A stretch of DNA of 64,000 nucleotides from Hymenoscyphus infarciens (lineage: Eukaryota > Ascomycota > Leotiomycetes > Helotiales > Helotiaceae): assembly GCA_001414345.1 (NCBI GenBank), contig LLCB01000037.1, positions 186,001 through 250,000 on the forward strand, read 5' to 3'. A program made the translations under genes and the position numbers. The notes beneath the pieces were generated by a model that had not been told where the DNA came from, searched no databases, and saw only the letters and a program-made list of their open reading frames with translations. Below, one piece after another: positions 1 through 64,000 of the stretch. Position 1 is the stretch's first letter, and each line of letters opens with the position of its first letter.

Positions 1-1089
1 CGACGTTCTTGGGAATATCGGCTTCACCGAGGAAAGGAACCTCGATACCTTGAATGACAAGCTTGTCTTTGGACAAGTCTATACACGCTAGATGGCGCTT
101 CAGCATGTCCAACCCCAAGAGCAAATCGACATCCTTGCCCTCCATGACTGTAAAACTGCAGGGTAAATGTAGATTACCAATCTTGATCTGGGCAGAATGT
201 ACTCGTCCAAGAATGGCTGCTGTTCCCACACCCTTAGCTACACCGGCAAAGCGTTTGTCGACTAACCGCATGATACCACATGTTTCTGCGCATGACGGGG
301 ACATGATTGTTGCCTGTGCTCCGGAATCGACGAAGGCCTTTACTTTGTGGCCATTGACTTCCACATCGATGTAAAGCATCTGGACGTGACCGAAGACTAT
401 TTCTTGGTCAGTTGTGATTTAAGTTAGCCAGATAAATGGAATTACCTTCAGGATTATGCTCCATGGCATTTTGTAAATTCTCTTGAACACGCTCCTCCCG
501 AATCATCTCCGCAATCTTGGTCTGAGCCTCGACATCGAATGGATCGGCATTCAAGTTCGCAATCCACTGTCTTCGCTGCTCTGCTTCTTGTCGCTCCCTC
601 TCCTGCATCTGACGGAACATTTGGCCAAATCTCTCAGGACTCTCAACTGCCGCCGCTAACTCGGGATTCTGAGCCGCTGCCTGTGCTCTTGCAGCAGGGT
701 TGCCTAAAAGTCGCAGTCGGACAGTCTCTGGATCTGGGCCTTCCCTCCGTTGAGGTGCTTGTTGGCGTGCTGGCTGAGCAGCCTGTTGGGTTGGCAGAGT
801 GCGAATGTGTAGAGCCAGCATTTCCCCATCGCCAATCCGCAACTGCTCCATGGTCTTTGACTCATCGCTCAGTAGTTGGCCGTTATGATATAGGTGCTGG
901 GAGGTGGTGGGGATTTTCGCCTCGACGTGCACCGAATCTTTCAGCGTGCTGACGGTAGTATCGGGGAAGATTTCGAGGGTGAGGAGGTCGGAGTCTTCGC
1001 TGGTGGGCGAGGATATGTTTATGGTGATGTGCCTGGAACGGCGATTAGCATACAGGCAGAAGAGAGGGAACATAGAATGTGACAAACAT
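1..1089 (-). CDS. DDI1: DDI1-like ubiquitin receptor and retroviral-type aspartyl protease (3' end cut by window edge)
   Basis: This is the DNA-damage-inducible protein 1 family: a shuttle factor that brings ubiquitinated proteins to the proteasome and has a retropepsin-like protease domain. The exon at 1032-446 encodes an N-terminal ubiquitin-like domain (ITINISS... [18 protein letters not shown]) followed by a Gln/Arg/Ala-rich linker. After a 49-base intron (445-397), the exon 396-1 encodes the protease domain with the active-site motif [11 protein letters not shown] and the later [11 protein letters not shown]. The C-terminal end lies outside the window. The start is an inference: an intron at 1087-1033 (donor GTTTGT, branch-like GCTAAT, acceptor CAG) would split the ATG as AT^G and give MHITINISS, matching the usual DDI1 N-terminus. 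The alternative is the in-frame ATG at 1073 ([12 protein letters not shown]...), which would add a non-homologous leader. Confidence 0.9.
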
Positions 1090-1342
1090 CTTGAAGGCGT
1101 GTCCAGTATTGTGAGAAGGGTAGAGACAAACAAGAGAACCGGTGTGTCCTTAAGCTGAGGTTTGTGTTTCTGCAGAGAGGTGAAGAGGGAAATCTGGCGG
1201 AGGGGGGGAGAAGTAGACCTCAAGAGTGAAGGGAGGGAGAAAAGTTGAGGATATTTGCGATGGGGAAGAGGGGTGGTGGTTGAGAGAGAAGGCGGGGAGG
1301 GTTTGGTGTTTGGTGTTTGGTGTTTGTGTTTGAAAGGGGAAA

Positions 1343-1502
1343 AGGTGGAGGTGGAGGTGGAGGTGGAGGTGAGGTGAGGTGAGGTGCGGTTGGGTTTGCT
1401 GTTCAAGATCCGATATGATTGCTTGTTTATGGTATATGTATATGATATGCGGGAGTTGCTGGGCCTAAATGACGAGGCAAGGCGAGGCGAGGCGAGGCGA
1501 GG
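1343..1502. repeat. GGTGGA and GGCGA microsatellites upstream of DDI1
   Basis: Two simple repeats lie in the DDI1 upstream region: a GGTGGA/GGTGA run at about 1343-1384 and five GGCGA units at about 1481-1502. On the DDI1 sense strand they are pyrimidine-rich (CCACCT, TCGCC), which is common in fungal promoters and 5' leaders. Confidence 0.8.
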
Positions 1503-2422
1503 CTGTGTTGTCGACGGTGCAGCTGCTGAGGGAGGATAGTCTGTAGTAATCACTACTACACTACCACCACTACCAGTATTCTACCCGCTTCCACCATTTG
1601 CCTCCATTCGCCTCCTACAAACTTCTTCGCGATTGCAAGATTCATTCGGACGACCTGCAACTGCAACCGCCGCAACTGCAACTTTGATGGGGATATCGGA
1701 ATATCCTCACTTCGTCCTTCCCTCGGTACCTACGACTGATTACTGATTTCGTATACCATACACCAGCCGATACTGTGGCGCCCCTTGGTCCGGGGAGGCA
1801 CGAATAGATGCGATATCGATACGAAGTCGTCGTCAACCACTCTCAACTGCAGGGCTATTGGTACTTGTCTACGTTGTATACCGCAAAAAGAAAGGAACTA
1901 CTGGCTGGTAGAAAAAGCGCGATACCAGAAGGCATCGTCATCACAACGTATAGGAAGGAGCAGATGCTTATGACCAGCATCTGCCCTGGGTATCTGGCTG
2001 CCGCGTGGGGTATCCCGTATCCGCCTTTTGTGGCATCGCGGCACGACACTTGTCGGAGTGTCGGAGTACCCGCGACTCCCGTACCGCTGCGAAACGTGAA
2101 CGTGCGAAACACACCCATTCGCGGGTATCCGTATCTGGATCAACATCTTGGACCGAACCGAAATACCTCGTGGAGGCTGCCGACGCCGCCAGGGGATTGG
2201 GAGAAAATGCCAGCCACCAACAACGCCCAGTCTTCATGAGGCGTGAGGATCCATGGCCAGGATCCCAGGTTATATTGGTGTTGAGTGGGGGTTCCGTAGA
2301 GAGGTGGAATCGTCGGAGAATCATGCTGTTCCATGGTCTCGACGATATTGAGTCCTGCATTTCCGGCGAGGAATTGGAAAATATGGGAGACACTCTCGAT
2401 TTAGCATTTCGTGCAATTGCTT

Positions 2423-2452
2423 TTGTGTGACCTTCCAGAAGGTCACACAAAC
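2423..2452. repeat. Perfect 14-bp inverted repeat with 2-base spacer
   Basis: The arms are 2423-2436 (TTTGTGTGACCTTC) and 2439-2452 (its exact reverse complement), separated by CA. As RNA it would form a near loopless hairpin, so a cruciform or protein-binding palindrome is also possible. No function can be assigned. Confidence 0.85.
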
Positions 2453-3015
2453 TCTGCACATGGCAAATAGGACCGTGGATGATTGTTGGGAAAAAATGGT
2501 CTAGAGGTTGGATCCCACGCTGCAAATCCATCCAAGAACTCCATCCCCACACCATATCGTCCACCTCAAGTGAGTGGGATGACGATTGTCCTGAAGCTGT
2601 ACGTAACTTTTTACATACTGCATTGGGAAGTCCATTTTCATAACCAACGATTGCTTTCATTTCATTCAACCTTGCTTTTTCTTTCTTCAATAACCGATAA
2701 AAATAGAGTTATAACGGATGGACTTCCACCATCTCAAACTCTCACAATCTCACAACGCAATAACCAAAACAGACTGGGCGGCGATTTCCCATAGCCAAAG
2801 GCCCAAAACGTTCAAAGAAGATGGAATGTCCAAAAGAATCTGCTGGAGGAAGGCGAAACCGCTAAGCCGTAGAACCACAGCGAGCTAAAAGAATAAGTCA
2901 ATAACGGATCGCATTCTATTATCTAATTTCTGCTGAGACAATGAAATTAAGCTCTATTATTCCATTTCCTCTAGGATATGTTACCACTGTAAGTGGCAGT
3001 TGTGGTTGTTAGTTA

Positions 3016-3480
3016 GTAGTTTATTCTTTCTTAAAGAAAGAAGAGAGAGTGAAGAGTGAAGAGTGAAGATGTTAAAGAGTGAAGATGTTAAAAAGTGAGT
3101 ATCTGAGAGTAAGTGCTACTTAGTATTATTTATTCTATATTATATCTCTCTCTTCTTTCCCGTCGCAATTGAATTAGCAAAGTATAACTAATACTAAGAC
3201 TCTTCCTCTCTTATATAGATAGACCTAATTTTGAATTAATAATTGATAGTATTATAATAACGAAAATGAAAACAAAAAATTAAATATAGTATACTATTAT
3301 AATTTAGTTCTACGACTATAATACTCATAGTTCAAGATTCAAAGTCTATATAACTCTCTCTAACCTGAACTCAAACACTACAAAGCTCTCTAATATAAAC
3401 TTATACACCACACTCAGAGTTTGATATTCGCAGCGAACGTTTATTGATCTCATTTCTTTAGGTTAGATAATTCTTTCACA
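3016..3480. repeat. AT-rich, probably RIP-degraded repeat DNA
   Basis: Base composition drops sharply into AT-rich sequence with many TATA/TTAA steps. Short tandem GAAGAGTGAAGATGTTAAA-like units sit at 3045-3100. No open frame of interest is present. The composition resembles that of other blocks at 13.9-14.1, 26.5-29.3 and 42.9-43.4 kb. Confidence 0.6.
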
Positions 3481-3699
3481 GTAAAGGGTTATTTTTATTT
3501 AGATGCGTGTAGTGCGAAAGTCCCGAGTATTACCCTGTTGGGAGCCTGTTGGCATGGACCATGGATGCTGTTGGAAGCCTGTTGGATTGTGTACGGCATT
3601 CAGCCATGGCTCCTCTCGTTCCTCCATTTCTTTTATCTCATAACCCCTCCGCTCTGCCACTCTCTCTTGGATTTCGAAGGCCCAAATCCAAACTCGATT

Positions 3700-5313
3700 A
3701 TGACTTCATTCATGGATCTCCCACTCAAAGCGAGGCACAGAGTTTATGCGTACCTGCGCTTGTTCCGTTTGTGTCCGATCGAGTTTAACCGTCCAGAGGT
3801 ATACAACCCGCCTTATGAACCATCTTCTTCTTCTTCATCGGGCTGGCATCTCTTGTCTATAACACCGATGAAATGCTTGTACATCGCTCGGAATTCCGAT
3901 AGTAATAGTAACCCGTCGATGCCACCAGGAATACCGGACTGTCAATGCCCAAAGTTACCACTCCTTCGACTTCTTCTGGTCTCTCGCGCATTCTACCACG
4001 ATGTTTTCAACGCCTTTTATTCACGTAATCATTTCGCCATACGGATCCACGATGCCCGTGGTTTTGAATCTTTTCATGTGGGCCAGCATATTCAAAGCAC
4101 TCTAACTTCCCTCTTGGTTAGACTCAACTCCTGGCCCTGCCCACGGGGGCACGAAGAAACATGGGGTGATGGCCTTCAATGTGCGACCTGCAAATATAAT
4201 ACCACAAATGCCGACCCCCCTATGGATATGACATCTCGAGCGGGTGATGACCTTCTTCACTGGTGGCGGTGGTTCGCTAAGGGTCTTGGATCATCTATTT
4301 CATCTAATCATTTGGATCTCATGCTCATCTGCGACGTCACAGACAAAACATCTGGCATGGCCGTTGTTGAGCCACTATTGACCTTTCCGACATTGAAACG
4401 ATGTACTATTCGACTGGGAAGACGTTTCAATTACGAGTTATCTCGGCTAGCCGAAGAAGCCTCTCTTCGTGCTCAAGCTCTCTTCACCGAAACACAAGGA
4501 ACTTTCCCCTTCCAGCGTCTCCCTAAAGAGCTACGCCTTCAAATTCTCAGCTATACACACCTTGGCGACCACAACTCGTATTCCGAGTACAGCCGTCTCC
4601 TAAAAATTGTGAATAATACGCTTGTCAAGGCTTCTCGCAAAACATCAACCTGCTGTCGAAAGTGTATAGCTACCCTTGTCGATTGTTGCTGTGCTTCGAG
4701 CCGCGCGGCTTTCTCTTCAACTTGCGAGTGTCGTCAAATTCCATTCGCCCTCTTATTTGTTAGCAAACAAATGAAGGCGGACACGATACCAGTCTTACTT
4801 TCGCAGAATGCTTTCGAATTTCTCCAGGATCCAAGAGATACCATCAGTTTCCTTAGGAACTTCCCACAAGAGACATTGAAATATATCCGGCGAGCACAAT
4901 TTCAATTTTCCGAAGTCGAGATCAGGGAATGGGAAAAACGTGGCTACCGTGAGAAGTTGACCCAGCTAGTCGTATTCATCAGGGACAACTTCGAAGTCAG
5001 CAAATTTTCAATTACTGTTACCCTCGAAAGTTGGGACCTTGGTTGTTATGCAGAGGACGATGAAGAATTGCGGTTCATTTACGACATTTACCGTGACATC
5101 ACACGAGCTTTACGTCAGCTACCCGCATTAGAGGACGTTCAGTTCGACCTTGGTTGGTTCATTTACCTTGAGCCAATAATGAGGCGGGCGGTTTTGGGTC
5201 GAGGGATTCCTATGGGTTTGTCAAAACCAAAATATTCACATCCAGAAGGAGACCCGCCATTATGTTTTCGGTTGCCAACATGGTATAAAAGAGGGGATTT
5301 CACGAGATGTTGA
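3700..5313 (+). CDS. F-box-like hypothetical protein with Cys-rich insert, single exon
   Basis: This is an uninterrupted frame of 537 residues from the ATG at 3700, chosen because it opens directly into FMDLPLKARHRVYAYL, the kind of LPxE/K..R..IY segment seen at the N-terminus of fungal F-box and 2EXR-like proteins. The frame stays open upstream to about 3538. A second F-box-like segment, RLPKELRLQILSYT, lies near residue 272. It is followed by a Cys-rich stretch (CCRKC, CCC, CEC) around residues 315-345 that may bind metal, and by ALLFVSKQM, a typical 'LLLVCRQI'-like helix. Such proteins are thought to be SCF ubiquitin-ligase adaptors, but the substrate cannot be inferred. It has no close functional neighbour. 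Confidence 0.75.
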   Translation: MTSFMDLPLKARHRVYAYLRLFRLCPIEFNRPEVYNPPYEPSSSSSSGWHLLSITPMKCLYIARNSDSNSNPSMPPGIPDCQCPKLPLLRLLLVSRAFYHDVFNAFYSRNHFAIRIHDARGFESFHVGQHIQSTLTSLLVRLNSWPCPRGHEETWGDGLQCATCKYNTTNADPPMDMTSRAGDDLLHWWRWFAKGLGSSISSNHLDLMLICDVTDKTSGMAVVEPLLTFPTLKRCTIRLGRRFNYELSRLAEEASLRAQALFTETQGTFPFQRLPKELRLQILSYTHLGDHNSYSEYSRLLKIVNNTLVKASRKTSTCCRKCIATLVDCCCASSRAAFSSTCECRQIPFALLFVSKQMKADTIPVLLSQNAFEFLQDPRDTISFLRNFPQETLKYIRRAQFQFSEVEIREWEKRGYREKLTQLVVFIRDNFEVSKFSITVTLESWDLGCYAEDDEELRFIYDIYRDITRALRQLPALEDVQFDLGWFIYLEPIMRRAVLGRGIPMGLSKPKYSHPEGDPPLCFRLPTWYKRGDFTRC

Positions 5314-6288
5314 GCGTTTGATTCAGAAGGGGGTGCGAAGTATGGCGGTTTTCGGAACTCTGCAGTAACAGAAGCCCTGCGGGTGTGTAGTCAAATACAC
5401 CATAAACGGTTGGGGCCAGCCTTATTTATCGATAGAGAGCGAGCTTATTCTATACCTCTTTACCCGTAAGGAATAGGAAGTACTGCTGAGGCGTGTATGC
5501 TCCAGCCTCTCACAAAGTTTGCAAAGCGAGTTGAGGGGTATAGATCGTATCCAATGGGCAGAGCGGTGTCTTACAATGTCAATGTTTACACTTGATCTCC
5601 GGGGCCAGATTCCAGACGATATCTATCTGAAAAGATGGAGTGGTGGGGATTGGGGACTGTAATGTAGAGAAAAAATGAAGCTATTCAGAGCACTTTGTTT
5701 GTATCACGTGAATCTAAGTTTGGTCAACGGTGTTTCTTCGGGAAGCACGGGTACTCATCTTGATAAGAATATCCTCCTCTATCGCCATCCCATCCTTTAT
5801 GCTTCTGGATGCCCTCAACATAGACTGCTTGCCTCATAAGCAGATCTCAATCATTACCTGTGTATCGGTAGAGGACTCCCACATTATAACAAGTCAATAG
5901 AGGACCATCCTTTTGGAAACCCCGGATCCAAACTGTTGGCAACGGTCCCTGGTTCTTTGGAGCCTCGACACCGCCACCGTCTTTTTCTACGTATACACAG
6001 AACGTTGAACCCCTTTCCGAACTTGCCCGAATAGATTAGCTCGCATAGCATAGACATCCAGGTCATTGCCCACTGTATCCTACACCAAGTGGCTCGATGA
6101 AAACAGCAGAACAGGAGAAAACAGCTTATTGTGGCCTGTTCTCGGCCGTTCTTCGTCAAGTTGGCCAAATCGTCTGATTCGGGATTCGGAGAACGAGAGA
6201 TATAAATGCATCCTTTTCTTCAATTTCTCTAGTCGTCAAAGTCTTATTTTTGTTTCTCTATATTCCCTTGATACCCCTATACAACAAA
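5314..6288. other. Intergenic region, no supported gene
   Basis: This gap lies between two same-strand F-box-type genes. Short open frames exist on both strands without recognisable domains. It should contain the 3' end of the upstream gene and the promoter of the downstream one. Confidence 0.6.
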
Positions 6289-7263
6289 ATGGCCAATCCT
6301 GTTGGAATTGAGACACTTCCCAACGAGGTTTGTTTTCGTCCTTTGCATTTTGCAGATGGTCTAACAGTCCTAGATTCTTCACTCGATCCTCTCTTCCTTT
6401 TCCACTCGCAGAGTTCTCCTTCTCACTCCCGTTTCCCGTCGTTTCCATGATATCATTCTTCGAATACTTCAGTATCGACTTCTCCGAGCGGCTTCCTCGA
6501 AAGATCATCAATTGATTCTCGAATGCTACCACCCTTGCGCCAAATTTTACACCCCATACCTTCTCTGTGAATACCTCGATACCCCTGGACTCAACCTCGA
6601 TGATGATCAATGCGGATCTGAAGGGGCTTGTGGAAGTTTGGGGAAACTTTCCAAATTGTACTCATATTTTTGCCCCATCAAACCGGAATTTGATCGAAGA
6701 GTCGTATTTCCACATCCTGCCGGTGGATGGCCCACTCTCCCACCAATGGGACTGGTGAACAAACACGAGAAACTGGTCTGTCAGGATATACATCTGGAAT
6801 CCCACGAGTTGTTCAGTCAATTAATAACCACGACAAATCTTGTCAAAATGGGGCCCAAGCCGGGTGTCTTCATGAGTTCTGTTCCTGTCGGAGAAGGACT
6901 TACGAGGGTGTGGAGAAATTGGCTATCTGAACAGGCAAATCACCCGAGAGTTGGTGAGGAGAGGGAGAAGAATCTTTTGTGGTCCGACTCGCATAGCAAT
7001 GTCGGACTTGGAATGAATGTTGAAGAGATAGCTTCGCCAATAGAGCCAGTATTTCTTCGGCCGGGCGAGGACCCAGCTGTGAGCTATACACTGCAGTACA
7101 AAGGTAACTTGCGCCATCTCTCCCCTCAACTCACAAGTCTTCTAACGAGATAACAGAAGTGGCGATCCGAACATCGCAGCTATTGTTGAAATTGGAGGAT
7201 GCATTGTGTCAAGAATTCAATCATTCAGGTAAAGCAATCGTCTTTGGATCCTGGGTTTCGTGA
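6289..7263 (+). CDS. F-box domain protein (conserved fungal family)
   Basis: Three exons (6289-6327, 6374-7103, 7157-7263) give 291 residues. The first splice joins LPNE to ILHSILSSFSTRR, restoring a canonical F-box at the N-terminus. The second joins ALLQYK-side sequence to EVAIRTSQLLLKLEDAL. Both introns (46 and 53 bases) have TCTAAC or GATAAC-type branch sites close to AG. The rest matches a conserved Pezizomycotina F-box family: LRAAS near the end of the F-box, ESHELFSQL, LVKMGPKPGVFMSSV, WRNWLS, and a C-terminal GKAIVFGSW. The likely role is as an SCF substrate adaptor of unknown target. The boundaries follow from the restored F-box, so the model is firm, while the function is only at family level. 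Confidence 0.88.
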
Positions 7264-8261
7264 ACGGTGTCACGGTGTCACCTAACGAACCTCGATATCT
7301 CAATTGTTGTCCGAAACGTTTGGGATAATGAAACTCGATTTTCTACTTTCTGCTGGGACAACGAAATTGACTCTTCGAAACATTTGGAATAATGATTCTG
7401 TCGAGCGAACGAGGACCGTACCCTATTGGCCTACCTATACTTACCAACATTTTGCACAGGTTCACTTTGTGGTTTGGATGGGGAATATATTGGAGCGTGT
7501 TGCTATGTTTGAAGATGTTTAGGCAAAGCGGCATGATGTGGATGAAGGCACAATGTTCCTGGTTGCGGAAAAGCATCGCTGGCCTGTTGTTGCACGGCGT
7601 AACCCCTCGTCCTTTCACCAAAAGAACATGCTGAAACTCGACTCCACGGCCATGATAAATTGTCGGAGGCATATCTCTGGGCATGCCAAGCGGTGGTGCG
7701 TGCCTAGGAACTTTCTTGTATACCTTTAGGGATTTTGAGTAAATGGAGTTAAGGATGGATGGATTGATGTTATGTTAGAATTTTAGAGAAAACGTGCGAT
7801 AGATAATAAATGGTTCTCGTTGTTATATCCTTTCAGTACATTTGGATTTCTACTTGACTTTAGGGTCGAGAATGGCGGTGCATACCATTTTTTCTGCATT
7901 CCAGGATTTTCCAGTAGTTGTTGGAGGCCTGTGCCCCGCATCGACGGGCCAACCAAAACCTAAGGTCAGGTAGAATTCTCCAAGATCAACTTACTAGAAA
8001 AGTCCTATCGTCTGTAGAGTATCCACTTGGATTCAATTGGGAGTTATTGCTGCTGCTGCGGTTGTTGTCCGCAGGTCTCACAGTCACCGCATTCTTAGGT
8101 TTGATGGGGGAAGTTTTGGCAATTATATGTGTTAAGCCAATCTACACTGTCGATGAAGACAGGTAGTAATATATACAGAAGAAGTGCTTGTCTCAGTATT
8201 TGACAGCGAGCGTCAACCCAGGTGCTTTGCAAAAAACAGGTCAGTCAACGGCTGAGATCAT
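7264..8261. other. Intergenic region, no supported gene
   Basis: This region lies between convergent genes (F-box plus, GH12 minus). An imperfect direct repeat of CGAAACRTTTGGRATAATGA occurs at about 7314 and 7376. Open frames at 7.3-7.7 kb have no recognisable domain. Confidence 0.55.
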
Positions 8262-9121
8262 TTATTTGACACTGATGGTGTAGGCAGAGGTGGTGAAAAC
8301 AGCGTTGGTACCTAGATTTGGAATTAGTGCATGCCTCAATAAAAGTGTGAACTAAGGACTTACCAGAGAATGGCTCGGTTCCGGCCTGAAGACTGGTGAC
8401 AACACTGCTAGTGCTGACTCCCTGGGAAGTCGTCAAGTAGGCGAGGAAGAGCTTGAGATCGCCGGCGAAGTTTCCGATGTTTGATGGCGCAACGAAGGAG
8501 AAGACGGTGGTAGCACCATTTGGTCCCTTGTAAAGTTTCCATGTTGTACCAGCAATAGTTGGTGTTGCGATGGGGGATGATCCAGTCGAGGAAATTGGAC
8601 CAGCTCCACCGTAGGCTCCGAGCCAGATCATGATCTCGTAGGTGTTGCTGGCTCCAACGGAAGGCGCAAGCCAGAGATCGTACGCAACATCGGCGACCAT
8701 GTTGGTTCCAGTGTATCTGAGTTATAATTAGTAAATGCGTTTAGCACAATCTTTGGACGGAGACATACCTCCAAGTCCAAGTGGATGGGATGGAGGAGAT
8801 TGCTGAGATTTGCTTGTTGACAGCCTCAAGTGCAACGTTTGAGTAAGACTTGACTTGACCGGGCCCTCCGACCCAAGTCCAGCTGGTTGACCAAACGAAT
8901 GACAAGGCACTGCTGACTGAGGTAAAAGTTGTGCATTGGGATCCGGATGTGGCTTTATCAGCTCCCCAGTTGTTGTGGTAAACCGTATATCCTGCCGTGG
9001 CTACTGTTCCCCAGCTTCCACACATCGTTGAAGCAGCGCGTTTCTCGACCTCAACTGGAGTTGGGGTAGCCATTGCGGTCATAGCCAGCACGGCGGAAAT
9101 GAGGGATGTTGAGAACTTCAT
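8262..9121 (-). CDS. Secreted GH12 endoglucanase / xyloglucanase
   Basis: This is a glycoside hydrolase family 12 enzyme that cleaves internal beta-1,4-glucosidic bonds in cellulose or xyloglucan outside the cell. Three exons on the minus strand (9121-8769, 8716-8364, 8311-8262) give 251 residues. Residues 1-18 ([18 protein letters not shown]) are a signal peptide, followed by a short pro-region ending in EKR, a Kex2-type site. Family motifs are [20 protein letters not shown] near the mature start, [12 protein letters not shown] with the nucleophile Glu near residue 145, and the acid/base Glu in QAGTEPFSG near residue 232. The ATG at 9121 is the first in frame. Length is normal for the family and no cellulose-binding module is seen. 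Which glucan it prefers cannot be told from sequence. Confidence 0.95.
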
Positions 9122-11357
9122 GTTGAGGAGCAAAAGTTAGACGAACAGTGAAGGGTTGAGGCGAGAATAGCAAAAGAGAGAATGGACAGTTGCTGTTGGC
9201 TGGTAAAAGAGCCCACGAAAAAAGAGGAACGCAAGGAAACTTATACTCTGTACCCATCACGGAAACGACGGAAGCCAAATGAACAAGCATCGCGAGCCAA
9301 AGCGTCATCCTTGACGCACGATATTAATTCAAGATGAATTGTGGATGGAAATTCTTTTCCAGATCTCGGCTTCGCGCATGTTTGGGGAAATTTGCCCCAT
9401 TAATGTGTTTGAGATATAATTGCGGACGCTTGCTAGGTTCAACCTCGGGGTGGACTTTTGAAGTCGAGGTCGGTCACGTGTTTTAGCGAAATCATCGCCT
9501 GACTTGGTGAATTGGCGGGGAACCTTGAAGCGGAGCATGATCCTCCTGAAAATTGCTGCGCAGAAGCTCAGGGGAACTTCTCACGATATCCACAAAAGCT
9601 TCTTTAACTATGCGCTCATCTCCGACTGGTGCGATAATTGAAACGACCCAGAAACGTTATTCCTCACTTCTCAGATTCAATTGCAATGTGGCAATGTGAG
9701 CACTTCCAAAATAGGACCGATAGCAGTTCTGCTTTTTTGGTCAAAAAAGGATGCGAGTTTGTTCCAGTGTCCGAATTTTAAATCACCAGGCTTGAACGGC
9801 CTCCATTTCAATTACTCACAAGCAGTTGTTGGGCGGTTGGTGCCATCATAAGCCATGCCGATCAAGGAAGTCTTCTTGAAGCCTCGGCTTGCGTCGCACC
9901 TCGTTCTTCGTATAAGTTCATGCCATAACAAGCATGCCACATGGTGTGCTGAATAGTGGATTACCAGGAGCTGGTTGTGGTTGCAGGAATCCAGGAAACT
10001 TTCCTTTTACGCATTTTTAATTTCTCCGTTTTTGTGTTTTGCTTTCTCAACCCCTCCCGTCGAATTCAGCCTGTATCGTGTCTTAAAAAAAATCGTTTTC
10101 TTTCTCTCAGAAAAAAGCTTCGAGGAATGACACCTAATAAACTGCTAAGGGTGAGATATTTCCTCTGTCGGGCAACAAGCTTGTTTTCAGAAGACTGCGT
10201 ATGGCTAGCTTATTTGAGGTGGATGACCCCAGAAGTAGATGTCTTAACCCGTGGATTTTGTAGTGACATAACCTGAGCGGTCGGGAATTAGATATGTGCC
10301 TAACTCTCGTTCTGCCTTTAAGCTTAGTATGCTTAAAAGTTTACGGGTTTGCACTAAACAAAACAAGCAGAGTGTTCGCGAGGGTAAAAGCCATCGTCAA
10401 GTAGCTTCTAATGATTTCTTTTCATTTTTCGGGATTTTATCAACAATAATTGGTGTAGTTGGAAGAGGGTGGCAGTATTGAACACGTGGGACATGACCTT
10501 ATAAACTGGAATTGATACAGCCGTTCCCTGGTAGGAAAGTCCTATGGGCCTTTAAAAGCTGGCTGAGTGGGTGACATCACCAAGAAGTGGTGGTGGGAGA
10601 CTGGGAGAGGAATTGTGGGGTTTCAGGTTGTTGATGGGATGAGGCTTGGTGGTAGTGTAGAGACTGTTGGAATGGAATGAACTTCCTTTACCAAAGTGTT
10701 CGTGGAATGTAGTGCTTTATTCATTAAGTCTTCTTAGGATCTTTTGTGACACTCGAAGTTTGCTAGCAATCCAATCAAAAGTCGAGTAAGCTACTCACAT
10801 TTGGGGGCCAAAATCAAAGTCACGGCAACTGACAGCAAGCCATCAACACCAAATGTCATCTGAAAGTTTTAGGATAATCCTCAAACCAACTTCCTACTAA
10901 ACCCACTGAAACTGCGAGAATCAAAAGAGCTACGAAAATCAGGAGATCAAAGTATTAAATTGGACATTTACAAATAATTGGGGACAATGCTCCGTCGTCT
11001 CCTAACCTCGTCCGCAGTCTGAAAGCCCAAGCCCCCCTCATGCAGCGGCGTAAACTTTATCTCGACCTTTTTGAGGCTCTCCGGAAAGGGCAACTTCCCC
11101 CTTGTTTTCGGATCTTCCGACCGAAACCGTTCGACAAAAGTTTGCTCCGTGGTCGTAGAAGAAGTAGGTAAAAGTCGGTCAATGATAGCCCGTGGTCCTA
11201 AAAACATCATGCTTTCGTTATTGAGTTCGTGTGAGCCATTAGCAGAGACTGAATAGGTGTAGTGTTTCGAGCTGCTAGGCTGCTATCGTGTCGAAATGGG
11301 ATATAGCGGGATTCTTTCAGTGGCAGATTCTTTCGAACTACCTGCACATGGATCTCA
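9122..11357. other. Long intergenic region, no supported gene
   Basis: The first part should hold the GH12 promoter. One copy of the TTTTGGCCCCCAAA / GAGTAAGC repeat pair, also seen at 48.3-48.6 kb, lies at 10781-10813 in inverse orientation. A minus-strand open frame at 11210-10968 has coding-like composition but no identifiable domain. Confidence 0.5.
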
Positions 11358-11750
11358 GAGGAGGTTCGTCTCGAATATACGTTTTATTGTGCTTTCTACC
11401 ACGCAGTAGTGCTCTCGTTTCTGTGTATGACCAAGGGGTCAGCCCTGTTAAGCGAGAGGCAACGAATGGGACTACCAAGGAGTCTAGCCTTCAAAGCTTA
11501 TAACGATGAGGGCGATCAAGCGATGGCTCGATTAGCTTGGCCTTTGTTTGTTGCATCCATCAGATCAGACGATATGGTTCATCGGACCTGGATTTTAGCC
11601 CGCTATGATGCTCTTTCGCTCCAGGGTGAAAATTATCGTCGAGCTCGTGAGGCTCTGCGCGTTGCATTCAACGAACAGAAATTGCATGAGAGACGAAGTG
11701 AATACCCTGGTCTAGTCCATCGAATGGGCGTTGATCGATTTGTTATCTGA
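11358..11750 (+). pseudogene. C-terminal remnant of a fungal-specific (Zn2Cys6-type) transcription factor
   Basis: The frame from about 11358 to the stop at 11748-11750 reads EEVRLEYTFYCAFYHAVVL ... DEGDQAMARLAWPLFVASIRSDDMVHRTWILARYDAL and ends GVDRFVI. This is the pattern of the last third of fungal-specific transcription-factor domains, in which an RxAWPLFIAGI-like helix is followed by a VHRxWILERF helix. An acceptor-like CTCAG precedes 11358, so it could be a last exon. However, I find no upstream DNA-binding domain or convincing earlier exon within the preceding 2 kb. I therefore read it as a truncated gene, though an unrecognised multi-exon gene remains possible. Confidence 0.5.
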
Positions 11751-12004
11751 TAGAATGTGGAAAAATGGTGGATTGGTTTTCGCCAGAGGTCGGGATTTTC
11801 ACCCCACCTATGGACATTTGGCGACCGCTTCTGTACTTTCCGACAGCCAATTGCTGTCTAGAAAATGAGGGGATTTTGAGTCAGGTCACGTCAGCCTCTC
11901 AAGAAAGCTCGATTATCTCGACTTGATAAGCTGGCGGGTGCTGCGGTATAATCAAGTGATAATTGTTACCTTCAAACCCTCGATCACTATCAGAATTTGG
12001 AATC

Positions 12005-13611
12005 ATGCAAAAAGCCGACGTCATAGAGTATGCTATCCCCCTGCATTTCCATTTCCTAGCTAACGTATGCTTCCCAGGGTTGAGCTTCTCGACAAGAGGT
12101 TTTCCGTCTTGAAGCAATCACTTGTCAAACCAGAGCATAAACAAAAAGTGATCGAATCTTATGGCCGGTTACTGGGGGCACTAGAAGCCGAAACGGAACG
12201 GATGCAGAAACATGGTAGTGCATTGGTCCCAGAGATTGATTTTGGGGATGTTCGTAAAAATGGTTGGTTATGGTCTCTAATTGTTCTTTAAAAAAAGCTC
12301 CCTTGATTTATTATTCTAGGTGGCCTCCCCCCAGCCTTTGCTGATCTTGTCCGTGACCGTGGATGTGTGATCCTTCGCAATGTCGTCCCAGAAGAGCAAG
12401 CTGTTGCTTGGGAATCATCATTAAAAGACTACGTCCATCGTCACCCCGGCGTTGGCGGTTTCCCCAAAGCTCGACCAGCGGGCTGGAACATCTTCTGGAC
12501 AGAAGCTCAAATGCAGATGCGTTCACATCCGTCAGTTATGGAAGCTATGAAATGTGTATCCCGACTATGGCATGTCAATGATCCATCGACCTTGATCGAT
12601 TTCGACAGTCAGATTGTTTATCCGGATCGGATTCGAATTCGTCACCCTTCTGATGATCCTAATGAATTTCCACTAGCGCCACATCTGGATAGTGGAGCTA
12701 TTGAACGGTGGGAGGACGAGGAGAACCGGAAGAATTATGCAGCTATTTTTGAGGGGAGTTGGCAGGATTGGGATGGTTGGGCTGCTGACCATCGTGCTGA
12801 GGCAAAGTCGGACTTGTATGGAACAGAAAGGGTAGGGGGTGTTTCTTGCTCAGCTTGGAGGAGTTTGCAGGGCTGGTTGTCACTCTCGCATACGAATACA
12901 GGGGAAGGAACACTTCGTTTATTTCCCAGTCTCGTAAGTTCACCGACTCCCTGACTTACTGTCATTTGGTCAGACCTTCATGATTTGGTTTTTTTGTTTT
13001 TGTCCCAAGAGTAGTAATCCAGATTCTGTGGCTCCTAGATTCGATCTCAATAATTCAATATACTGACTTGGATACAGAAAACCTCAGTAGCATACATCCT
13101 CCTCCGCCCCCTCTTCCACACCGGCGCCTTCAACGACACCCTCCCCACCTTCCCCGGCTCACAACCAGGAAAAACTCAATTCCTCCCCCACCCCCTCCAT
13201 CACCCGCACCTGTCCCTTCCACAGGCTTTAGTCGGCATCCCACCCGTCCGTCCAGGAGATTATGTCTTTTGGCACTGCGACTTGGTGCACGGAGTAGACC
13301 AAACCCATCCCGGAAAACTTGACTCAAGTGTCTTCTACAATGCTTGTAACCCTCTTACTCCATATAATATCGAGAGCTTGAAGGCGACGAGGGAGACTTT
13401 TTTGAAGGGGGATGTACCGCCTGATTTCACGAGGGGACATGGGGGCGAGAGAGAGTTTGAACATGAGGATTGTGGTGCGAAGAAGGAGAATGTGGGGAGT
13501 TTGGAGGGGGAGAGAGCTTTGGGGTTGAGGGGATTGGATGTGGATGAGGGGGGCCTTGATCCAGGGCAGAGGGAGGTGAGGAGGTTGGCGAATGAAGTTT
13601 TGGGGTTTTGA
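12005..13611 (+). CDS. DUF1479 (YbiU-like) putative Fe(II)/2-oxoglutarate dioxygenase
   Basis: Four exons (12005-12027, 12078-12262, 12320-12933, 13078-13611) give 451 residues. The protein belongs to the DUF1479 family, which has a double-stranded beta-helix fold like phytanoyl-CoA dioxygenase. Family-typical segments are LVRDRGCVILRNVVPEEQA, a first metal ligand pair in PHLDSGAIERW, and a distal His in GDYVFWHCDLVHGVD, which together form an HxD...H facial triad. The first exon is only 23 bases (MQKADVIE) and was chosen because GTATGC and CAG splice sites join it in frame to VELLDKRF. The substrate is unknown. The 144-base third intron is longer than its neighbours. The C-terminal 60 residues are rich in Gly and Glu and poorly conserved in appearance. 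Confidence 0.88.
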
Positions 13612-14609
13612 GCGTATCGCTAGGAAGTCTCTTGCTATGCCTCGCTCGCATTAAATAAACCCATTGTTCTAGCTTTTGTACAGTTGAACTCCTCTGGGAA
13701 TGAATTGGCAATCGTTCCAAACTACCCAGGCTAATGGACCAAAATTTTTCTAGGTGCTTGGGAGAAATTACTCGAATTACCCAATAAAGTTGGGGCAACA
13801 AGGGTTAGGTGAGCACGTACGAACCTGAAGTATTTACAGCCACGTGTAATGTCCCTCGCTAGCCTAGTGAGGTGTTACACATAAGCGAGTAGGGGACACC
13901 TAAAGCGACAGTAAACACTCGTAATTCTTGTGGTAAAAACTTAGAGCAAGGTATAGTTAGTAACTTACTAGAGCTTTAGAGTATATTTACTGCCTCTTTT
14001 GCTATCTCGTCTGAAATTTCAAATAGCTTAATAGCTATATTTAGAGAGAGGTATTTATAGAAGAAGATTTATTATAAAAACATTTCTAAATTTTAATAAA
14101 CGAGTGTAATATAATATCAAAACAGCAGGTCACCTATAGTTACTCTGTGAGCACTTGAAGAACTTTATAAGGATTGTGCTGAGAATCCAGTACATTCATC
14201 TAGGAAATTTTGTTTATGATATCCTGCTGTAAATTTACTTTGGTGTTGTGTAGGTAGAGAAGGATAATAAAGGGTCTTTAATTGTGAGTTTCGAGCCCTT
14301 TCTTATTTCGGTTTAGCCTATCCGGCCCCTTAGTTATTTCGATCCGATATCACAACCTTACAAAGAAATGCGGGCCGGGGCATCATTCTTAACATCTAAA
14401 TACAACCTGATGGCTATGCTCTCTGATCACCATTGCTCAAGTTCATGGTATGAAACGCGATGATCAAAGATTTTACATGCAGAACACCACCTATGCTAAC
14501 TACTATTTTCCGTCAGTTCCACCACAAGCCCCTACGCCCTTTGGTTCTGCTCTCAACATAAATATCCCTCGATTCAAACAACCTCCCACAGCCGCAACTT
14601 CTCCGAAAA
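13612..14609. other. Intergenic region with AT-rich degraded block
   Basis: No gene is seen. 13736-13860 resembles 39690-39800 over several short blocks (GAATTACCC..., then CGARCCTGAAGTATWTACRGCC), suggesting a dispersed decayed repeat. 13900-14120 is strongly AT-rich. Confidence 0.55.
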
Positions 14610-15774
14610 TCATGCTCTGACCAGTGCTGCCACCTCCTTGGTAATATCTATCCATGGGAATAGGGATCTGCTTCCAGCTGTCGACCCGGGGACTGGCGTA
14701 TCCAAAAAGTTCTCTAATTCGATATACAGGCTATCGGCAATCTCTACGGTCGCAACCACCCAAGTAGTACTATTCGTCCAGGGTCCGAGTCCTTGTGCCC
14801 AAGGAACCTGTCCCAAAAACTCAGCTGTCTGCCAAGTTCCATCCCGGGACCTCAATACAGCCACCCCAGCCGAGTCCAAGTCGTGTTGTGCCACAAGAAG
14901 AACAGTGCCTTTATACTTGGGTGGAAGGAAAATAGCGTCGCTCCATCCGAGGTTCGTTGGTGGGGATATGGGTACAGCGACTTTCACTCCTTGCTCGGCT
15001 CGCATATCGAACTTATACAGCTCTCCTGATCTATCATTGGAAAGTAAGGTCCATCCATTTGCTGCCAGTCCTTCTGTTCCCACTATAGAGTTATTGATGG
15101 GTTGAGATACCCACCATGGGGTGACTTTCTTTCCATTTTTGGAGATTTTCAGGATACTAGAGCCAAATGTGCTCACAACATAGGTGTTACTGGATGGGTC
15201 ATGGGCGATGTCTTGAAAGCCCCCGTACAGTCCTTGTGTTGTCTCGGTCAAGTTGACTTGATACACGACTTTTTTCGTTGCTGGGTCCCATTGGATGAGG
15301 TAGTTGGTTCCTGATACATCTGCGCCATTGGTATCAAAGGCAGCAGCTGTATTGGGCATGATCGATACAAGTCCGGTCCTCTCATCAACCTCTATACCCG
15401 CCAAGTGAAAAGCTGGGCTATTGGCGATTCCCGGGAACTTCAGAATGTCGACGACTTTTGCGGCATAAGGATCGTAAACGACGACAGTGGCGTTGTAGAG
15501 AGAACTTTTTCGAAGACCGCGCGTTAGTAACTATTCTTCTTCTTTTTCGTGCCACTTAAATCCACAAGGTAAAATTGGAGACCAACCTGATGTACAGAAG
15601 ACAAGACTTGAAGTCAAAATCTGAGTTTTCGGGATACAGCTGGTACTGATCGATGGTAAAGTTACCGCTGAATGGTTTGCAGCTGCTTTTCCCACCGGTT
15701 ACTAGATCAACTTGGGGTAGGGCTGCAGCCAGCCCTAAAACCGCAGTGGAAAGAAGCGCTATCTTTGGAAGCAT
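14610..15774 (-). CDS. TRI14-like secreted protein, predicted beta-propeller
   Basis: Two exons on the minus strand (15774-15587, 15504-14610) give 360 residues. A signal peptide (MLPKIALLSTAVLGLAAALP) is followed by a SMP-30/YVTN-like propeller body (FQDIAHDPSSNTYVVSTFG, LLSNDRSGELYKFDM, LGWSDAIFLPPKYKGTVLLVAQ). The closest known family is TRI14, a gene of the Fusarium trichothecene cluster whose product is not an identified enzyme of the pathway but contributes to disease. Many fungi without trichothecenes carry homologues. No trichothecene gene such as a terpene cyclase is in the window, so this is a stand-alone homologue and no toxin role can be inferred. Asn-x-Ser/Thr sites are frequent, in line with secretion. 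Confidence 0.85.
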
Positions 15775-18700
15775 GATTAGCTTTATGGTCAAGGAGAGTC
15801 GATTACACAGTAGAGAAGGTTGGGCAACAAAAGATTGGACATCACTTCGTACCCTCAGCTTAAGTATAACATCCCATTATTGTAAGCTGACATGTCAACT
15901 GTCAACCCGAAGTCAAATGCAGTGCGACTTTTACAATTTCTTTCCATATTGTAAGCTTACATGAATTTCTCCAAGGCGGAATCCAACATCCAACGAATGT
16001 TGGAAATAGGAGCGGAGTTCCGTACCTGAAGCCTTTTTTATTGATTTGCGTGTTACCCCCGAACGCCATGCTGACAGCATGACGTTGTTTATCGATGCTG
16101 TGCCTAGGGTTGAGCCACATGATCACATACATCCATGTTTCTTGGGCAGCAAAAGTCTTCCGGTGGGATGCTGTATTATCCCTCCACATGGGCATAATTG
16201 CTAAAACCTTTCTGTATGGGGCGAACACCCATCGGTTGAGCTGATGTGGATGTGTCTGCATCGGTGCCGTTCCAATGCATAATCTGCAATCGCGTGCCTG
16301 ATCATCTCATACTTCTATCTCATGCCGTTTATAAGCACCCAAGATTTCAACACGCAGCAGCAGTGTGTATTATTGTTGGCTCCATGTTCAAGGGGAAATG
16401 AGGGTCATTAGCATATTTCAGTGGCGTCGGATTTAAGACGGGAAGGGGGTTCTCGCTACCTATTTCTTTTTTTTTGTAAGAACTATCTAGTTTTGAGGCA
16501 AACCCCATACCAGTGTTTTGTTTTAGTGTTTGATCTGGGAGTTAGGAACAGCTCTTTTTCGAAGTTGAAATCGTGTGTTCTCCGTAGTCTATGGTTCTCT
16601 TACAATTCCGTCTTTCCATAATTAATCATGATACCTCAGTAGTAATCAGAACGGATGATGGTTTACGCGAATACTTTGAATTTTCAGCTAGCGTTTCCTG
16701 GCTTTGCCCTCGGAATGGATTCGCTTTTTAAAATGCAGCACGTCCAAACACATTCATGGAATCCGACACGCAATGCTCGAGCAACCTAGCCATATCTCCT
16801 TTTTTTTCCTCTGAACTCCATACCACCATCTCAAACTTCTATAGTTAATCGAGTCGTTCAAGGCCCGGGTTCTTTGGGGGGAATTCCTGCGGCGCTTAAG
16901 TGACGCTCCTGATGCATGCCCCCATTTGTGAGAAGTTTCGCTTAGAGCGAGTTCGAGATAGTAAGAACTTTCCTTTGGCAAGTTGACAGTTTATTCTCTC
17001 TTCTCATTTTGTTTGGCATATTAGAACACATGTGAATTGAATTGATCATGTGAAAAGGGCGCTTGAAAGTGATTACCGTAATTTTTGCTTCTATATTTCT
17101 ATTACTGTACATCGTTGGTACATCTCACACAGGCCGGATATAAATTAAGCATCAAATTGTTGGTCATTTTCATTAGCCTGTACCGATTCTTCCATTTATT
17201 GGTGGAATTGGGTCAGCAATTGCAATTGCGCCCTTTTCGGCGTTTCTGGTTGGAATATTCGCTTTGGAGAAATGTAACCTATTCTTTTACTTGCATTCTG
17301 ATTCCCTTATTTTAGCTGGAATTTCGCAGAAACCATCGACGAACTGCAGAAACCAATCATATGTCTCGACGGAATTGCAAGTAATATGACAGGGCTGGTT
17401 CAGGAACTGAGCGATCACCTCGAAAATACACAAGGCCGAGAAAAACATTTCGCACCCCCACGCAATGTCGATACGCCAGTCGAACGGGAGTGTAAATTTC
17501 AGGTTGAAATAGTCGTAGATTTACCTTATCCTTTCGAAATAACCGATGAAACGATCTTAAAGGGACTTGAGTTTGGAAACAATTGATTTGGAAGCCGGTG
17601 GTGTGGGGTTGTATTTTTCGTTTCGTGGTTTTATAGAGATAATTGGAACCAATATCCATCAAAATTGTCCATGTTACCTTCGTGTTAACTTTGTAGCTCA
17701 GGAGTAAGTGAGTGAAGTAAGAAGTAATATATGCAGTATGACTTGAAATGTTTCGTAAGTTAGTTTCAATGATAATAATACATGAAAAAAGTTTGAGAAT
17801 TGACATCATTCCTATATTCTTACGAATATCGAAGAACACAAGGCTTTTTGAATATTCATCGCCTTTTCGTAAACACCTTATCATTTATCTATTACTTGAA
17901 AAAGTTGAGAGATTTCAAACTGGTCAAAAGAACTTACGCAATTGGAGAACCTCAAGATTTTGTAAGGTAGCTTTTCACTGTAGTAACATTTTACAAAAAG
18001 ACAAGAATACTTGAATGTCAGAGGTCAGTTACGCCATGCTCTCAAAGTTTGTGTTGTAAAATCGGAAGTATAATTCGTAAAAAGAGGATTCCCAAACTCA
18101 TTTATGGTAATTCTCCTTGAATGTTAAAACCTTTCCTCAACGTACAAACACATTTTGGAAGAAAACGCTCTTGAACTTCAAAAGTAACTTAAGACTGGCA
18201 TTCTGTTTCGAATACTATTACAACTGCGAGTGTCAGGCCTACTTTTAAACTTCATAGCTTCTTTGAAATTCAAAGCAAGTATTGAAATTTGAGCCTCGAC
18301 TTCAAAACTTTCAACCTCCATTTGAATTTCAGAGCTTCTTGAGAACTACAAATCTACTTTTGAGTGTTGAAACGCATATTGAATGTCGGAAGACAATTTT
18401 AAAACCACTCAAATAGTGAAGCAATACGCGGTCAACTTTTGGAGCATCTCATTATTTAGTACAAGCCAAGCCTCTCTAATTCTGTCACCCCCACCCGCAC
18501 CGGCACCTTCTCTCACAAGATACCTAAAAGGCAAAACCAATCCTAGGAATTGGAATTCTCATAGTAACGATTGATGAGTTCAAGTAGATGGAACTCACCT
18601 TCAAAAGTCTCTGCTTGAAGGGTTGATTATTCAGTAAAAAGTGCTCGAGGTAAAATAACATTTCTACAGGAGAGGTCGTAACCAAAACTTGCAGAATGTT

Positions 18701-18939
18701 GAGAGAAAGGTTAAGGATAAGAATGCGGAGGTCGATTCTGGTGAAGGAGACTTGTTGTTACACAATATCAGTGAAACAAACCTCTTCAGCTTACCTCGCT
18801 CCTGCCTTGGTCTTCTTTGGGTGCCTTCCTAAATTTTCCCCAGCCCACCACAAACCCCACCAAAGTTACCCACAACTCCCTACAAGCCTTCAGAGCTACA
18901 AATAACCACTTTTCATGCATCCAATTCGGAGCAAAAACA
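15775..18939. other. Long gene-free region
   Basis: About 3.2 kb without a supported gene. A minus-strand open frame at 17884-17357 lacks any recognisable domain and is compositionally AT-rich. 18.0-18.4 kb contains many loosely repeated AACTTCAAA/TTTGAAT words, which look like decayed tandem sequence. Confidence 0.55.
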
Positions 18940-19090
18940 GCGTTTGTGGTTTAGTGGTAAAATCGATGCTTGCCAATTTCAACAGTCTACTGTAGAATAC
19001 AATATGCATTGGCCCCGGGTAAGTTCTTCACACAGCAGTACAATTAAACATCCCCTCTAACAGCGTTTAGGTTCGATTCCCGGCGAACGC
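18940..19090 (+). tRNA. tRNA-Gly(GCC) with a canonical intron and a second, GT-AG-type intron in the T arm
   Basis: Three blocks assemble into a 70-nt tRNA plus discriminator A at 19091. Block 18940-18975 has acceptor strand GCGTTTG, D arm GTTTAGTGGTAAAAT, and anticodon stem/loop GATGC-TTGCCA. Block 19005-19018 has loop base 38, stem GCATT, GGCC and CCGG. Block 19071-19090 has GTTCGATT CCCGG CGAACGC. Acceptor, anticodon and T stems all pair, with G-T wobbles at acceptor pair 6-67 and at G27-T43. The 29-nt intron 18976-19004 sits at the usual 37/38 position. The 52-nt insert 19019-19070 starts GTAAGT, has CTAAC ten bases before the end, and ends TTTAG; removing it rebuilds CCGGG-TTCGATT-CCCGG exactly. 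Internal A box and B box (19070-19080, GGTTCGATTCC) are intact. Confidence 0.85.
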
Positions 19091-19102
19091 AAAAAAGCCT
19101 TC

Positions 19103-19109
19103 TTTTTTT
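19103..19109 (+). terminator. RNA polymerase III T-run terminator of tRNA-Gly
   Basis: Seven T residues begin 13 bases after the tRNA 3' end, the usual Pol III stop. This supports 19090 as the gene end and shows that the downstream T-arm piece belongs to the same Pol III unit. Confidence 0.8.
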
Positions 19110-19124
19110 GCCCTTTTACACTTT

Positions 19125-19169
19125 CTTTATTTGCACTATCTTTATTTGCACTATCTTTATTTGCACTAT
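19125..19169. repeat. Three tandem copies of a 15-bp unit
   Basis: CTTTATTTGCACTAT is repeated exactly three times just downstream of the tRNA-Gly terminator. The identical copies indicate recent slippage. Confidence 0.9.
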
Positions 19170-19691
19170 CTCAAGTTTCTAGGGCATTGGTAGTGGTTGT
19201 AGGATTTTCGGTTTTGATTGTGGGGGAAGAGATTTATTTTTGGAATTTCTTTTACGATTAAGCGAGGGGGATCCACTTCTCTACAATGGGTTGTGTCAAG
19301 GGGTTGAAGCCTCATAGTAAATCATTCGCATGAAATAAATTACCAACGTGTTTTCACCTCCTATTTTTAAACCAATTCCTGATTGATTGCTTGATTGATC
19401 GAGCGATTGGAGATTTTCAGGCCTGAGAAGACCAACTAACCATTTCCTCTACTCTTCCAGGCAGTAACAGTAACCACTGACTCAACTCTATATGCTTCCA
19501 CAAGACTACATTACGTCCTAACTACCACCGGCATCTTTTGAGAACCCTGAGCCCTGACAGTACAATATGGGAAAAGAGAAGAGGAAAGAACGGGGTCTAG
19601 ATAGCTTACAGTGCTTACCTAATTCTCTGTAAACGATTTTCTAGTTCCAAAATCAAATGATTTTACTTCCTGTTGACCAACTCCTAAGTGG

Positions 19692-19866
19692 CGAGTAAGC
19701 CACGAGTTACTCATGGCTTACTCGTCAATTGATGGTTTTCACGTGACTCTATTTTGGCCCACCCGTCAACCAACAAGTAATCCCTCAACCAACAAGTAAT
19801 CCCTCAACCAACAAGTAATCCAACAGCCAACGAGTAACCCATCAAACAACGAATAACCCATCAACC
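19692..19866. repeat. GAGTAAGC inverted repeat and 19-bp tandem repeat
   Basis: CGAGTAAGCCA at 19692-19702 is mirrored by its exact reverse complement at 19714-19724. It is followed at 19767-19866 by tandem 19-bp units (CAACCAACAAGTAATCCCT, three near copies and then degenerate ones ending in GAGTAAC or GAATAAC). The same GAGTAAGC word is the core of the array at 48.3-48.6 kb. Confidence 0.75.
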
Positions 19867-19869
19867 AAA

Positions 19870-20126
19870 TCTGCTTTCTTAGTTCACACACTTCCCAGTC
19901 AAACAGGACCAAGGCGTATGTCTTGGTGGTAATCTTTAAAAGAAGAAAAGCTGTTGGGACTAGTTATATCCCTTCAAGAATTATTTCTCACACTCTGGAG
20001 CAAGACCGTCGCGCGTGGTGCGAACTCTGGCACAGCGTACATCATTAGATACCATAAGAGTAATTGCCCAGAATCGATTGTGAATTTCTACCTATCATTC
20101 ATCTAAAAATAACCCTATACATATTC
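19870..20126. other. Intergenic, downstream of SEC5
   Basis: Together with 19170-19691 this contains no recognisable gene between the tRNA-Gly and the 3' end of SEC5. Confidence 0.6.
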
Positions 20127-23100
20127 TCAACCCGTCGGTGGCACAACAGTAGTCCTCTCCGACCTTCTCGCTTTCTTGAAGCAAGCAAACTCACTCCTAC
20201 TCCCTTCCCTCAGCCTCTTCAACACAGCCCTCATCTCTGGCAATTCGCTTTGGAGTCTCGTTCTCGCATCGTTATCCGTCCCTTTATCCAATTCCTGATA
20301 TATCTGGCTCTGCATCTCACTCGCGCGATCAGTCGTGTACTGACTGAGAGTCTGCGCCACGAATTCCACATCGAGTGTTGCCTGCATGAGTGCCGTGAGT
20401 GTGTATCGTTGTCTCGTTTTGAATGCTTCGAGAAGCTCTCTTGAGGCTTGTTCGAGGAGGTAAGACAGAACGTGAGCTGTGAGAGAAGATGCGGTGGTGG
20501 AGACTTGGGTGTGGACCAGAACCAGACTTAAGAGAGCCTCATAAACATAGGCTCGCACCTCTTTTGGCTTCTCGTCGGCTGCTGGTGGCCAAGCGGGGTC
20601 CAGAATCCCGTTCTTGATGATGTTACGTAGACTTTCAACAGCCGGTCGAGTATATGACTGGAAGAGACGAGCATCAATTTGACCAAGCACATCGCGGATG
20701 GTCTTCGTTTCGTCCGTGAGCTTGACTGCGAATGCGTTTTCGAATTGGGTTGTAAGATTCGGAACAACATCGCTTCGTAGAGATTGGAGATTGCTCAAAG
20801 TGAGAAGCATGCGGACATTCTATTCATGTTAGTCAAGTCTGGCAATAATTGGAAATAACAACTTACTCGATCGCTAGCATTAACAGTACCAGCGCCAATG
20901 CTAGTTGCAATAACTGTTGCAACAGGACTTGCTAAACCATCTGTCTCCGTGGCCCAGTCGTCTTCTGTCTTTGTTATATTTCGTTCGGCGTTTTCCACCA
21001 TTCCGCTCAACGCCTTGTACAGAGTTGTTACAAACTGACTTCGAACCATCTGTAAGAGTTTCGCTGGTGGTGGAAGAACAACCTGAGTACTACCAACTTT
21101 TGCTTCGGAAATATAGAGTATCTTTTGCATTCCCGACAAGACTGCACTTTCAAAGGCACCGAAATTTGCAGGCATTCTTGTGAGATTACGTTTCTCGGGC
21201 GATCGGCGCCAGTCTTCTAACACCTTGATGTTCTCTGCATCTTTATTCCAGGCAGCACAAATGGCTGTGACACATCGCTCTCGTGCACCACCAACCAGAG
21301 TCTTCAGCCGCTCTAAAGCAACACCATCCCCACTGCCAATGAGTGATATGGAAGCCATTTCGCTCGCACCTGTCCCAACTAACACCAATAACTTGGCAAG
21401 GTAGTGAACTCCACTAAGCGAATTTGACCATGGAGGCCAAAAGGCAAACTTTTCCCATGCTTCACCTCGTCTGGGAGATGGTGGAGGTAGGTTATTTGGA
21501 TCGAAAGTGAAACGGGGGTCACGAATTGATGTAGGTGTCAGTGCCGATGAACCTCCAGACCTCGGAGTCATTGGAGTTGGCGGTAAGGGGGAGAATAGAG
21601 AGGATATATCATCTATGGGGGGGTCTGCGAAGAAGGAAAAGACACTCTCCCTTAACATGTCAACTAACTCGATTGTGCCTTTCTGCAACTCGGCTGTACC
21701 TTCAGCAGAGAGTCTGTGGTGCTTTCGGGATTCGCCATTTTGGCCTGCTGGCAAGGTTCTCTGTGCTGTTCCATCGAGGAAAGTCTGGATGGTCTGCCAA
21801 AATTCCATAACTTCTCCGAGTATACCCTTGGGGGAGAGCAAACTGCTGAGATAAATATTCATCTTCTCCCAAAGCTCTATAATTTCTGCGGAATCTATAG
21901 AAGTAGGTTTGTCTTCGGCTGTTTGACGTGCGAGGGATCTGAGATGAGATGCCACTACTTGATTCGAAGGTCTCTCACCGTTTGCTAATCGTCGTCGGAT
22001 GATCTCGATCTCAACCTTGGAACGCTCTGAAGTAGAGGAAATCTTGTTCTTCAGGTGATCATAGCGACTAAGCAGCCAGACCCAAATGGGGTTATCGTCG
22101 ACGCCGAGTTCCAGTAAAATACCTATGAGCTCCATGTGTTGATCTTGTGGGCTACCTTGAGGACCATCGCCCCTGGCGGACATTCCCTGCATGGCAATAA
22201 GTCTTTTCCAGATGTCCCTTTTGAACTGGGAGATCTGCTCTTCAATGTCATGCCACACACGAGCAGCGAGCAGTATCTGATGTAGCTGGGAATCAGTTGG
22301 TGATGAAGACCCCAGAGTTTCAGTAAGGGCTTTGGCATCATCTGCGAACCGTCTTGCTTTGCCGTATTCTTCCACTAAGGTTTCATAATCTTTTCGCTTG
22401 ATGCAATCTGTTATAGCTCCGTTCGCCTCATACATTTCCTTGTATCGCTCAAAGGCTGTAGACATCGTTTTCAGACTGTCTTCTTTTTCACGGCCCCCTA
22501 GAGCAGGTCCCCAGACTTCTTCGGCTTTCGCCGACACATCTAGAAGTGGTTTCTTGATGCCCAAAACCCCGTACTCGCTTTCCTTTGTCAACGCATTCTT
22601 CTTTTTGGTGTCCGGGGTATGGAGAGCCATAGAAGCTTGGTTTCCACTGCTCGTCCTGAAACTATTTCGGCTGGCATGACGCGAATGCGGCCTGCTTTTT
22701 GGAGGAGCCGGTTTTTCGCCTCTATACTTCATTTCCGTATATACATTGTCAATGGTCGCTTTGGCACGGACGAAACGTTCAAAGTTGGACTCGACGAGAA
22801 CCTTGAGGGAAGCGGATTTTTGGTCAATAGACCTCGAAAGTGTATCGAGCCCGTTTAGGAGGTCCTTGGTAGATGCAGTCGAGTGGACCTGGGATAGGAA
22901 GAGCGCCGGCGAAAATGTCGTAGAGGAGAGAAGGAATCTATTTCCTAAATCCTGTTAGATGATTCTCCCCCTCGAGGTGGTGGTTCCTTGACTTACGAAG
23001 CCCGGTATCATCCTGTACTGGCAGACCCAGCTGCCGCAATATTCTCACAACGCTCTCAGTTGTACCCAGGGGGTCTGGCTCATCCCTTTGCACTAGATTC

Positions 23101-23339
23101 TCGGTCCCATTTCGTGTCCTCTGCGAGCCAGGAACCAGACTTTTGCGATCGCCTGTTGGTCGTTCCAATGCAGAATACCGGGATTTGGAGCGTCGCATGC
23201 CATTTTGCTTCGATTTGGGGGCGGTTTCTTCTTCATCTGAGGCATCGCTCAGGTCCTTCTCCGCCGGCCATTCGATTGGAAATGGAGTTGCAAGCTGATA
23301 ATGGTCGAGCACCGTTTGCGCGTATGCTGATTCGGCCAT
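20127..23339 (-). CDS. SEC5: Exocyst complex subunit Sec5
   Basis: Three exons on the minus strand (23339-22997, 22944-20867, 20819-20127) give 1037 residues, the usual size of fungal Sec5. Sec5 is a subunit of the octameric exocyst, which tethers secretory vesicles to the plasma membrane at growing hyphal tips and septa. The second exon opens with the conserved N-terminal Sec5 segment NRFLLSSTTFSPALFLSQVHSTAS, followed by LLNGLDTLSRSIDQKSASLKVLVESNFERFVRAKATIDNVYTEM. The remaining sequence is the alpha-helical rod typical of exocyst subunits, with a Ser/Pro-rich loop around the middle (SPLPPTPMTPRSGGSS) that may be phosphorylated. Splice sites restore ...GLRNRFLL and SDRNVRMLLTLSNLQSL. It is divergent from IDH2 with a 683-base shared upstream region. 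Confidence 0.93.
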
Positions 23340-24022
23340 TCCGGGCGTTTGAAGGGGGTTGAGGGTATTCGCCGTTGACTTGAGATTTATTACCGTGTCG
23401 AGTTCCCGCTAATTTCCATCACGCCGTATCCCCCGGCCAAGTATATCCTCCAGGTCTGTGATCGTTAGTTCGTGATGCCGTGTATATGGTGTTGTGAGCT
23501 TCCAGGTTACGAACTAGCGTATGTATAAGCTTCATCGGAGGTGCTGTCAATTACGGCCCGTTTCCGCAGCCGCTTTGAATGCCGGACCGAGTGCGAGCTC
23601 GCAAGAGGTGGTAAACAACTCTCGCTCTCCCAACTTACTTTCTAGGAGAATAGAATCTGATTGTTTTTCAAGAAATAGTTTCGTATTTCAAGGTGTTCTA
23701 AATAAAAAGATCGGGGACAATCAATCACTTTAAGAAGTCCTAGAAAGTTGATCTATTCACTCTCGCTCTTATTGTTTATCCACCACAAGCACCACAAGCC
23801 GCGGCGGCATCCAAACTCCGCTCTCGCAAATCCACCTCCAAAAGCTCTGCCTCGCCAAGCGAAGCCAGCCAACCCAACTCTCCTACTCTTTCCGCGCTCA
23901 CAACAAGCTATCGCGAACCCTTCTACAACTCCATTCTTCCTCCGACCCTCCGATTCCCTCCACTCCTACTTCGCATAAAGCAGCTACTCGCAACAACTTC
24001 TGCTGCTGTTGCTCTCTTCAAA
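23340..24022. promoter_or_regulatory. Shared upstream region of SEC5 and IDH2
   Basis: The divergent genes are separated by 683 bases. The IDH2-proximal half (about 23750-24020) is pyrimidine- and CAA-rich, typical of a fungal 5' leader. No specific factor site can be defended. Confidence 0.5.
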
Positions 24023-25455
24023 ATGTTGGCAGTTCGCTCCTTTGCTGCTCCTGCCCGGAGGCAAGCTTTCCAGGCGGCGCCCCGCGTCTGGTCGACTACA
24101 TTTGTCGCAGTAAGGCTGAACCACTCAAACCCAAGCTTGTTCTCGTACGCCGACTAACCAGTACTCAATTTAGTCCCGCCGCACATATTCCACAAAAAAG
24201 GACGAGGTCGCAAAGTTCCATGGTGAAAAGGGCCCCGATGTAAGAAACTCCGATAGCAGCTCCTGCTCCAAGATAAACGTCTACAATCGAACGGGCGACT
24301 CAATTGGGGTTGAGGATATTGATTGGAGGTTCTGGAAGGCTGACAATTTACAAGGGACTGTACACTGTTAGTTTGATCGAGGGTGATGGTATTGGTCCAG
24401 AAATCTCTCAATCCGTCAAGGACATTTTTGCCGCAGCTAAGGTATGTTGGACGACCCCACGATATACAATTCTTTTAACACGAGTATAGGCGCCAGTAAA
24501 ATGGGAACCAGTCGATGTTACACCAATTCTAAAAGATGGCAAGACCACCATTGCCGATGCCACAATTGAAAGCATCAACAGAAACAAGGTTGCCCTTAAA
24601 GGTCCCCTCGCAGTAAGTGATTGGACTTGACGAATGAGTACCACAATAACTGACCGTTTATAGACCCCAATTGGAAAAGGTCACGTCTCGCTCAACTTGA
24701 CTCTCCGACGAACATTCAATCTCTTCGCAAACGTCCGACCGTGCCGTTCGATTGCTGGATACAAGACTCCTTACGACAACGTAGACACTGTCCTGATCCG
24801 AGAGAACACCGAGGGAGAATACTCAGGTATCGAGCACGTCGTCGTTGATGGTGTTGTCCAAAGCATCAAGTTGATCACCAGAGAGGCAAGCGAGAGAGTT
24901 TTGCGATTCGCTTTCCAATACGCCGAGAACATCGGACGATTAAAGGTCCGCGCCGTTCACAAGGCAACAATCATGAAGATGTCCGATGGTTTGTTCTTGG
25001 GAACTGCAAATCGTGTCGCCAAGGACTACCCAGGTGTGGAGTTTGACGCGGAGCTTTTGGACAACACTTGCTTGAAGATCGTTACCGACCCAACACCATA
25101 CAACGACAAAGTTCTTGTCATGCCCAACCTTTATGGTGACATTCTTTCCGATATGTGCGCTGGTTTAATCGGAGGTCTTGGACTTACACCATCTGGCAAC
25201 ATCGGAGACAAGTGTTCCATTTTCGAGGCTGTTCACGGATCAGCACCAGATATCGCTGGCAAGGCTCTTGCCAACCCTACCGCCCTCCTCCTCAGTTCGA
25301 TCATGATGTTGAGACATATGGAGTTGAATGACCACGCACAAAGAATAGAGAAGGCCATTTTCGATACCCTTGCTGAAGGGAAGACGTTGACTGGTGACTT
25401 GGGAGGAAAGTCAAAGACACACGAATATGCGGCCGCCATCATCAGTCGTTTGTAG
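24023..25455 (+). CDS. IDH2: Mitochondrial NAD-dependent isocitrate dehydrogenase, catalytic subunit 2
   Basis: Five exons (24023-24109, 24174-24239, 24355-24441, 24490-24612, 24664-25455) give 384 residues. The enzyme oxidises isocitrate to 2-oxoglutarate with NAD in the TCA cycle as a hetero-octamer of Idh1 and Idh2. The first exon is an Arg-rich mitochondrial presequence ([17 protein letters not shown]...). Family motifs are [30 protein letters not shown] with substrate-binding arginines, [14 protein letters not shown], and [19 protein letters not shown] with metal-binding aspartates. [20 protein letters not shown] follows near the C-terminus. The intact catalytic residues favour subunit 2 over the regulatory Idh1. 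Each intron keeps the frame across a conserved motif, so the model is secure. Confidence 0.96.
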
Positions 25456-26664
25456 ATATGTATACCCTTGATTCGGGCCTGTAGACTGTACCATTGAATG
25501 AATTACATAGCCAATAGAAACCCTTATATCTTGACTTGGCCTCTTGTGCATTAGTAAAGTGTTTCAATGTCAAATGAGCGGGAGGTTCAAAATGATGTGT
25601 AAATATGAAAGGAGAGGTGCTTTGGAATGCCTGGCTCGCGATGGACAATAAAGGTTAGCTCTCGTTGCTCTAGGATTATCTAAGTCTTAACTCTCATTTC
25701 TCCTTCGTATCCTGAGTTTCCGTCGTCGGGTTATTGATGAAGTTAACTCAAGCGTAGTAGTAGTTTAGATTTGTTTGAAAAAGTAAGGGTTTGGCAGTTA
25801 CAAATCCAAGAGTAAGAGAAAACGAAAACATGAGATCTTGGGCATGTACACAGATCTGGCCAGCTAAGGCCGAAATGTAGCATTATGGTAGGTACGGAAC
25901 CAACGCAGTAACGATTACTCGAAAATGCACCAGATAATCCAAATGCTGCTTCCGGCATCGTGGGAGATGTTGTTTATAATCATTATCCCTTCCTAAATCT
26001 AAACCAACTTCATAATACAAGCATATCTCGTCTTGCTTGCTATTACTAGATTCTCGACTATTGATATCAAAACATACTTCCAGGACCATCTACTAGCTGT
26101 ACGCGAGTTGAGAGTCCGGAAATTTCACCACACCCAAGTAAAAAGAAAATTGTATCTCTTCGTGCCGCATACGCTCCAGCAGAGTTTCTCGTTTGGTTGC
26201 GTCCTTATCCCTCTATGTCGTGACCCGTGGGAAGAAGAACGAACATGATGAAGTAAAGCTTCTGAAAGAAAGGCCCTGTCATCTACCTTTGGGTTTTTTA
26301 GTTCTCGAGTATATACTAGCAGGGGGCTAAAACACAGCTAGAACCGTAACCTAAGCACTTACTCGATTTATTCTTGTAGTCGAGTTCAAGGATTCTTCGC
26401 TGGTCCGAAGTTAGCGCCGAGTACTGGTGATTTGGAGTCGTAAGGAACTTAGGTACCTAGTTACTTGCTCTCTTATTTGAGTAAATAATACTTGGCGGAG
26501 TATAACTAACAGCTAATAGTATTGTTCAGGTAGCATAAGCGAGTTTCGGTATTATTTCGAAAAGTATACATAGCTATAATAGCAAGTGATATCCCACAAG
26601 ACGAGAATAATCAAGAGAAGAATAATACGTAAATACACTATTCTTCTCGTATACTATAAGTTGA

Positions 26665-26710
<46 letters not shown>

Positions 26711-26922
26711 TTTTTTTTTTTTTTTTTTTTTATATTTAAATAGTCTTTTTAGCTGTCTAAAGCCGGCGCTATGTAGACGTACTATTTATAGGGTTTTATC
26801 TAAAAGTAGCTTATACACTCCTTAGAGTGTCTATTACTAGGCCTACTATATATATATACCTCTACGCTCCTAGCTTTATATTCTAGTAATAGCTTAGTAT
26901 CTCCTTCTATTCCCCCTATTCT
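25456..26922. other. Intergenic region leading into the repeat island
   Basis: It holds the IDH2 3' region and no supported gene. GC content falls steadily from about 26.3 kb onward. Confidence 0.6.
26669..26731. repeat. Long poly-T tract interrupted by AAA
   Basis: About 33 T residues, then AAA, then about 27 T residues. Such tracts often mark the 3' tail of a retroposed element on the opposite strand, but no coding remnant is visible next to it. Confidence 0.85.
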
Positions 26923-26930
26923 GATTTGAA

Positions 26931-28282
26931 TAGTGTTTTGGGTTTCCCCGCCTAATCTGTTATCCTATCCTTTCTTGACGATCCTTCTCCTTCCTGCCTC
27001 TATTTTAAGGCTATCCCGCCTAATCCTATCCTAATATTTCACTTCTCCTAGCTACTCTAATCCTATTCTAAAATTTATTCCACCTATCCTTTCCTATCCG
27101 AGGTATTAGAGTAGCCTTTCCTAGTCTATAGAGGAGGCTAGGCAGAGTATATGCTAGCCTTAAATATATTATTTATAGTGTTATTAGTAGATTTAATGCT
27201 ACCTAAGAAAAGCATATAATATTAGTCTCTAATCAGTACCTAAAAACAGAGGTTTTACTATAGTAAATCAAGTACCTGGTAGAGTACTTAATTTAGTACC
27301 GTTTACTCCCGTAAGCCCTCGTATTTGAGCCTCAACCAGTTCCTAATATAATAGGTACGATTATTTAGTACGGAAGACGTATAAAAGTGAGGCGTGTATA
27401 ACAACGCCTCCACGCCTATACTATACCTAATTAGTACTAGATTCCGTCCGACCCGAGCTAAAGTCCAGCTAGCCTACGCCGGTATTTAACCGCTCCCACT
27501 CCCACCACCCTACTTTATAACTTTTTTATACCCCTTTTACTATAATAGACTTAAGGCTCTACTATATAACGTCGCCTACTACTAGGGTCTCCTTTTTAAC
27601 CTTCCTTTACTCTTTAATATAAGTCTTACTAATCGGAATATATTATTTCCTCTTATTAATAACGTTTATTCGCTAAAAGATCTATATACTATAAAAGATA
27701 GCTCTTATATAAGCTAGTATATATTATATTAGCGTTAGAGCGATAGAAAGGTCGAGTAAGTAGGAAGGCGTTATAAGATAATTAAGCGTCTCTTAGAGAA
27801 GTAAGTCGAGGCTAGCTAAAATAGGAATAGATTCGTTCGCTAGCCGCACTTATATATACCTTACTTTTATACGTCTTCTGTACTAAATAATCGTACCCGA
27901 TATAATAGAGGTAACTTAGTACCTTCGAGCGTAGATTATTATAGACTAAAAGTTATAAAAGAAGTAGAGATTTAATAATATTATTATTTTTGATACTTCT
28001 TGAATTAGTCTATAATATTAGTACTTTTTATTACTTTTTACTTATTTTAATGTTTTTTACTTATATACTTCCTATCCTATCCTATTCTCTCTAGTACCTC
28101 TTCTTACCTAGCTCTCTCTTTTAGTCTTTCTTACCTCTTCTATTTAAATTTAATATCTCTCCTACCTAATTCAGCCTAGCCTATAAGTGAAATTAGCTTA
28201 TCCTCTTCTTTCCTAATAGAGAGAGGTAGCCTATCCTCTCCGGAGTACTAGGCTGACTAAGGCGGGGAAAGCTAAAACACTA
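26931..28282. mobile_element. Decayed non-autonomous hAT-like DNA transposon with TIRs and 8-bp target duplication
   Basis: Left end TAGTGTTTTGGGTTTCCCC (26931 onward) and the reverse complement of the right end (28282 inward, TAGTGTTTTAGCTTTCCCC) agree at 21 of 23 positions. The ends are flanked by identical 8-bp words GATTTGAA at 26923-26930 and 28283-28290. An 8-bp target duplication with TA-N-G-starting ends is the hallmark of the hAT superfamily. The interior is AT-rich, has no transposase frame, and contains a second inverted-repeat element at 27354-27899. Without that insert the element would be about 0.8 kb, so it is best read as a non-autonomous (MITE-like) copy. Confidence 0.75.
27354..27899. 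mobile_element. Inverted-repeat element nested in the hAT-like copy
   Basis: About 47 bp at the left end (GGTACGATTATTTAGTAC...) match the reverse complement of the right end with five differences. All five are transitions, as expected after RIP. ATATAATA occurs directly outside both ends (27346-27353 and 27900-27907), giving an 8-bp or, with two more bases in the element, a 6-bp target duplication. No coding capacity is seen in 546 bp. The superfamily is uncertain. Confidence 0.6.
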
Positions 28283-28473
28283 GATTTGAATTTGATGTTT
28301 TTAGTCGTTCTTATAGACGACTGATTTAGTACTTTATAATAGCTCTTATAAAAAGGGCTTAGTTAGCTCTCCTCTATATAGGACTAATAATAATCGTCTT
28401 CTAGTATATTATCTTAAGAACTATCCTCTAATATATCTCTAATCTAAGTTTCCTAGTTCTATCTTCTATTCCC

Positions 28474-28700
28474 TCTACTCTATAGTTCTATACCTCTTAA
28501 GAGGTATTTCGCTGCTTTATCTAAGAGCTATTAAACACGCTTTAAATATCTACTAATATAAATAGTAGAGAATCGGTTCTCTATAACTAACTAGAGAATC
28601 GGTTCTCTACTCTATAGTCTTATACCTTCTAAAGAGTATTTCGCTGCTTTATTAAAGTACTATCGAATATACTTCGAATATTCTAATATAAATAGTAGAG
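28474..28700. repeat. Diverged tandem duplication of about 130 bp
   Basis: Two adjacent copies share TCTACTCTATAG, TATTTCGCTGCTTTAT and AATATAAATAGTAGAG at a constant offset near 130 bases. They are separated by short palindromic AGAGAATCGGTTCTCT words. Differences are mostly transitions. Confidence 0.65.
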
Positions 28701-29754
28701 AGTCTATTATCTAGTTATAAAAACCCCTTTACGTTTATACTTCTGTTTATGCTACCTAGGCCCCTTCTAATTACTCTATCACTATTACTAGAGGTCCTTT
28801 ACCCCTTTTAGTAATTCTCTTAACTTAAATATAGTATATACTAACTATATAGAATAACTGCTGTAGGTATCACCTTTAATCTTAGGTTAGTATATAGCCC
28901 TCGCCTTTTTAGAGTTATATATAATTTTATAGTATATCTAGAGTAGAAGTCCTCTAGTGTTAGCGGATGTGTAGAATCGACTTTGAGAGCTTTCTTAATT
29001 AGTTCGTTTTAGCAGTTTATAGATGCTGCTATTAAGTAAATAAGCTATATAGGTCTTTTTTGTCGATATCTAGTATATTGCTGTATATGACGTGGCTTCT
29101 TTGTAGAAGGTTAAGAGGCTGAAAACTCTAACGGTTGTAAAAAGGGGTATTACTATGTCACCTTTTTAACTTAAACTTAGCTCTATAGACAGTTCTAGAG
29201 GCGAAATAGAACTGCTAGAGGTTCGTAGGATGTACCGCGTATAGGTGTTGAGTCTTCGCATCCCTAAGTTGAAAGATAAATTGGGAAATAATAGTTCCTT
29301 CACTACTCTACCCCCTTTAACCAATCCAGCTTTTTGGATTAATTAGAAAGCCGAACGAATGATGGTCCCAAAGAGTTGGGTGAATCGTTCGTTGGGAAAT
29401 CGCTATTCATGCCTTGCGAGCTTAGACGCTCTTGCCCTTTCTATATCGTGTGGGATAATCGCCATTATTTTGAATGTTCAGAGAGATCGGGAAACAAAGT
29501 TTCACCTTATTCGAAACATTTGGAATGTTAGTTGCAGAGGCAGGAGCTACTAGGGGTGTTGATTAGGTGCAGGTGTACTCGAGTAGGTATCTGGTGGTAT
29601 CCAATTGGTGGTCCACGTGTATCACACCTCAACTACCGTAACACCCCGGAACTACCTAACACAACCCCTCCTGGTGTCTCCTCTCCACATTCATCCACCT
29701 ACACGCTTCCATTTCCGCCCGGCCTGCATTCAAATTGCGCTTTCAATTTGATCC
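28701..29754. other. AT-rich to normal-GC transition, no gene
   Basis: The AT-rich, stop-rich sequence continues to about 29270 and then returns to average composition before the phosphatase gene. No open frame with a recognisable domain is present. Confidence 0.6.
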
Positions 29755-31448
29755 ATGTCGGGCTTTGGCGCTACAACTGTGACGGACCGGGGACAAAATG
29801 TTAAATATGATCGACTTCTCACTTCATCGCCGCCGCCGGAAACTCTCCCACCTGCAACCTTTGATGTTCACGAGGTCACCCAGCGTATCCTCGATCGGCA
29901 CCTGGAGAGCTTCAAGAGTAGCAAGAAACGACAGTTAATCATGATGAGTGGGACGGTCATTGGGGCTTTAGTGTTCCTGTACTGGGTTATTGGGTAAGTT
30001 TGGGTGTTTTGGTGTTTCGGGTTGTTATTTGTTTCTGGAGACTGCAATGTCGAAATTCATGACTTTCCCCTTTCTCACTTCGCCTACCTCTGTAAACACC
30101 GCTAACTCCTCTCAGGGCCAACGGTCAATCGCTTCAAGGATGCGACTCTGTTGAGGTTGGATACCAATGCCAACCTGAAATTTCTCACTACTGGGGACAA
30201 TACTCTCCCTATTTTTCCGTCCCATCTGGGATTTCTACGGAGATCCCAGATACTTGTCAAGTCACCTTTGCACAGGTTCTATCTCGTCACGGCGCCCGAG
30301 ACCCCACCGCTGGGAAGACCGCAAAGTACAATGAGACCGTCAACCTTATTCACGCCAAAGCGGAATCCTACGGTGCTGGTTACGAATTCATCAAAGCCTA
30401 TGAATACACTCTCGGTGCAGATCAATTAACAGAGTTCGGTCAACAACAATTGATTAACTCCGGCAAAAACTTCTACCAACGCTATCACACGCTCGCTCTC
30501 CACACCATCCCGTTCATTCGGGCTTCAGGTCAAGATCGAGTCGTGGAATCCGCTCAAAACTGGACCCAAGGATTCCATGAACTCCGTCTAGAAGATAACC
30601 CCGCAAAAGTCTGCTGGCCATACGACATCCTCCAAATCAGCGAAGATGCCGGTTCAAACAACACCCTCAGCCACAGTCTCTGTGACGCCTACGAAAACCC
30701 AAAAGTCGATATCAAAGACCTAGCAATGCAAACCTGGGCTGATATCTTCACTCCCCCCATCACCGCTCGTCTGAACGAGAATCTCCCCGGTGTAAATTTC
30801 ACCAGCGAAACTACAGTTTACATGATGGATCTCTGTCCTTTCAACACCATCGCCTCACCCGCCGGAGAAATCCATGCGTTCTGTAGCCTCTTCACTGAGA
30901 GTGAGTGGAATCAATACGATTACCTCCAATCACTAGGAAAATACTACGGTTACACATGGGGAAATCCCCTCGGTGCCACCCAAGGCGTGGGATTTACCAA
31001 TGAACTTATTGCTCGACTAACAAGTACACCCGTCAGCGACCATACTTCCACGAACTCCACCCTCGATTCATCCAGGAAAACATTTCCGCTCGGTGGAAGC
31101 ACAAGTCTCTACGCAGATTTCAGCCACGACAACGACATGACCGCCATTTTCGGTGCTCTTGGTCTCTACAACGCAACCAGACCATTGTTAAACACCACCA
31201 TCGAGGATGTTCGGGAAACGAACGGGTTCTCTGCTTCGTGGACTGTGCCATTTGCAGCGAGAGCTTACTTTGAGAAGATGACTTGCGTTGGTGCTGAGGA
31301 GGAGTACGTTCGTGTACTCGTTAATGATCGGGTGCTACCATTGGAGACTTGTGGAGGAGATACCCTGGGTAGATGTACGCTGAGTTCTTTTATTGGTAGT
31401 CTGAGTTTTGCTAGAGCGGGCGGGCATTGGGATCAGTGCTTTGTGTAG
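29755..31448 (+). CDS. Membrane-anchored histidine acid phosphatase (phytase family)
   Basis: Two exons (29755-29993, 30116-31448) give 523 residues. The enzyme is a clade-2 histidine phosphatase, which releases phosphate from phytate or other monoesters through a phospho-histidine. The active-site motif RHGARDP lies at residues 137-143 and the proton-donor motif HD at about 417-418 (FSHDNDM). Cys residues and many N-glycosylation sites fit an extracellular catalytic domain. Unusually, the N-terminus is not a cleavable signal. Residues 1-60 are hydrophilic, ending in KKRQ, and are followed by one hydrophobic helix at 61-79 (LIMMSGTVIGALVFLYWVI), predicting a type II membrane protein. The splice joins this anchor in frame to GANGQSLQGCDSV. 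Whether phytate is the real substrate is not decidable here. Confidence 0.92.
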
Positions 31449-32068
31449 GAACATAAGTAGTGAGATTGTACATGCCCTAAAATAAATAACTGTCTATCCG
31501 CGTTTTTTGTGCTCGTGGGAGAGTGATGTCCTTGAAGTTCTAGTGGGCTTGAGTGTCTCAGGGGAGTTAGTACATCGAGAAGCAACGGAAGTCAACAGTC
31601 TCCGTAGCCCAGAGAACCTCTCGAGGGGGTCTTCGATCGCTTGGTCGAGCTAATTCGACCTCGTCTCTAATCGCGGGATCCAGAAAGCCTGGAAGGAGGA
31701 GGGCAAGAACTAACCCTTGGCCTCCAGGTCCTGTTGCTTTCGTCCATCGCTTCCTGGGCGAATTACATAGTCTCAGTTCCACCAGTGCAGATGGAGAGTG
31801 AAATGAGCGCTTGGTATAGAATTAGACAGAAAATGCTCTCCCTAAAATACATAGATACCTAACCTAATAACCTTTGAACTCCAACTCCCTTTGCTCTCGC
31901 CCCTCTCTTCATTGATGAATTAACAAGCAAATGGTAGCTTCATAAACCGAACTCCCCAGTCTTCGAATCATCGTAAACGCCCCTGACATAGTCGCCTGTC
32001 TAAGTTTGAAACAGCCCATTTCGTGACCAAATATACAAAATCCCGCCCCTTATCTCAATAGTCGATTC
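31449..32068. other. Convergent 3' intergenic region, no supported gene
   Basis: This region lies between the phosphatase (plus) and ROT1 (minus). A 71-residue minus-strand open frame at 31782-31567 has no recognisable feature. Confidence 0.6.
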
Positions 32069-33031
32069 CTATAACAAGTATGCTGTTCCACCGAAAACAA
32101 TCATTCCCAATCCAGTCCACCAGATAATATTAAGATCGACTCGTTGCATGAGAGAGCGTTCTTCGATTCCTCTCTTGATGTGTTTCGCGTGCTGGTTCAT
32201 GGGGATTGGTAATTCTCCTGCTCCGGCGGTTCTCTTTGATTTCGCTGCTGCGGATGTTGCCGCGGCGGTGGGGTTGAGAGTCACGGTTGGAAGCATCATG
32301 GGAGGTTTGTAGGCGAGGAACATGGGGTTCATTAGGGTGCCGTCGAATTGGTAGAGGTCGAGTCTAGTCATTTTCGTATATGGGTCGATGTAAACTTGCC
32401 ATTTCTAATTTGCTCTGTTAGTCTCTCGTCCTCGGAATTGGACTGGAAGAGGCTTACAGCCATGGTTTCGGACTGGTTGTATCTCGTGTATGTTGCGTGA
32501 GTTTCGGATTTGCAGGGATCGGATTGAAGTTGTCTGCCGTCGCTGGTAAAAGGAGTCATTGATAATGAGAGATCGGTATTCATTACAACAGTTCCATGTT
32601 GAAACTGCATTATTCCGGTAGGGCATTGAGGGTCGGCAGCTGCAGCTTTCAATCAGTATGAGAGATTGGTGGTTTGGCGGTTTTCGAGGAACCTACGATT
32701 TGAAACGGCGCGGTAGTATGCCTCCTCGTAAAAGCCATCTTCGGTGAAGGAGTAGGAAATCCCAGTGTGAGTCGGCTCGATGAAACTATCGTTGACCGGA
32801 TTGTAGAAGCCCTAGAAGCTCTTATCAGCATTTCATTTCTGGTTGCCAAAATTCGTTTTGATATTGTCTCCTGTTCCCAGAATAGAACGAACGTACCGGA
32901 CCCGTTATGACCTTTGCGGATTTCGTCGACCATGTTCCCACCAGTTGAGCATCAATCGCAGCGGATGCGGAGGTTGCGAGGCATGCGCCTGCGATGAGTA
33001 GCGACTGTAGGGTGAAGGAAGGGGAAGGCAT
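32069..33031 (-). CDS. ROT1: ER chaperone Rot1
   Basis: Four exons on the minus strand (33031-32897, 32811-32697, 32645-32458, 32404-32069) give 257 residues, the family length. Rot1 is an essential ER-membrane protein that assists protein folding and cell-wall beta-1,6-glucan synthesis. Visible features are a signal peptide ([24 protein letters not shown]), the conserved [42 protein letters not shown] and FQHGTVVMN. These are followed by [24 protein letters not shown] and a C-terminal transmembrane helix ([21 protein letters not shown]). Each splice restores a conserved segment, for example GPGFYNP across intron 1. The ATG at 33031 is directly followed by the signal peptide. Confidence 0.95.
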
Positions 33032-33407
33032 TGTGGTGGTTGAACGAGAGTGTTGGTGGTCGGGTCGGAAAGTTGGGATTGGCAGGAGAGACGATGGCAG
33101 GATGGCAGGCAAGATTTAGAGGCGGCGGAGGATGGAACTTAAGCGCGATGCCACCAGCCACAAAACGTTGATGTGGCGCAACTAAAAAATTATGGACCCC
33201 CTCGGCATCGCCCTGGCGTTTGAGCTTCGAATTCTTTTTCCACTACGAGTCTATGAGTACGGTACCTAAGACTCAGACGAGATGACTTTCAAAAGTTTGA
33301 GGCTTTATTGAGAAAAATTGGGAAGTCTTCCTCAAGTCTCCAAAATCAAACCACACCGCGAGTTTTCCACCCCCCCCCAGTCTTGAGCAATTCATCAGCT
33401 CTGCCAC
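33032..33407. promoter_or_regulatory. Divergent upstream region of ROT1 and the cyclo-ligase gene
   Basis: 376 bases shared by two divergent housekeeping genes. A short poly-C run lies at about 33371-33379. No specific factor site is defended. Confidence 0.5.
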
Positions 33408-34236
33408 ATGGCTCAACAGCCCATAGAAACCTTAGACACCACCAACATGGCCGCTTCTACAGGATTAAAGGCAGCAAAAAAGGAACTTCGCACCTTGATG
33501 AAGGAAACACTCAAAAACATATCAGAAGAATCAATCATGGCACAAAGTGAGTTTGATATTCAATATTTGAGTACACTCACACTCACACTTCTCAGGCAAC
33601 ACCATCTTCCACAGGCTCCACGCATTCCCATCATATCAAAATGCACGTCGCGTTGGAATCTACTTGTCCATGCCTACAGGAGAGTTGCAAACTGATCAAA
33701 TTGTTCGTCATGCGCTCGCTAGTGGAAAGCAAGTCTTCGTTCCATTTCTCCACCCGCCAAAGACACCAGTCATTGGTACGCCCAAGTCTGTCATGGACAT
33801 GGTGCTTCTTGACTCGATTGCTGATTACGAGGCTTTGAAAAGAGATAGCTGGGGGATTCCGAGCATTGACAAGCTGACTGTTCATGAACGGGAACACGTC
33901 CTGGGAGAGAGGAACGAAAGTGAGGATTTGGATATGATCTTGGTGCCCGGGGTGGCTTTTGACCTGAGCCCATGTGGGTTTGTGAGAAGACTGGGCCGTG
34001 GAAAGGGATTTTATGACTACTTCTTACACAGATACAGTCAAAGTGGTGGATCACTTGGAGACGAGCTATCAGTTGGGCCAAGAAAGAGTCCATTGCTGTA
34101 TGGTTTAGCCCTCAGAGAGCAATTCCTAGGAGTAGAAACTGAACAGTCCATACCAGTGGGGGAGCAAGATCGCCTGCTGCATGGCGTGCTGGTAGGTGAC
34201 GGAACGTTCGTGGATACCATCAACAAAAATTCCTAG
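33408..34236 (+). CDS. FAU1: 5-formyltetrahydrofolate cyclo-ligase
   Basis: Two exons (33408-33546, 33596-34236) give 259 residues. The enzyme uses ATP to convert 5-formyl-THF to 5,10-methenyl-THF, returning stored folate to one-carbon metabolism. Characteristic segments are KKELRTLMKETLKNIS at the N-terminus and RRVGIYLSMPTGELQTDQIVRHAL. Also present are KQVFVPFLHPP, DMILVPGVAFDLSPCGFVRRLGRGKGFYDYFL (the substrate and phosphate-binding region) and GLALREQFL near the C-terminus. The intron splits SNTIFHRLH and has a consensus donor (GTGAGT). An in-frame ATG at 33447 (MAASTGLK) is a possible alternative start. It is convergent with the SmE gene about 140 bases away. Confidence 0.95.
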
Positions 34237-34373
34237 AATTGCTCCAATTCCCGGAGCTGAATCTGAAGATCATAAGAACTCCATTTGCCTATTTCTTCCC
34301 AAATCCCACCATGATTTTGTCGTAATTGTATAACCGCCCAAATGGTCAAATCATTGACGCCTTTTTGTTGCCT

Positions 34374-34776
34374 TCATCCGTTCAAACTCTGGATCAACGA
34401 CACATTGTCTCCCTTCAACAAGATTTGACCTATAGAACGATTAGCGAAACCCCTGCTCGCTGAACCAAAATATGTACGCACCTAATGATCTTCGGCTCTC
34501 CTCCGTTGTCTTTGTCGCCTGCTTTACCTCGACCGCATCGTCAATAACCAGGTTCATAAACTCGTCGAAACCCTGTAAACATGTCGGTTAGCACTACTTC
34601 GTCTTCATGTTTGCATTATGTGGCATGCGGCTCACTCTAATTCTGCCCTCGATTCTTATTGCCAGCTGCTCGTACAACCAAATTTGGACCGTTGAGTGTT
34701 GCTGGAGGAGCTTGAATATGAAGTTGATGGGTGGGAGCAGGACTTTGCGCCCGCCGCCTCCGCCGCCTCGATTCAT
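34374..34776 (-). CDS. SME1: Small nuclear ribonucleoprotein E (SmE)
   Basis: SmE is one of seven Sm proteins that ring the Sm site of spliceosomal U1, U2, U4 and U5 snRNAs. Three exons on the minus strand (34776-34636, 34572-34483, 34429-34374) give about 95 residues. Conserved blocks are KVLLPPINFIFKLLQQ, VQIWLYEQLAIRIEGRI (Sm1), GFDEFMNLVIDDAVEV and, after the second intron, GQILLKGDNVSLIQSL (Sm2). One caution applies: by my base count exon 2 is 90 bases, whereas 91 are needed to read from DDAVEV into RRSLGQILLKGDN. Either I have miscounted or there is a one-base frameshift in the weakly conserved linker. An essential Sm protein is unlikely to be broken. Confidence 0.85.
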
Positions 34777-34815
34777 TCTGATGTTGGTTTGTGCGTGGAA
34801 GGTTCTTCGTATGCT

Positions 34816-34840
34816 GTTCTGTTCTGTTCTGTTCTGTTCT
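34816..34840. repeat. Five GTTCT pentanucleotide repeats
   Basis: Perfect microsatellite immediately upstream of the SmE start, probably in its 5' untranslated region. On the SmE strand it reads AGAAC. Confidence 0.85.
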
Positions 34841-35218
34841 GTTCCGGCAAATGTCCTCCAGGAGTTGTTGGGAGAGGAGGTTGACTTGCAGTATTGTTTG
34901 CGCTGCGCGTGCAAACAGTTCCGTATGGTGACGGGAGTTGGTGGGTTGCTGGGAAAGCGCGCTAGTGGGGATTTATTTGGGGGTACTAGTATTTGGGGGT
35001 TCAGCACTCGCTCTATGACAACCTTGACCTCAAGCCTTCACGCAAAGACAACTCCCACTCTCTTTCCTTGCCTTTTCTCTCTTTTACATTTACATATTAG
35101 GATTCACGACACTATCAAAACGACCGGGGCGTTCTGCAACTGATATCCACCGTTTTTACGGTCCTCCAACCGACCTCACCTACCTAATTTCCTCGCACCA
35201 CTTGCCCCGCCATCACAA
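34841..35218. promoter_or_regulatory. Divergent upstream region of SmE and MTR10
   Basis: About 380 bases between the SmE microsatellite and the MTR10 ATG. The MTR10-proximal part is C/A-rich, typical of a fungal 5' leader. No specific site is identified. Confidence 0.5.
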
Positions 35219-38200
35219 ATGGTAATCATGGCGACGACGGCCACCACCCAGCAGGCCTTTGCGCCAGTCCTCACGGCCATGTCAACTATGCGCGATGGTC
35301 AGAGGGAGCAAAAGAAGCAGGCACATCAGTTTTTGGAGGGATTTCAGAAATCAGTATGTCGCATCACTTGGGAGGGAAACACATCGCGGGATTTCAAGAG
35401 GGAACTTGCACGCTGATATACTCTCTCTAGACGGAAGCATGGCAGATGACTATTGGCATCCTGAATTCGCAGGCTGATCTCGAGGCCAAATTGTTTGCGG
35501 CCACCACTTTGAGAGGAAAGGTGGGTGGGATGGGATCTTGGGGAGATATTCCATGCGCTAACTTGCTAGATAACTTACGATGTCAATCAAATACCACCCG
35601 ACACTCTTCCCGCTCTCCGAGACCAAGTCCTGGGTCTTTTAAGTCAATTTGCCACCGGCCCCCGACCAATTCGAATCCAGTTATGTGTGTGTTTGGCCAT
35701 CTTGGCCATTCAAATGACGGGGTGGAAAGATGTGGTGCAGTTAGTGGGCTCAACATTGGGATCCTCCAACGAAGGTCACGCCTGTATCCTCGATTTCCTA
35801 AAGGTTCTCCCCGAAGAGGTCACCGAAGGGCGAAAGATCAATTTGACAGTATGTGGGCCGAAACACACCATCCCGCGAGCATCTATAACGACCTTTGGTT
35901 GGGGAGAGATAGCTGTATACGAGTCTAATGCGTAATATTAGGAAGATGAGCTGCAACAAAGAACGCAGGAGTTACTGGGAGATAATGCGAGCCTGGTCGT
36001 CCAACTCCTGATCAACTATACTCAGTCATCCGGTATGTTTTGGTTGGTCACTACCTGTGCCCCATACTAATATCTCTAGATTCGGCTTCAACAAACCCGC
36101 AACTTCTCGAGGTTATTACGTCCTGGCTTCGCGAGGTGCCCGTAGGGGATATTGTCAACTCCCCGCTTTTAGACGTCATATTCAGTGCGTTGAATTCGGA
36201 TAGGTCCTTTGAGGCTGCGACAGATTGCCTGTGTGCGATATTCAAAGAGACACGTGAGGTGGACGAGTATCTTGCCACCATTCAGGTCCTTTTACCTCGC
36301 GTTGTTGCACTTCGTCCTCGTATACGACAAGCTGCCGCAGAAGGAGATGTTGATGCAGATCTTTACAAAGGTTTGACTCGGATTTTCGCAGAAGCTGGGG
36401 AAGCATGGGTGGTTCTGATCGCTCGTGAGCCCACCGCATTCCGACCACTTGTGGAAGCGGTCTTGGAGTGCGCAGCTTTGGACACGGACCGGGATGCCAT
36501 TGCGCTGACTTTCATTTTCTGGTACGAGTTGAAGCTATATCTTGTCCTCGAAAAGTATATTCAAGCCCGGGTCCAGTACGTCGACGTTTATTCAAACCTG
36601 GTCGATGTCATGCTCAAGCAACTGGAATTTCCGACCGAGACTCCAGGCGAGACGGATCTTTTTGATGGAGATCGTGAAGCTGAAGAGAAATTTCGCGAGT
36701 TTCGGCACCTCATGGGAGATGTTTTGAAGGATTGTTGCGAAATCATGGGAGTGACGGATTGTCTATCCAAGGTTCTGGATCGTATAAAGGCATGGATGGG
36801 TGCTTATGCAGGCCAAGCGACCGCCAATTCCGTCCCTCACTGGCAACAACTTGAGGCGCCTCTGTTCAGCATGCGGGCGATGGGCAAAATGGTTGATAAG
36901 GACGAGGACATCATTTTGCCCCAAATCATGCCTCTGATTGTTCAGATCCCGCATCACGAAAAACTACGATTTGCAACAATTATGGTGTTAGGGCGCTATA
37001 CCGAATGGACCTCGAACCATCCGGAGCTCCTGGAATCTCAGTTCACATATATCGTCTCGTCATTTGCAACTGATTCCAAGGAGATTATTCGAGCGGCTGC
37101 CATGGCCATGAAATTCTTTTGCACGGACTGCAAACACTTACTCAGTGGCCAGGTTGTACAGCTGCAACAGTTTTATGACCAGACTCTTGATAACCTCCCG
37201 GGTATCAGCCAAGAAGAGTTGACTGATGGGGTTGCAAATGTTGTCGCAGTTCAGCCACCTACCCAAACTTTCGACCTCCTCAAACTTTACTGTGATCCCT
37301 TGATGGCTCGATTGATGGCCAAGGCCAACGCGGCCACAGACGAGGAAGGAAAGCTTGCAGTAGCAGGTTCGTACACTTACTCCCCCTTTTTAACTGTTTT
37401 GCTAACCCATCAAAGACCACTTGCAGTTAATCACAATTTTCATCCAGATTGTGGTCCCATATGTTGAACCTGGACAAGAAAACCCTGCAGTTAAATATTG
37501 CCAGGAGATTTTCCCCATTCTATCGACCATCCTGGACACATTTTTAACATTTACGCCAATCTGTGAAAGAATCTGCCGATGTTGGAGATATATGGTCATC
37601 TCATATCGAACCTCAACCGTTCCTCTCCTCCCTCAAATGGCAAACAAGCTTGCCACCGGATTTTCTACGTCAAAACAGGGCTGCTTCCTTTGGGCGACAG
37701 GCGCTATCCTGCGAGAATTCTCGGAAGACCGAGAACATGTGGACGAAAATACAACCGAGTCCATATACTCTTTCTTTGAAGCTCAATCGAGAAACATGCT
37801 TCAGATGATGAGCGATTTGCCACCACAAGACCTACCCGATGTTATCGAGGACTTCTACCGTCTCTTGGTGGATGCATTGCTTTATTACCCACATAAATTA
37901 ATTGGCTCAGATCTCTTCGCGCCCATTTTGCAAGCTGCCATCGCAGCATTGGCTCTCCAGCAAAGAGAACCTCTTTCCGCTACCCTCCACTACCTTCGAG
38001 ATGTCATCGGATATGGAGGCGACAACCCGCCAAGTTCAAACAAAAGCCCAAACCCGGCCGAAATTCAACACGCCGTGCAGACGCTTTTGATTGCCAATGG
38101 CGAACATCTTGTGAAGTCAATTTTGGCCGGTATGATGATTACCTTCCCTGATGACTGTTTCACAGATGGTAGTGGTGCACTCTTGGGATTGTTCGAGATC

Positions 38201-38446
38201 CTGCCTGAGCAGACCGCTGTTTGGGTTGATAAGACCGTTCGCCTGCTCCCAGCTGGCACCATTCGCGAAGCAGAAATTGATCGGCTCATGAGCGGAATAC
38301 AAGAACGCTTGTCGCTTGGAAAGGATGGTCTTCGCAAGGTCCGCAGTTTGCTCCAAGATTTTACGAACACTTATAGGAGACGGTACGTCGCTCCCAGAGA
38401 TGGTTTAGGCAGTCTGGAAGCGGAGAGATTCCATTACAAGGCTTGA
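35219..38446 (+). CDS. MTR10: Importin-beta family nuclear import receptor Mtr10 (transportin-SR type)
   Basis: Six exons (35219-35353, 35431-35520, 35570-35848, 35942-36032, 36080-37366, 37416-38446) give 970 residues. Mtr10 imports SR-like mRNA-binding proteins and is linked to retrograde tRNA transport. The N-terminus has the exportin/importin-N pattern (REQKKQAHQFLEGFQKSTEAW, LFAATTLRGKI), with HEAT-like helices throughout. Characteristic stretches are FWYELKLYL, IMPLIVQIPHHEKLRFATIMVLGRYTEW and KFFCTDCKHLL. The C-terminal part has YPHKLIGSDLFAPILQAAI and ends in RRRYVAPRDGLGSLEAERFHYKA. Each of the five introns (36-93 bases apart in size class, mostly about 50) restores the frame. The ATG at 35228 (MATTATTQQ) is an equally plausible start. 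Confidence 0.93.
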
Positions 38447-39979
38447 TAAAAAAAAACTCCCTCTCGAGTCCAGTGGAGATTTTATACCCCCTTTACTGAT
38501 GAGCTCTCCACTTTTTCACATTTTCAGTTTGGTCTTTGTTTGGTTGATTGCATGGCATAGCGATGGAGATGGGTCAAGTCTCGTGTTGTCGGTTTAGAGG
38601 CTGCGTTTTGATTTGGAGAGGAGGATGGATGGGCTTTGATGCATGGAAAAAGTTTGATGGGTAGATGGGTAGGTTGGTGGATTGTTGGTTGGGATGGGAT
38701 GGTTGATTGTCATGTGGATGGATGGATGGGTGAAGATGACACAGAGGCATATTTGAGCGTATACATGGACTGAATCGGGTGGAGTTAAGGAGGGAATTTC
38801 CCGGTGGTAGTCAACGAAAGATGATATATTTCAATCTAGGTCCAGCAGCTTCCAGTGGACTCGACCCTTCTTCTACTTGACGGGGGACTGAACAATACGA
38901 AAAGAAGACTGAACACGTCATTTGAGACCCCGACCAGGGCCTAAGATTACACTGGAGGGTGACTGGGCAACAATTGCCCTGATTGTTTCAGGGGACTTGG
39001 GATAATGAAGAATGGCAAGAGTTCGTTTTCCTACACGGTTTTCGCATGATTGATTTCATTGTTCGAGGCTTTCCAAAGTAACGGACAAATAGGCAGCTAG
39101 TTGCTCTGCGGAACCCGAAAAGGGTGGAAAGTGCCTATGAAATCTCCTCTCTCTGTCTGTTCTCCATTTGGTATGTGTGTTCAAAGAGTGCCCGCCCCGA
39201 AGGGGAAGGAGGTGAAGAAACTGGTACTCGGGCTCCAATCTCGCTCCGGCTTGGGTGGGAGTTGACGCTTTGAGGAGCCATTACGCCCAGGGTAAGTCGT
39301 CGTTCTAGAATCTCAATAAGCATCTACCGTGTATTTCTCGCTAACACAAGAGCCTAAGGGCTGTTAGTTCCCCGAGACACTGGAAGAGTCTTCACCAACT
39401 TTCGCTTATAATCTCGCTTAATCGCATATAAATCCCGGGGCTTTACAAAGTTCACTTTGACGTACCTCACTCCCACGATTCTCACCTCATCTCGACAAGC
39501 CATTAAGTGAGGCTTACGCCAACGAATTATGGAGCCCCAGCTCCCCTCGAAGATTGAGGAGGCAAGGAGGGAGATAGAAGTGGAGAGGGTGGAGGAAGAG
39601 GTATTACTTTTTCACTTGGGTTTTCTTCTGGTCATCGATAGGTAGCCGTGTTTTTAAAGAAGTAGATTGATTGTTCCAACCATCTAGGTAAATTTTAAGT
39701 TGTTCCAAGTGTTGAGGATAGTTGACTTGAATTACCCTAAAAAGCGAGAACAATGAGCTAGGCAGGCAGGCACGAGCCTGAAGTATATACGGCCGCGTCG
39801 ATTCTGAGTAGATGCGTATTTGTGACAAGTCAAAAAAACAAAGGGGAATTATGTTTAGGAAAATAAAAAAATGGCATAGAGTATTTGTACATTATTCATT
39901 TACACATTAATGCATTAAGGTATTCGTCAGCCCATCAATGAGACCAATACCATCATCCCTTCATTGTCCGAAAAACGCT
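38447..39979. other. Intergenic region, no supported gene
   Basis: 38.55-38.75 kb is rich in GGATGG/GGTTGG simple-sequence runs, probably MTR10 3' DNA. At 39690-39800 there is a decayed repeat related to 13736-13860. A short frame at 39530-39655 beginning MEPQLPSKIEEARREIEVE is too short to support as a gene. Confidence 0.55.
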
Positions 39980-42513
39980 CTAGGTGGACTTATCCTCGTC
40001 AATGGGTTCATTAAGGAGCAGTCGGCCAAGATAACGTAGCTCGTAGCAACGAGAGTTGACTGGATCAAATCGGGGTTGCTCACGAGCACGAGTAACTTTT
40101 TCCTCTGTGAAAAAACGGTCATGTCAGCCCACGAAACTTGAGAGGGGAGAGAAGAAAAAACTTACCAGTTACATAAAGCTTGCGGAAAAAGTTCCTATGA
40201 GTCTCAGAAATATCCGTGTGGATAACGCCATCAGCTGTGAAAGTTACCACGGGAGTAACATTCTTTAAATGTAAGAGCATATTAAGCATGTTAGTGACAT
40301 CTTCAGCTTGGGTGGCAAACGAGAATGGTGGCTGTATGAGTGGCCAGTCCTTTAGAAGATTTTCTTGCTCCCAAAAATTGAAGAACCAAGTGCATTTCTC
40401 CAAGCAATTGAGAATGAGGATACCAGTGAGGAAAATCTCGAAGGATTGTCTAAAACCTTGACCAAGGAGATGTTTTTCGATATTCGCTAGAACCTCTTTC
40501 GTGAGTTGAGCCGCCTTTCTTTCAACAACAGAACCGAGCTGTGAATTGACAAGGCGCCATGATCGTTCGTCGATTATCGTGCCACTACCAACTGCATTTT
40601 GACTATTGAATCTCGAAGTCAAATTCCACCTAACCTCGTGGTCGACCAGAATATGCACCGTTGCCCAAAGCTCAAGCGCCTTGTTGAGAGTTTCCCGATG
40701 AAGATGGTTAGTGGAGGTCAAATTGACGACAGTATCCAAGGTAGTTCTCATAAACTCCGAGGGCTCGTGTTGGAAAAAATAAGGCTGCATTTGCCGGGTA
40801 TATACGTCCATCTTTGCTCCCAGATCGTCGTTTTCTTGATCGAGGATATATACAGTTTGACTTTCAAAACCCTCGCCCATTCCCGTATCCATATTGGTGT
40901 CGACCGCGGCTTGACCTTCAAGAACATTGAAAGTGGCGTATATTTTGGTTTCTTGGTGAAGCGAGGCATCAATTTCTACGGCGGAGGCGCGAAAGACGAC
41001 ATGATCGGTCACGGCCTTGAGGTTGTTTGTCATGAGGAGATGATGCATACCTGCAGCAAACATACCCATCTCTGCTGGGAGGCGTTTGCGTGAGCACTCA
41101 CTCTTCCAAACACGAGCACAGTCAACGTCCTTACACGTCTGGCAAGGTGTGCCTTCCCCACAGCATTTCTTCAAAAATCTGCATCGAGTACAAGCTCCCA
41201 GCTTCCGGATACTTTGAACTGCAAGACGTCGTGAGTGGCTGAATTTGGATCGGGATTTCTGCGATTTCTTGTTTGAGCTTCGCTTTCCGTCTCCAGGCTC
41301 TGCACTGAATTCTGTAGTCATAGACTCCGCGGAAGGAACCTGGGGTGATTGGAAGCTCAATTGATGTACGGGTTCGATACTTTGTTGGACTGGCTCTTGA
41401 AAGGCGTTGACCGAGCCTTCTCTGGCTGGCCAAGGCGTTGTTGCATCTTCGGGTGAGTGATGAATAAAATTATCAGGCATAGAAGCGTTTGCTTCCTGAA
41501 TGGCCTGTACAAATTCTCTCTCTCCAGCAGAAGTAACGGCAATATGGGGGTTCATGGGTGGCTCGTGGTTCACTAATTCGGGATCCAGCATGTTTGGACT
41601 AAAGTTGGCAGAAGCAAGCTGTGCCATTGAGGTTGCCTTGGCAGCCATTGCGATATTTGGCGAGGAGGAACGAGAACCCGCATGAAACATACCATGTGAG
41701 GACATAAAAGAAGGAGGATATGGATTATTAGGGTTGGGGGAAACGTCCACTCTAGGTGAATGTCCACTGTGGTGACTTGCGGTGAGAGCGCGAGCTTGGG
41801 CAGCCTCGATCATTTGTTGCTGGTCTCGTCTTTGCTGCTCCATGACTATGGAAATTAGCATTTGAAATGTAGTTAGAATTCGAAGACTTGCTCTTTTTCT
41901 CGCGCGAGGCTCGCTGTTCATAACTGACTGGCGGATTGTCCAAAGTATACTGCTCTTGTAGCTTCAGATGATTCGAGGCACCCAGCTGCGACTGGTTTCC
42001 TCCTCCTTGATTGTGGGGTTGTTCAAAGTTCTTGGAAACCTCGGCCAGGACCTCGAGAGCACTCAGATTGAGGCCATTTTGTGCGGGAACGATAGCGCGA
42101 TTGGGAGGGCCTTGGATTTGATATGTGCCGTCGTTGGGAAGTCCATTCTGTGCCAAAATCGCTGTTTCCCTCACCTGCTGGCTCAGATTTGGACATTTTC
42201 GAATCAAGTGAGCCATCAGCGCATCACATCTTCCCTTGGCGAAAAAGACGCCGCAGTTCCTGCATGTGTATTGATATCGATTCGATTGATCGTTTAGCTT
42301 GTTTCCGCGTTCGAAGTGCTCGCTGATCAAAGCTATGATAAGTTAACAACAGCCTTTCAAAGATTTACGGATTGTATGGTTGCCAATATGCGAATAGCGC
42401 ATTGTTGACGAGAAGCTGTTGGCCATAGGTAGGCGGTGGGAGGTAGGTAGTTCTAGGAGGACGCGTGGGTGGTAAGACTGGCAGAGCAACTTACGGTTTG
42501 GTTTTCTTCCCAT
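39980..42513 (-). CDS. Putative transcription factor: BED-like zinc finger plus Cys-rich DNA-binding-like cluster
   Basis: Four exons on the minus strand (42513-42495, 42332-41925, 41845-40166, 40104-39980) give about 743 residues. The short first exon reads MGRKPN and splices to PLISEHFERGNKLNDQSNRYQYTCRNCG. It continues GRCDALMAHLIRKC, a BED-type CxxC...HxxxxC finger near residues 25-55. A second Cys cluster around residues 380-410 (CTRCRFLKKCCGEGTPCQTC...C) resembles a Zn2Cys6-like module and follows a basic Ser/Lys stretch. The middle is Gln/Ser/Pro-rich and disordered. This N-terminal family is widespread in Pezizomycotina, with unknown targets. The second intron uses an atypical donor (GTTATG) chosen to keep frame, so the region near residue 142 is the least certain part. 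Confidence 0.82.
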
Positions 42514-43402
42514 GGTTACAGATCAACTTCCCAGGAGGCGAGAGGCCAGCCAAGGGAGCTCTCAATTGCTGTATATCCCGAGTTCAGAGATAATCGATCG
42601 AGGAGGGGTGTTATTGAGGGCGGTGAGGTTCTCTCGAAGTTTGTGCCAGATCTATTTTGGCGGTGAGATTTCGTGAGTGTGGTGGTTGTAATTTTAGTGT
42701 CCGATTTATGCTCCATGGTCATCCGATATTATTCCGTGCCTCGGCTGTCCAAATCTAACAAAAGTTAACACTAGCATTCCACTCACTACAAAGACTTTAG
42801 GTGAATTACAAATTGTTCCCAGTCTCTGTAATAATTTGAATTCACTATCTAAAGATGCTCATTTGGCCAGGATGGGTGCAAGATTGTGGCTGCTTAAGAG
42901 TTAAAACTTAGGCCTATCTCAGGAATTGATAAATAATTATACTTATTATTTGTTATTCATGTTTATAGATAACGAGGTAGTCGTACTTAGCAGTATTTAT
43001 ATTTACAGCTAATTAGTTTATTCGTTAATACTTATAAGTATTTATCAAGAATTCGAAAAAGAACGAGGCTACTATTCTCTTAGGTATCTAATAACTTTTC
43101 CTGCCTCTAAATATCCTAGGCTATAATCAATCCTACTGTTTACTAGTCAATCAATTAAATTATAGTATATTTAAAATTCATATAACTCTTTTATTATAGA
43201 CGTAATATCTCTACATAGTACTATAAGAATATTTTTACAAATAGAGAATATTCGTTAAATTAAGACTTCGGTTCGTTATTTATCTTCGTAGAAAAAGAGC
43301 TGTTCGTAAATATATTTATAGGCCTCATGTTCTTACGGAGTCGCGAATATTTACGAATATCCGCCAAGGGAATATCCAAGGCCAACACTGTATTAGCCTT
43401 GT
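42514..43402. other. Intergenic region with AT-rich degraded block
   Basis: 42900-43390 is strongly AT-rich with no open frame, similar to the other decayed blocks. The first 200 bases upstream of the zinc-finger gene are its likely promoter. Confidence 0.6.
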
Positions 43403-44411
43403 TCAGACCTCGATGACTTCTTTTACCTTTCTATCTCTACCTACAATTAATCTCAATTGCTTTCCTTTCTCCTTTATCACTCCCTCCCTTACACCTTCCA
43501 CAAAGAGCTCATAAGCGGGAAAATATCCATCTACAAACTTCCTCACCTCTTCCATACTCATACCCGTGTCTTTTGCACTTCTCAATTCCGCTTCCTGCTG
43601 CTCCCTCCATTCATAAACCCATCTTGTGTCCTCGGCATCAATATGAACAAAGGCATTGTATTCATCCGTCAATACATCATAGTCTTTCAACCTTTCGTTC
43701 ACAAACAGCAAGTCTTCTAGCTTGTGGTCTTTGAGCGTGAGAGATGGAGCATCTCGTTTGGAGGCAACCATGGCAGGTGGGAGTGAACGGAAGCCGATAC
43801 ACCACCCCTCGAGTATTATGACTCGAATTGGAGGACTTCCGGGGGTGTTCGCTGTGTGCCAACTGGAAGAGGGTGTGCGATCACCTAGACCATTGTGGAG
43901 AGATTTATCGTAACTTGGGATCTTGGTCTCTTCGTTGGCAAGAAGGGAAGCAATTACTTGACGGGCAAGCGCCATATCGTGTGTTCCTATTCATCCGTCA
44001 GCCATTCCTCCCCTTCCCTCGATAGAGAAACAAACCAGGTTCCCCCCGGTATTGTACGAGTTTGTTCTCCCCATTTTCCTTTGCCAATTTGGTTTGGCCT
44101 TCTCGTGGAAGATAGAGATCATCTATACTCAACACCAACGTCTCCAGCCCCTCTTTCTCAAGTAACGTTTCTGCGAGTTTGGAAACCAAGGTTGTCTTCC
44201 CGGCTCCTTGTACGCCATTGAGACCTATTATGAAGGGACGATTCGCTTTGGAGGGATCTTGGAGGTAGGCATGGAGACGAGTGATTATGAATGGAATGCA
44301 GTACGGAGATTTATCGTCGACAGGTATTGTTTTGAGAGGTGCTGGTAGTGGGGTGGTAACAACAGCCGGAGGATTTAGAGTGGTGTGGGGTGTGGGGTTT
44401 CCTGAAGCCAT
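43403..44411 (-). CDS. TDA10: P-loop ATP-dependent kinase, TDA10 / D-glycerate 3-kinase-like
   Basis: Two exons on the minus strand (44411-44036, 43986-43403) give 319 residues. Features are Walker A GLNGVQGAGKTTL near residue 65, LVLSIDDLYLPREGQ (Walker-B-like and substrate loop), the phosphate-binding RGEPGTHD motif across the intron, and VIILEGWCIGF. All are characteristic of the yeast YGR205W/Tda10 group, which is related to plant glycerate kinase (the last step of photorespiration) and to pantothenate/uridine kinases. The physiological substrate in fungi is not established, so the name reflects family only. It is divergent from FOX2 with 583 bases between start codons. Confidence 0.9.
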
Positions 44412-44852
44412 AATTATGACTTTGTTGTTATGTTTGGGAGACGAGAAGAGAAAAGGGGTTTGTGGTAAGCGAGGAGAGTAGGTGGTGAGGCATTTCTATC
44501 CAGAAATCCGAGTGAGTGAGTGATGGGACCTACAGACAGAAGTCCCTGGTGGAGTGAGCTGTGGTGGGTCCAAAGGTGGAGGTGAAGAAGAACTCACAAC
44601 AGCTTCGAAGCAGTTTGGGTCTTGTTTTCACATGAAAGTAGCTCGAAGGTGATTACTTAACCCTATTATTGCAGTAATCGGATTAAGTAAGAAAATAGAC
44701 TGGCACGTGGACTTGAAAGGTTCTCGTCTCGCCTTGACGCCTTGAAAGTGAGGCTTTCCCAGGCTTTCCCATGTGAAGATGAATGTGGGGTTCTCCAGCT
44801 TCCGGAGTTTGGTGGTTTGACAGGGACAGGGGCCGGGTTGCCGCCAACTAGA

Positions 44853-44858
44853 CCGAGG
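44853..44858 (-). promoter_or_regulatory. CCTCGG-type fatty-acid regulator (FarA/FarB) candidate site
   Basis: CCGAGG on the plus strand (CCTCGG on the minus) lies 137 bases upstream of the FOX2 ATG. CCTCGG is the known core bound by FarA/FarB upstream of peroxisomal beta-oxidation genes in Aspergillus. A 6-bp word is expected by chance many times in 64 kb, so only its position supports it. Confidence 0.35.
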
Positions 44859-44994
44859 CATGTGAGGAGGAAGCCGAAAGCAACATCTACTTAGCCATCC
44901 ATACTCATACTCTCCCCCAACTCATTTAACCTCACTTTCCTCACTTCTTCCATTACCTAACACTGAGCAGACTGATTTGCTGAATACATTCACA

Positions 44995-47900
44995 ATGTCC
45001 GAACTACGATTTGATGGCCAGGTGGTCGTCGTAACAGGAGCTGGTGGGGGGCTCGGAAAGGCATATGCTCTGTTCTTCGGTTCGAGGGGTGCCAGCGTGG
45101 TCGTCAACGACTTGGGAGGATCATTCAAAGGAGAGGGTACCTCTTCAAAGGTGAGCCGCACTCTCCCTTCCTATTCAAGGGCCTTTGGCTAACAGATTAA
45201 TCAAAGGCAGCGGACGTGGTCGTCGACGAGATCAAAGCCGCTGGCGGCAAAGCAGTAGCCAACTACAACAGTGTTACCGATGGTGACAAGATCATCGAAA
45301 CCGCTATACAAAACTACGGCCGAATCGATGTTCTCCTCAACAACGCTGGTATTCTCCGAGATATCAGCTTCAAGAATATGACAGACAAAGACTGGGACTT
45401 GATCATCGATGTCCATGTGAAGGGTTCATATAAGTGTGCGAGAGCAGCATGGCCACATTTCCGGAAACAAAAGTACGGAAGAGTTATCAATACTGCTTCT
45501 GCCGCGGGACTTTTTGGTAGTTTCGGACAATGCAACTATTCCGCGGCCAAGTTGGCAATGGTTGGTTTCACAGAAACGTTGGCAAAGGAGGGGGCTAAAT
45601 ACAACATTCATGCCAATGTTATTGCACCCATCGGTAAGAAACCCGGTTCTTGTTGTACCTTCAGCTTCTAATCCGTCATAGCCGCCAGCAGAATGACCGA
45701 AACTGTCATGCCACCTGATCTCCTCCAAAACCTCAAGCCAGACTGGATTGTTCCACTGGTGGCCTGCCTTGTTCACAAAGATTCCGAAGAAAACGGTTCT
45801 ATTTTCGAAGCTGGAGGTGGACACGTTGCAAAACTCAGATGGGAACGTTCCAGCGGACTGTTATTGAAGGCAGATGATTCGTATACACCCGGTGCCATTT
45901 TGAAGAAGTGGGATAAAGTCAATGACTTTTCTAAAGATGCTCAATATCCAAGTGGTGTAGCCGATTTCTTGGGCTTGCTCGAGGAGTCGATGAAGTTGGG
46001 TCCTAATGATAAAGGAGAGACTTTGGATTTCAAGGGAAAGGTTGCTTTGGTTACTGGTGGTGGTGCCGGGTAAGCAAATTCAACTCGGGTTTAATTGAGG
46101 ATAATGCTGACATCTTTTTTTAAGAATCGGTCGCGTGTACTGCTTGGCATTTGCAAAATACGGTGCTTCAGTTGTCGTCAATGACTTGATGAACCCAGAC
46201 GACGTGGTTAAGGAAATCCAGAAGCTTGGCGGAAAGGCAGTTGGTGTGAAGGCTTCTGCCGAGGATGGAGATACCGTTGTCAAAGCTGCTATCGATGCAT
46301 TTGGCAGAATCGATATTATTGTCAACAATGCTGGCATCCTCAGGGATAAAGCATTTACGAACATGGACGATAAAATGTGGGACCAAGTCATGTCCGTTCA
46401 CTTGAGAGGCACATACAAAGTCACCAAAGCCGCATGGCCATACTTCCTCAAGCAGAAGTATGGACGTGTAGTCAACACTACTTCAACGAGTGGTATTTAT
46501 GGAAATTTTGGACAAGCAAACTATGCAGCAGCAGTAAGTCTCCTCGTAATGTACAGTCCCTGTGAAAAGCTAACCGAAATAGAAATGCGGAATCCTCGGG
46601 TTTTCAAGAGCGCTTGCGCGCGAAGGTGCCAAATACAACATTTTCGTCAACACAATTGCTCCAAATGCTGGTACTGCCATGACAAAAACAATCTTACCAG
46701 AAGAGTTAGTACAAGCTTTCAAGCCAGATTACATAGCTCCATTGGTCGTCGCACTTTGCTCCGACAAGGTCCCAAAACCACCAACTGGAAATCTCTACGA
46801 GGTTGGTAGTGGGTGGGTTGGACGTACAAGATGGCAAAGATCCGGAGGACATGGATTCCCAATCGATGTTGCTTTGACCCCCGAGGAGGTTCTGAAGAAC
46901 TGGAAGAGAATCACCGATTTTGAAGATGGTAGAGCAGATAACCCAGAAGATCCACAAGATGGACTTAAGAGCATTATGGCGAATATGCAGAACAAGAAGG
47001 GTGGTGCCAGCAAGGTATGATCCTTGCCCTCCTTTGTTTGGGTTTTTGTATAATTATAGCATTACCCTTCAAATGAAAAATAAATATTAACAGGTTTTTT
47101 TTTTGCCGACAGAAGAGTGATGACAGTAATGCGAATCCTGAAGTTCTTGCGAATATTGAGAAAGCGAAGAAAGCCGAATCCAAAGGCACCGAGTTCAAGT
47201 ACGAAGAGAAGGATGTCATTCTTTACAACCTTGGTGTTGGAGCAAAGAAGACTGATTTGCCATTGGTTTTGTAAGTTCATCTGCGGTTTTGTCTTGTTAA
47301 ATGGGGATGCTAATTGTAGCAGCGAGGGCGATGATAACTTTCAGACACTTCCAACTTTTGGTGTCATCCCATTCTTCTCCGCTGAAGCACCATTTAATAT
47401 GGATGACGTGGTGCCAAATTTCTCCCCAATGATGCTCCTTCATGGCGAGCAATACCTCGAGATTCTCCAATATCCAATCCCTACTTCAGCGACCCTAGTT
47501 TCTCACGCCAAGCTTCTCGAAGTGGTCGATAAGGGTTCAGCAGCTATTTTGAAAACTGGAATTACCACAGTCAACAAAGAGACTAGCAAACCACTTTTCT
47601 ACAACGAATCGACAGTCTTCATCCGGGGATCCGGTGGATTCGGAGGACAAAAGAAGCCCCAAGATAGAGGTGCCAGTACCGCAGCCAACACCCCACCAAA
47701 GCGAGCCCCAGATTGCGTCGTTGAGGAAAAGACAACCGAGGAGCAAGCAGTCTTGTATCGTCTTAGCGGAGATTACAACCCACTTCACGTCGACCCAGCG
47801 TTCGCCAAGATGGGAGGATTCAAGCAACCTATCCTTCATGGTCTCTGCTTCTTTGGCATCGCTGGCAAGGCAATCTACGCTCAATTCGGGAAGTTCAAGA

Positions 47901-48070
47901 GTATCAAAGTGCGATTTGCGGGGACTGTGTTGCCTGGTGAGACACTGGTGACGGAGATGTGGAGGGAGGGTGGGAAGGTTATCTTCCAGACTAAGGTTAG
48001 GGAGACGGGGAAGCTGTGTATTTCAGGGGGAGCGGTGGAGTTGGTTGATGAGGGGAAGACGAAGTTGTGA
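44995..48070 (+). CDS. FOX2: Peroxisomal multifunctional beta-oxidation protein (hydratase-2 / D-3-hydroxyacyl-CoA dehydrogenase)
   Basis: Seven exons (44995-45150, 45207-45633, 45682-46069, 46125-46533, 46583-47014, 47113-47270, 47320-48070) give 906 residues. The protein carries out the second and third steps of peroxisomal fatty-acid beta-oxidation. Two tandem short-chain dehydrogenase domains are present, each with a TGxxxGxG-type cofactor loop ([16 protein letters not shown]), an NNAGILRD motif and a YxxxK active site (YSAAK; YAAAK, the latter formed across an intron). A C-terminal hot-dog MaoC hydratase-2 domain has [13 protein letters not shown] and [10 protein letters not shown]. The last three residues are TKL, a variant PTS1 peroxisomal signal. 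Length and domain order match fungal Fox2. It fits with the acyl-CoA synthetase gene about 8 kb downstream. Confidence 0.96.
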
Positions 48071-50153
48071 TTGTTTGATGGAATAGGATCGAAATGTGTA
48101 TAAATAGAAGTCTTCATTCTCTAGGAACTTGGCATTTCTGTGACTAAATCCCCGCGGATCCAGTGTGCACCGTCGCAGCTGCTTCTTTAAGAAATGTGCG
48201 AACGCTCTCGCTTAGTTGAAGATAAGTATCCCAGAAGGTTTGGAACAATCGTATTCTCATGCACCCGTCGCCCATCAGTAGGGGTGCCTGTCCACCACAA
48301 ATCTTTTGGCGCCCAAATATGAGGCATGTCTTACTCGCAAATTCATTTTTGGCCCCCAAAATTACCCGTGGCTTACCCGTGGTTTACTCGTAGCTTACTT
48401 GTAGCTTACCCGCACCTCAGTTTTTGGTCCCCAAATATAAAGCTTACTCGACCATCAGTAATTAACTGAACACTCATCGAGTAAGCTGCACGATCAGCTG
48501 GCTTACCCCTAATTGATTTTTGGCCCCCAAATTTGAAAAATGGCTTACTCGACAATCAACAGCTTAGTCGCCAATTGATGGGTTACTCGCTCCGAATTTT
48601 TGGCCCCCAAAATTAAACTTCATATTCCTCGCCTCTTGTGAGTTTGAAAGTAAATCAAGACGAGCTGATTTAACAATAAAAATCCTATGGTTGTGCGCTC
48701 GATCGTCAATGTTTGACGCTGTTTCGAATGCTGGTTCTCCAAGGAATTTCAACTCTGATAGTCGGTTTTCTTCATCCTTCAACGATGCTTCTTTATCTAA
48801 ATGTCCGCTTGTTGGCAAATGCGACAGGGGAACTTGGGAGCTGGTTTCCAGCTTGTAATCGGTCCAGGAGCGTTTTAGGTAGTAAATAGTGTTATATAGT
48901 TTCCTAGAATAAATTTGTAGGTATGAGAAGGGAATTGGTTCTGAAATTAAATTTCAAAAGAGCAAGGGTTAATAAATCAATGAGCTGAGAAGAGAGGGGG
49001 TGTTTAAGAAATAGAGAGTTAAGGGACCAACCTTTATTAACTCTTGAAATCCATTCCAAGTCCATGAAGAACTCATCTCAACCCTCAAATGTCTTTCCGC
49101 CACCGATCTTTGAAAGAAAACCACAATAATAATAAACCAAGACCAAGACCCCAAAATTTAACGTTCTTGTCCTTTTTTCATGCCTCCCCCACTCGCTTCG
49201 CCCTCTCTATGTCTTCTTTGGCTTTCCTTTGTTTCGTCCAATTTATCGCCATCTCTCATAGCTCTCTCTGCCGCTCTTTTCCGGCCTCCCGTTCCGTCCA
49301 CATTTCCCATTCTTCCTCCATTTCATCCTTCTCAAGTTGAATTGCGTAAGAGGGTATATAATGAAGGTGAGATATGAACTTACTGGGGGAAGAACCATGC
49401 TGTAACTTTGTGGGTTTGGTGGCGATGGTTAGTGAAAAATAATGGTAATAATGGTAAGTGAAGATGTAAAGTTATAATGGGTCTGGCGTGTATCTTACTT
49501 TGGCTTTCTACTCTTTCGCTAGAATTTTGTTCTAGAGGTATTGAGGAACGAGACTCATCGAGAAAGATACTTAAATGCTGAAATCTCCAGAGGTTAAAAA
49601 GTAGAACATGTTTTCGGAGATGTCGGGGTCGATACATGACGGGCAGGTTATAAACCGGTTCCAGTCTTCGTAGCTTATTTTTGCTTGCCATGTTTCTCTG
49701 AACAACTATCTTTCTCTTCGAGGGATTTTCATAGGCTTGTACCGAGTACCTTTTGAAGAACACTGGTCTAAGTCTCGCAGCGGTAGCTTCTGGCGCTTAG
49801 GAGAGGAATCGGATTATCTGGTGAGTTTTCTAGTAATAATTGCTTTGAATGTCTCTAAATTAACAGGCCTGTGGTCACAAGAAATATGTAACAACTAAGT
49901 AAACAAGCCATAGGTAGAAAGCGGAGTAGGGAAAAGTTCCATGCAAATACTGTTGGAAATGGGAAACTTGGCTCAAAGCGACGGTTTGGTGGGCCAGTCA
50001 AAAGCTACAGCTTTTGTGGTGGCGCTGCTCAAAACAACCAGGAATATGCGGACAAGACGAAGTTGTAAAGGAGAAAAGAATTAATGCAAAGTCTTTCGTA
50101 TGACAGGCTGTTTTATTGAAGTTATTCCCCGGAGTCAAGACTTTCTCATTTTC
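48071..50153. other. Intergenic region with repeat array
   Basis: It holds the FOX2 3' end, the array at 48329-48611 (listed separately), and no supported gene. Minus-strand frames at 48.6-48.8 and 49.4-49.8 kb lack recognisable features. Confidence 0.55.
48329..48611. repeat. Array of four TTTTTGGCCCCCAAA units interleaved with GAGTAAGC/GCTTACTCG words
   Basis: TTTTTGGYCCCCAAA occurs at 48346-48360, 48421-48435, 48517-48531 and 48597-48611, spaced 75, 96 and 80 bases. Between them are many GCTTACTCG, GGCTTACCC and TTACTCG words in both orientations. The pair is also present singly at 10781-10813, and the GAGTAAGC part at 19692-19724. This is a dispersed family rather than simple sequence. 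Its nature is unknown. Confidence 0.7.
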
Positions 50154-50569
50154 TCAGCGCCCTTTGAAAAGCCCTTTCTCCAACCACCGATCAAATTCAT
50201 GCTTGAGATGAGGGAATAAAGCTAGAATACCAATGCCCAAACACAGAAAAGGGACTGGCAAGCCTCCTGGTTTTGTCGCCGGTCTCACTTTTTGAATTGC
50301 CTATTTTGTAATTAGTCAGAGCACCGTGCAAGGATGAACTTTAAACTTACTGGCAGAAGATCTGGAGGATTGCTGGATTGTTTTGGGTCTTGTGGATTGG
50401 AAGGGTGGGTTGATGGATCGGCTGAATGATACGTAGTTTCGCGTTGCCTTCCCGGGACATTTGGAGATCTACGGACATTGTATAGATAAAAACCTACACC
50501 ACTGGCAGCAGCCACACTAGCAGCAGTGATGTTGATCAAGAAAGTGATTCTGGATCTTGGTGGAGTCAT
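50154..50569 (-). CDS. Small two-helix membrane protein of unknown function
   Basis: Two exons on the minus strand (50569-50351, 50300-50154) give 121 residues. An N-terminal helix (TFLINITAASVAAASGVGFYLY) is followed by a hydrophilic Pro/Ser-rich loop. A second helix comes near the C-terminus (GGLPVPFLCLGIGILALFPHL), and the protein ends with a basic tail (EKGLFKGR). The splice (GTAAGT...ATAG) joins LLP to AIQKVRPATK in frame. I do not recognise a family; a mitochondrial or ER small membrane protein is possible. A decayed copy of its first exon lies about 0.85 kb upstream at 51273-51421, so this locus was tandemly duplicated. Confidence 0.65.
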
Positions 50570-50950
50570 CGTTGGGTGTTGTGTTGTCGGAATGTGGGTG
50601 GAGTGAAGAAGTAAAGTAGGAGGAGAAAGATCGGATTTGACGTTGGTCTTATAACTTACTTATGAGTCTTATTAACTTTACTTGGCAGTTCCTTCTAACG
50701 ACTTTGATATGCTAGGTTATTCGAGATGAGCTAGAGAAATCATACGGAACTGGGTTAAAGGATGAGACAAGATTCTATTGATTACTTTCTGCAAAACTTG
50801 ACGAGGGTTTGTATTTCTTTGAATATTACACGGACCATCCTTTTAGGTAATTCGAAAGATAAATTGGGAGAATTTCAAGAAATGGACGTAGTAAAGTGAC
50901 CTCTTTTCTCTATCTCCTGCTCCCTTCTTCCACATTTTGATTTGCCTTTC

Positions 50951-51241
50951 TCATAGTACGGAGCGAGTGAGAGATCTGGCTCCATGCTTCCGATGCGCGA
51001 CCCAGTGTTCCATCCCTCTCCTCAAGTGCACTCTTATTCTCTTCTCACTACTCTCCCTGTGCTGCACATCTGTATCATTGTGCTTTTCGAATAAATCCAA
51101 CGTCTTTTCTACCCTGGCCTGGAACTCTGTTACAAAATCCGCCACATCTTCTCTCAGGACGTCAAGCTTCTTTTTGGCTGCTGCAAGCTTGTCCGGGGCC
51201 AGTGAGTACCTGGATTGTAAGTTTTGGAGCTTTTTGGCAAC
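50951..51241 (-). CDS. Possible small coiled-coil protein or 3' exon
   Basis: The open frame from 51241 to the stop at 50951 contains a heptad-like segment (VAKKLQNLQS... LAAAKKKLDVLREDVADFVTEFQARVEKTLDLFEKH). The composition looks coding, but there is no convincing start codon. It lies just downstream of the decayed copy of the small membrane protein and may be its divergent second exon. No known domain is recognised. Confidence 0.35.
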   Translation of the reverse strand, partial: VAKKLQNLQSRYSLAPDKLAAAKKKLDVLREDVADFVTEFQARVEKTLDLFEKHNDTDVQHRESSEKRIRVHLRRGMEHWVAHRKHGARSLTRSVL

Positions 51242-51272
51242 TTACTGGAGGTGCAAGAACCGTAATGCTAGA

Positions 51273-51421
51273 TCAGTTTTGGTTTTGGTCTTGTGGTGTA
51301 TTTGAAGGACGGCTTGATAGGTTGTTGGTTGAAGGATATGTACCTTCACCTTGCTTCTCAGAGACGCTGGGGGATTTACAGGCGTTGTAGAGGTAGCAAC
51401 CTACACTACTGGCCGCAGTGA
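51273..51421 (-). pseudogene. Decayed tandem copy of the small membrane-protein gene, first exon only
   Basis: Minus-strand reading AASSVGCYLYNACKSPSV...TYPSTN parallels AASGVGFYLYNVRRSPNV...TYHSAD of the intact gene at 50569-50154. The region that should hold the start codon and first 15-20 residues is missing, because an apparent deletion joins the leader directly to TAASS. The frame stops at 51273. Flanking leader sequences of both copies are also similar (GACGTTG and AGATAATTCGAGA-like words), indicating a tandem duplication. Confidence 0.6.
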
Positions 51422-52322
51422 GGTTGGGTTGAGTGTGGTTGGAATGAGAGGCAAGGCGGAAAAAGAAAAAGGACGGACTTGACGTTGCTGTTTATTTGTA
51501 TCTTGTTAGTAGCTGTGGAAACCTTGGCCTTGGAAATTCCTAGTCTCGTCAAGATGTTCATGTACTAGATAATTCGAGAATTCACGAGAAAATGTTTCAG
51601 CACAGAACTCCAAGTCCAAAAATGGTTTAACTTCTATAAAAATTCTTCAAAAAAAGCCAAGTCCAGCCCCCACCCTCCCTGAAAAAAGACTAACAAAAAT
51701 CTTCTTACGAACCGCAAACGCAACACTAAAACACACCAACAAACCCACCGCTCAAACCACAGCCTAGAACAAAACCCAAGTCAGAAACTCCTCACCCCGC
51801 TGTAACCGCTCCTCCCGCCTCTCCTCACTCGTCCTCTCGCCTTGGCCCTAGTTATAGTGAAATGAGGTTAAGCAAGACTGATAATGGTGTAAGTGATTTT
51901 ATAGTGAAGTGAGTTTTAGTTTGAGTGAAATGTGTACGCGTGAATACGTGAAGACATAAAGGTGGAGTTGAGTATAACAAGAAAGAGACAGTAACAAGCA
52001 GTCAGGTTGGTAGTACTTTCCTTGTAAGAACTTCTCGTTTTCCTAGCCTTCTCACGACGACTGTAAAATTTCAGCATAGTATTACACAGTTCTCAACGAA
52101 TCAAACACGTCTCCCAGATAGCAAATGAGTTTAATTAATATCAGAGCAAAAACTCGCTCGGCAAATAGGTATATCGCAACGCCAAGCTAGAAGCCCTCCC
52201 AAATGAATATAGTAGCCGATCCCGATAAGCACCCTCTCTCTATCATACAGATATAAACAACGTCTGTAGCAAAATCATCATCCATATTCCCATAAGCTGT
52301 AATGAACACGTCCTATCCCACT
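51422..52322. other. Intergenic region, no supported gene
   Basis: C/A-rich sequence at 51.65-51.85 kb and otherwise average composition. No frame with recognisable features between the decayed copy and the 3' end of the ECM11-domain gene. Confidence 0.55.
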
Positions 52323-53717
52323 TCAATTACCCTGAAGAACATTCAGACCCCGATTCTTCATCCGTGCAAGTTGTGCCTCGTACTTCTCGTCCTTGCTGCG
52401 TACAAGTTGCTCCCTAATTTCGTAAATCTCCTCGTATTTCGCGGCAACCGCACGCTTCTTCTTTCGAATTTCCCGAGCGTCGCCCATGATCGCCGTGAGT
52501 TTCGACATGATAAGTTGCCCGGCTTCATCCCATTCCTCGTCCGCCATGGAGCAAAAGAAATTTGATTGTCCTTGAAAGTCGTATATGTTCAATGCTTCAA
52601 GATTTTGTTCCATGCTAGCTTTCTCCGGGGCTCCATCAATTTTCATTGATTTTTGACCAAGACCCCAATCCTCCGCCTTCAATTCGGCATAGTCCATCAT
52701 GGCGAGGTCTTCGTCGGAATGGTCAACAAATAATGTTGCGCTAGAAATATCATCATCGTCCTGGGGAAATGAGGATTGGATTGCATTGTGTTGAGGGTGT
52801 TGAGCCTCATCGGCTGGAGCTGAAGAAGTAGATCCGGGAATGCCATCTTCATAAATTTCATTTCGAGGGTCCACATCCCGTCCATCATTCTCAAATCGTC
52901 CGGTTTGCTTTGTGTCGAAAGAACGAATGGGGTAATTGTTGGGTTCATGAGTATGTTGTGAATGTCCACGCTTCTTAGATGCGCCACGTGCCGTCTCTGT
53001 CAAAACCTCGGCTCTTGCTTGAACGTTCTGGATTGGTGGTCCCGAAAAACGCCCAGCGATATCACTACCCTGTCGACCTGGAAACTCTTGCATGTGAGGC
53101 TCTTCTGATTTCGTCAGAGCAAAAGTTTCCTTGTGATGGAGAGGTCGAGCGGGATGTTGAGCCGGAGCGGACTGTTGGGCGGGACGTCGAGGCGGATCCA
53201 CACGGATGTCTGCGTGTCGAGTATCTTCATAATTGTCATCCTCCTCTTCAAAACCTCCATCGTCGACTGCTGGAACGTACTCCATAGCTGCATCTATATC
53301 TCCAGTGAAAATTGGACCCCTCAGAGACAATTCGGAGCCTTCACAACTTTCACTCCTGGTATGGTCGAAATTCGTAGAGATCGTATTGTCAAACCCGTTT
53401 CCCTCTCGCCGGTTGCCCGAAATAGTATGAGCATGCTCATTCTGTGGCTCGAGGTAGTGTTTTCCACTCTGGTAGTTCGAGGTATAGGCGCGTTGTTGTG
53501 GATCGACACTTCGATTTCGGCTGGGGGTCGACGAGCGGTAGTCGGAATCCGTATCTTCTCTCGCAGGAGGTTTAGCACGACTACGCGCGCTTCTGGGTCC
53601 AACTTTCATTCCTTGAGCTCGATCTGCTCGCTCGCTCTTCGTAGGTGTCGCCGCGGGGTTTGTAGGTGGTGTCGCCGTACGACGCGTGTCGACAAATCCT
53701 TTCACTTTGGACGACAT
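52323..53717 (-). CDS. ECM11: ECM11-domain protein (synaptonemal-complex type)
   Basis: Single exon of 464 residues from the ATG at 53717. The first 370 residues are disordered, rich in Ser, Pro, Arg and acidic runs. The C-terminal about 90 residues form the Ecm11 domain: FFCSMADEEWDEAGQLIMSKLTAIMGDAREIRKKKRAVAAKYEEIYEIREQL, a helical coiled coil. In yeast, Ecm11 with Gmc2 builds the central element of the meiotic synaptonemal complex. In filamentous fungi the domain is kept while the rest diverges, so orthology rests on the domain only. A 5' untranslated intron may exist upstream. Confidence 0.85.
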   Translation of the reverse strand: MSSKVKGFVDTRRTATPPTNPAATPTKSERADRAQGMKVGPRSARSRAKPPAREDTDSDYRSSTPSRNRSVDPQQRAYTSNYQSGKHYLEPQNEHAHTISGNRREGNGFDNTISTNFDHTRSESCEGSELSLRGPIFTGDIDAAMEYVPAVDDGGFEEEDDNYEDTRHADIRVDPPRRPAQQSAPAQHPARPLHHKETFALTKSEEPHMQEFPGRQGSDIAGRFSGPPIQNVQARAEVLTETARGASKKRGHSQHTHEPNNYPIRSFDTKQTGRFENDGRDVDPRNEIYEDGIPGSTSSAPADEAQHPQHNAIQSSFPQDDDDISSATLFVDHSDEDLAMMDYAELKAEDWGLGQKSMKIDGAPEKASMEQNLEALNIYDFQGQSNFFCSMADEEWDEAGQLIMSKLTAIMGDAREIRKKKRAVAAKYEEIYEIREQLVRSKDEKYEAQLARMKNRGLNVLQGN

Positions 53718-54600
53718 GGCTTCGAAATTATGGGCTTGAGGATATATAGTTTTGTCGGCAGACTTGCGGAAAGAAGGGAAGACGAATTGTCGCGCATGTA
53801 CCTGCGGACGGTTCTTCGGTCAGTGGTTTTCTTATGGATAAGAGGATGGGAATTGGGCTTACCTCTCGTCAGTCGTCTGCTCTGGCCCACGCGCCTGCCA
53901 CAACAATGACTTTGTAGAAGATTCGCAAAAGATAGCCGCGGATTACCAACCCGCCGAAATCGTAGTTAGTATCGAGGTTGTTGTTGAGGGGCAGCCGTTC
54001 GTAAGTTTCCGCTCAGGTACGATAACATTTTGGTGGGGCACGGTAACAATACGGTTAGCGCGCCAGCTCACGAAAAGACGTGACCAAGGAAAGCAACTTC
54101 CCCGCTAGTAGTAAACAATAGTATAGTATATATATTAGTATACAAATTATCAGATGGGCTTAATCATGGGAGGGAATGTATAATTTTGTCAAAGTAAAAA
54201 CATTTGCCATTGCTCCGCGTGCCTTCCTACGGGGACGGAAAAAAACGTCCACATTTGCTCCTCTGCAAAGAAAAATACCCAAAAAGTCCACAAGCAATCT
54301 TTGATAGTTAATTGATCATATAGTTGCTTTACTTGTAGTTTAGTCGAGCTGTTGTGGTTTACTCACGATTTTAGGGGCATATTTTCACAAACAGGCTTTT
54401 TTTCCGTCTCTCCTAGCCTTCCTTTCCGTTACTCCGTTAAATTTGGAACAATCAAAATTGTTCACCTAGAGTATCTGGGAAACCAAGTAGATAATTCTTC
54501 TAAGCATCCTCGAACAATAAGTTTTATACAATCCCACGTAAGGTTGGGTCGCGGAACAATGAGCGAACCTCTTTACAGCAATATCATTTAGCCTTGGTAA
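53718..54600. other. Intergenic region, no supported gene
   Basis: Upstream of the ECM11-domain gene. It contains a weak match to the GAGTAAGC family at about 54335-54377 and a short AT-rich patch at 54115-54150. Confidence 0.55.
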
Positions 54601-55604
54601 CTAACGAAGGATACCAACATGAATGACAAACCCGGAATCTGATTTCAGCCCATCAGTCAGCTTCTCATCTGGCATCCGCCAAACTCTGAAAGCTCTCATG
54701 AATTCCCTCAACCATGATTCAAAAACCTCGTCAGAACGAAGTTGCTGAGCCACGATAACTACCGTTGGCTCTTTTTCAACCTTAGAGCTATCTGACTCTC
54801 TAAGCTTGCAAACATCAATACATGTCTGAACCAGAGGTTTGATGAGAGTATCGTTGTAGATACAGTCGCAAGCCAGGACAACATTAAAACTTTGCCGATC
54901 TTCGGATCCGGTCAATGAGGCTGTCACCTCGTCTGTTTCCCAGTCCAGAGGGCGAAAGACGACATTGCTGATTTGTGTTGTTTCCTTTACGGAGGAGGAT
55001 CCTTTCCTGCTCTTGGAGTGATTGTTGCGGCTTCTATCCGAAGATATGGTTGGTAAGCGATTTTGTTGAAGGTTCTGAGAGATCAGTTTCGAAACGTATT
55101 GTTGGTCTGTCAATAGGTAGGATGCAACTTTCGGGCCAAGCGAAAGACCGATGATTCCGGCTATGCCGCATCCCAACTCTAGGACAGCCGAGTCCTTGTT
55201 TAATAGTTGATGTTGGAAAAGAATATTTGCGGGTGATGAGATCCAGGAAGCGAGAAGAGGGGTAATCCTCCAAACAACTATACAGTGTCAGCGAGAAATG
55301 CGGAAGTAACAGGATATGCGGGTGGTAGGTACCTGCACCAGTCGTCCCCCCATCCCGGTTTGAAGAAAGAATGGTTGGGGATTGGTTGATGGCCAAATCT
55401 CGATCACCAATTGTCAACTCCAATAACGTGGCCTTTGAATTCACGAAGCCAAGATCTTGGGAGGGGATGGATTGGGAGAATAGCAGAAATGACTCTAAAC
55501 GAAATACTTAGCCGGAGCTTGCCATATATGTGGCTGAACAAGTTACCTTCTTGGGGGTCTTCAATTTCAGCTCCAAGCATGCCTAGAAAGATGTTGAGAG
55601 ACAT
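54601..55604 (-). CDS. RKM5: Ribosomal lysine N-methyltransferase, RKM5-like
   Basis: Three exons on the minus strand (55604-55547, 55494-55333, 55277-54601) give 298 residues. This is a seven-beta-strand SAM-dependent methyltransferase. Motif I is VLELGCGIAGIIGL, and the acidic post-I and motif II regions are YLLTDQ and FNVVLACDCIYNDTLI. The N-terminal block GFVNSKATLLELTIGDRDLAINQSPTILSSNRDGGTTGAVVWRITPLLASW is diagnostic for the Rkm5 branch of the METTL21 family. In yeast Rkm5 methylates a lysine of ribosomal protein L1. Both introns restore conserved motifs. It is divergent from the acyl-CoA synthetase gene. Confidence 0.88.
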
Positions 55605-56232
55605 TTGCCGTTGCTCAACGGACTTTCGCAGCCTTCACTTGAGACTGGATGTTGGTAGAGAAGCAAAAGGACGGACGCTGCGGAGTTGGTATAGGTAAGA
55701 TGTTTGGTCTATCCTTCCGTGCCTTAGCCTTGCATTTGGACAGCCAGCCAGCACTAGACTCGAAGGATGTTGTGAATGCCTTCAAAAAATTCCGTTGTAA
55801 GGGAAACAATGATGGAGCCTGAGGCGCTGTAAGGCCACACTCGATCTGGGTGTTGGTGTGATGCAGACGATGCCTGTCGACATGCATGTCACGGTAACAA
55901 CCTTGCGGTCGTCATTGCCTTTCCCTGCAAGCTCTCCTCTTCTCGCTCTCGCTCTTGGACGACGGTTACGAGTACTCGTACTCTCTATCATAACCACCAA
56001 GAGCTGCCATCTCGACAGCTGCACTTTGCCACCTCGCGAAATCAACGTCATCGCTTCACCCCTCCTCAACAAGATACCTACTCTACATACTTGTACCATA
56101 CAAGCACCTCAGCTAATACTCTAATCATCGAATACCCGGCCACCTCTCGCCTCGCAGCGCGAAAACATCAAATCAAAACAACAACAACAACACTCCTTTC
56201 GAGCCTTCCCATTAACATCACCACCACCCAAC
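55605..56232. promoter_or_regulatory. Divergent upstream region of RKM5-like gene and acyl-CoA synthetase
   Basis: 628 bases. A TCATCGAATACC-type C/A-rich leader and CAACAACAACAA run precede the synthetase ATG. No CCTCGG fatty-acid element was found in it. Confidence 0.5.
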
Positions 56233-58431
56233 ATGTCTCTCAAAAACATCTCGGTTCAACCGAGAATTGTAAAGAAACCACCCTTCAGTGTCGAGGTTCC
56301 AGGCGTCGCAAAGGTCGAGGGCGAGACGATTCCGCGTCGCCACCCCAAAGCAGTCAATGGGCTGATAGAACGGCCGGCAGAAGACATCAAGACCGTCTTC
56401 GATGTCGTCAAGTACGGCTCTAAGTACTATGGCAACGCGAAAGCCATCGGTTCCCGGAAGCTTCTCAAGACCCATCAAGAGGTCAAGAAGGTCAAGAAGA
56501 TGGTGGACGGCGAGGAACGCGAAATCGACAAGAAATGGACATACTTCGAGCTCAGCGGATACGAGTACATGACTTTCACCGAGTATGAGAAGTTGATCCT
56601 ACAACTTGGGGCTGGATATCGAAAGTTGGGCCTACAAAAGGAAGACCGGATACACATCTACGCCGCCACCAGCGCTCACTGGCTGGCAACGTCACACGCT
56701 GCCGCATCTCAATCGATGCCAATTGTTACAGCTTATGATACGCTCGGAGAGGAGGGATTGAAGCACTCGCTCGTTGCTACCAACGCAAAAGCCATCTTCC
56801 TCGATCCCCATTTGCTTACAACTCTCATAAACCCTCTCAAGGAAGCCAAGGATATCAAATACGTTATTTGGAACAGCCAGCACGAGGTCAACCAGGACAG
56901 CATCGACAAACTCAAGAAGGCACATGAGCATTTGACCATCATGAGCTTCGAGGAGCTCAGAAAGCTTGGTGAAAGTAACCCGGCTGATCCAGTACCTCCT
57001 GCCCCCGAAGATCTGTGTTGTATCATGTACACATCTGGTTCCACAGGCCCTCCAAAGGGTGTGCCAATCAAGCACAAGGCCGTAGTAGCTTCTAGTAAGG
57101 ATTCCGACTCAACTCCTGAGGTGCTTTACTAACATTTTCTAGTCGCTGGTGTTAGTGTGATCGTAGAACCATATTTGGGCCCCGGTGATAGTCTCCTAAC
57201 ATACCTACCCCTCGCACACATCTTCGAATATGTATTTGAAAACGCAGTTTTGTTTTGGGGTGGTACTATGGGATACGGAAATCCAAAAACCTTGTCCGAC
57301 ACCTCGGTCAGAAACTGCAAGGGCGATATCAGAGAATTCAAACCTACGGTTCTCATCGGAGTTCCTGCTGTCTGGGAGTCGATAAAGAAGGGCATTATCG
57401 CCAAGGTCAACGCTGGTAGCCCTATAGTCCGCAATTTATTCTGGGCTGCATTGTGGGCAAAATCCAACATGATGACTTATGGTCTTCCAGGAGCTGAAAT
57501 ATTGGATGCCGTGGTTTTCAAGAAGATTAAGGAGGCTACCGGTGGTAGAGTGCGAATCTGCTTGAACGGAGGCGGTCCCGTATCGAAAGATACCCAACGA
57601 TTTATATCCATGGCCATTACTCCTATGATCAACGGCTATGGTTTGACGGAGACTACCGCCATGGGCGCAGTGATGGATCCATTAGCTTGGACCGACACCG
57701 CCCTCGGAGATATTCCAGCATCCATTGAAATGAAGTTGGTCGATTTCCCAGATGCCGGCTACTTCTCAACAAACAAACCCCAACCACAAGGTGAAATCTG
57801 GATCCGAGGTGCCCCAGTCCTCGAAAGCTATTACCAGAACGAGGAAGAGACCAAAGCTGCCATTACCAAAGATGGATGGTTTATGACTGGTGATATTGGA
57901 GAATTCGACAAGAACGGACACATTCTTATCATCGACCGAAAGAAGAACTTGGTCAAAACTCTCAATGGCGAGTATATCGCTATCGAAAAGCTCGAGTCTA
58001 TCTACCGATCCGCCACTGTTGTTGCGAATATTTGCATCTATGCAGATTCTCAAAAGACGAAGCCAGTTGCTATTATCGTTCCAGCGGAACCTGCGCTGAA
58101 GAAGTTGGCCGAGAGCATTGGTGTTAAGGGAGATGGAATCGAGGATTTGGCACATAACCAAAAGGTCCAAGATGCAGTATTGAAAGAGCTGCAGCAGGTT
58201 GGAAAGGCAGGTGGATTATCCGGCATTGAAATCATCGAGGGTGCCATCTTGGCTGATGATGAATGGACACCTCAAAATGTAAGTGGCATCTTCTTTCCTT
58301 CCCCTTTATCCTTGGCCTAGGCTGACTTTTGATTCTAGAACATGGTGACTTCGGCTCAGAAGTTGAACCGAAAACTCATCCTGAGCACGTATAAGAAACA
58401 AGTTGACGCTGCGTATGCGAGAAATAATTAA
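56233..58431 (+). CDS. FAA1: Long-chain fatty acyl-CoA synthetase (FAA1/FAA4 type)
   Basis: Three exons (56233-57094, 57143-58278, 58339-58431) give 696 residues, the usual length. The enzyme activates long-chain fatty acids to acyl-CoA with ATP for lipid synthesis or beta-oxidation. The ANL-family signature is CIMYTSGSTGPPKGVPIKHK near residue 266. Others are YLPLAHIFEYVFENAVLFWG, GYGLTETTAMG, and DGWFMTGDIGEFDKNGHILIIDRKKNLVKTLNGEYIAIEKLE (the fatty-acyl-synthetase motif), followed by a catalytic C-terminal Lys region (TSAQKLNRKLIL). No PTS1 is present (ends ARNN), favouring the Faa1/Faa4 cytosolic/ER type over the peroxisomal Faa2 type. The last intron separates only 30 residues. Confidence 0.95.
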
Positions 58432-59441
58432 GAGGGGTGGAATGGAAGGGAATAATATGCTGGGTACTCATTACTCGGTATAGGTATGCATTGATAAAGC
58501 AAAAATTGACGTGTCTGTGAGCGTTAGGTCTGTTTAGAGCTTGAGGTTGTTTGTATGATATTGCATAGCATCATTTTTTCCCAATGAGTGATTCTCCCAA
58601 AAACGAGTCTTCCTCCATACACTTGCGCCCTCTCCTTCTTATCTCCATGCTTGTCCTCTTTTGCTGCTGAGGCTTTCGGCTAAGGGGTCCGCATCTCGAT
58701 AGGTGCGAGAAATTTCAAATTTCCCACATCAGATGTATGATTTGTTCCTGGTTTGTTTATATATTGTATCCTATCCTTTGGAAGTTGTTTCTCCTAGAAA
58801 TATTCGAGAAAGAGTAATTGACGATTAGCTGAAGCGTGTATGCTCGAAGACCAACATAAAATGGAGGCGTCTCCGAATTTAACCCTCGCTCCTTCCTATG
58901 GCTTTCTTTGAAGGAATATATTTTCATTGAGACATTCAAGGAAGGTAGACTCGCATGTACTTCCTCGTTTGTCCCACCTCTGGCAGCTAAATTCCACTTC
59001 TTACCACACGCCTTCAGCCAAATATCTAGCTGATGGTAGCTTTGTGGCACAAGGGCCCTCTTCTGTTCTCCCTTTTCACAACTCTGCAAACATACAACAC
59101 ATCTTCCCAATAGCCTCATCTCGTTCCTCTTCTTGGATTGACTTCCTAACCATAAAACCCTTGCCAACGTAACCGTGGTTAAATCCTGTCAGCCCCCGCC
59201 GCCGCGTAGGTTACTATTCCTCTTTGACCACACTCAGCTCTCGTAAGAGGGGATTTTCCTTTCGACTTATCTGCTTCGTTACGTGCACAGCTAGGCTCGC
59301 AGCTAATAACGAGAGGGAAGTTAGATTAAAAAATTACTTTCGTAGATCTTACTGTCTACCAACTATTCTAAACAACTCGTGCTCATGTTTCTTTTCATAA
59401 AAGGAAAATAGAAAGTAAGCCAGGCTAGGGAAGAACGTGGC
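58432..59441. other. Intergenic region, no supported gene
   Basis: Holds the acyl-CoA synthetase 3' end. A minus-strand 136-residue frame at 59167-58757 has no recognisable feature. Confidence 0.55.
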
Positions 59442-59448
59442 AAAAAAA
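59442..59448 (-). terminator. Pol III T-run terminator of tRNA-Pro
   Basis: Seven A residues on the plus strand are seven T on the tRNA strand, 15 bases past the tRNA 3' end. Confidence 0.75.
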
Positions 59449-59463
59449 GCATTTAATTGTTTG

Positions 59464-59566
59464 GGCTCAACCGGGATTTGAACCCGGGACCTGTCACATT
59501 TGGTGTTCTCCAGTAAAGGAGAGGGGATAACCCGAAGCAACAATCATACCACTAGACCATTGAGCC
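59464..59566 (-). tRNA. tRNA-Pro(CGG) with anticodon-loop intron
   Basis: On the minus strand the acceptor strands GGCTCAA and TTGAGCC pair fully. The D arm is GTCTAGTGGTATGAT, the anticodon stem GTTGC pairs with GTGAC (two G-T wobbles), and the loop TTCGGG-T gives anticodon CGG. The T arm is CCGGG-TTCAAAT-CCCGG. A 32-nt intron sits after loop base 37, the normal eukaryotic position. Removing it leaves a 71-nt tRNA. No second intron is present, which contrasts with the tRNA-Gly at 18.9 kb. Confidence 0.93.
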
Positions 59567-59787
59567 AGACTTGCGCAGGTTGGCCGATTATGCTGCTATT
59601 TCGGCTTGTTAGGGTTGATTGAAGAGTGGGGTTGTGCTACACTTTAGGCACCTGTCGGGGATTTATCGGAAATCTCTTCACAGTGAACTTACGAAACTTT
59701 ATTGTTTTCATGTTTTCATGTTTTCATCAGTATCGTAAATCCACAATCGTAAATTCAAGTAAAGCATAAATCGTCCAGAAAACTCTA

Positions 59788-61487
59788 CTACTCAGCAACA
59801 AACCCCCAAACAACATCTTCCCAACCTTTTCTCCTCTCAATCCTAACACCCATCCCCAGTCCCTCACCAGTAGGTTTCACTACCCCCTCCGCAACACCAC
59901 TCCTCCCCATCTTAGGAACCGTCAACAACTCGCCATCCGTACCCCGTACCTCAAACCCCAACACCAAAACAGCAAGTGTACCCAAAATCTCGGCAAATGC
60001 GAAATTCCTTCCGGGACATAGATGTTTTCCGCCCCCAAATGGGAAGTATGCTCTTTTCTGTTGGCGATCTTGTTCTTTCTCTTCGCTTGTTGCGTATTTC
60101 TTGAGGGAGGGGTCTAGAAATCTTCGGGGGTCGAAATTGGAAGCGGTTGGACCCCAGTTTTCCTCGGCCATGTGGGAGACTCCTGATGGGATTTGGACAT
60201 CGCAACCTGCTTTGAGCAAATAGGTTGACTGCCCATCCGAGATGGTGGTATCTTTCATAACGCGACGGGCACCGATGTTGGAATTTGCCAGACGGATTGT
60301 TTCGCGGTAGCTTGACACCAGAAGGGGACAGTGGATTGCAAATTTCGAGATATCAATGTTGATCTCGCGTTTCTTATTTCCAGAACTGGTTTTCGTGATG
60401 GAAAGAACCTCTTCTCGAATAAGTTCGGTCAGAGAAGGATTGGACACGATAAATAGTAAGACCCAGAAGGTTGTAGGTACTGCGTTTGCGGTCGCGACGT
60501 GGAGGAGAGCTAGCTCTAGTTGTCCTATGTCTACAGGTGCGATTCCGTATTTTTCAAAACACGCTGCTCTGACTCTTACTAGACCTGAAACGTCTGGTTC
60601 ATGGTGGTTTCCGTTCTTGTAATACTCTGTCAGAGCTGCTTGTATTGCTGCCCTGCCGCGGTAGGCTTTTGGAACAAAGTATGACGGGAAGATTCCAAGG
60701 ATGAGTGATATTACTTGGGCATCAAAATCCCTAAGGCGGAGGTCAATACAATGAAATTAAATCCGAGAAAGAGTACCCACCAAAGAGAATCTACAAGACT
60801 CGGATTCGATTTAAGCGGATTCTTTGAGCCAAATAAAGCATCGCTTGTTGCTAATGTCAAAGTGTTTCTCAGCCACAGAAACAAGCTATCTGGAACAAAA
60901 GATTTCTCAATTCCATTGAGAGATATAGCAATGGCATCCAAGGCACTAATGTTAGTCTTGTGAAGACTATCGCCCATCAAGGCCTCGTGTATTACTTTGA
61001 CGAACTCGCGTAGGATATGAGGCTCCTTCTCCGTCGCTGGTTTCTTCATCGGAGCCATCACCTCATCTGAAACGCCGAGCATACGTTGGGCGAACTCAAC
61101 CATAAAGGGCTCAAATGATAGATCTTTGGATCGGAAGGCATTTTGGCTCATCATGGGAGATGTGATTACATAGGTTTTGGCGTTGATCATTGGCAGGGTG
61201 TAAATGGGCAATTTATGTTCGGCACTACCAGTGGGTCAATGATGGGAGGTTAGGTAGATTGCGAAGGAAAGGAGATACCTCAATATATCAAAATAGGATG
61301 TAGAATGTCTGATCATTCCGAGAATGTGTCCGATATATGGTACATTTGGCGTCACGAGAGGTGGCTCTCTAGGGTCTATTCGAATTGACAGCTTTTGCAA
61401 GCACAGCAAACCAACAGCAAGAAAGGCAAGGAGAATGGAGGGCATGTATCCCTGAGTAAGAACAGTGAAAACATTGCTAATAGCCAT
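59788..61487 (-). CDS. Cytochrome P450, CYP7/CYP8-like
   Basis: Three exons on the minus strand (61487-61279, 61224-60781, 60730-59788) give 531 residues. An N-terminal anchor (PSILLAFLAVGLLCLQKLSI) is followed by the Pro-rich PLVTPNVPYIGHILG. The K-helix ExxR is YRETIR, and the heme loop is FPFGGGKHLCPGRNFA with the ligand Cys. The I-helix reads LLHVATANAVPTTFWVLLF. It lacks the usual acidic-Thr oxygen-activation pair and instead resembles the QAN..PATFW pattern of CYP7 and CYP8. Substrate unknown. The ATG at 61487 puts the anchor at a normal distance. A single P450 without cluster partners nearby. Confidence 0.93.
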
Positions 61488-62175
61488 GCTGAATGAGCTC
61501 GAAACCTTCTCCGGAGCGGTAAACAATCTATAAGTTGTAGGAAAAAGAAATACACTAGCGGGGGTGGAGACGTTGAATGAACTTTAATTTGTTGGTGGCT
61601 GAAGTACTAGTATTTACTTTCGTACGGAACGCGGCTATCAATCCCCGTATTCCGTCTCGAAAGGCCAGAACCAGTGAAGTACACCATGGAGAGAGCGTGA
61701 GCTCTTGGGGGCACATTGGCTCCACGCTTTGAGAAGAAACCAACAATTGCAACCTCCCAGCTGACACCTCACTTCACCGTCATTCTGACCAGCCAGCCGC
61801 TGGAACCGAGCGCCCAAAGGATTTTGAGGTGAAGATAAGAGAGGTTCTCGGTAGGGGCCATAGTTGAGTAATTAATTAGGGCGAAGAAGGAGGAGACAAA
61901 AGGAGAGAATTGAAGTTCCACAAGATTAGAAAAAGAAGTTGGATAAATAGCCCGAGGTAGCCATTGAAAAAGGGGAAGTCATTTGGTGGTACCGAGTTGG
62001 GCCGGCCCGCCACCGGCTTAAGATCGGAGTTATATAAAGTGAAGATCGCGAACGCGTCCCACTAGGAGAGCTCCATATCAGATTCACGACCGCCCTTGAG
62101 CAATTGCACTCTTTCGACTCTCGACTTTCCAACCCTCCAAGTCCGCATCTTTCCCATGCATCATCGGTAACAAGC
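61488..62175. promoter_or_regulatory. Divergent upstream region of the P450 gene and ORC4
   Basis: 688 bases. It contains an ACGCGT word close to ORC4 (listed separately) and CT-rich leader sequence immediately before the ORC4 ATG. No further gene. Confidence 0.5.
62052..62057. promoter_or_regulatory. ACGCGT (MCB-type) candidate site upstream of ORC4
   Basis: MCB boxes bind the MBF cell-cycle factor at G1/S replication genes. This one is 119 bases before the ORC4 ATG. The same word occurs at least three more times in the window (42.46, 51.94, 53.68 kb), so chance is a real alternative. Confidence 0.35.
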
Positions 62176-64000
62176 ATGCCATCCTCAAATCCTTCGTCGA
62201 CTCGGAAGCGCCCTCGAGCGCAGTTCGAGGAGGAGGATCTGGATGAGTTGACGCCCGGGAATGTCAATACCACGACACCAACATCTACGATTGCGAAGAA
62301 GAGGAAGCTCAAGACTTATTCTGCGAAGAAATCCCATGGCGCTGCGAAGGGAGGACTGTCCTCAATCTCCAAAAAACTGTCTAAAATGTTTGGGTACGCT
62401 CAGGGAACGGACACAGAAGATGCAGACGAACTGTCCGCCGAAAAAGATACATCCGAGGTCGAATTGAGCGAAGCCGACGAACCCGTAAAAGAGAAGAAGC
62501 TGGCCTCAAGTGGCAAGGGAGCTGCGAGGAAGCAAAGGGGCGCCAAAGTGTCGAATTCGAAATCCCCAATTCAGCAACGGGCTGCACAAGATGATTTGGA
62601 TAATCAAAGTTCCGACGAAGAACAGGAGGCAGAAGTGACGAAAGTGCTTCCACGGAAGAAACGAAGCTTGAATATCGAAACAAATGCGAAACCTACAGAC
62701 GTTGCGGAAGTCGTAAAGAGACCTCGTGGGCGGCCACGAAAGTCGGACGTATTGAAGAGGGACAAGATACTGGCAAAACAGGCAAAACGGGAGATGCTGA
62801 GCAGCGAGAATACAGGGCAAGACAAAACAAAACGGAAGAGTATACGCAGCAAGAAGGAGAGTCCGGATCCTTCAGAATCAAGTGGAGAGAAACCAAAAAG
62901 CAACAATCGGTCGAGAAAGCAAACGAAATCCCATCTCGAGGTGCCAGACCGGGTACAAAATGGTATCCTGACACCCAGCAGAGGTCCACCTGGGTTGGCG
63001 CCACGGAAAAGTGTAACTTTCGAGCATAATGATAACGATCTGGATTTGGGGTTTAAAGACCTTCCGGGAACTGCAAGCAGCAAGAAATCAAGAGAAAATT
63101 CGAGGTTTGGTTCCAGTCCAATAGCAGAAGAATCCAACGAAGAAGACGAGGATTTAGAAGATGATGAAGAGGTAGATGAAGCAGCCTGTAGTATATGTTC
63201 CAAACTGCATACTCGGAAAGGAAACCAGATACTTTTCTGTGATGGTTGCGATAAAGCCGTGCACCAGAAATGTTATGGGGTAAAGGATATCCCAGAAGGA
63301 GATTGGTTTTGTAAAGATTGTGTACCAGACCAAGAGCTTGACTTGATTGATCAATCACATCTTCCTTACTCTCGACCACAGGGTCCATTGGCAGACATAG
63401 CCGGGTTTGAGGAGCATCTCAAACGTCTGCAGCGGGTTTTGCTAGATAAAGTGACGGGACAAAAGCGCATCAAGCTTCGGGGGCATGATGAACAGATGCA
63501 AAAGGTGTACCAAGTGGTGGAGCAAACAGTTATTGCAGGAGAGGGCAATTCAATGTTGATCATAGGGGGAAGAGGCTGTGGAAAAACAACTGTAAGTACT
63601 GCCACCCTGTTACTGACGGTGTTCCTAACATATGTCAAGCTTGTGGACTCAGTGATATCTGAAATATCTCATGAAAATAGAGATAATTTTCACGTCGTGC
63701 GGTTAAATGGCTTCATTCATACTGACGACAAGTTGGCCCTGAAAGAGATCTGGCGACAGCTTGGTCGTGAGATGGAAGTGGAGGATGATATTGCAAAGGT
63801 ACATTCCACGCTTTTATTTCTATTTCACATTATTGACATAATCTAGACAAGTAATTATGCGGATACGTTGGCATCTTTGTTAGCATTGTTGTCTCACCCC
63901 TCGGAAATATTTGAGTCTTCTACCGAGCAAACGGCCAAGTCTGTAATTTTCGTCTTGGACGAATTTGATCTATTTACCACTCACGCCCGTCAAACTCTGC
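62176..64000 (+). CDS. ORC4: Origin recognition complex subunit 4 with AT-hook and PHD finger (3' end cut by window edge)
   Basis: Exons 62176-63591, 63640-63798 and 63847 onward remain open at the window end. Orc4 is an AAA+ subunit of the complex that marks replication origins and loads the MCM helicase. The long basic, acidic-rich N-terminus has an AT-hook (KRPRGRPRK, about residue 181) and a PHD zinc finger at about residues 338-382. The finger reads CSICSK...LFCDGCDKAVHQKCYG...DWFCKDC, the C4HC3 order. The AAA+ part begins with GFEEHLKRLQRVLLDKVTG, Walker A GGRGCGKTTLVDS formed across the first intron, and Walker B SVIFVLDEFDLFT near the edge. A PHD on Orc4 is usual in filamentous ascomycetes but absent in yeast. 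The ATG at 62176 is the only good start. Confidence 0.93.

Follow-up and report, generated by a model that had tools for sequence, protein, structure and literature searches.

mRNA-like introns in several tRNA genes of Hymenoscyphus infarciens suggest that the spliceosome may be needed to make some tRNAs

A tRNA-Gly(GCC) gene of the ascomycete Hymenoscyphus infarciens carries, besides a canonical tRNA intron, a second insert in its T arm that has the length and the signals of an mRNA intron, and inserts of this kind were found in at least 12 tRNA genes among the 59 loci met in the host genome. The reading that we favour, with a probability of roughly 85%, makes the Gly gene a working tRNA gene with one intron at position 37/38 and, at 52/53, a spliceosomal intron of the U2 type, and counts it among at least 12 genes of this kind. 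In the usual teaching, the introns of eukaryotic nuclear tRNA genes are handled by tRNA endonuclease and ligase, and a spliceosomal intron in a Pol III RNA is a curiosity of U6. The mRNA-like introns described here, present in several tRNA genes, suggest that the spliceosome may be needed to make some tRNAs.

The Gly gene occupies positions 18940 to 19090 on the plus strand of the window, the whole stretch of 64,000 nucleotides that was analyzed, and corresponds to positions 204940-205090 of contig C303 in the host assembly (G000; 65.6 Mb in 742 contigs). All of its parts lie on the plus strand. Exon 1 (18940-18975) holds the 5' strand of the acceptor stem, the D arm, and the anticodon GCC up to nucleotide 37. 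It is followed by the canonical 37/38 intron of 29 nt (18976-19004), whose border ARAGORN draws one base away and whose folding z-score is -3.0. Exon 2 (19005-19018) contributes the 3' strand of the anticodon stem, the variable loop, and the T-stem CCGG, and exon 3 (19071-19090) supplies G53, the T loop, and the 3' strands of the T stem and the acceptor stem. Between these two exons, separating tRNA positions 52 and 53, lies the spliceosomal-type intron of 52 nt (19019-19070). It begins with GTAAGT at 19019, carries the branch-point motif CTAAC at 19057-19061 with 9 nt left to the intron end, and closes with TTTAG. The border is ambiguous by one G (CCGG^GTAAGT..TAG^G or CCGGG^TAAGT..TAGG^T), and only the former of these gives a GT-AG register. 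The predicted spliced junction is GGCCCCGG|GTTCGATT (CCGG|GTTCGATT). Just downstream of the gene, three tandem copies of CTTTATTTGCACTAT are located at 19125-19169.

The first-pass annotation had read this locus as a tRNA-Gly(GCC) gene that combines an intron of 29 nt at 37/38 with a 52-nt T-stem insert at 19019-19070, the excision of which would rebuild the T stem and a TTCGATT loop, and it had expected tRNA finders to miss such a gene. The coordinates and the signals of the insert were confirmed, and the other expectations were also borne out. When 19019-19070 is removed, ARAGORN reports a tRNA-Gly(gcc) with a full cloverleaf, a 5-bp T stem (CCGGG/CCCGG), the loop TTCGATT, and the 29-nt anticodon intron. 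A proper tRNA-Gly is found only without the insert; the intact gene alone, in the intron mode of the program, gives a misfolded structure with a 71-nt 'intron'. Neither ARAGORN nor Rfam, the latter at gathering scores, reports a tRNA anywhere in the window, which indicates that tRNA finders can miss genes of this type.

The insert had also been likened, in signals and length class, to the mRNA introns of the window, and the agreement extends to the spacing between branch motif and intron end. Two comparators on the minus strand were checked by protein homology in a SEC5 gene (about 20.1-23.3 kb, minus strand): an intron of 52 nt at 22945-22996 (GTAAGT...CTAACAGGATTTAG) and one of 47 nt at 20820-20866 (GTAAGT...CTAACATGAATAG). 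After splicing, the SEC5 protein aligns with P0001 over 1040 positions, 945 of which match, and its closest named relative is that of Hymenoscyphus fraxineus, with 89% over the long exon. A search for introns that bridge open reading frames, which itself required GTRNGY, CTRAY, YAG, and a length of 42-94, gave ten calls in the window (nine loci, one with two possible ends) versus 0, 0, and 0 in three shuffled windows. These calls are 44-84 nt long (median 52) and have 5-15 nt from branch motif to end (median 9); the corresponding values for the Gly insert are 52 nt and 9 nt. The raw intron-like candidates, 21 and 31 on the two strands versus 12-22 in five shuffles, are not clearly above the shuffled numbers.

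Inserts at the same position recur in other copies of the gene and in other isotypes. A query with the Gly gene found six loci in the host genome, three with an insert (C303, which is the window, C16, and C80) and three without (C66, C448, and C27). The mature sequences of C303 and C16 are identical at 70 of 70 positions and their inserts align at 41 of 54, while C80 has two differences in 70 mature positions and an insert that aligns with the other two at 39/56 and 37/55. All three inserts share a GTAAGY start, CCCCTCTAACA close to the end, and a final TAG. A genome-wide search for a T-stem pattern (branch motif, then AG and a B box) gave seven places versus six in a read-backwards control: the three Gly genes, two Arg(ACG) genes, one Trp-like gene, and one place on C203 that was rejected, as no tRNA could be recognized there by eye. 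The two Arg(ACG) genes (C122 and C87) have identical mature sequences (71/71) and inserts of the form GTAATT...CTAAC...AAG, which align at 38 of 56; this isotype is also represented by two genes that lack an insert and by a decayed copy that has one (C720). The Trp-like gene (C730) carries GTATGT...CTAAC...TAG, and its anticodon arm pairs imperfectly; depending on the 37/38 border, ARAGORN names it Gly(tcc) or Trp(cca). In all six T-stem genes, the insert is located at 52/53, and a tRNA is reported after its removal (6/6). A wider form of the pattern gave 24 places versus 19 in the control, the six known genes included, and 17 further places that were fetched and spliced in silico yielded no tRNA. 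The inserts of the Gly, Arg, and Trp-like genes seem to have been gained separately, at a preferred spot (G|GTTCGA) where an insert keeps the B box, since the same site is used across isotypes and a search of limited reach detected no insert similarity between them.

The case for removal of the inserts is strongest for tRNA-Phe, for which no uninterrupted gene was found. The first query, a yeast tRNA-Phe sequence, matched four places over the first 37 nt, and a fifth copy (C397), missed by that query, was found by pattern search; the five loci, L130-L134, lie on G000 contigs C734, C732, C336, C270, and C397. The organism's own mature tRNA-Phe, used as a query, matched five genes, each over positions 1-59 only, and no uninterrupted one in the 742-contig assembly, which could itself lack such a gene. 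The four genes matched by the first query combine a 37/38 intron with a T-loop insert between T59 and C60, and their inserts begin with GTAAGT or GTAAGC, end in YAG, and have CTAAY 11 nt ahead of the end. Four of the five mature sequences do not differ at all and the remaining one has a single base change, whereas four inserts, when compared, show 29-42 matches over 53-71 aligned columns. Without the T-loop insert, ARAGORN finds a tRNA in all five genes, named Phe in four and, through a shifted 37/38 border, Thr in L130. The predicted Phe junction is GTGTTCGAT|CCACAGAAGC (GTTCGAT|CCACAG). None of these genes is present in the genome-wide Rfam tRNA list, for which 63 of 3357 candidates were scored. 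A genome-wide search for the T-loop pattern GTTCRANGTAAGY gave 32 places versus 38 in the control, five of them being the Phe genes, and 17 of the other 27 were examined and contained no tRNA. A scan of viral and prokaryotic contigs found no gene of the Phe form. Within the limits of the assembly and the search, the cell would have no other source of cytosolic tRNA-Phe. The concern raised at first pass, that other copies of tRNA-Gly(GCC) could supply the pool, is justified for Gly, where three of the six genes have no insert, but does not apply to Phe, where all five genes found are interrupted.

A different position is interrupted in tRNA-Leu(CAG). The single gene of this type, on C224, was found in a search that scored 40 of 44 candidates, and a later query also gave only this one. 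Its insert of 54 nt (GTAAGT...TACTAAT...AAG) separates the anticodon nucleotides C34 and A35, and the gene also has a 28-nt 37/38 intron; the predicted junction is TTTC|AGG. The two-intron parse is ours and not the program's, because ARAGORN gives Leu(cag) only with both introns removed; with neither removed it gives Thr(cgt), and with the GT-AG insert alone removed it gives SeC(tca) with a 30-nt intron. A T4 run is located inside the insert. Directly past C72, a third intron-like stretch was noticed (GTAAGT...TTACTAAT...TAG; L129, 585-641) in an AT-rich, repeat-like flank, and the T6 run of the gene sits beyond it. Leucyl-tRNA synthetase wants A73, and removal of this stretch at 72/73 would, tentatively, restore that nucleotide; it was left out of the insert count.

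The inserts thus occupy three sites: 34/35 (Leu), 52/53 (Gly, Arg, and Trp-like), and 59/60 (Phe). They are present in 3/6 Gly(GCC), 2/4 Arg(ACG), and 5/5 Phe(GAA) genes, in one Trp-like gene, and in the one Leu(CAG) gene. All 12 have GT...AG borders, CTRAY 9-11 nt ahead of the end, and a length of 49-60 nt. Every 5' end reads GTA (GTAAGY or GTATGT in ten, GTAATT in the two Arg inserts), and every 3' end reads AG, preceded by a pyrimidine in nine (YAG) and by A in three (Arg C122, Arg C87, and Leu C224). Such a combination is rare: in the window, 71 of 1,534,692 segments of 49-60 nt, real introns included, have GT, AG, and CTRAY 8-12 nt from the end, and in dinucleotide-modelled random sequence the same signals occur in 85 of 999,948 segments of 52 nt. 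The Arg and Trp-like genes and Phe C397 were found with the help of the signals, and the Leu borders were chosen with the signals in view; Gly C16, Gly C80, and four Phe genes were found by similarity search, independently of them. All three genome-wide pattern counts given above barely exceed, or fall below, their read-backwards controls, and it is the tRNA context, not these counts, that singles out the genes.

A chance insert was rejected as an explanation in view of the signal rate and the recurrence. It has nevertheless to be considered whether the genes with inserts are pseudogenes interrupted by chance, the tRNA being supplied by uninterrupted genes such as the three for Gly(GCC) and the two for Arg(ACG); decayed relics do exist in this genome (Arg C720, Ala C113, and Ile C1). 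However, the mature tRNAs of different copies show little or no difference, and the inserts diverge yet keep their splice signals. After intron removal the cloverleaves are complete according to ARAGORN, with the anticodon arm of the Trp-like gene imperfect. Since, in addition, no uninterrupted Phe gene was found in the host assembly with the mature query, and the signals occur by chance at less than 1 in 10,000 per segment, we regard a collection of pseudogenes as highly improbable. The spliceosomal-intron interpretation already put forward at first pass is supported, as far as sequence can tell, by the mRNA-intron signals, their spacing, the insert length, and the recurrence in diverged copies and other isotypes.

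The promoter elements indicate how these genes may be transcribed. In the Gly gene, the stretch TGGTTTAGTGG at 18947-18957 is what we take to be the A box, based on its consensus, and the B box GGTTCGATTCC lies at 19070-19080, its first G coming from the intron. The first-pass proposal that the B box survives thanks to this final G agrees with the sequence: the box is retained at the DNA level because the insert ends in G ahead of GTTCGATTCC. A T7 run at 19103-19109, starting 12 nt past the gene, is a probable Pol III terminator. The Gly gene would be transcribed by Pol III with the two boxes as an internal promoter, and these boxes together with the T-run are the reason for regarding the genes as Pol III genes. 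The B box is kept in seven of the 12 genes (Gly, Arg, Trp-like, and Leu) and broken in all five Phe genes, so that the insert positions fit the promoter limits in that the box survives at 52/53 and 34/35 and is broken at 59/60. The 3' trailers of all five Phe genes (L130-L134) share TCTGCGAA and a hairpin, which in L133 is changed on both sides. TCGAAC precedes the T-run in all four Phe trailers with enough sequence, in the form TTCGAAC in three, and this motif might be a relocated stand-in for the broken B box. The introns resemble those of mRNAs, and a second intron-like stretch lies directly 3' of the Leu gene; both favour the alternative that the tRNA sequences are parts of Pol II transcripts, spliced as portions of longer RNAs. 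The Gly gene, in contrast, has its A box, B box, and T7 run, and no stop-to-stop open reading frame of at least 150 aa overlaps it (the nearest listed ones end at 17884 and begin at 20127). We consider an origin in Pol II transcripts the least probable of the alternatives weighed here.

Splicing by the tRNA machinery itself has to be considered as well. An insert of this kind could be an ectopic tRNA intron that the tRNA splicing endonuclease cuts out and whose exons tRNA ligase seals, a route proposed for the red alga Cyanidioschyzon and known from archaea. According to the accessible text of PMC9602550, the tRNA-Ile(UAU) of C. merolae has a T-arm intron at 53/54 that leaves ahead of the anticodon intron, through a mechanism described there as unknown. 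The accessible text of PMC3978253 describes many ectopic introns of the Guillardia nucleomorph as forming no defined BHB motif, so that a missing BHB need not speak against an endonuclease. In the inserts studied here, the helix between exon and intron 3' end has 2-3 bp, and never more, in 11 of 12; the exception is the Leu insert, with a 4-bp exon/intron pairing close to its 3' end, which favours endonuclease cleavage. The helix test is crude and weak, as just 4/12 ordinary 37/38 introns reach 4 bp. Ten of the 12 inserts fold no better than shuffled sequence, which argues against endonuclease substrates; the 37/38 introns of the Gly, Arg, Trp-like, and Leu genes fold better than shuffled (z from -1.5 to -5.3), and the short ones of Phe do not. 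Moreover, all inserts keep their GT and AG ends and a CTRAY motif at constant spacing, none of which the tRNA endonuclease is known to need. Removal by the endonuclease thus appears very unlikely, if slightly less so than the other two alternatives.

If the inserts are spliceosomal introns, two splicing pathways would act on one precursor. The 52/53 intron would be taken out of the Pol III transcript by the ordinary mRNA spliceosome, and the 37/38 intron would be cut by the tRNA splicing endonuclease. This endonuclease needs a folded tRNA body, which the insert breaks, and therefore the spliceosomal intron would probably go first. In C. merolae, the T-arm intron likewise leaves before the anticodon intron, according to the accessible text of PMC9602550. 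As no uninterrupted Phe copy was found, the spliceosome would be required for the whole supply of cytosolic Phe-tRNA. We lean, with some reserve, towards the wider view that the spliceosome is obligatory for tRNA maturation in this lineage. Neither cytosolic tRNA-Phe nor the single tRNA-Leu(CAG) found, with its anticodon split between C34 and A35 and maybe another intron at 72/73, would then exist without spliceosomal splicing of a Pol III transcript; the trailer TCGAAC would perhaps replace the Phe B box, and translation would be directly coupled to the capacity for mRNA splicing.

Parts of this arrangement are known from other systems. The U6 RNA of fission yeast is a Pol III RNA spliced by the spliceosome (accessible text of PMC10484740), which bears out the precedent named at first pass. 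As in U6 of fission yeast and other fungi, a short spliceosomal intron here interrupts a small structured Pol III RNA (PMC10484740, same text); unlike in U6, the interrupted RNA is a tRNA with an additional 37/38 intron, and several isotypes and three positions are involved. A U6 intron in the host genome itself was sought as a sister case and dismissed, as the two best of four U6 matches (L049 and L050) are contiguous end to end. Fungal U3 snoRNA genes also carry canonical mRNA-type introns, and, according to the accessible text of PMC5832005, frequent interruption was known, as of 2017, for no small structured RNAs other than U3 and U6. The list in that text does not include tRNAs, and the introns found here, unlike those of U3, break the T arm, the T loop, or the anticodon. 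Introns outside 37/38, also in the T arm at 53/54 and beside an anticodon-loop intron, occur in C. merolae, archaea, and nucleomorphs (accessible texts of PMC9602550 and PMC3978253). Those ectopic introns are discussed there as cases of BHB cleavage, with exceptions in Guillardia, whereas ours have GT-AG borders, a branch motif at fixed spacing, and the length of mRNA introns. The gain of spliceosomal introns in ascomycetes is familiar from fungal introner-like elements (PMC4457414, accessible text); in contrast to these, seven of the 12 inserts, none of them from Phe, match only themselves in the host genome at E <= 1. Introner-like spread was therefore rejected for these seven, with regard to near-identical copies only, as the same search missed the related Gly inserts. 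A literature search, with subscription papers mostly outside its reach, yielded no description of a nuclear tRNA gene with a spliceosomal intron, and the string 'spliceosom' is absent from the main text of the review PMC4090602.

If this reading is true, the tRNA set of the fungus would be incomplete without the spliceosome, and both splicing pathways would meet in one precursor. Such genes would offer a natural test of spliceosome access to uncapped Pol III transcripts and of the order of tRNA processing, as well as of intron gain at one site in unrelated tRNA isotypes.

The 59 loci are not a census. They lie outside contig C340 and comprise 35/36 loci from the Rfam tRNA search, 11 from a further search, and four Arg, three Gly, one Trp-like, and five Phe loci. 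Yeast and human probes for Asp, Glu, Asn, Tyr, Cys, Pro, Ser, Val(AAC), Gly(TCC), Leu(AAG), and Trp had no match in the host genome, and these isotypes are thus unsurveyed. Contig C340 holds 19 of the 55 Rfam tRNA matches obtained from the 63 of 3357 candidates scored, all on one strand, and looks like a mitochondrial contig. Four relics (C108, C113:42996, C1:373168, and C720) were left out of the tally; the relic loci L106, L107, L072, and L073 consist of the 5' half of an Ala gene, a decayed Ile gene, a chimeric Arg(TCT)-like sequence, and a decayed Arg(ACG) gene still with its T-arm insert. Finally, L063 (C145:40351-40526) is a tRNA-like gene whose anticodon reads UCA and whose anticodon loop is interrupted by a 104-nt insert; it may represent either an opal-reading tRNA or another mis-read intron.
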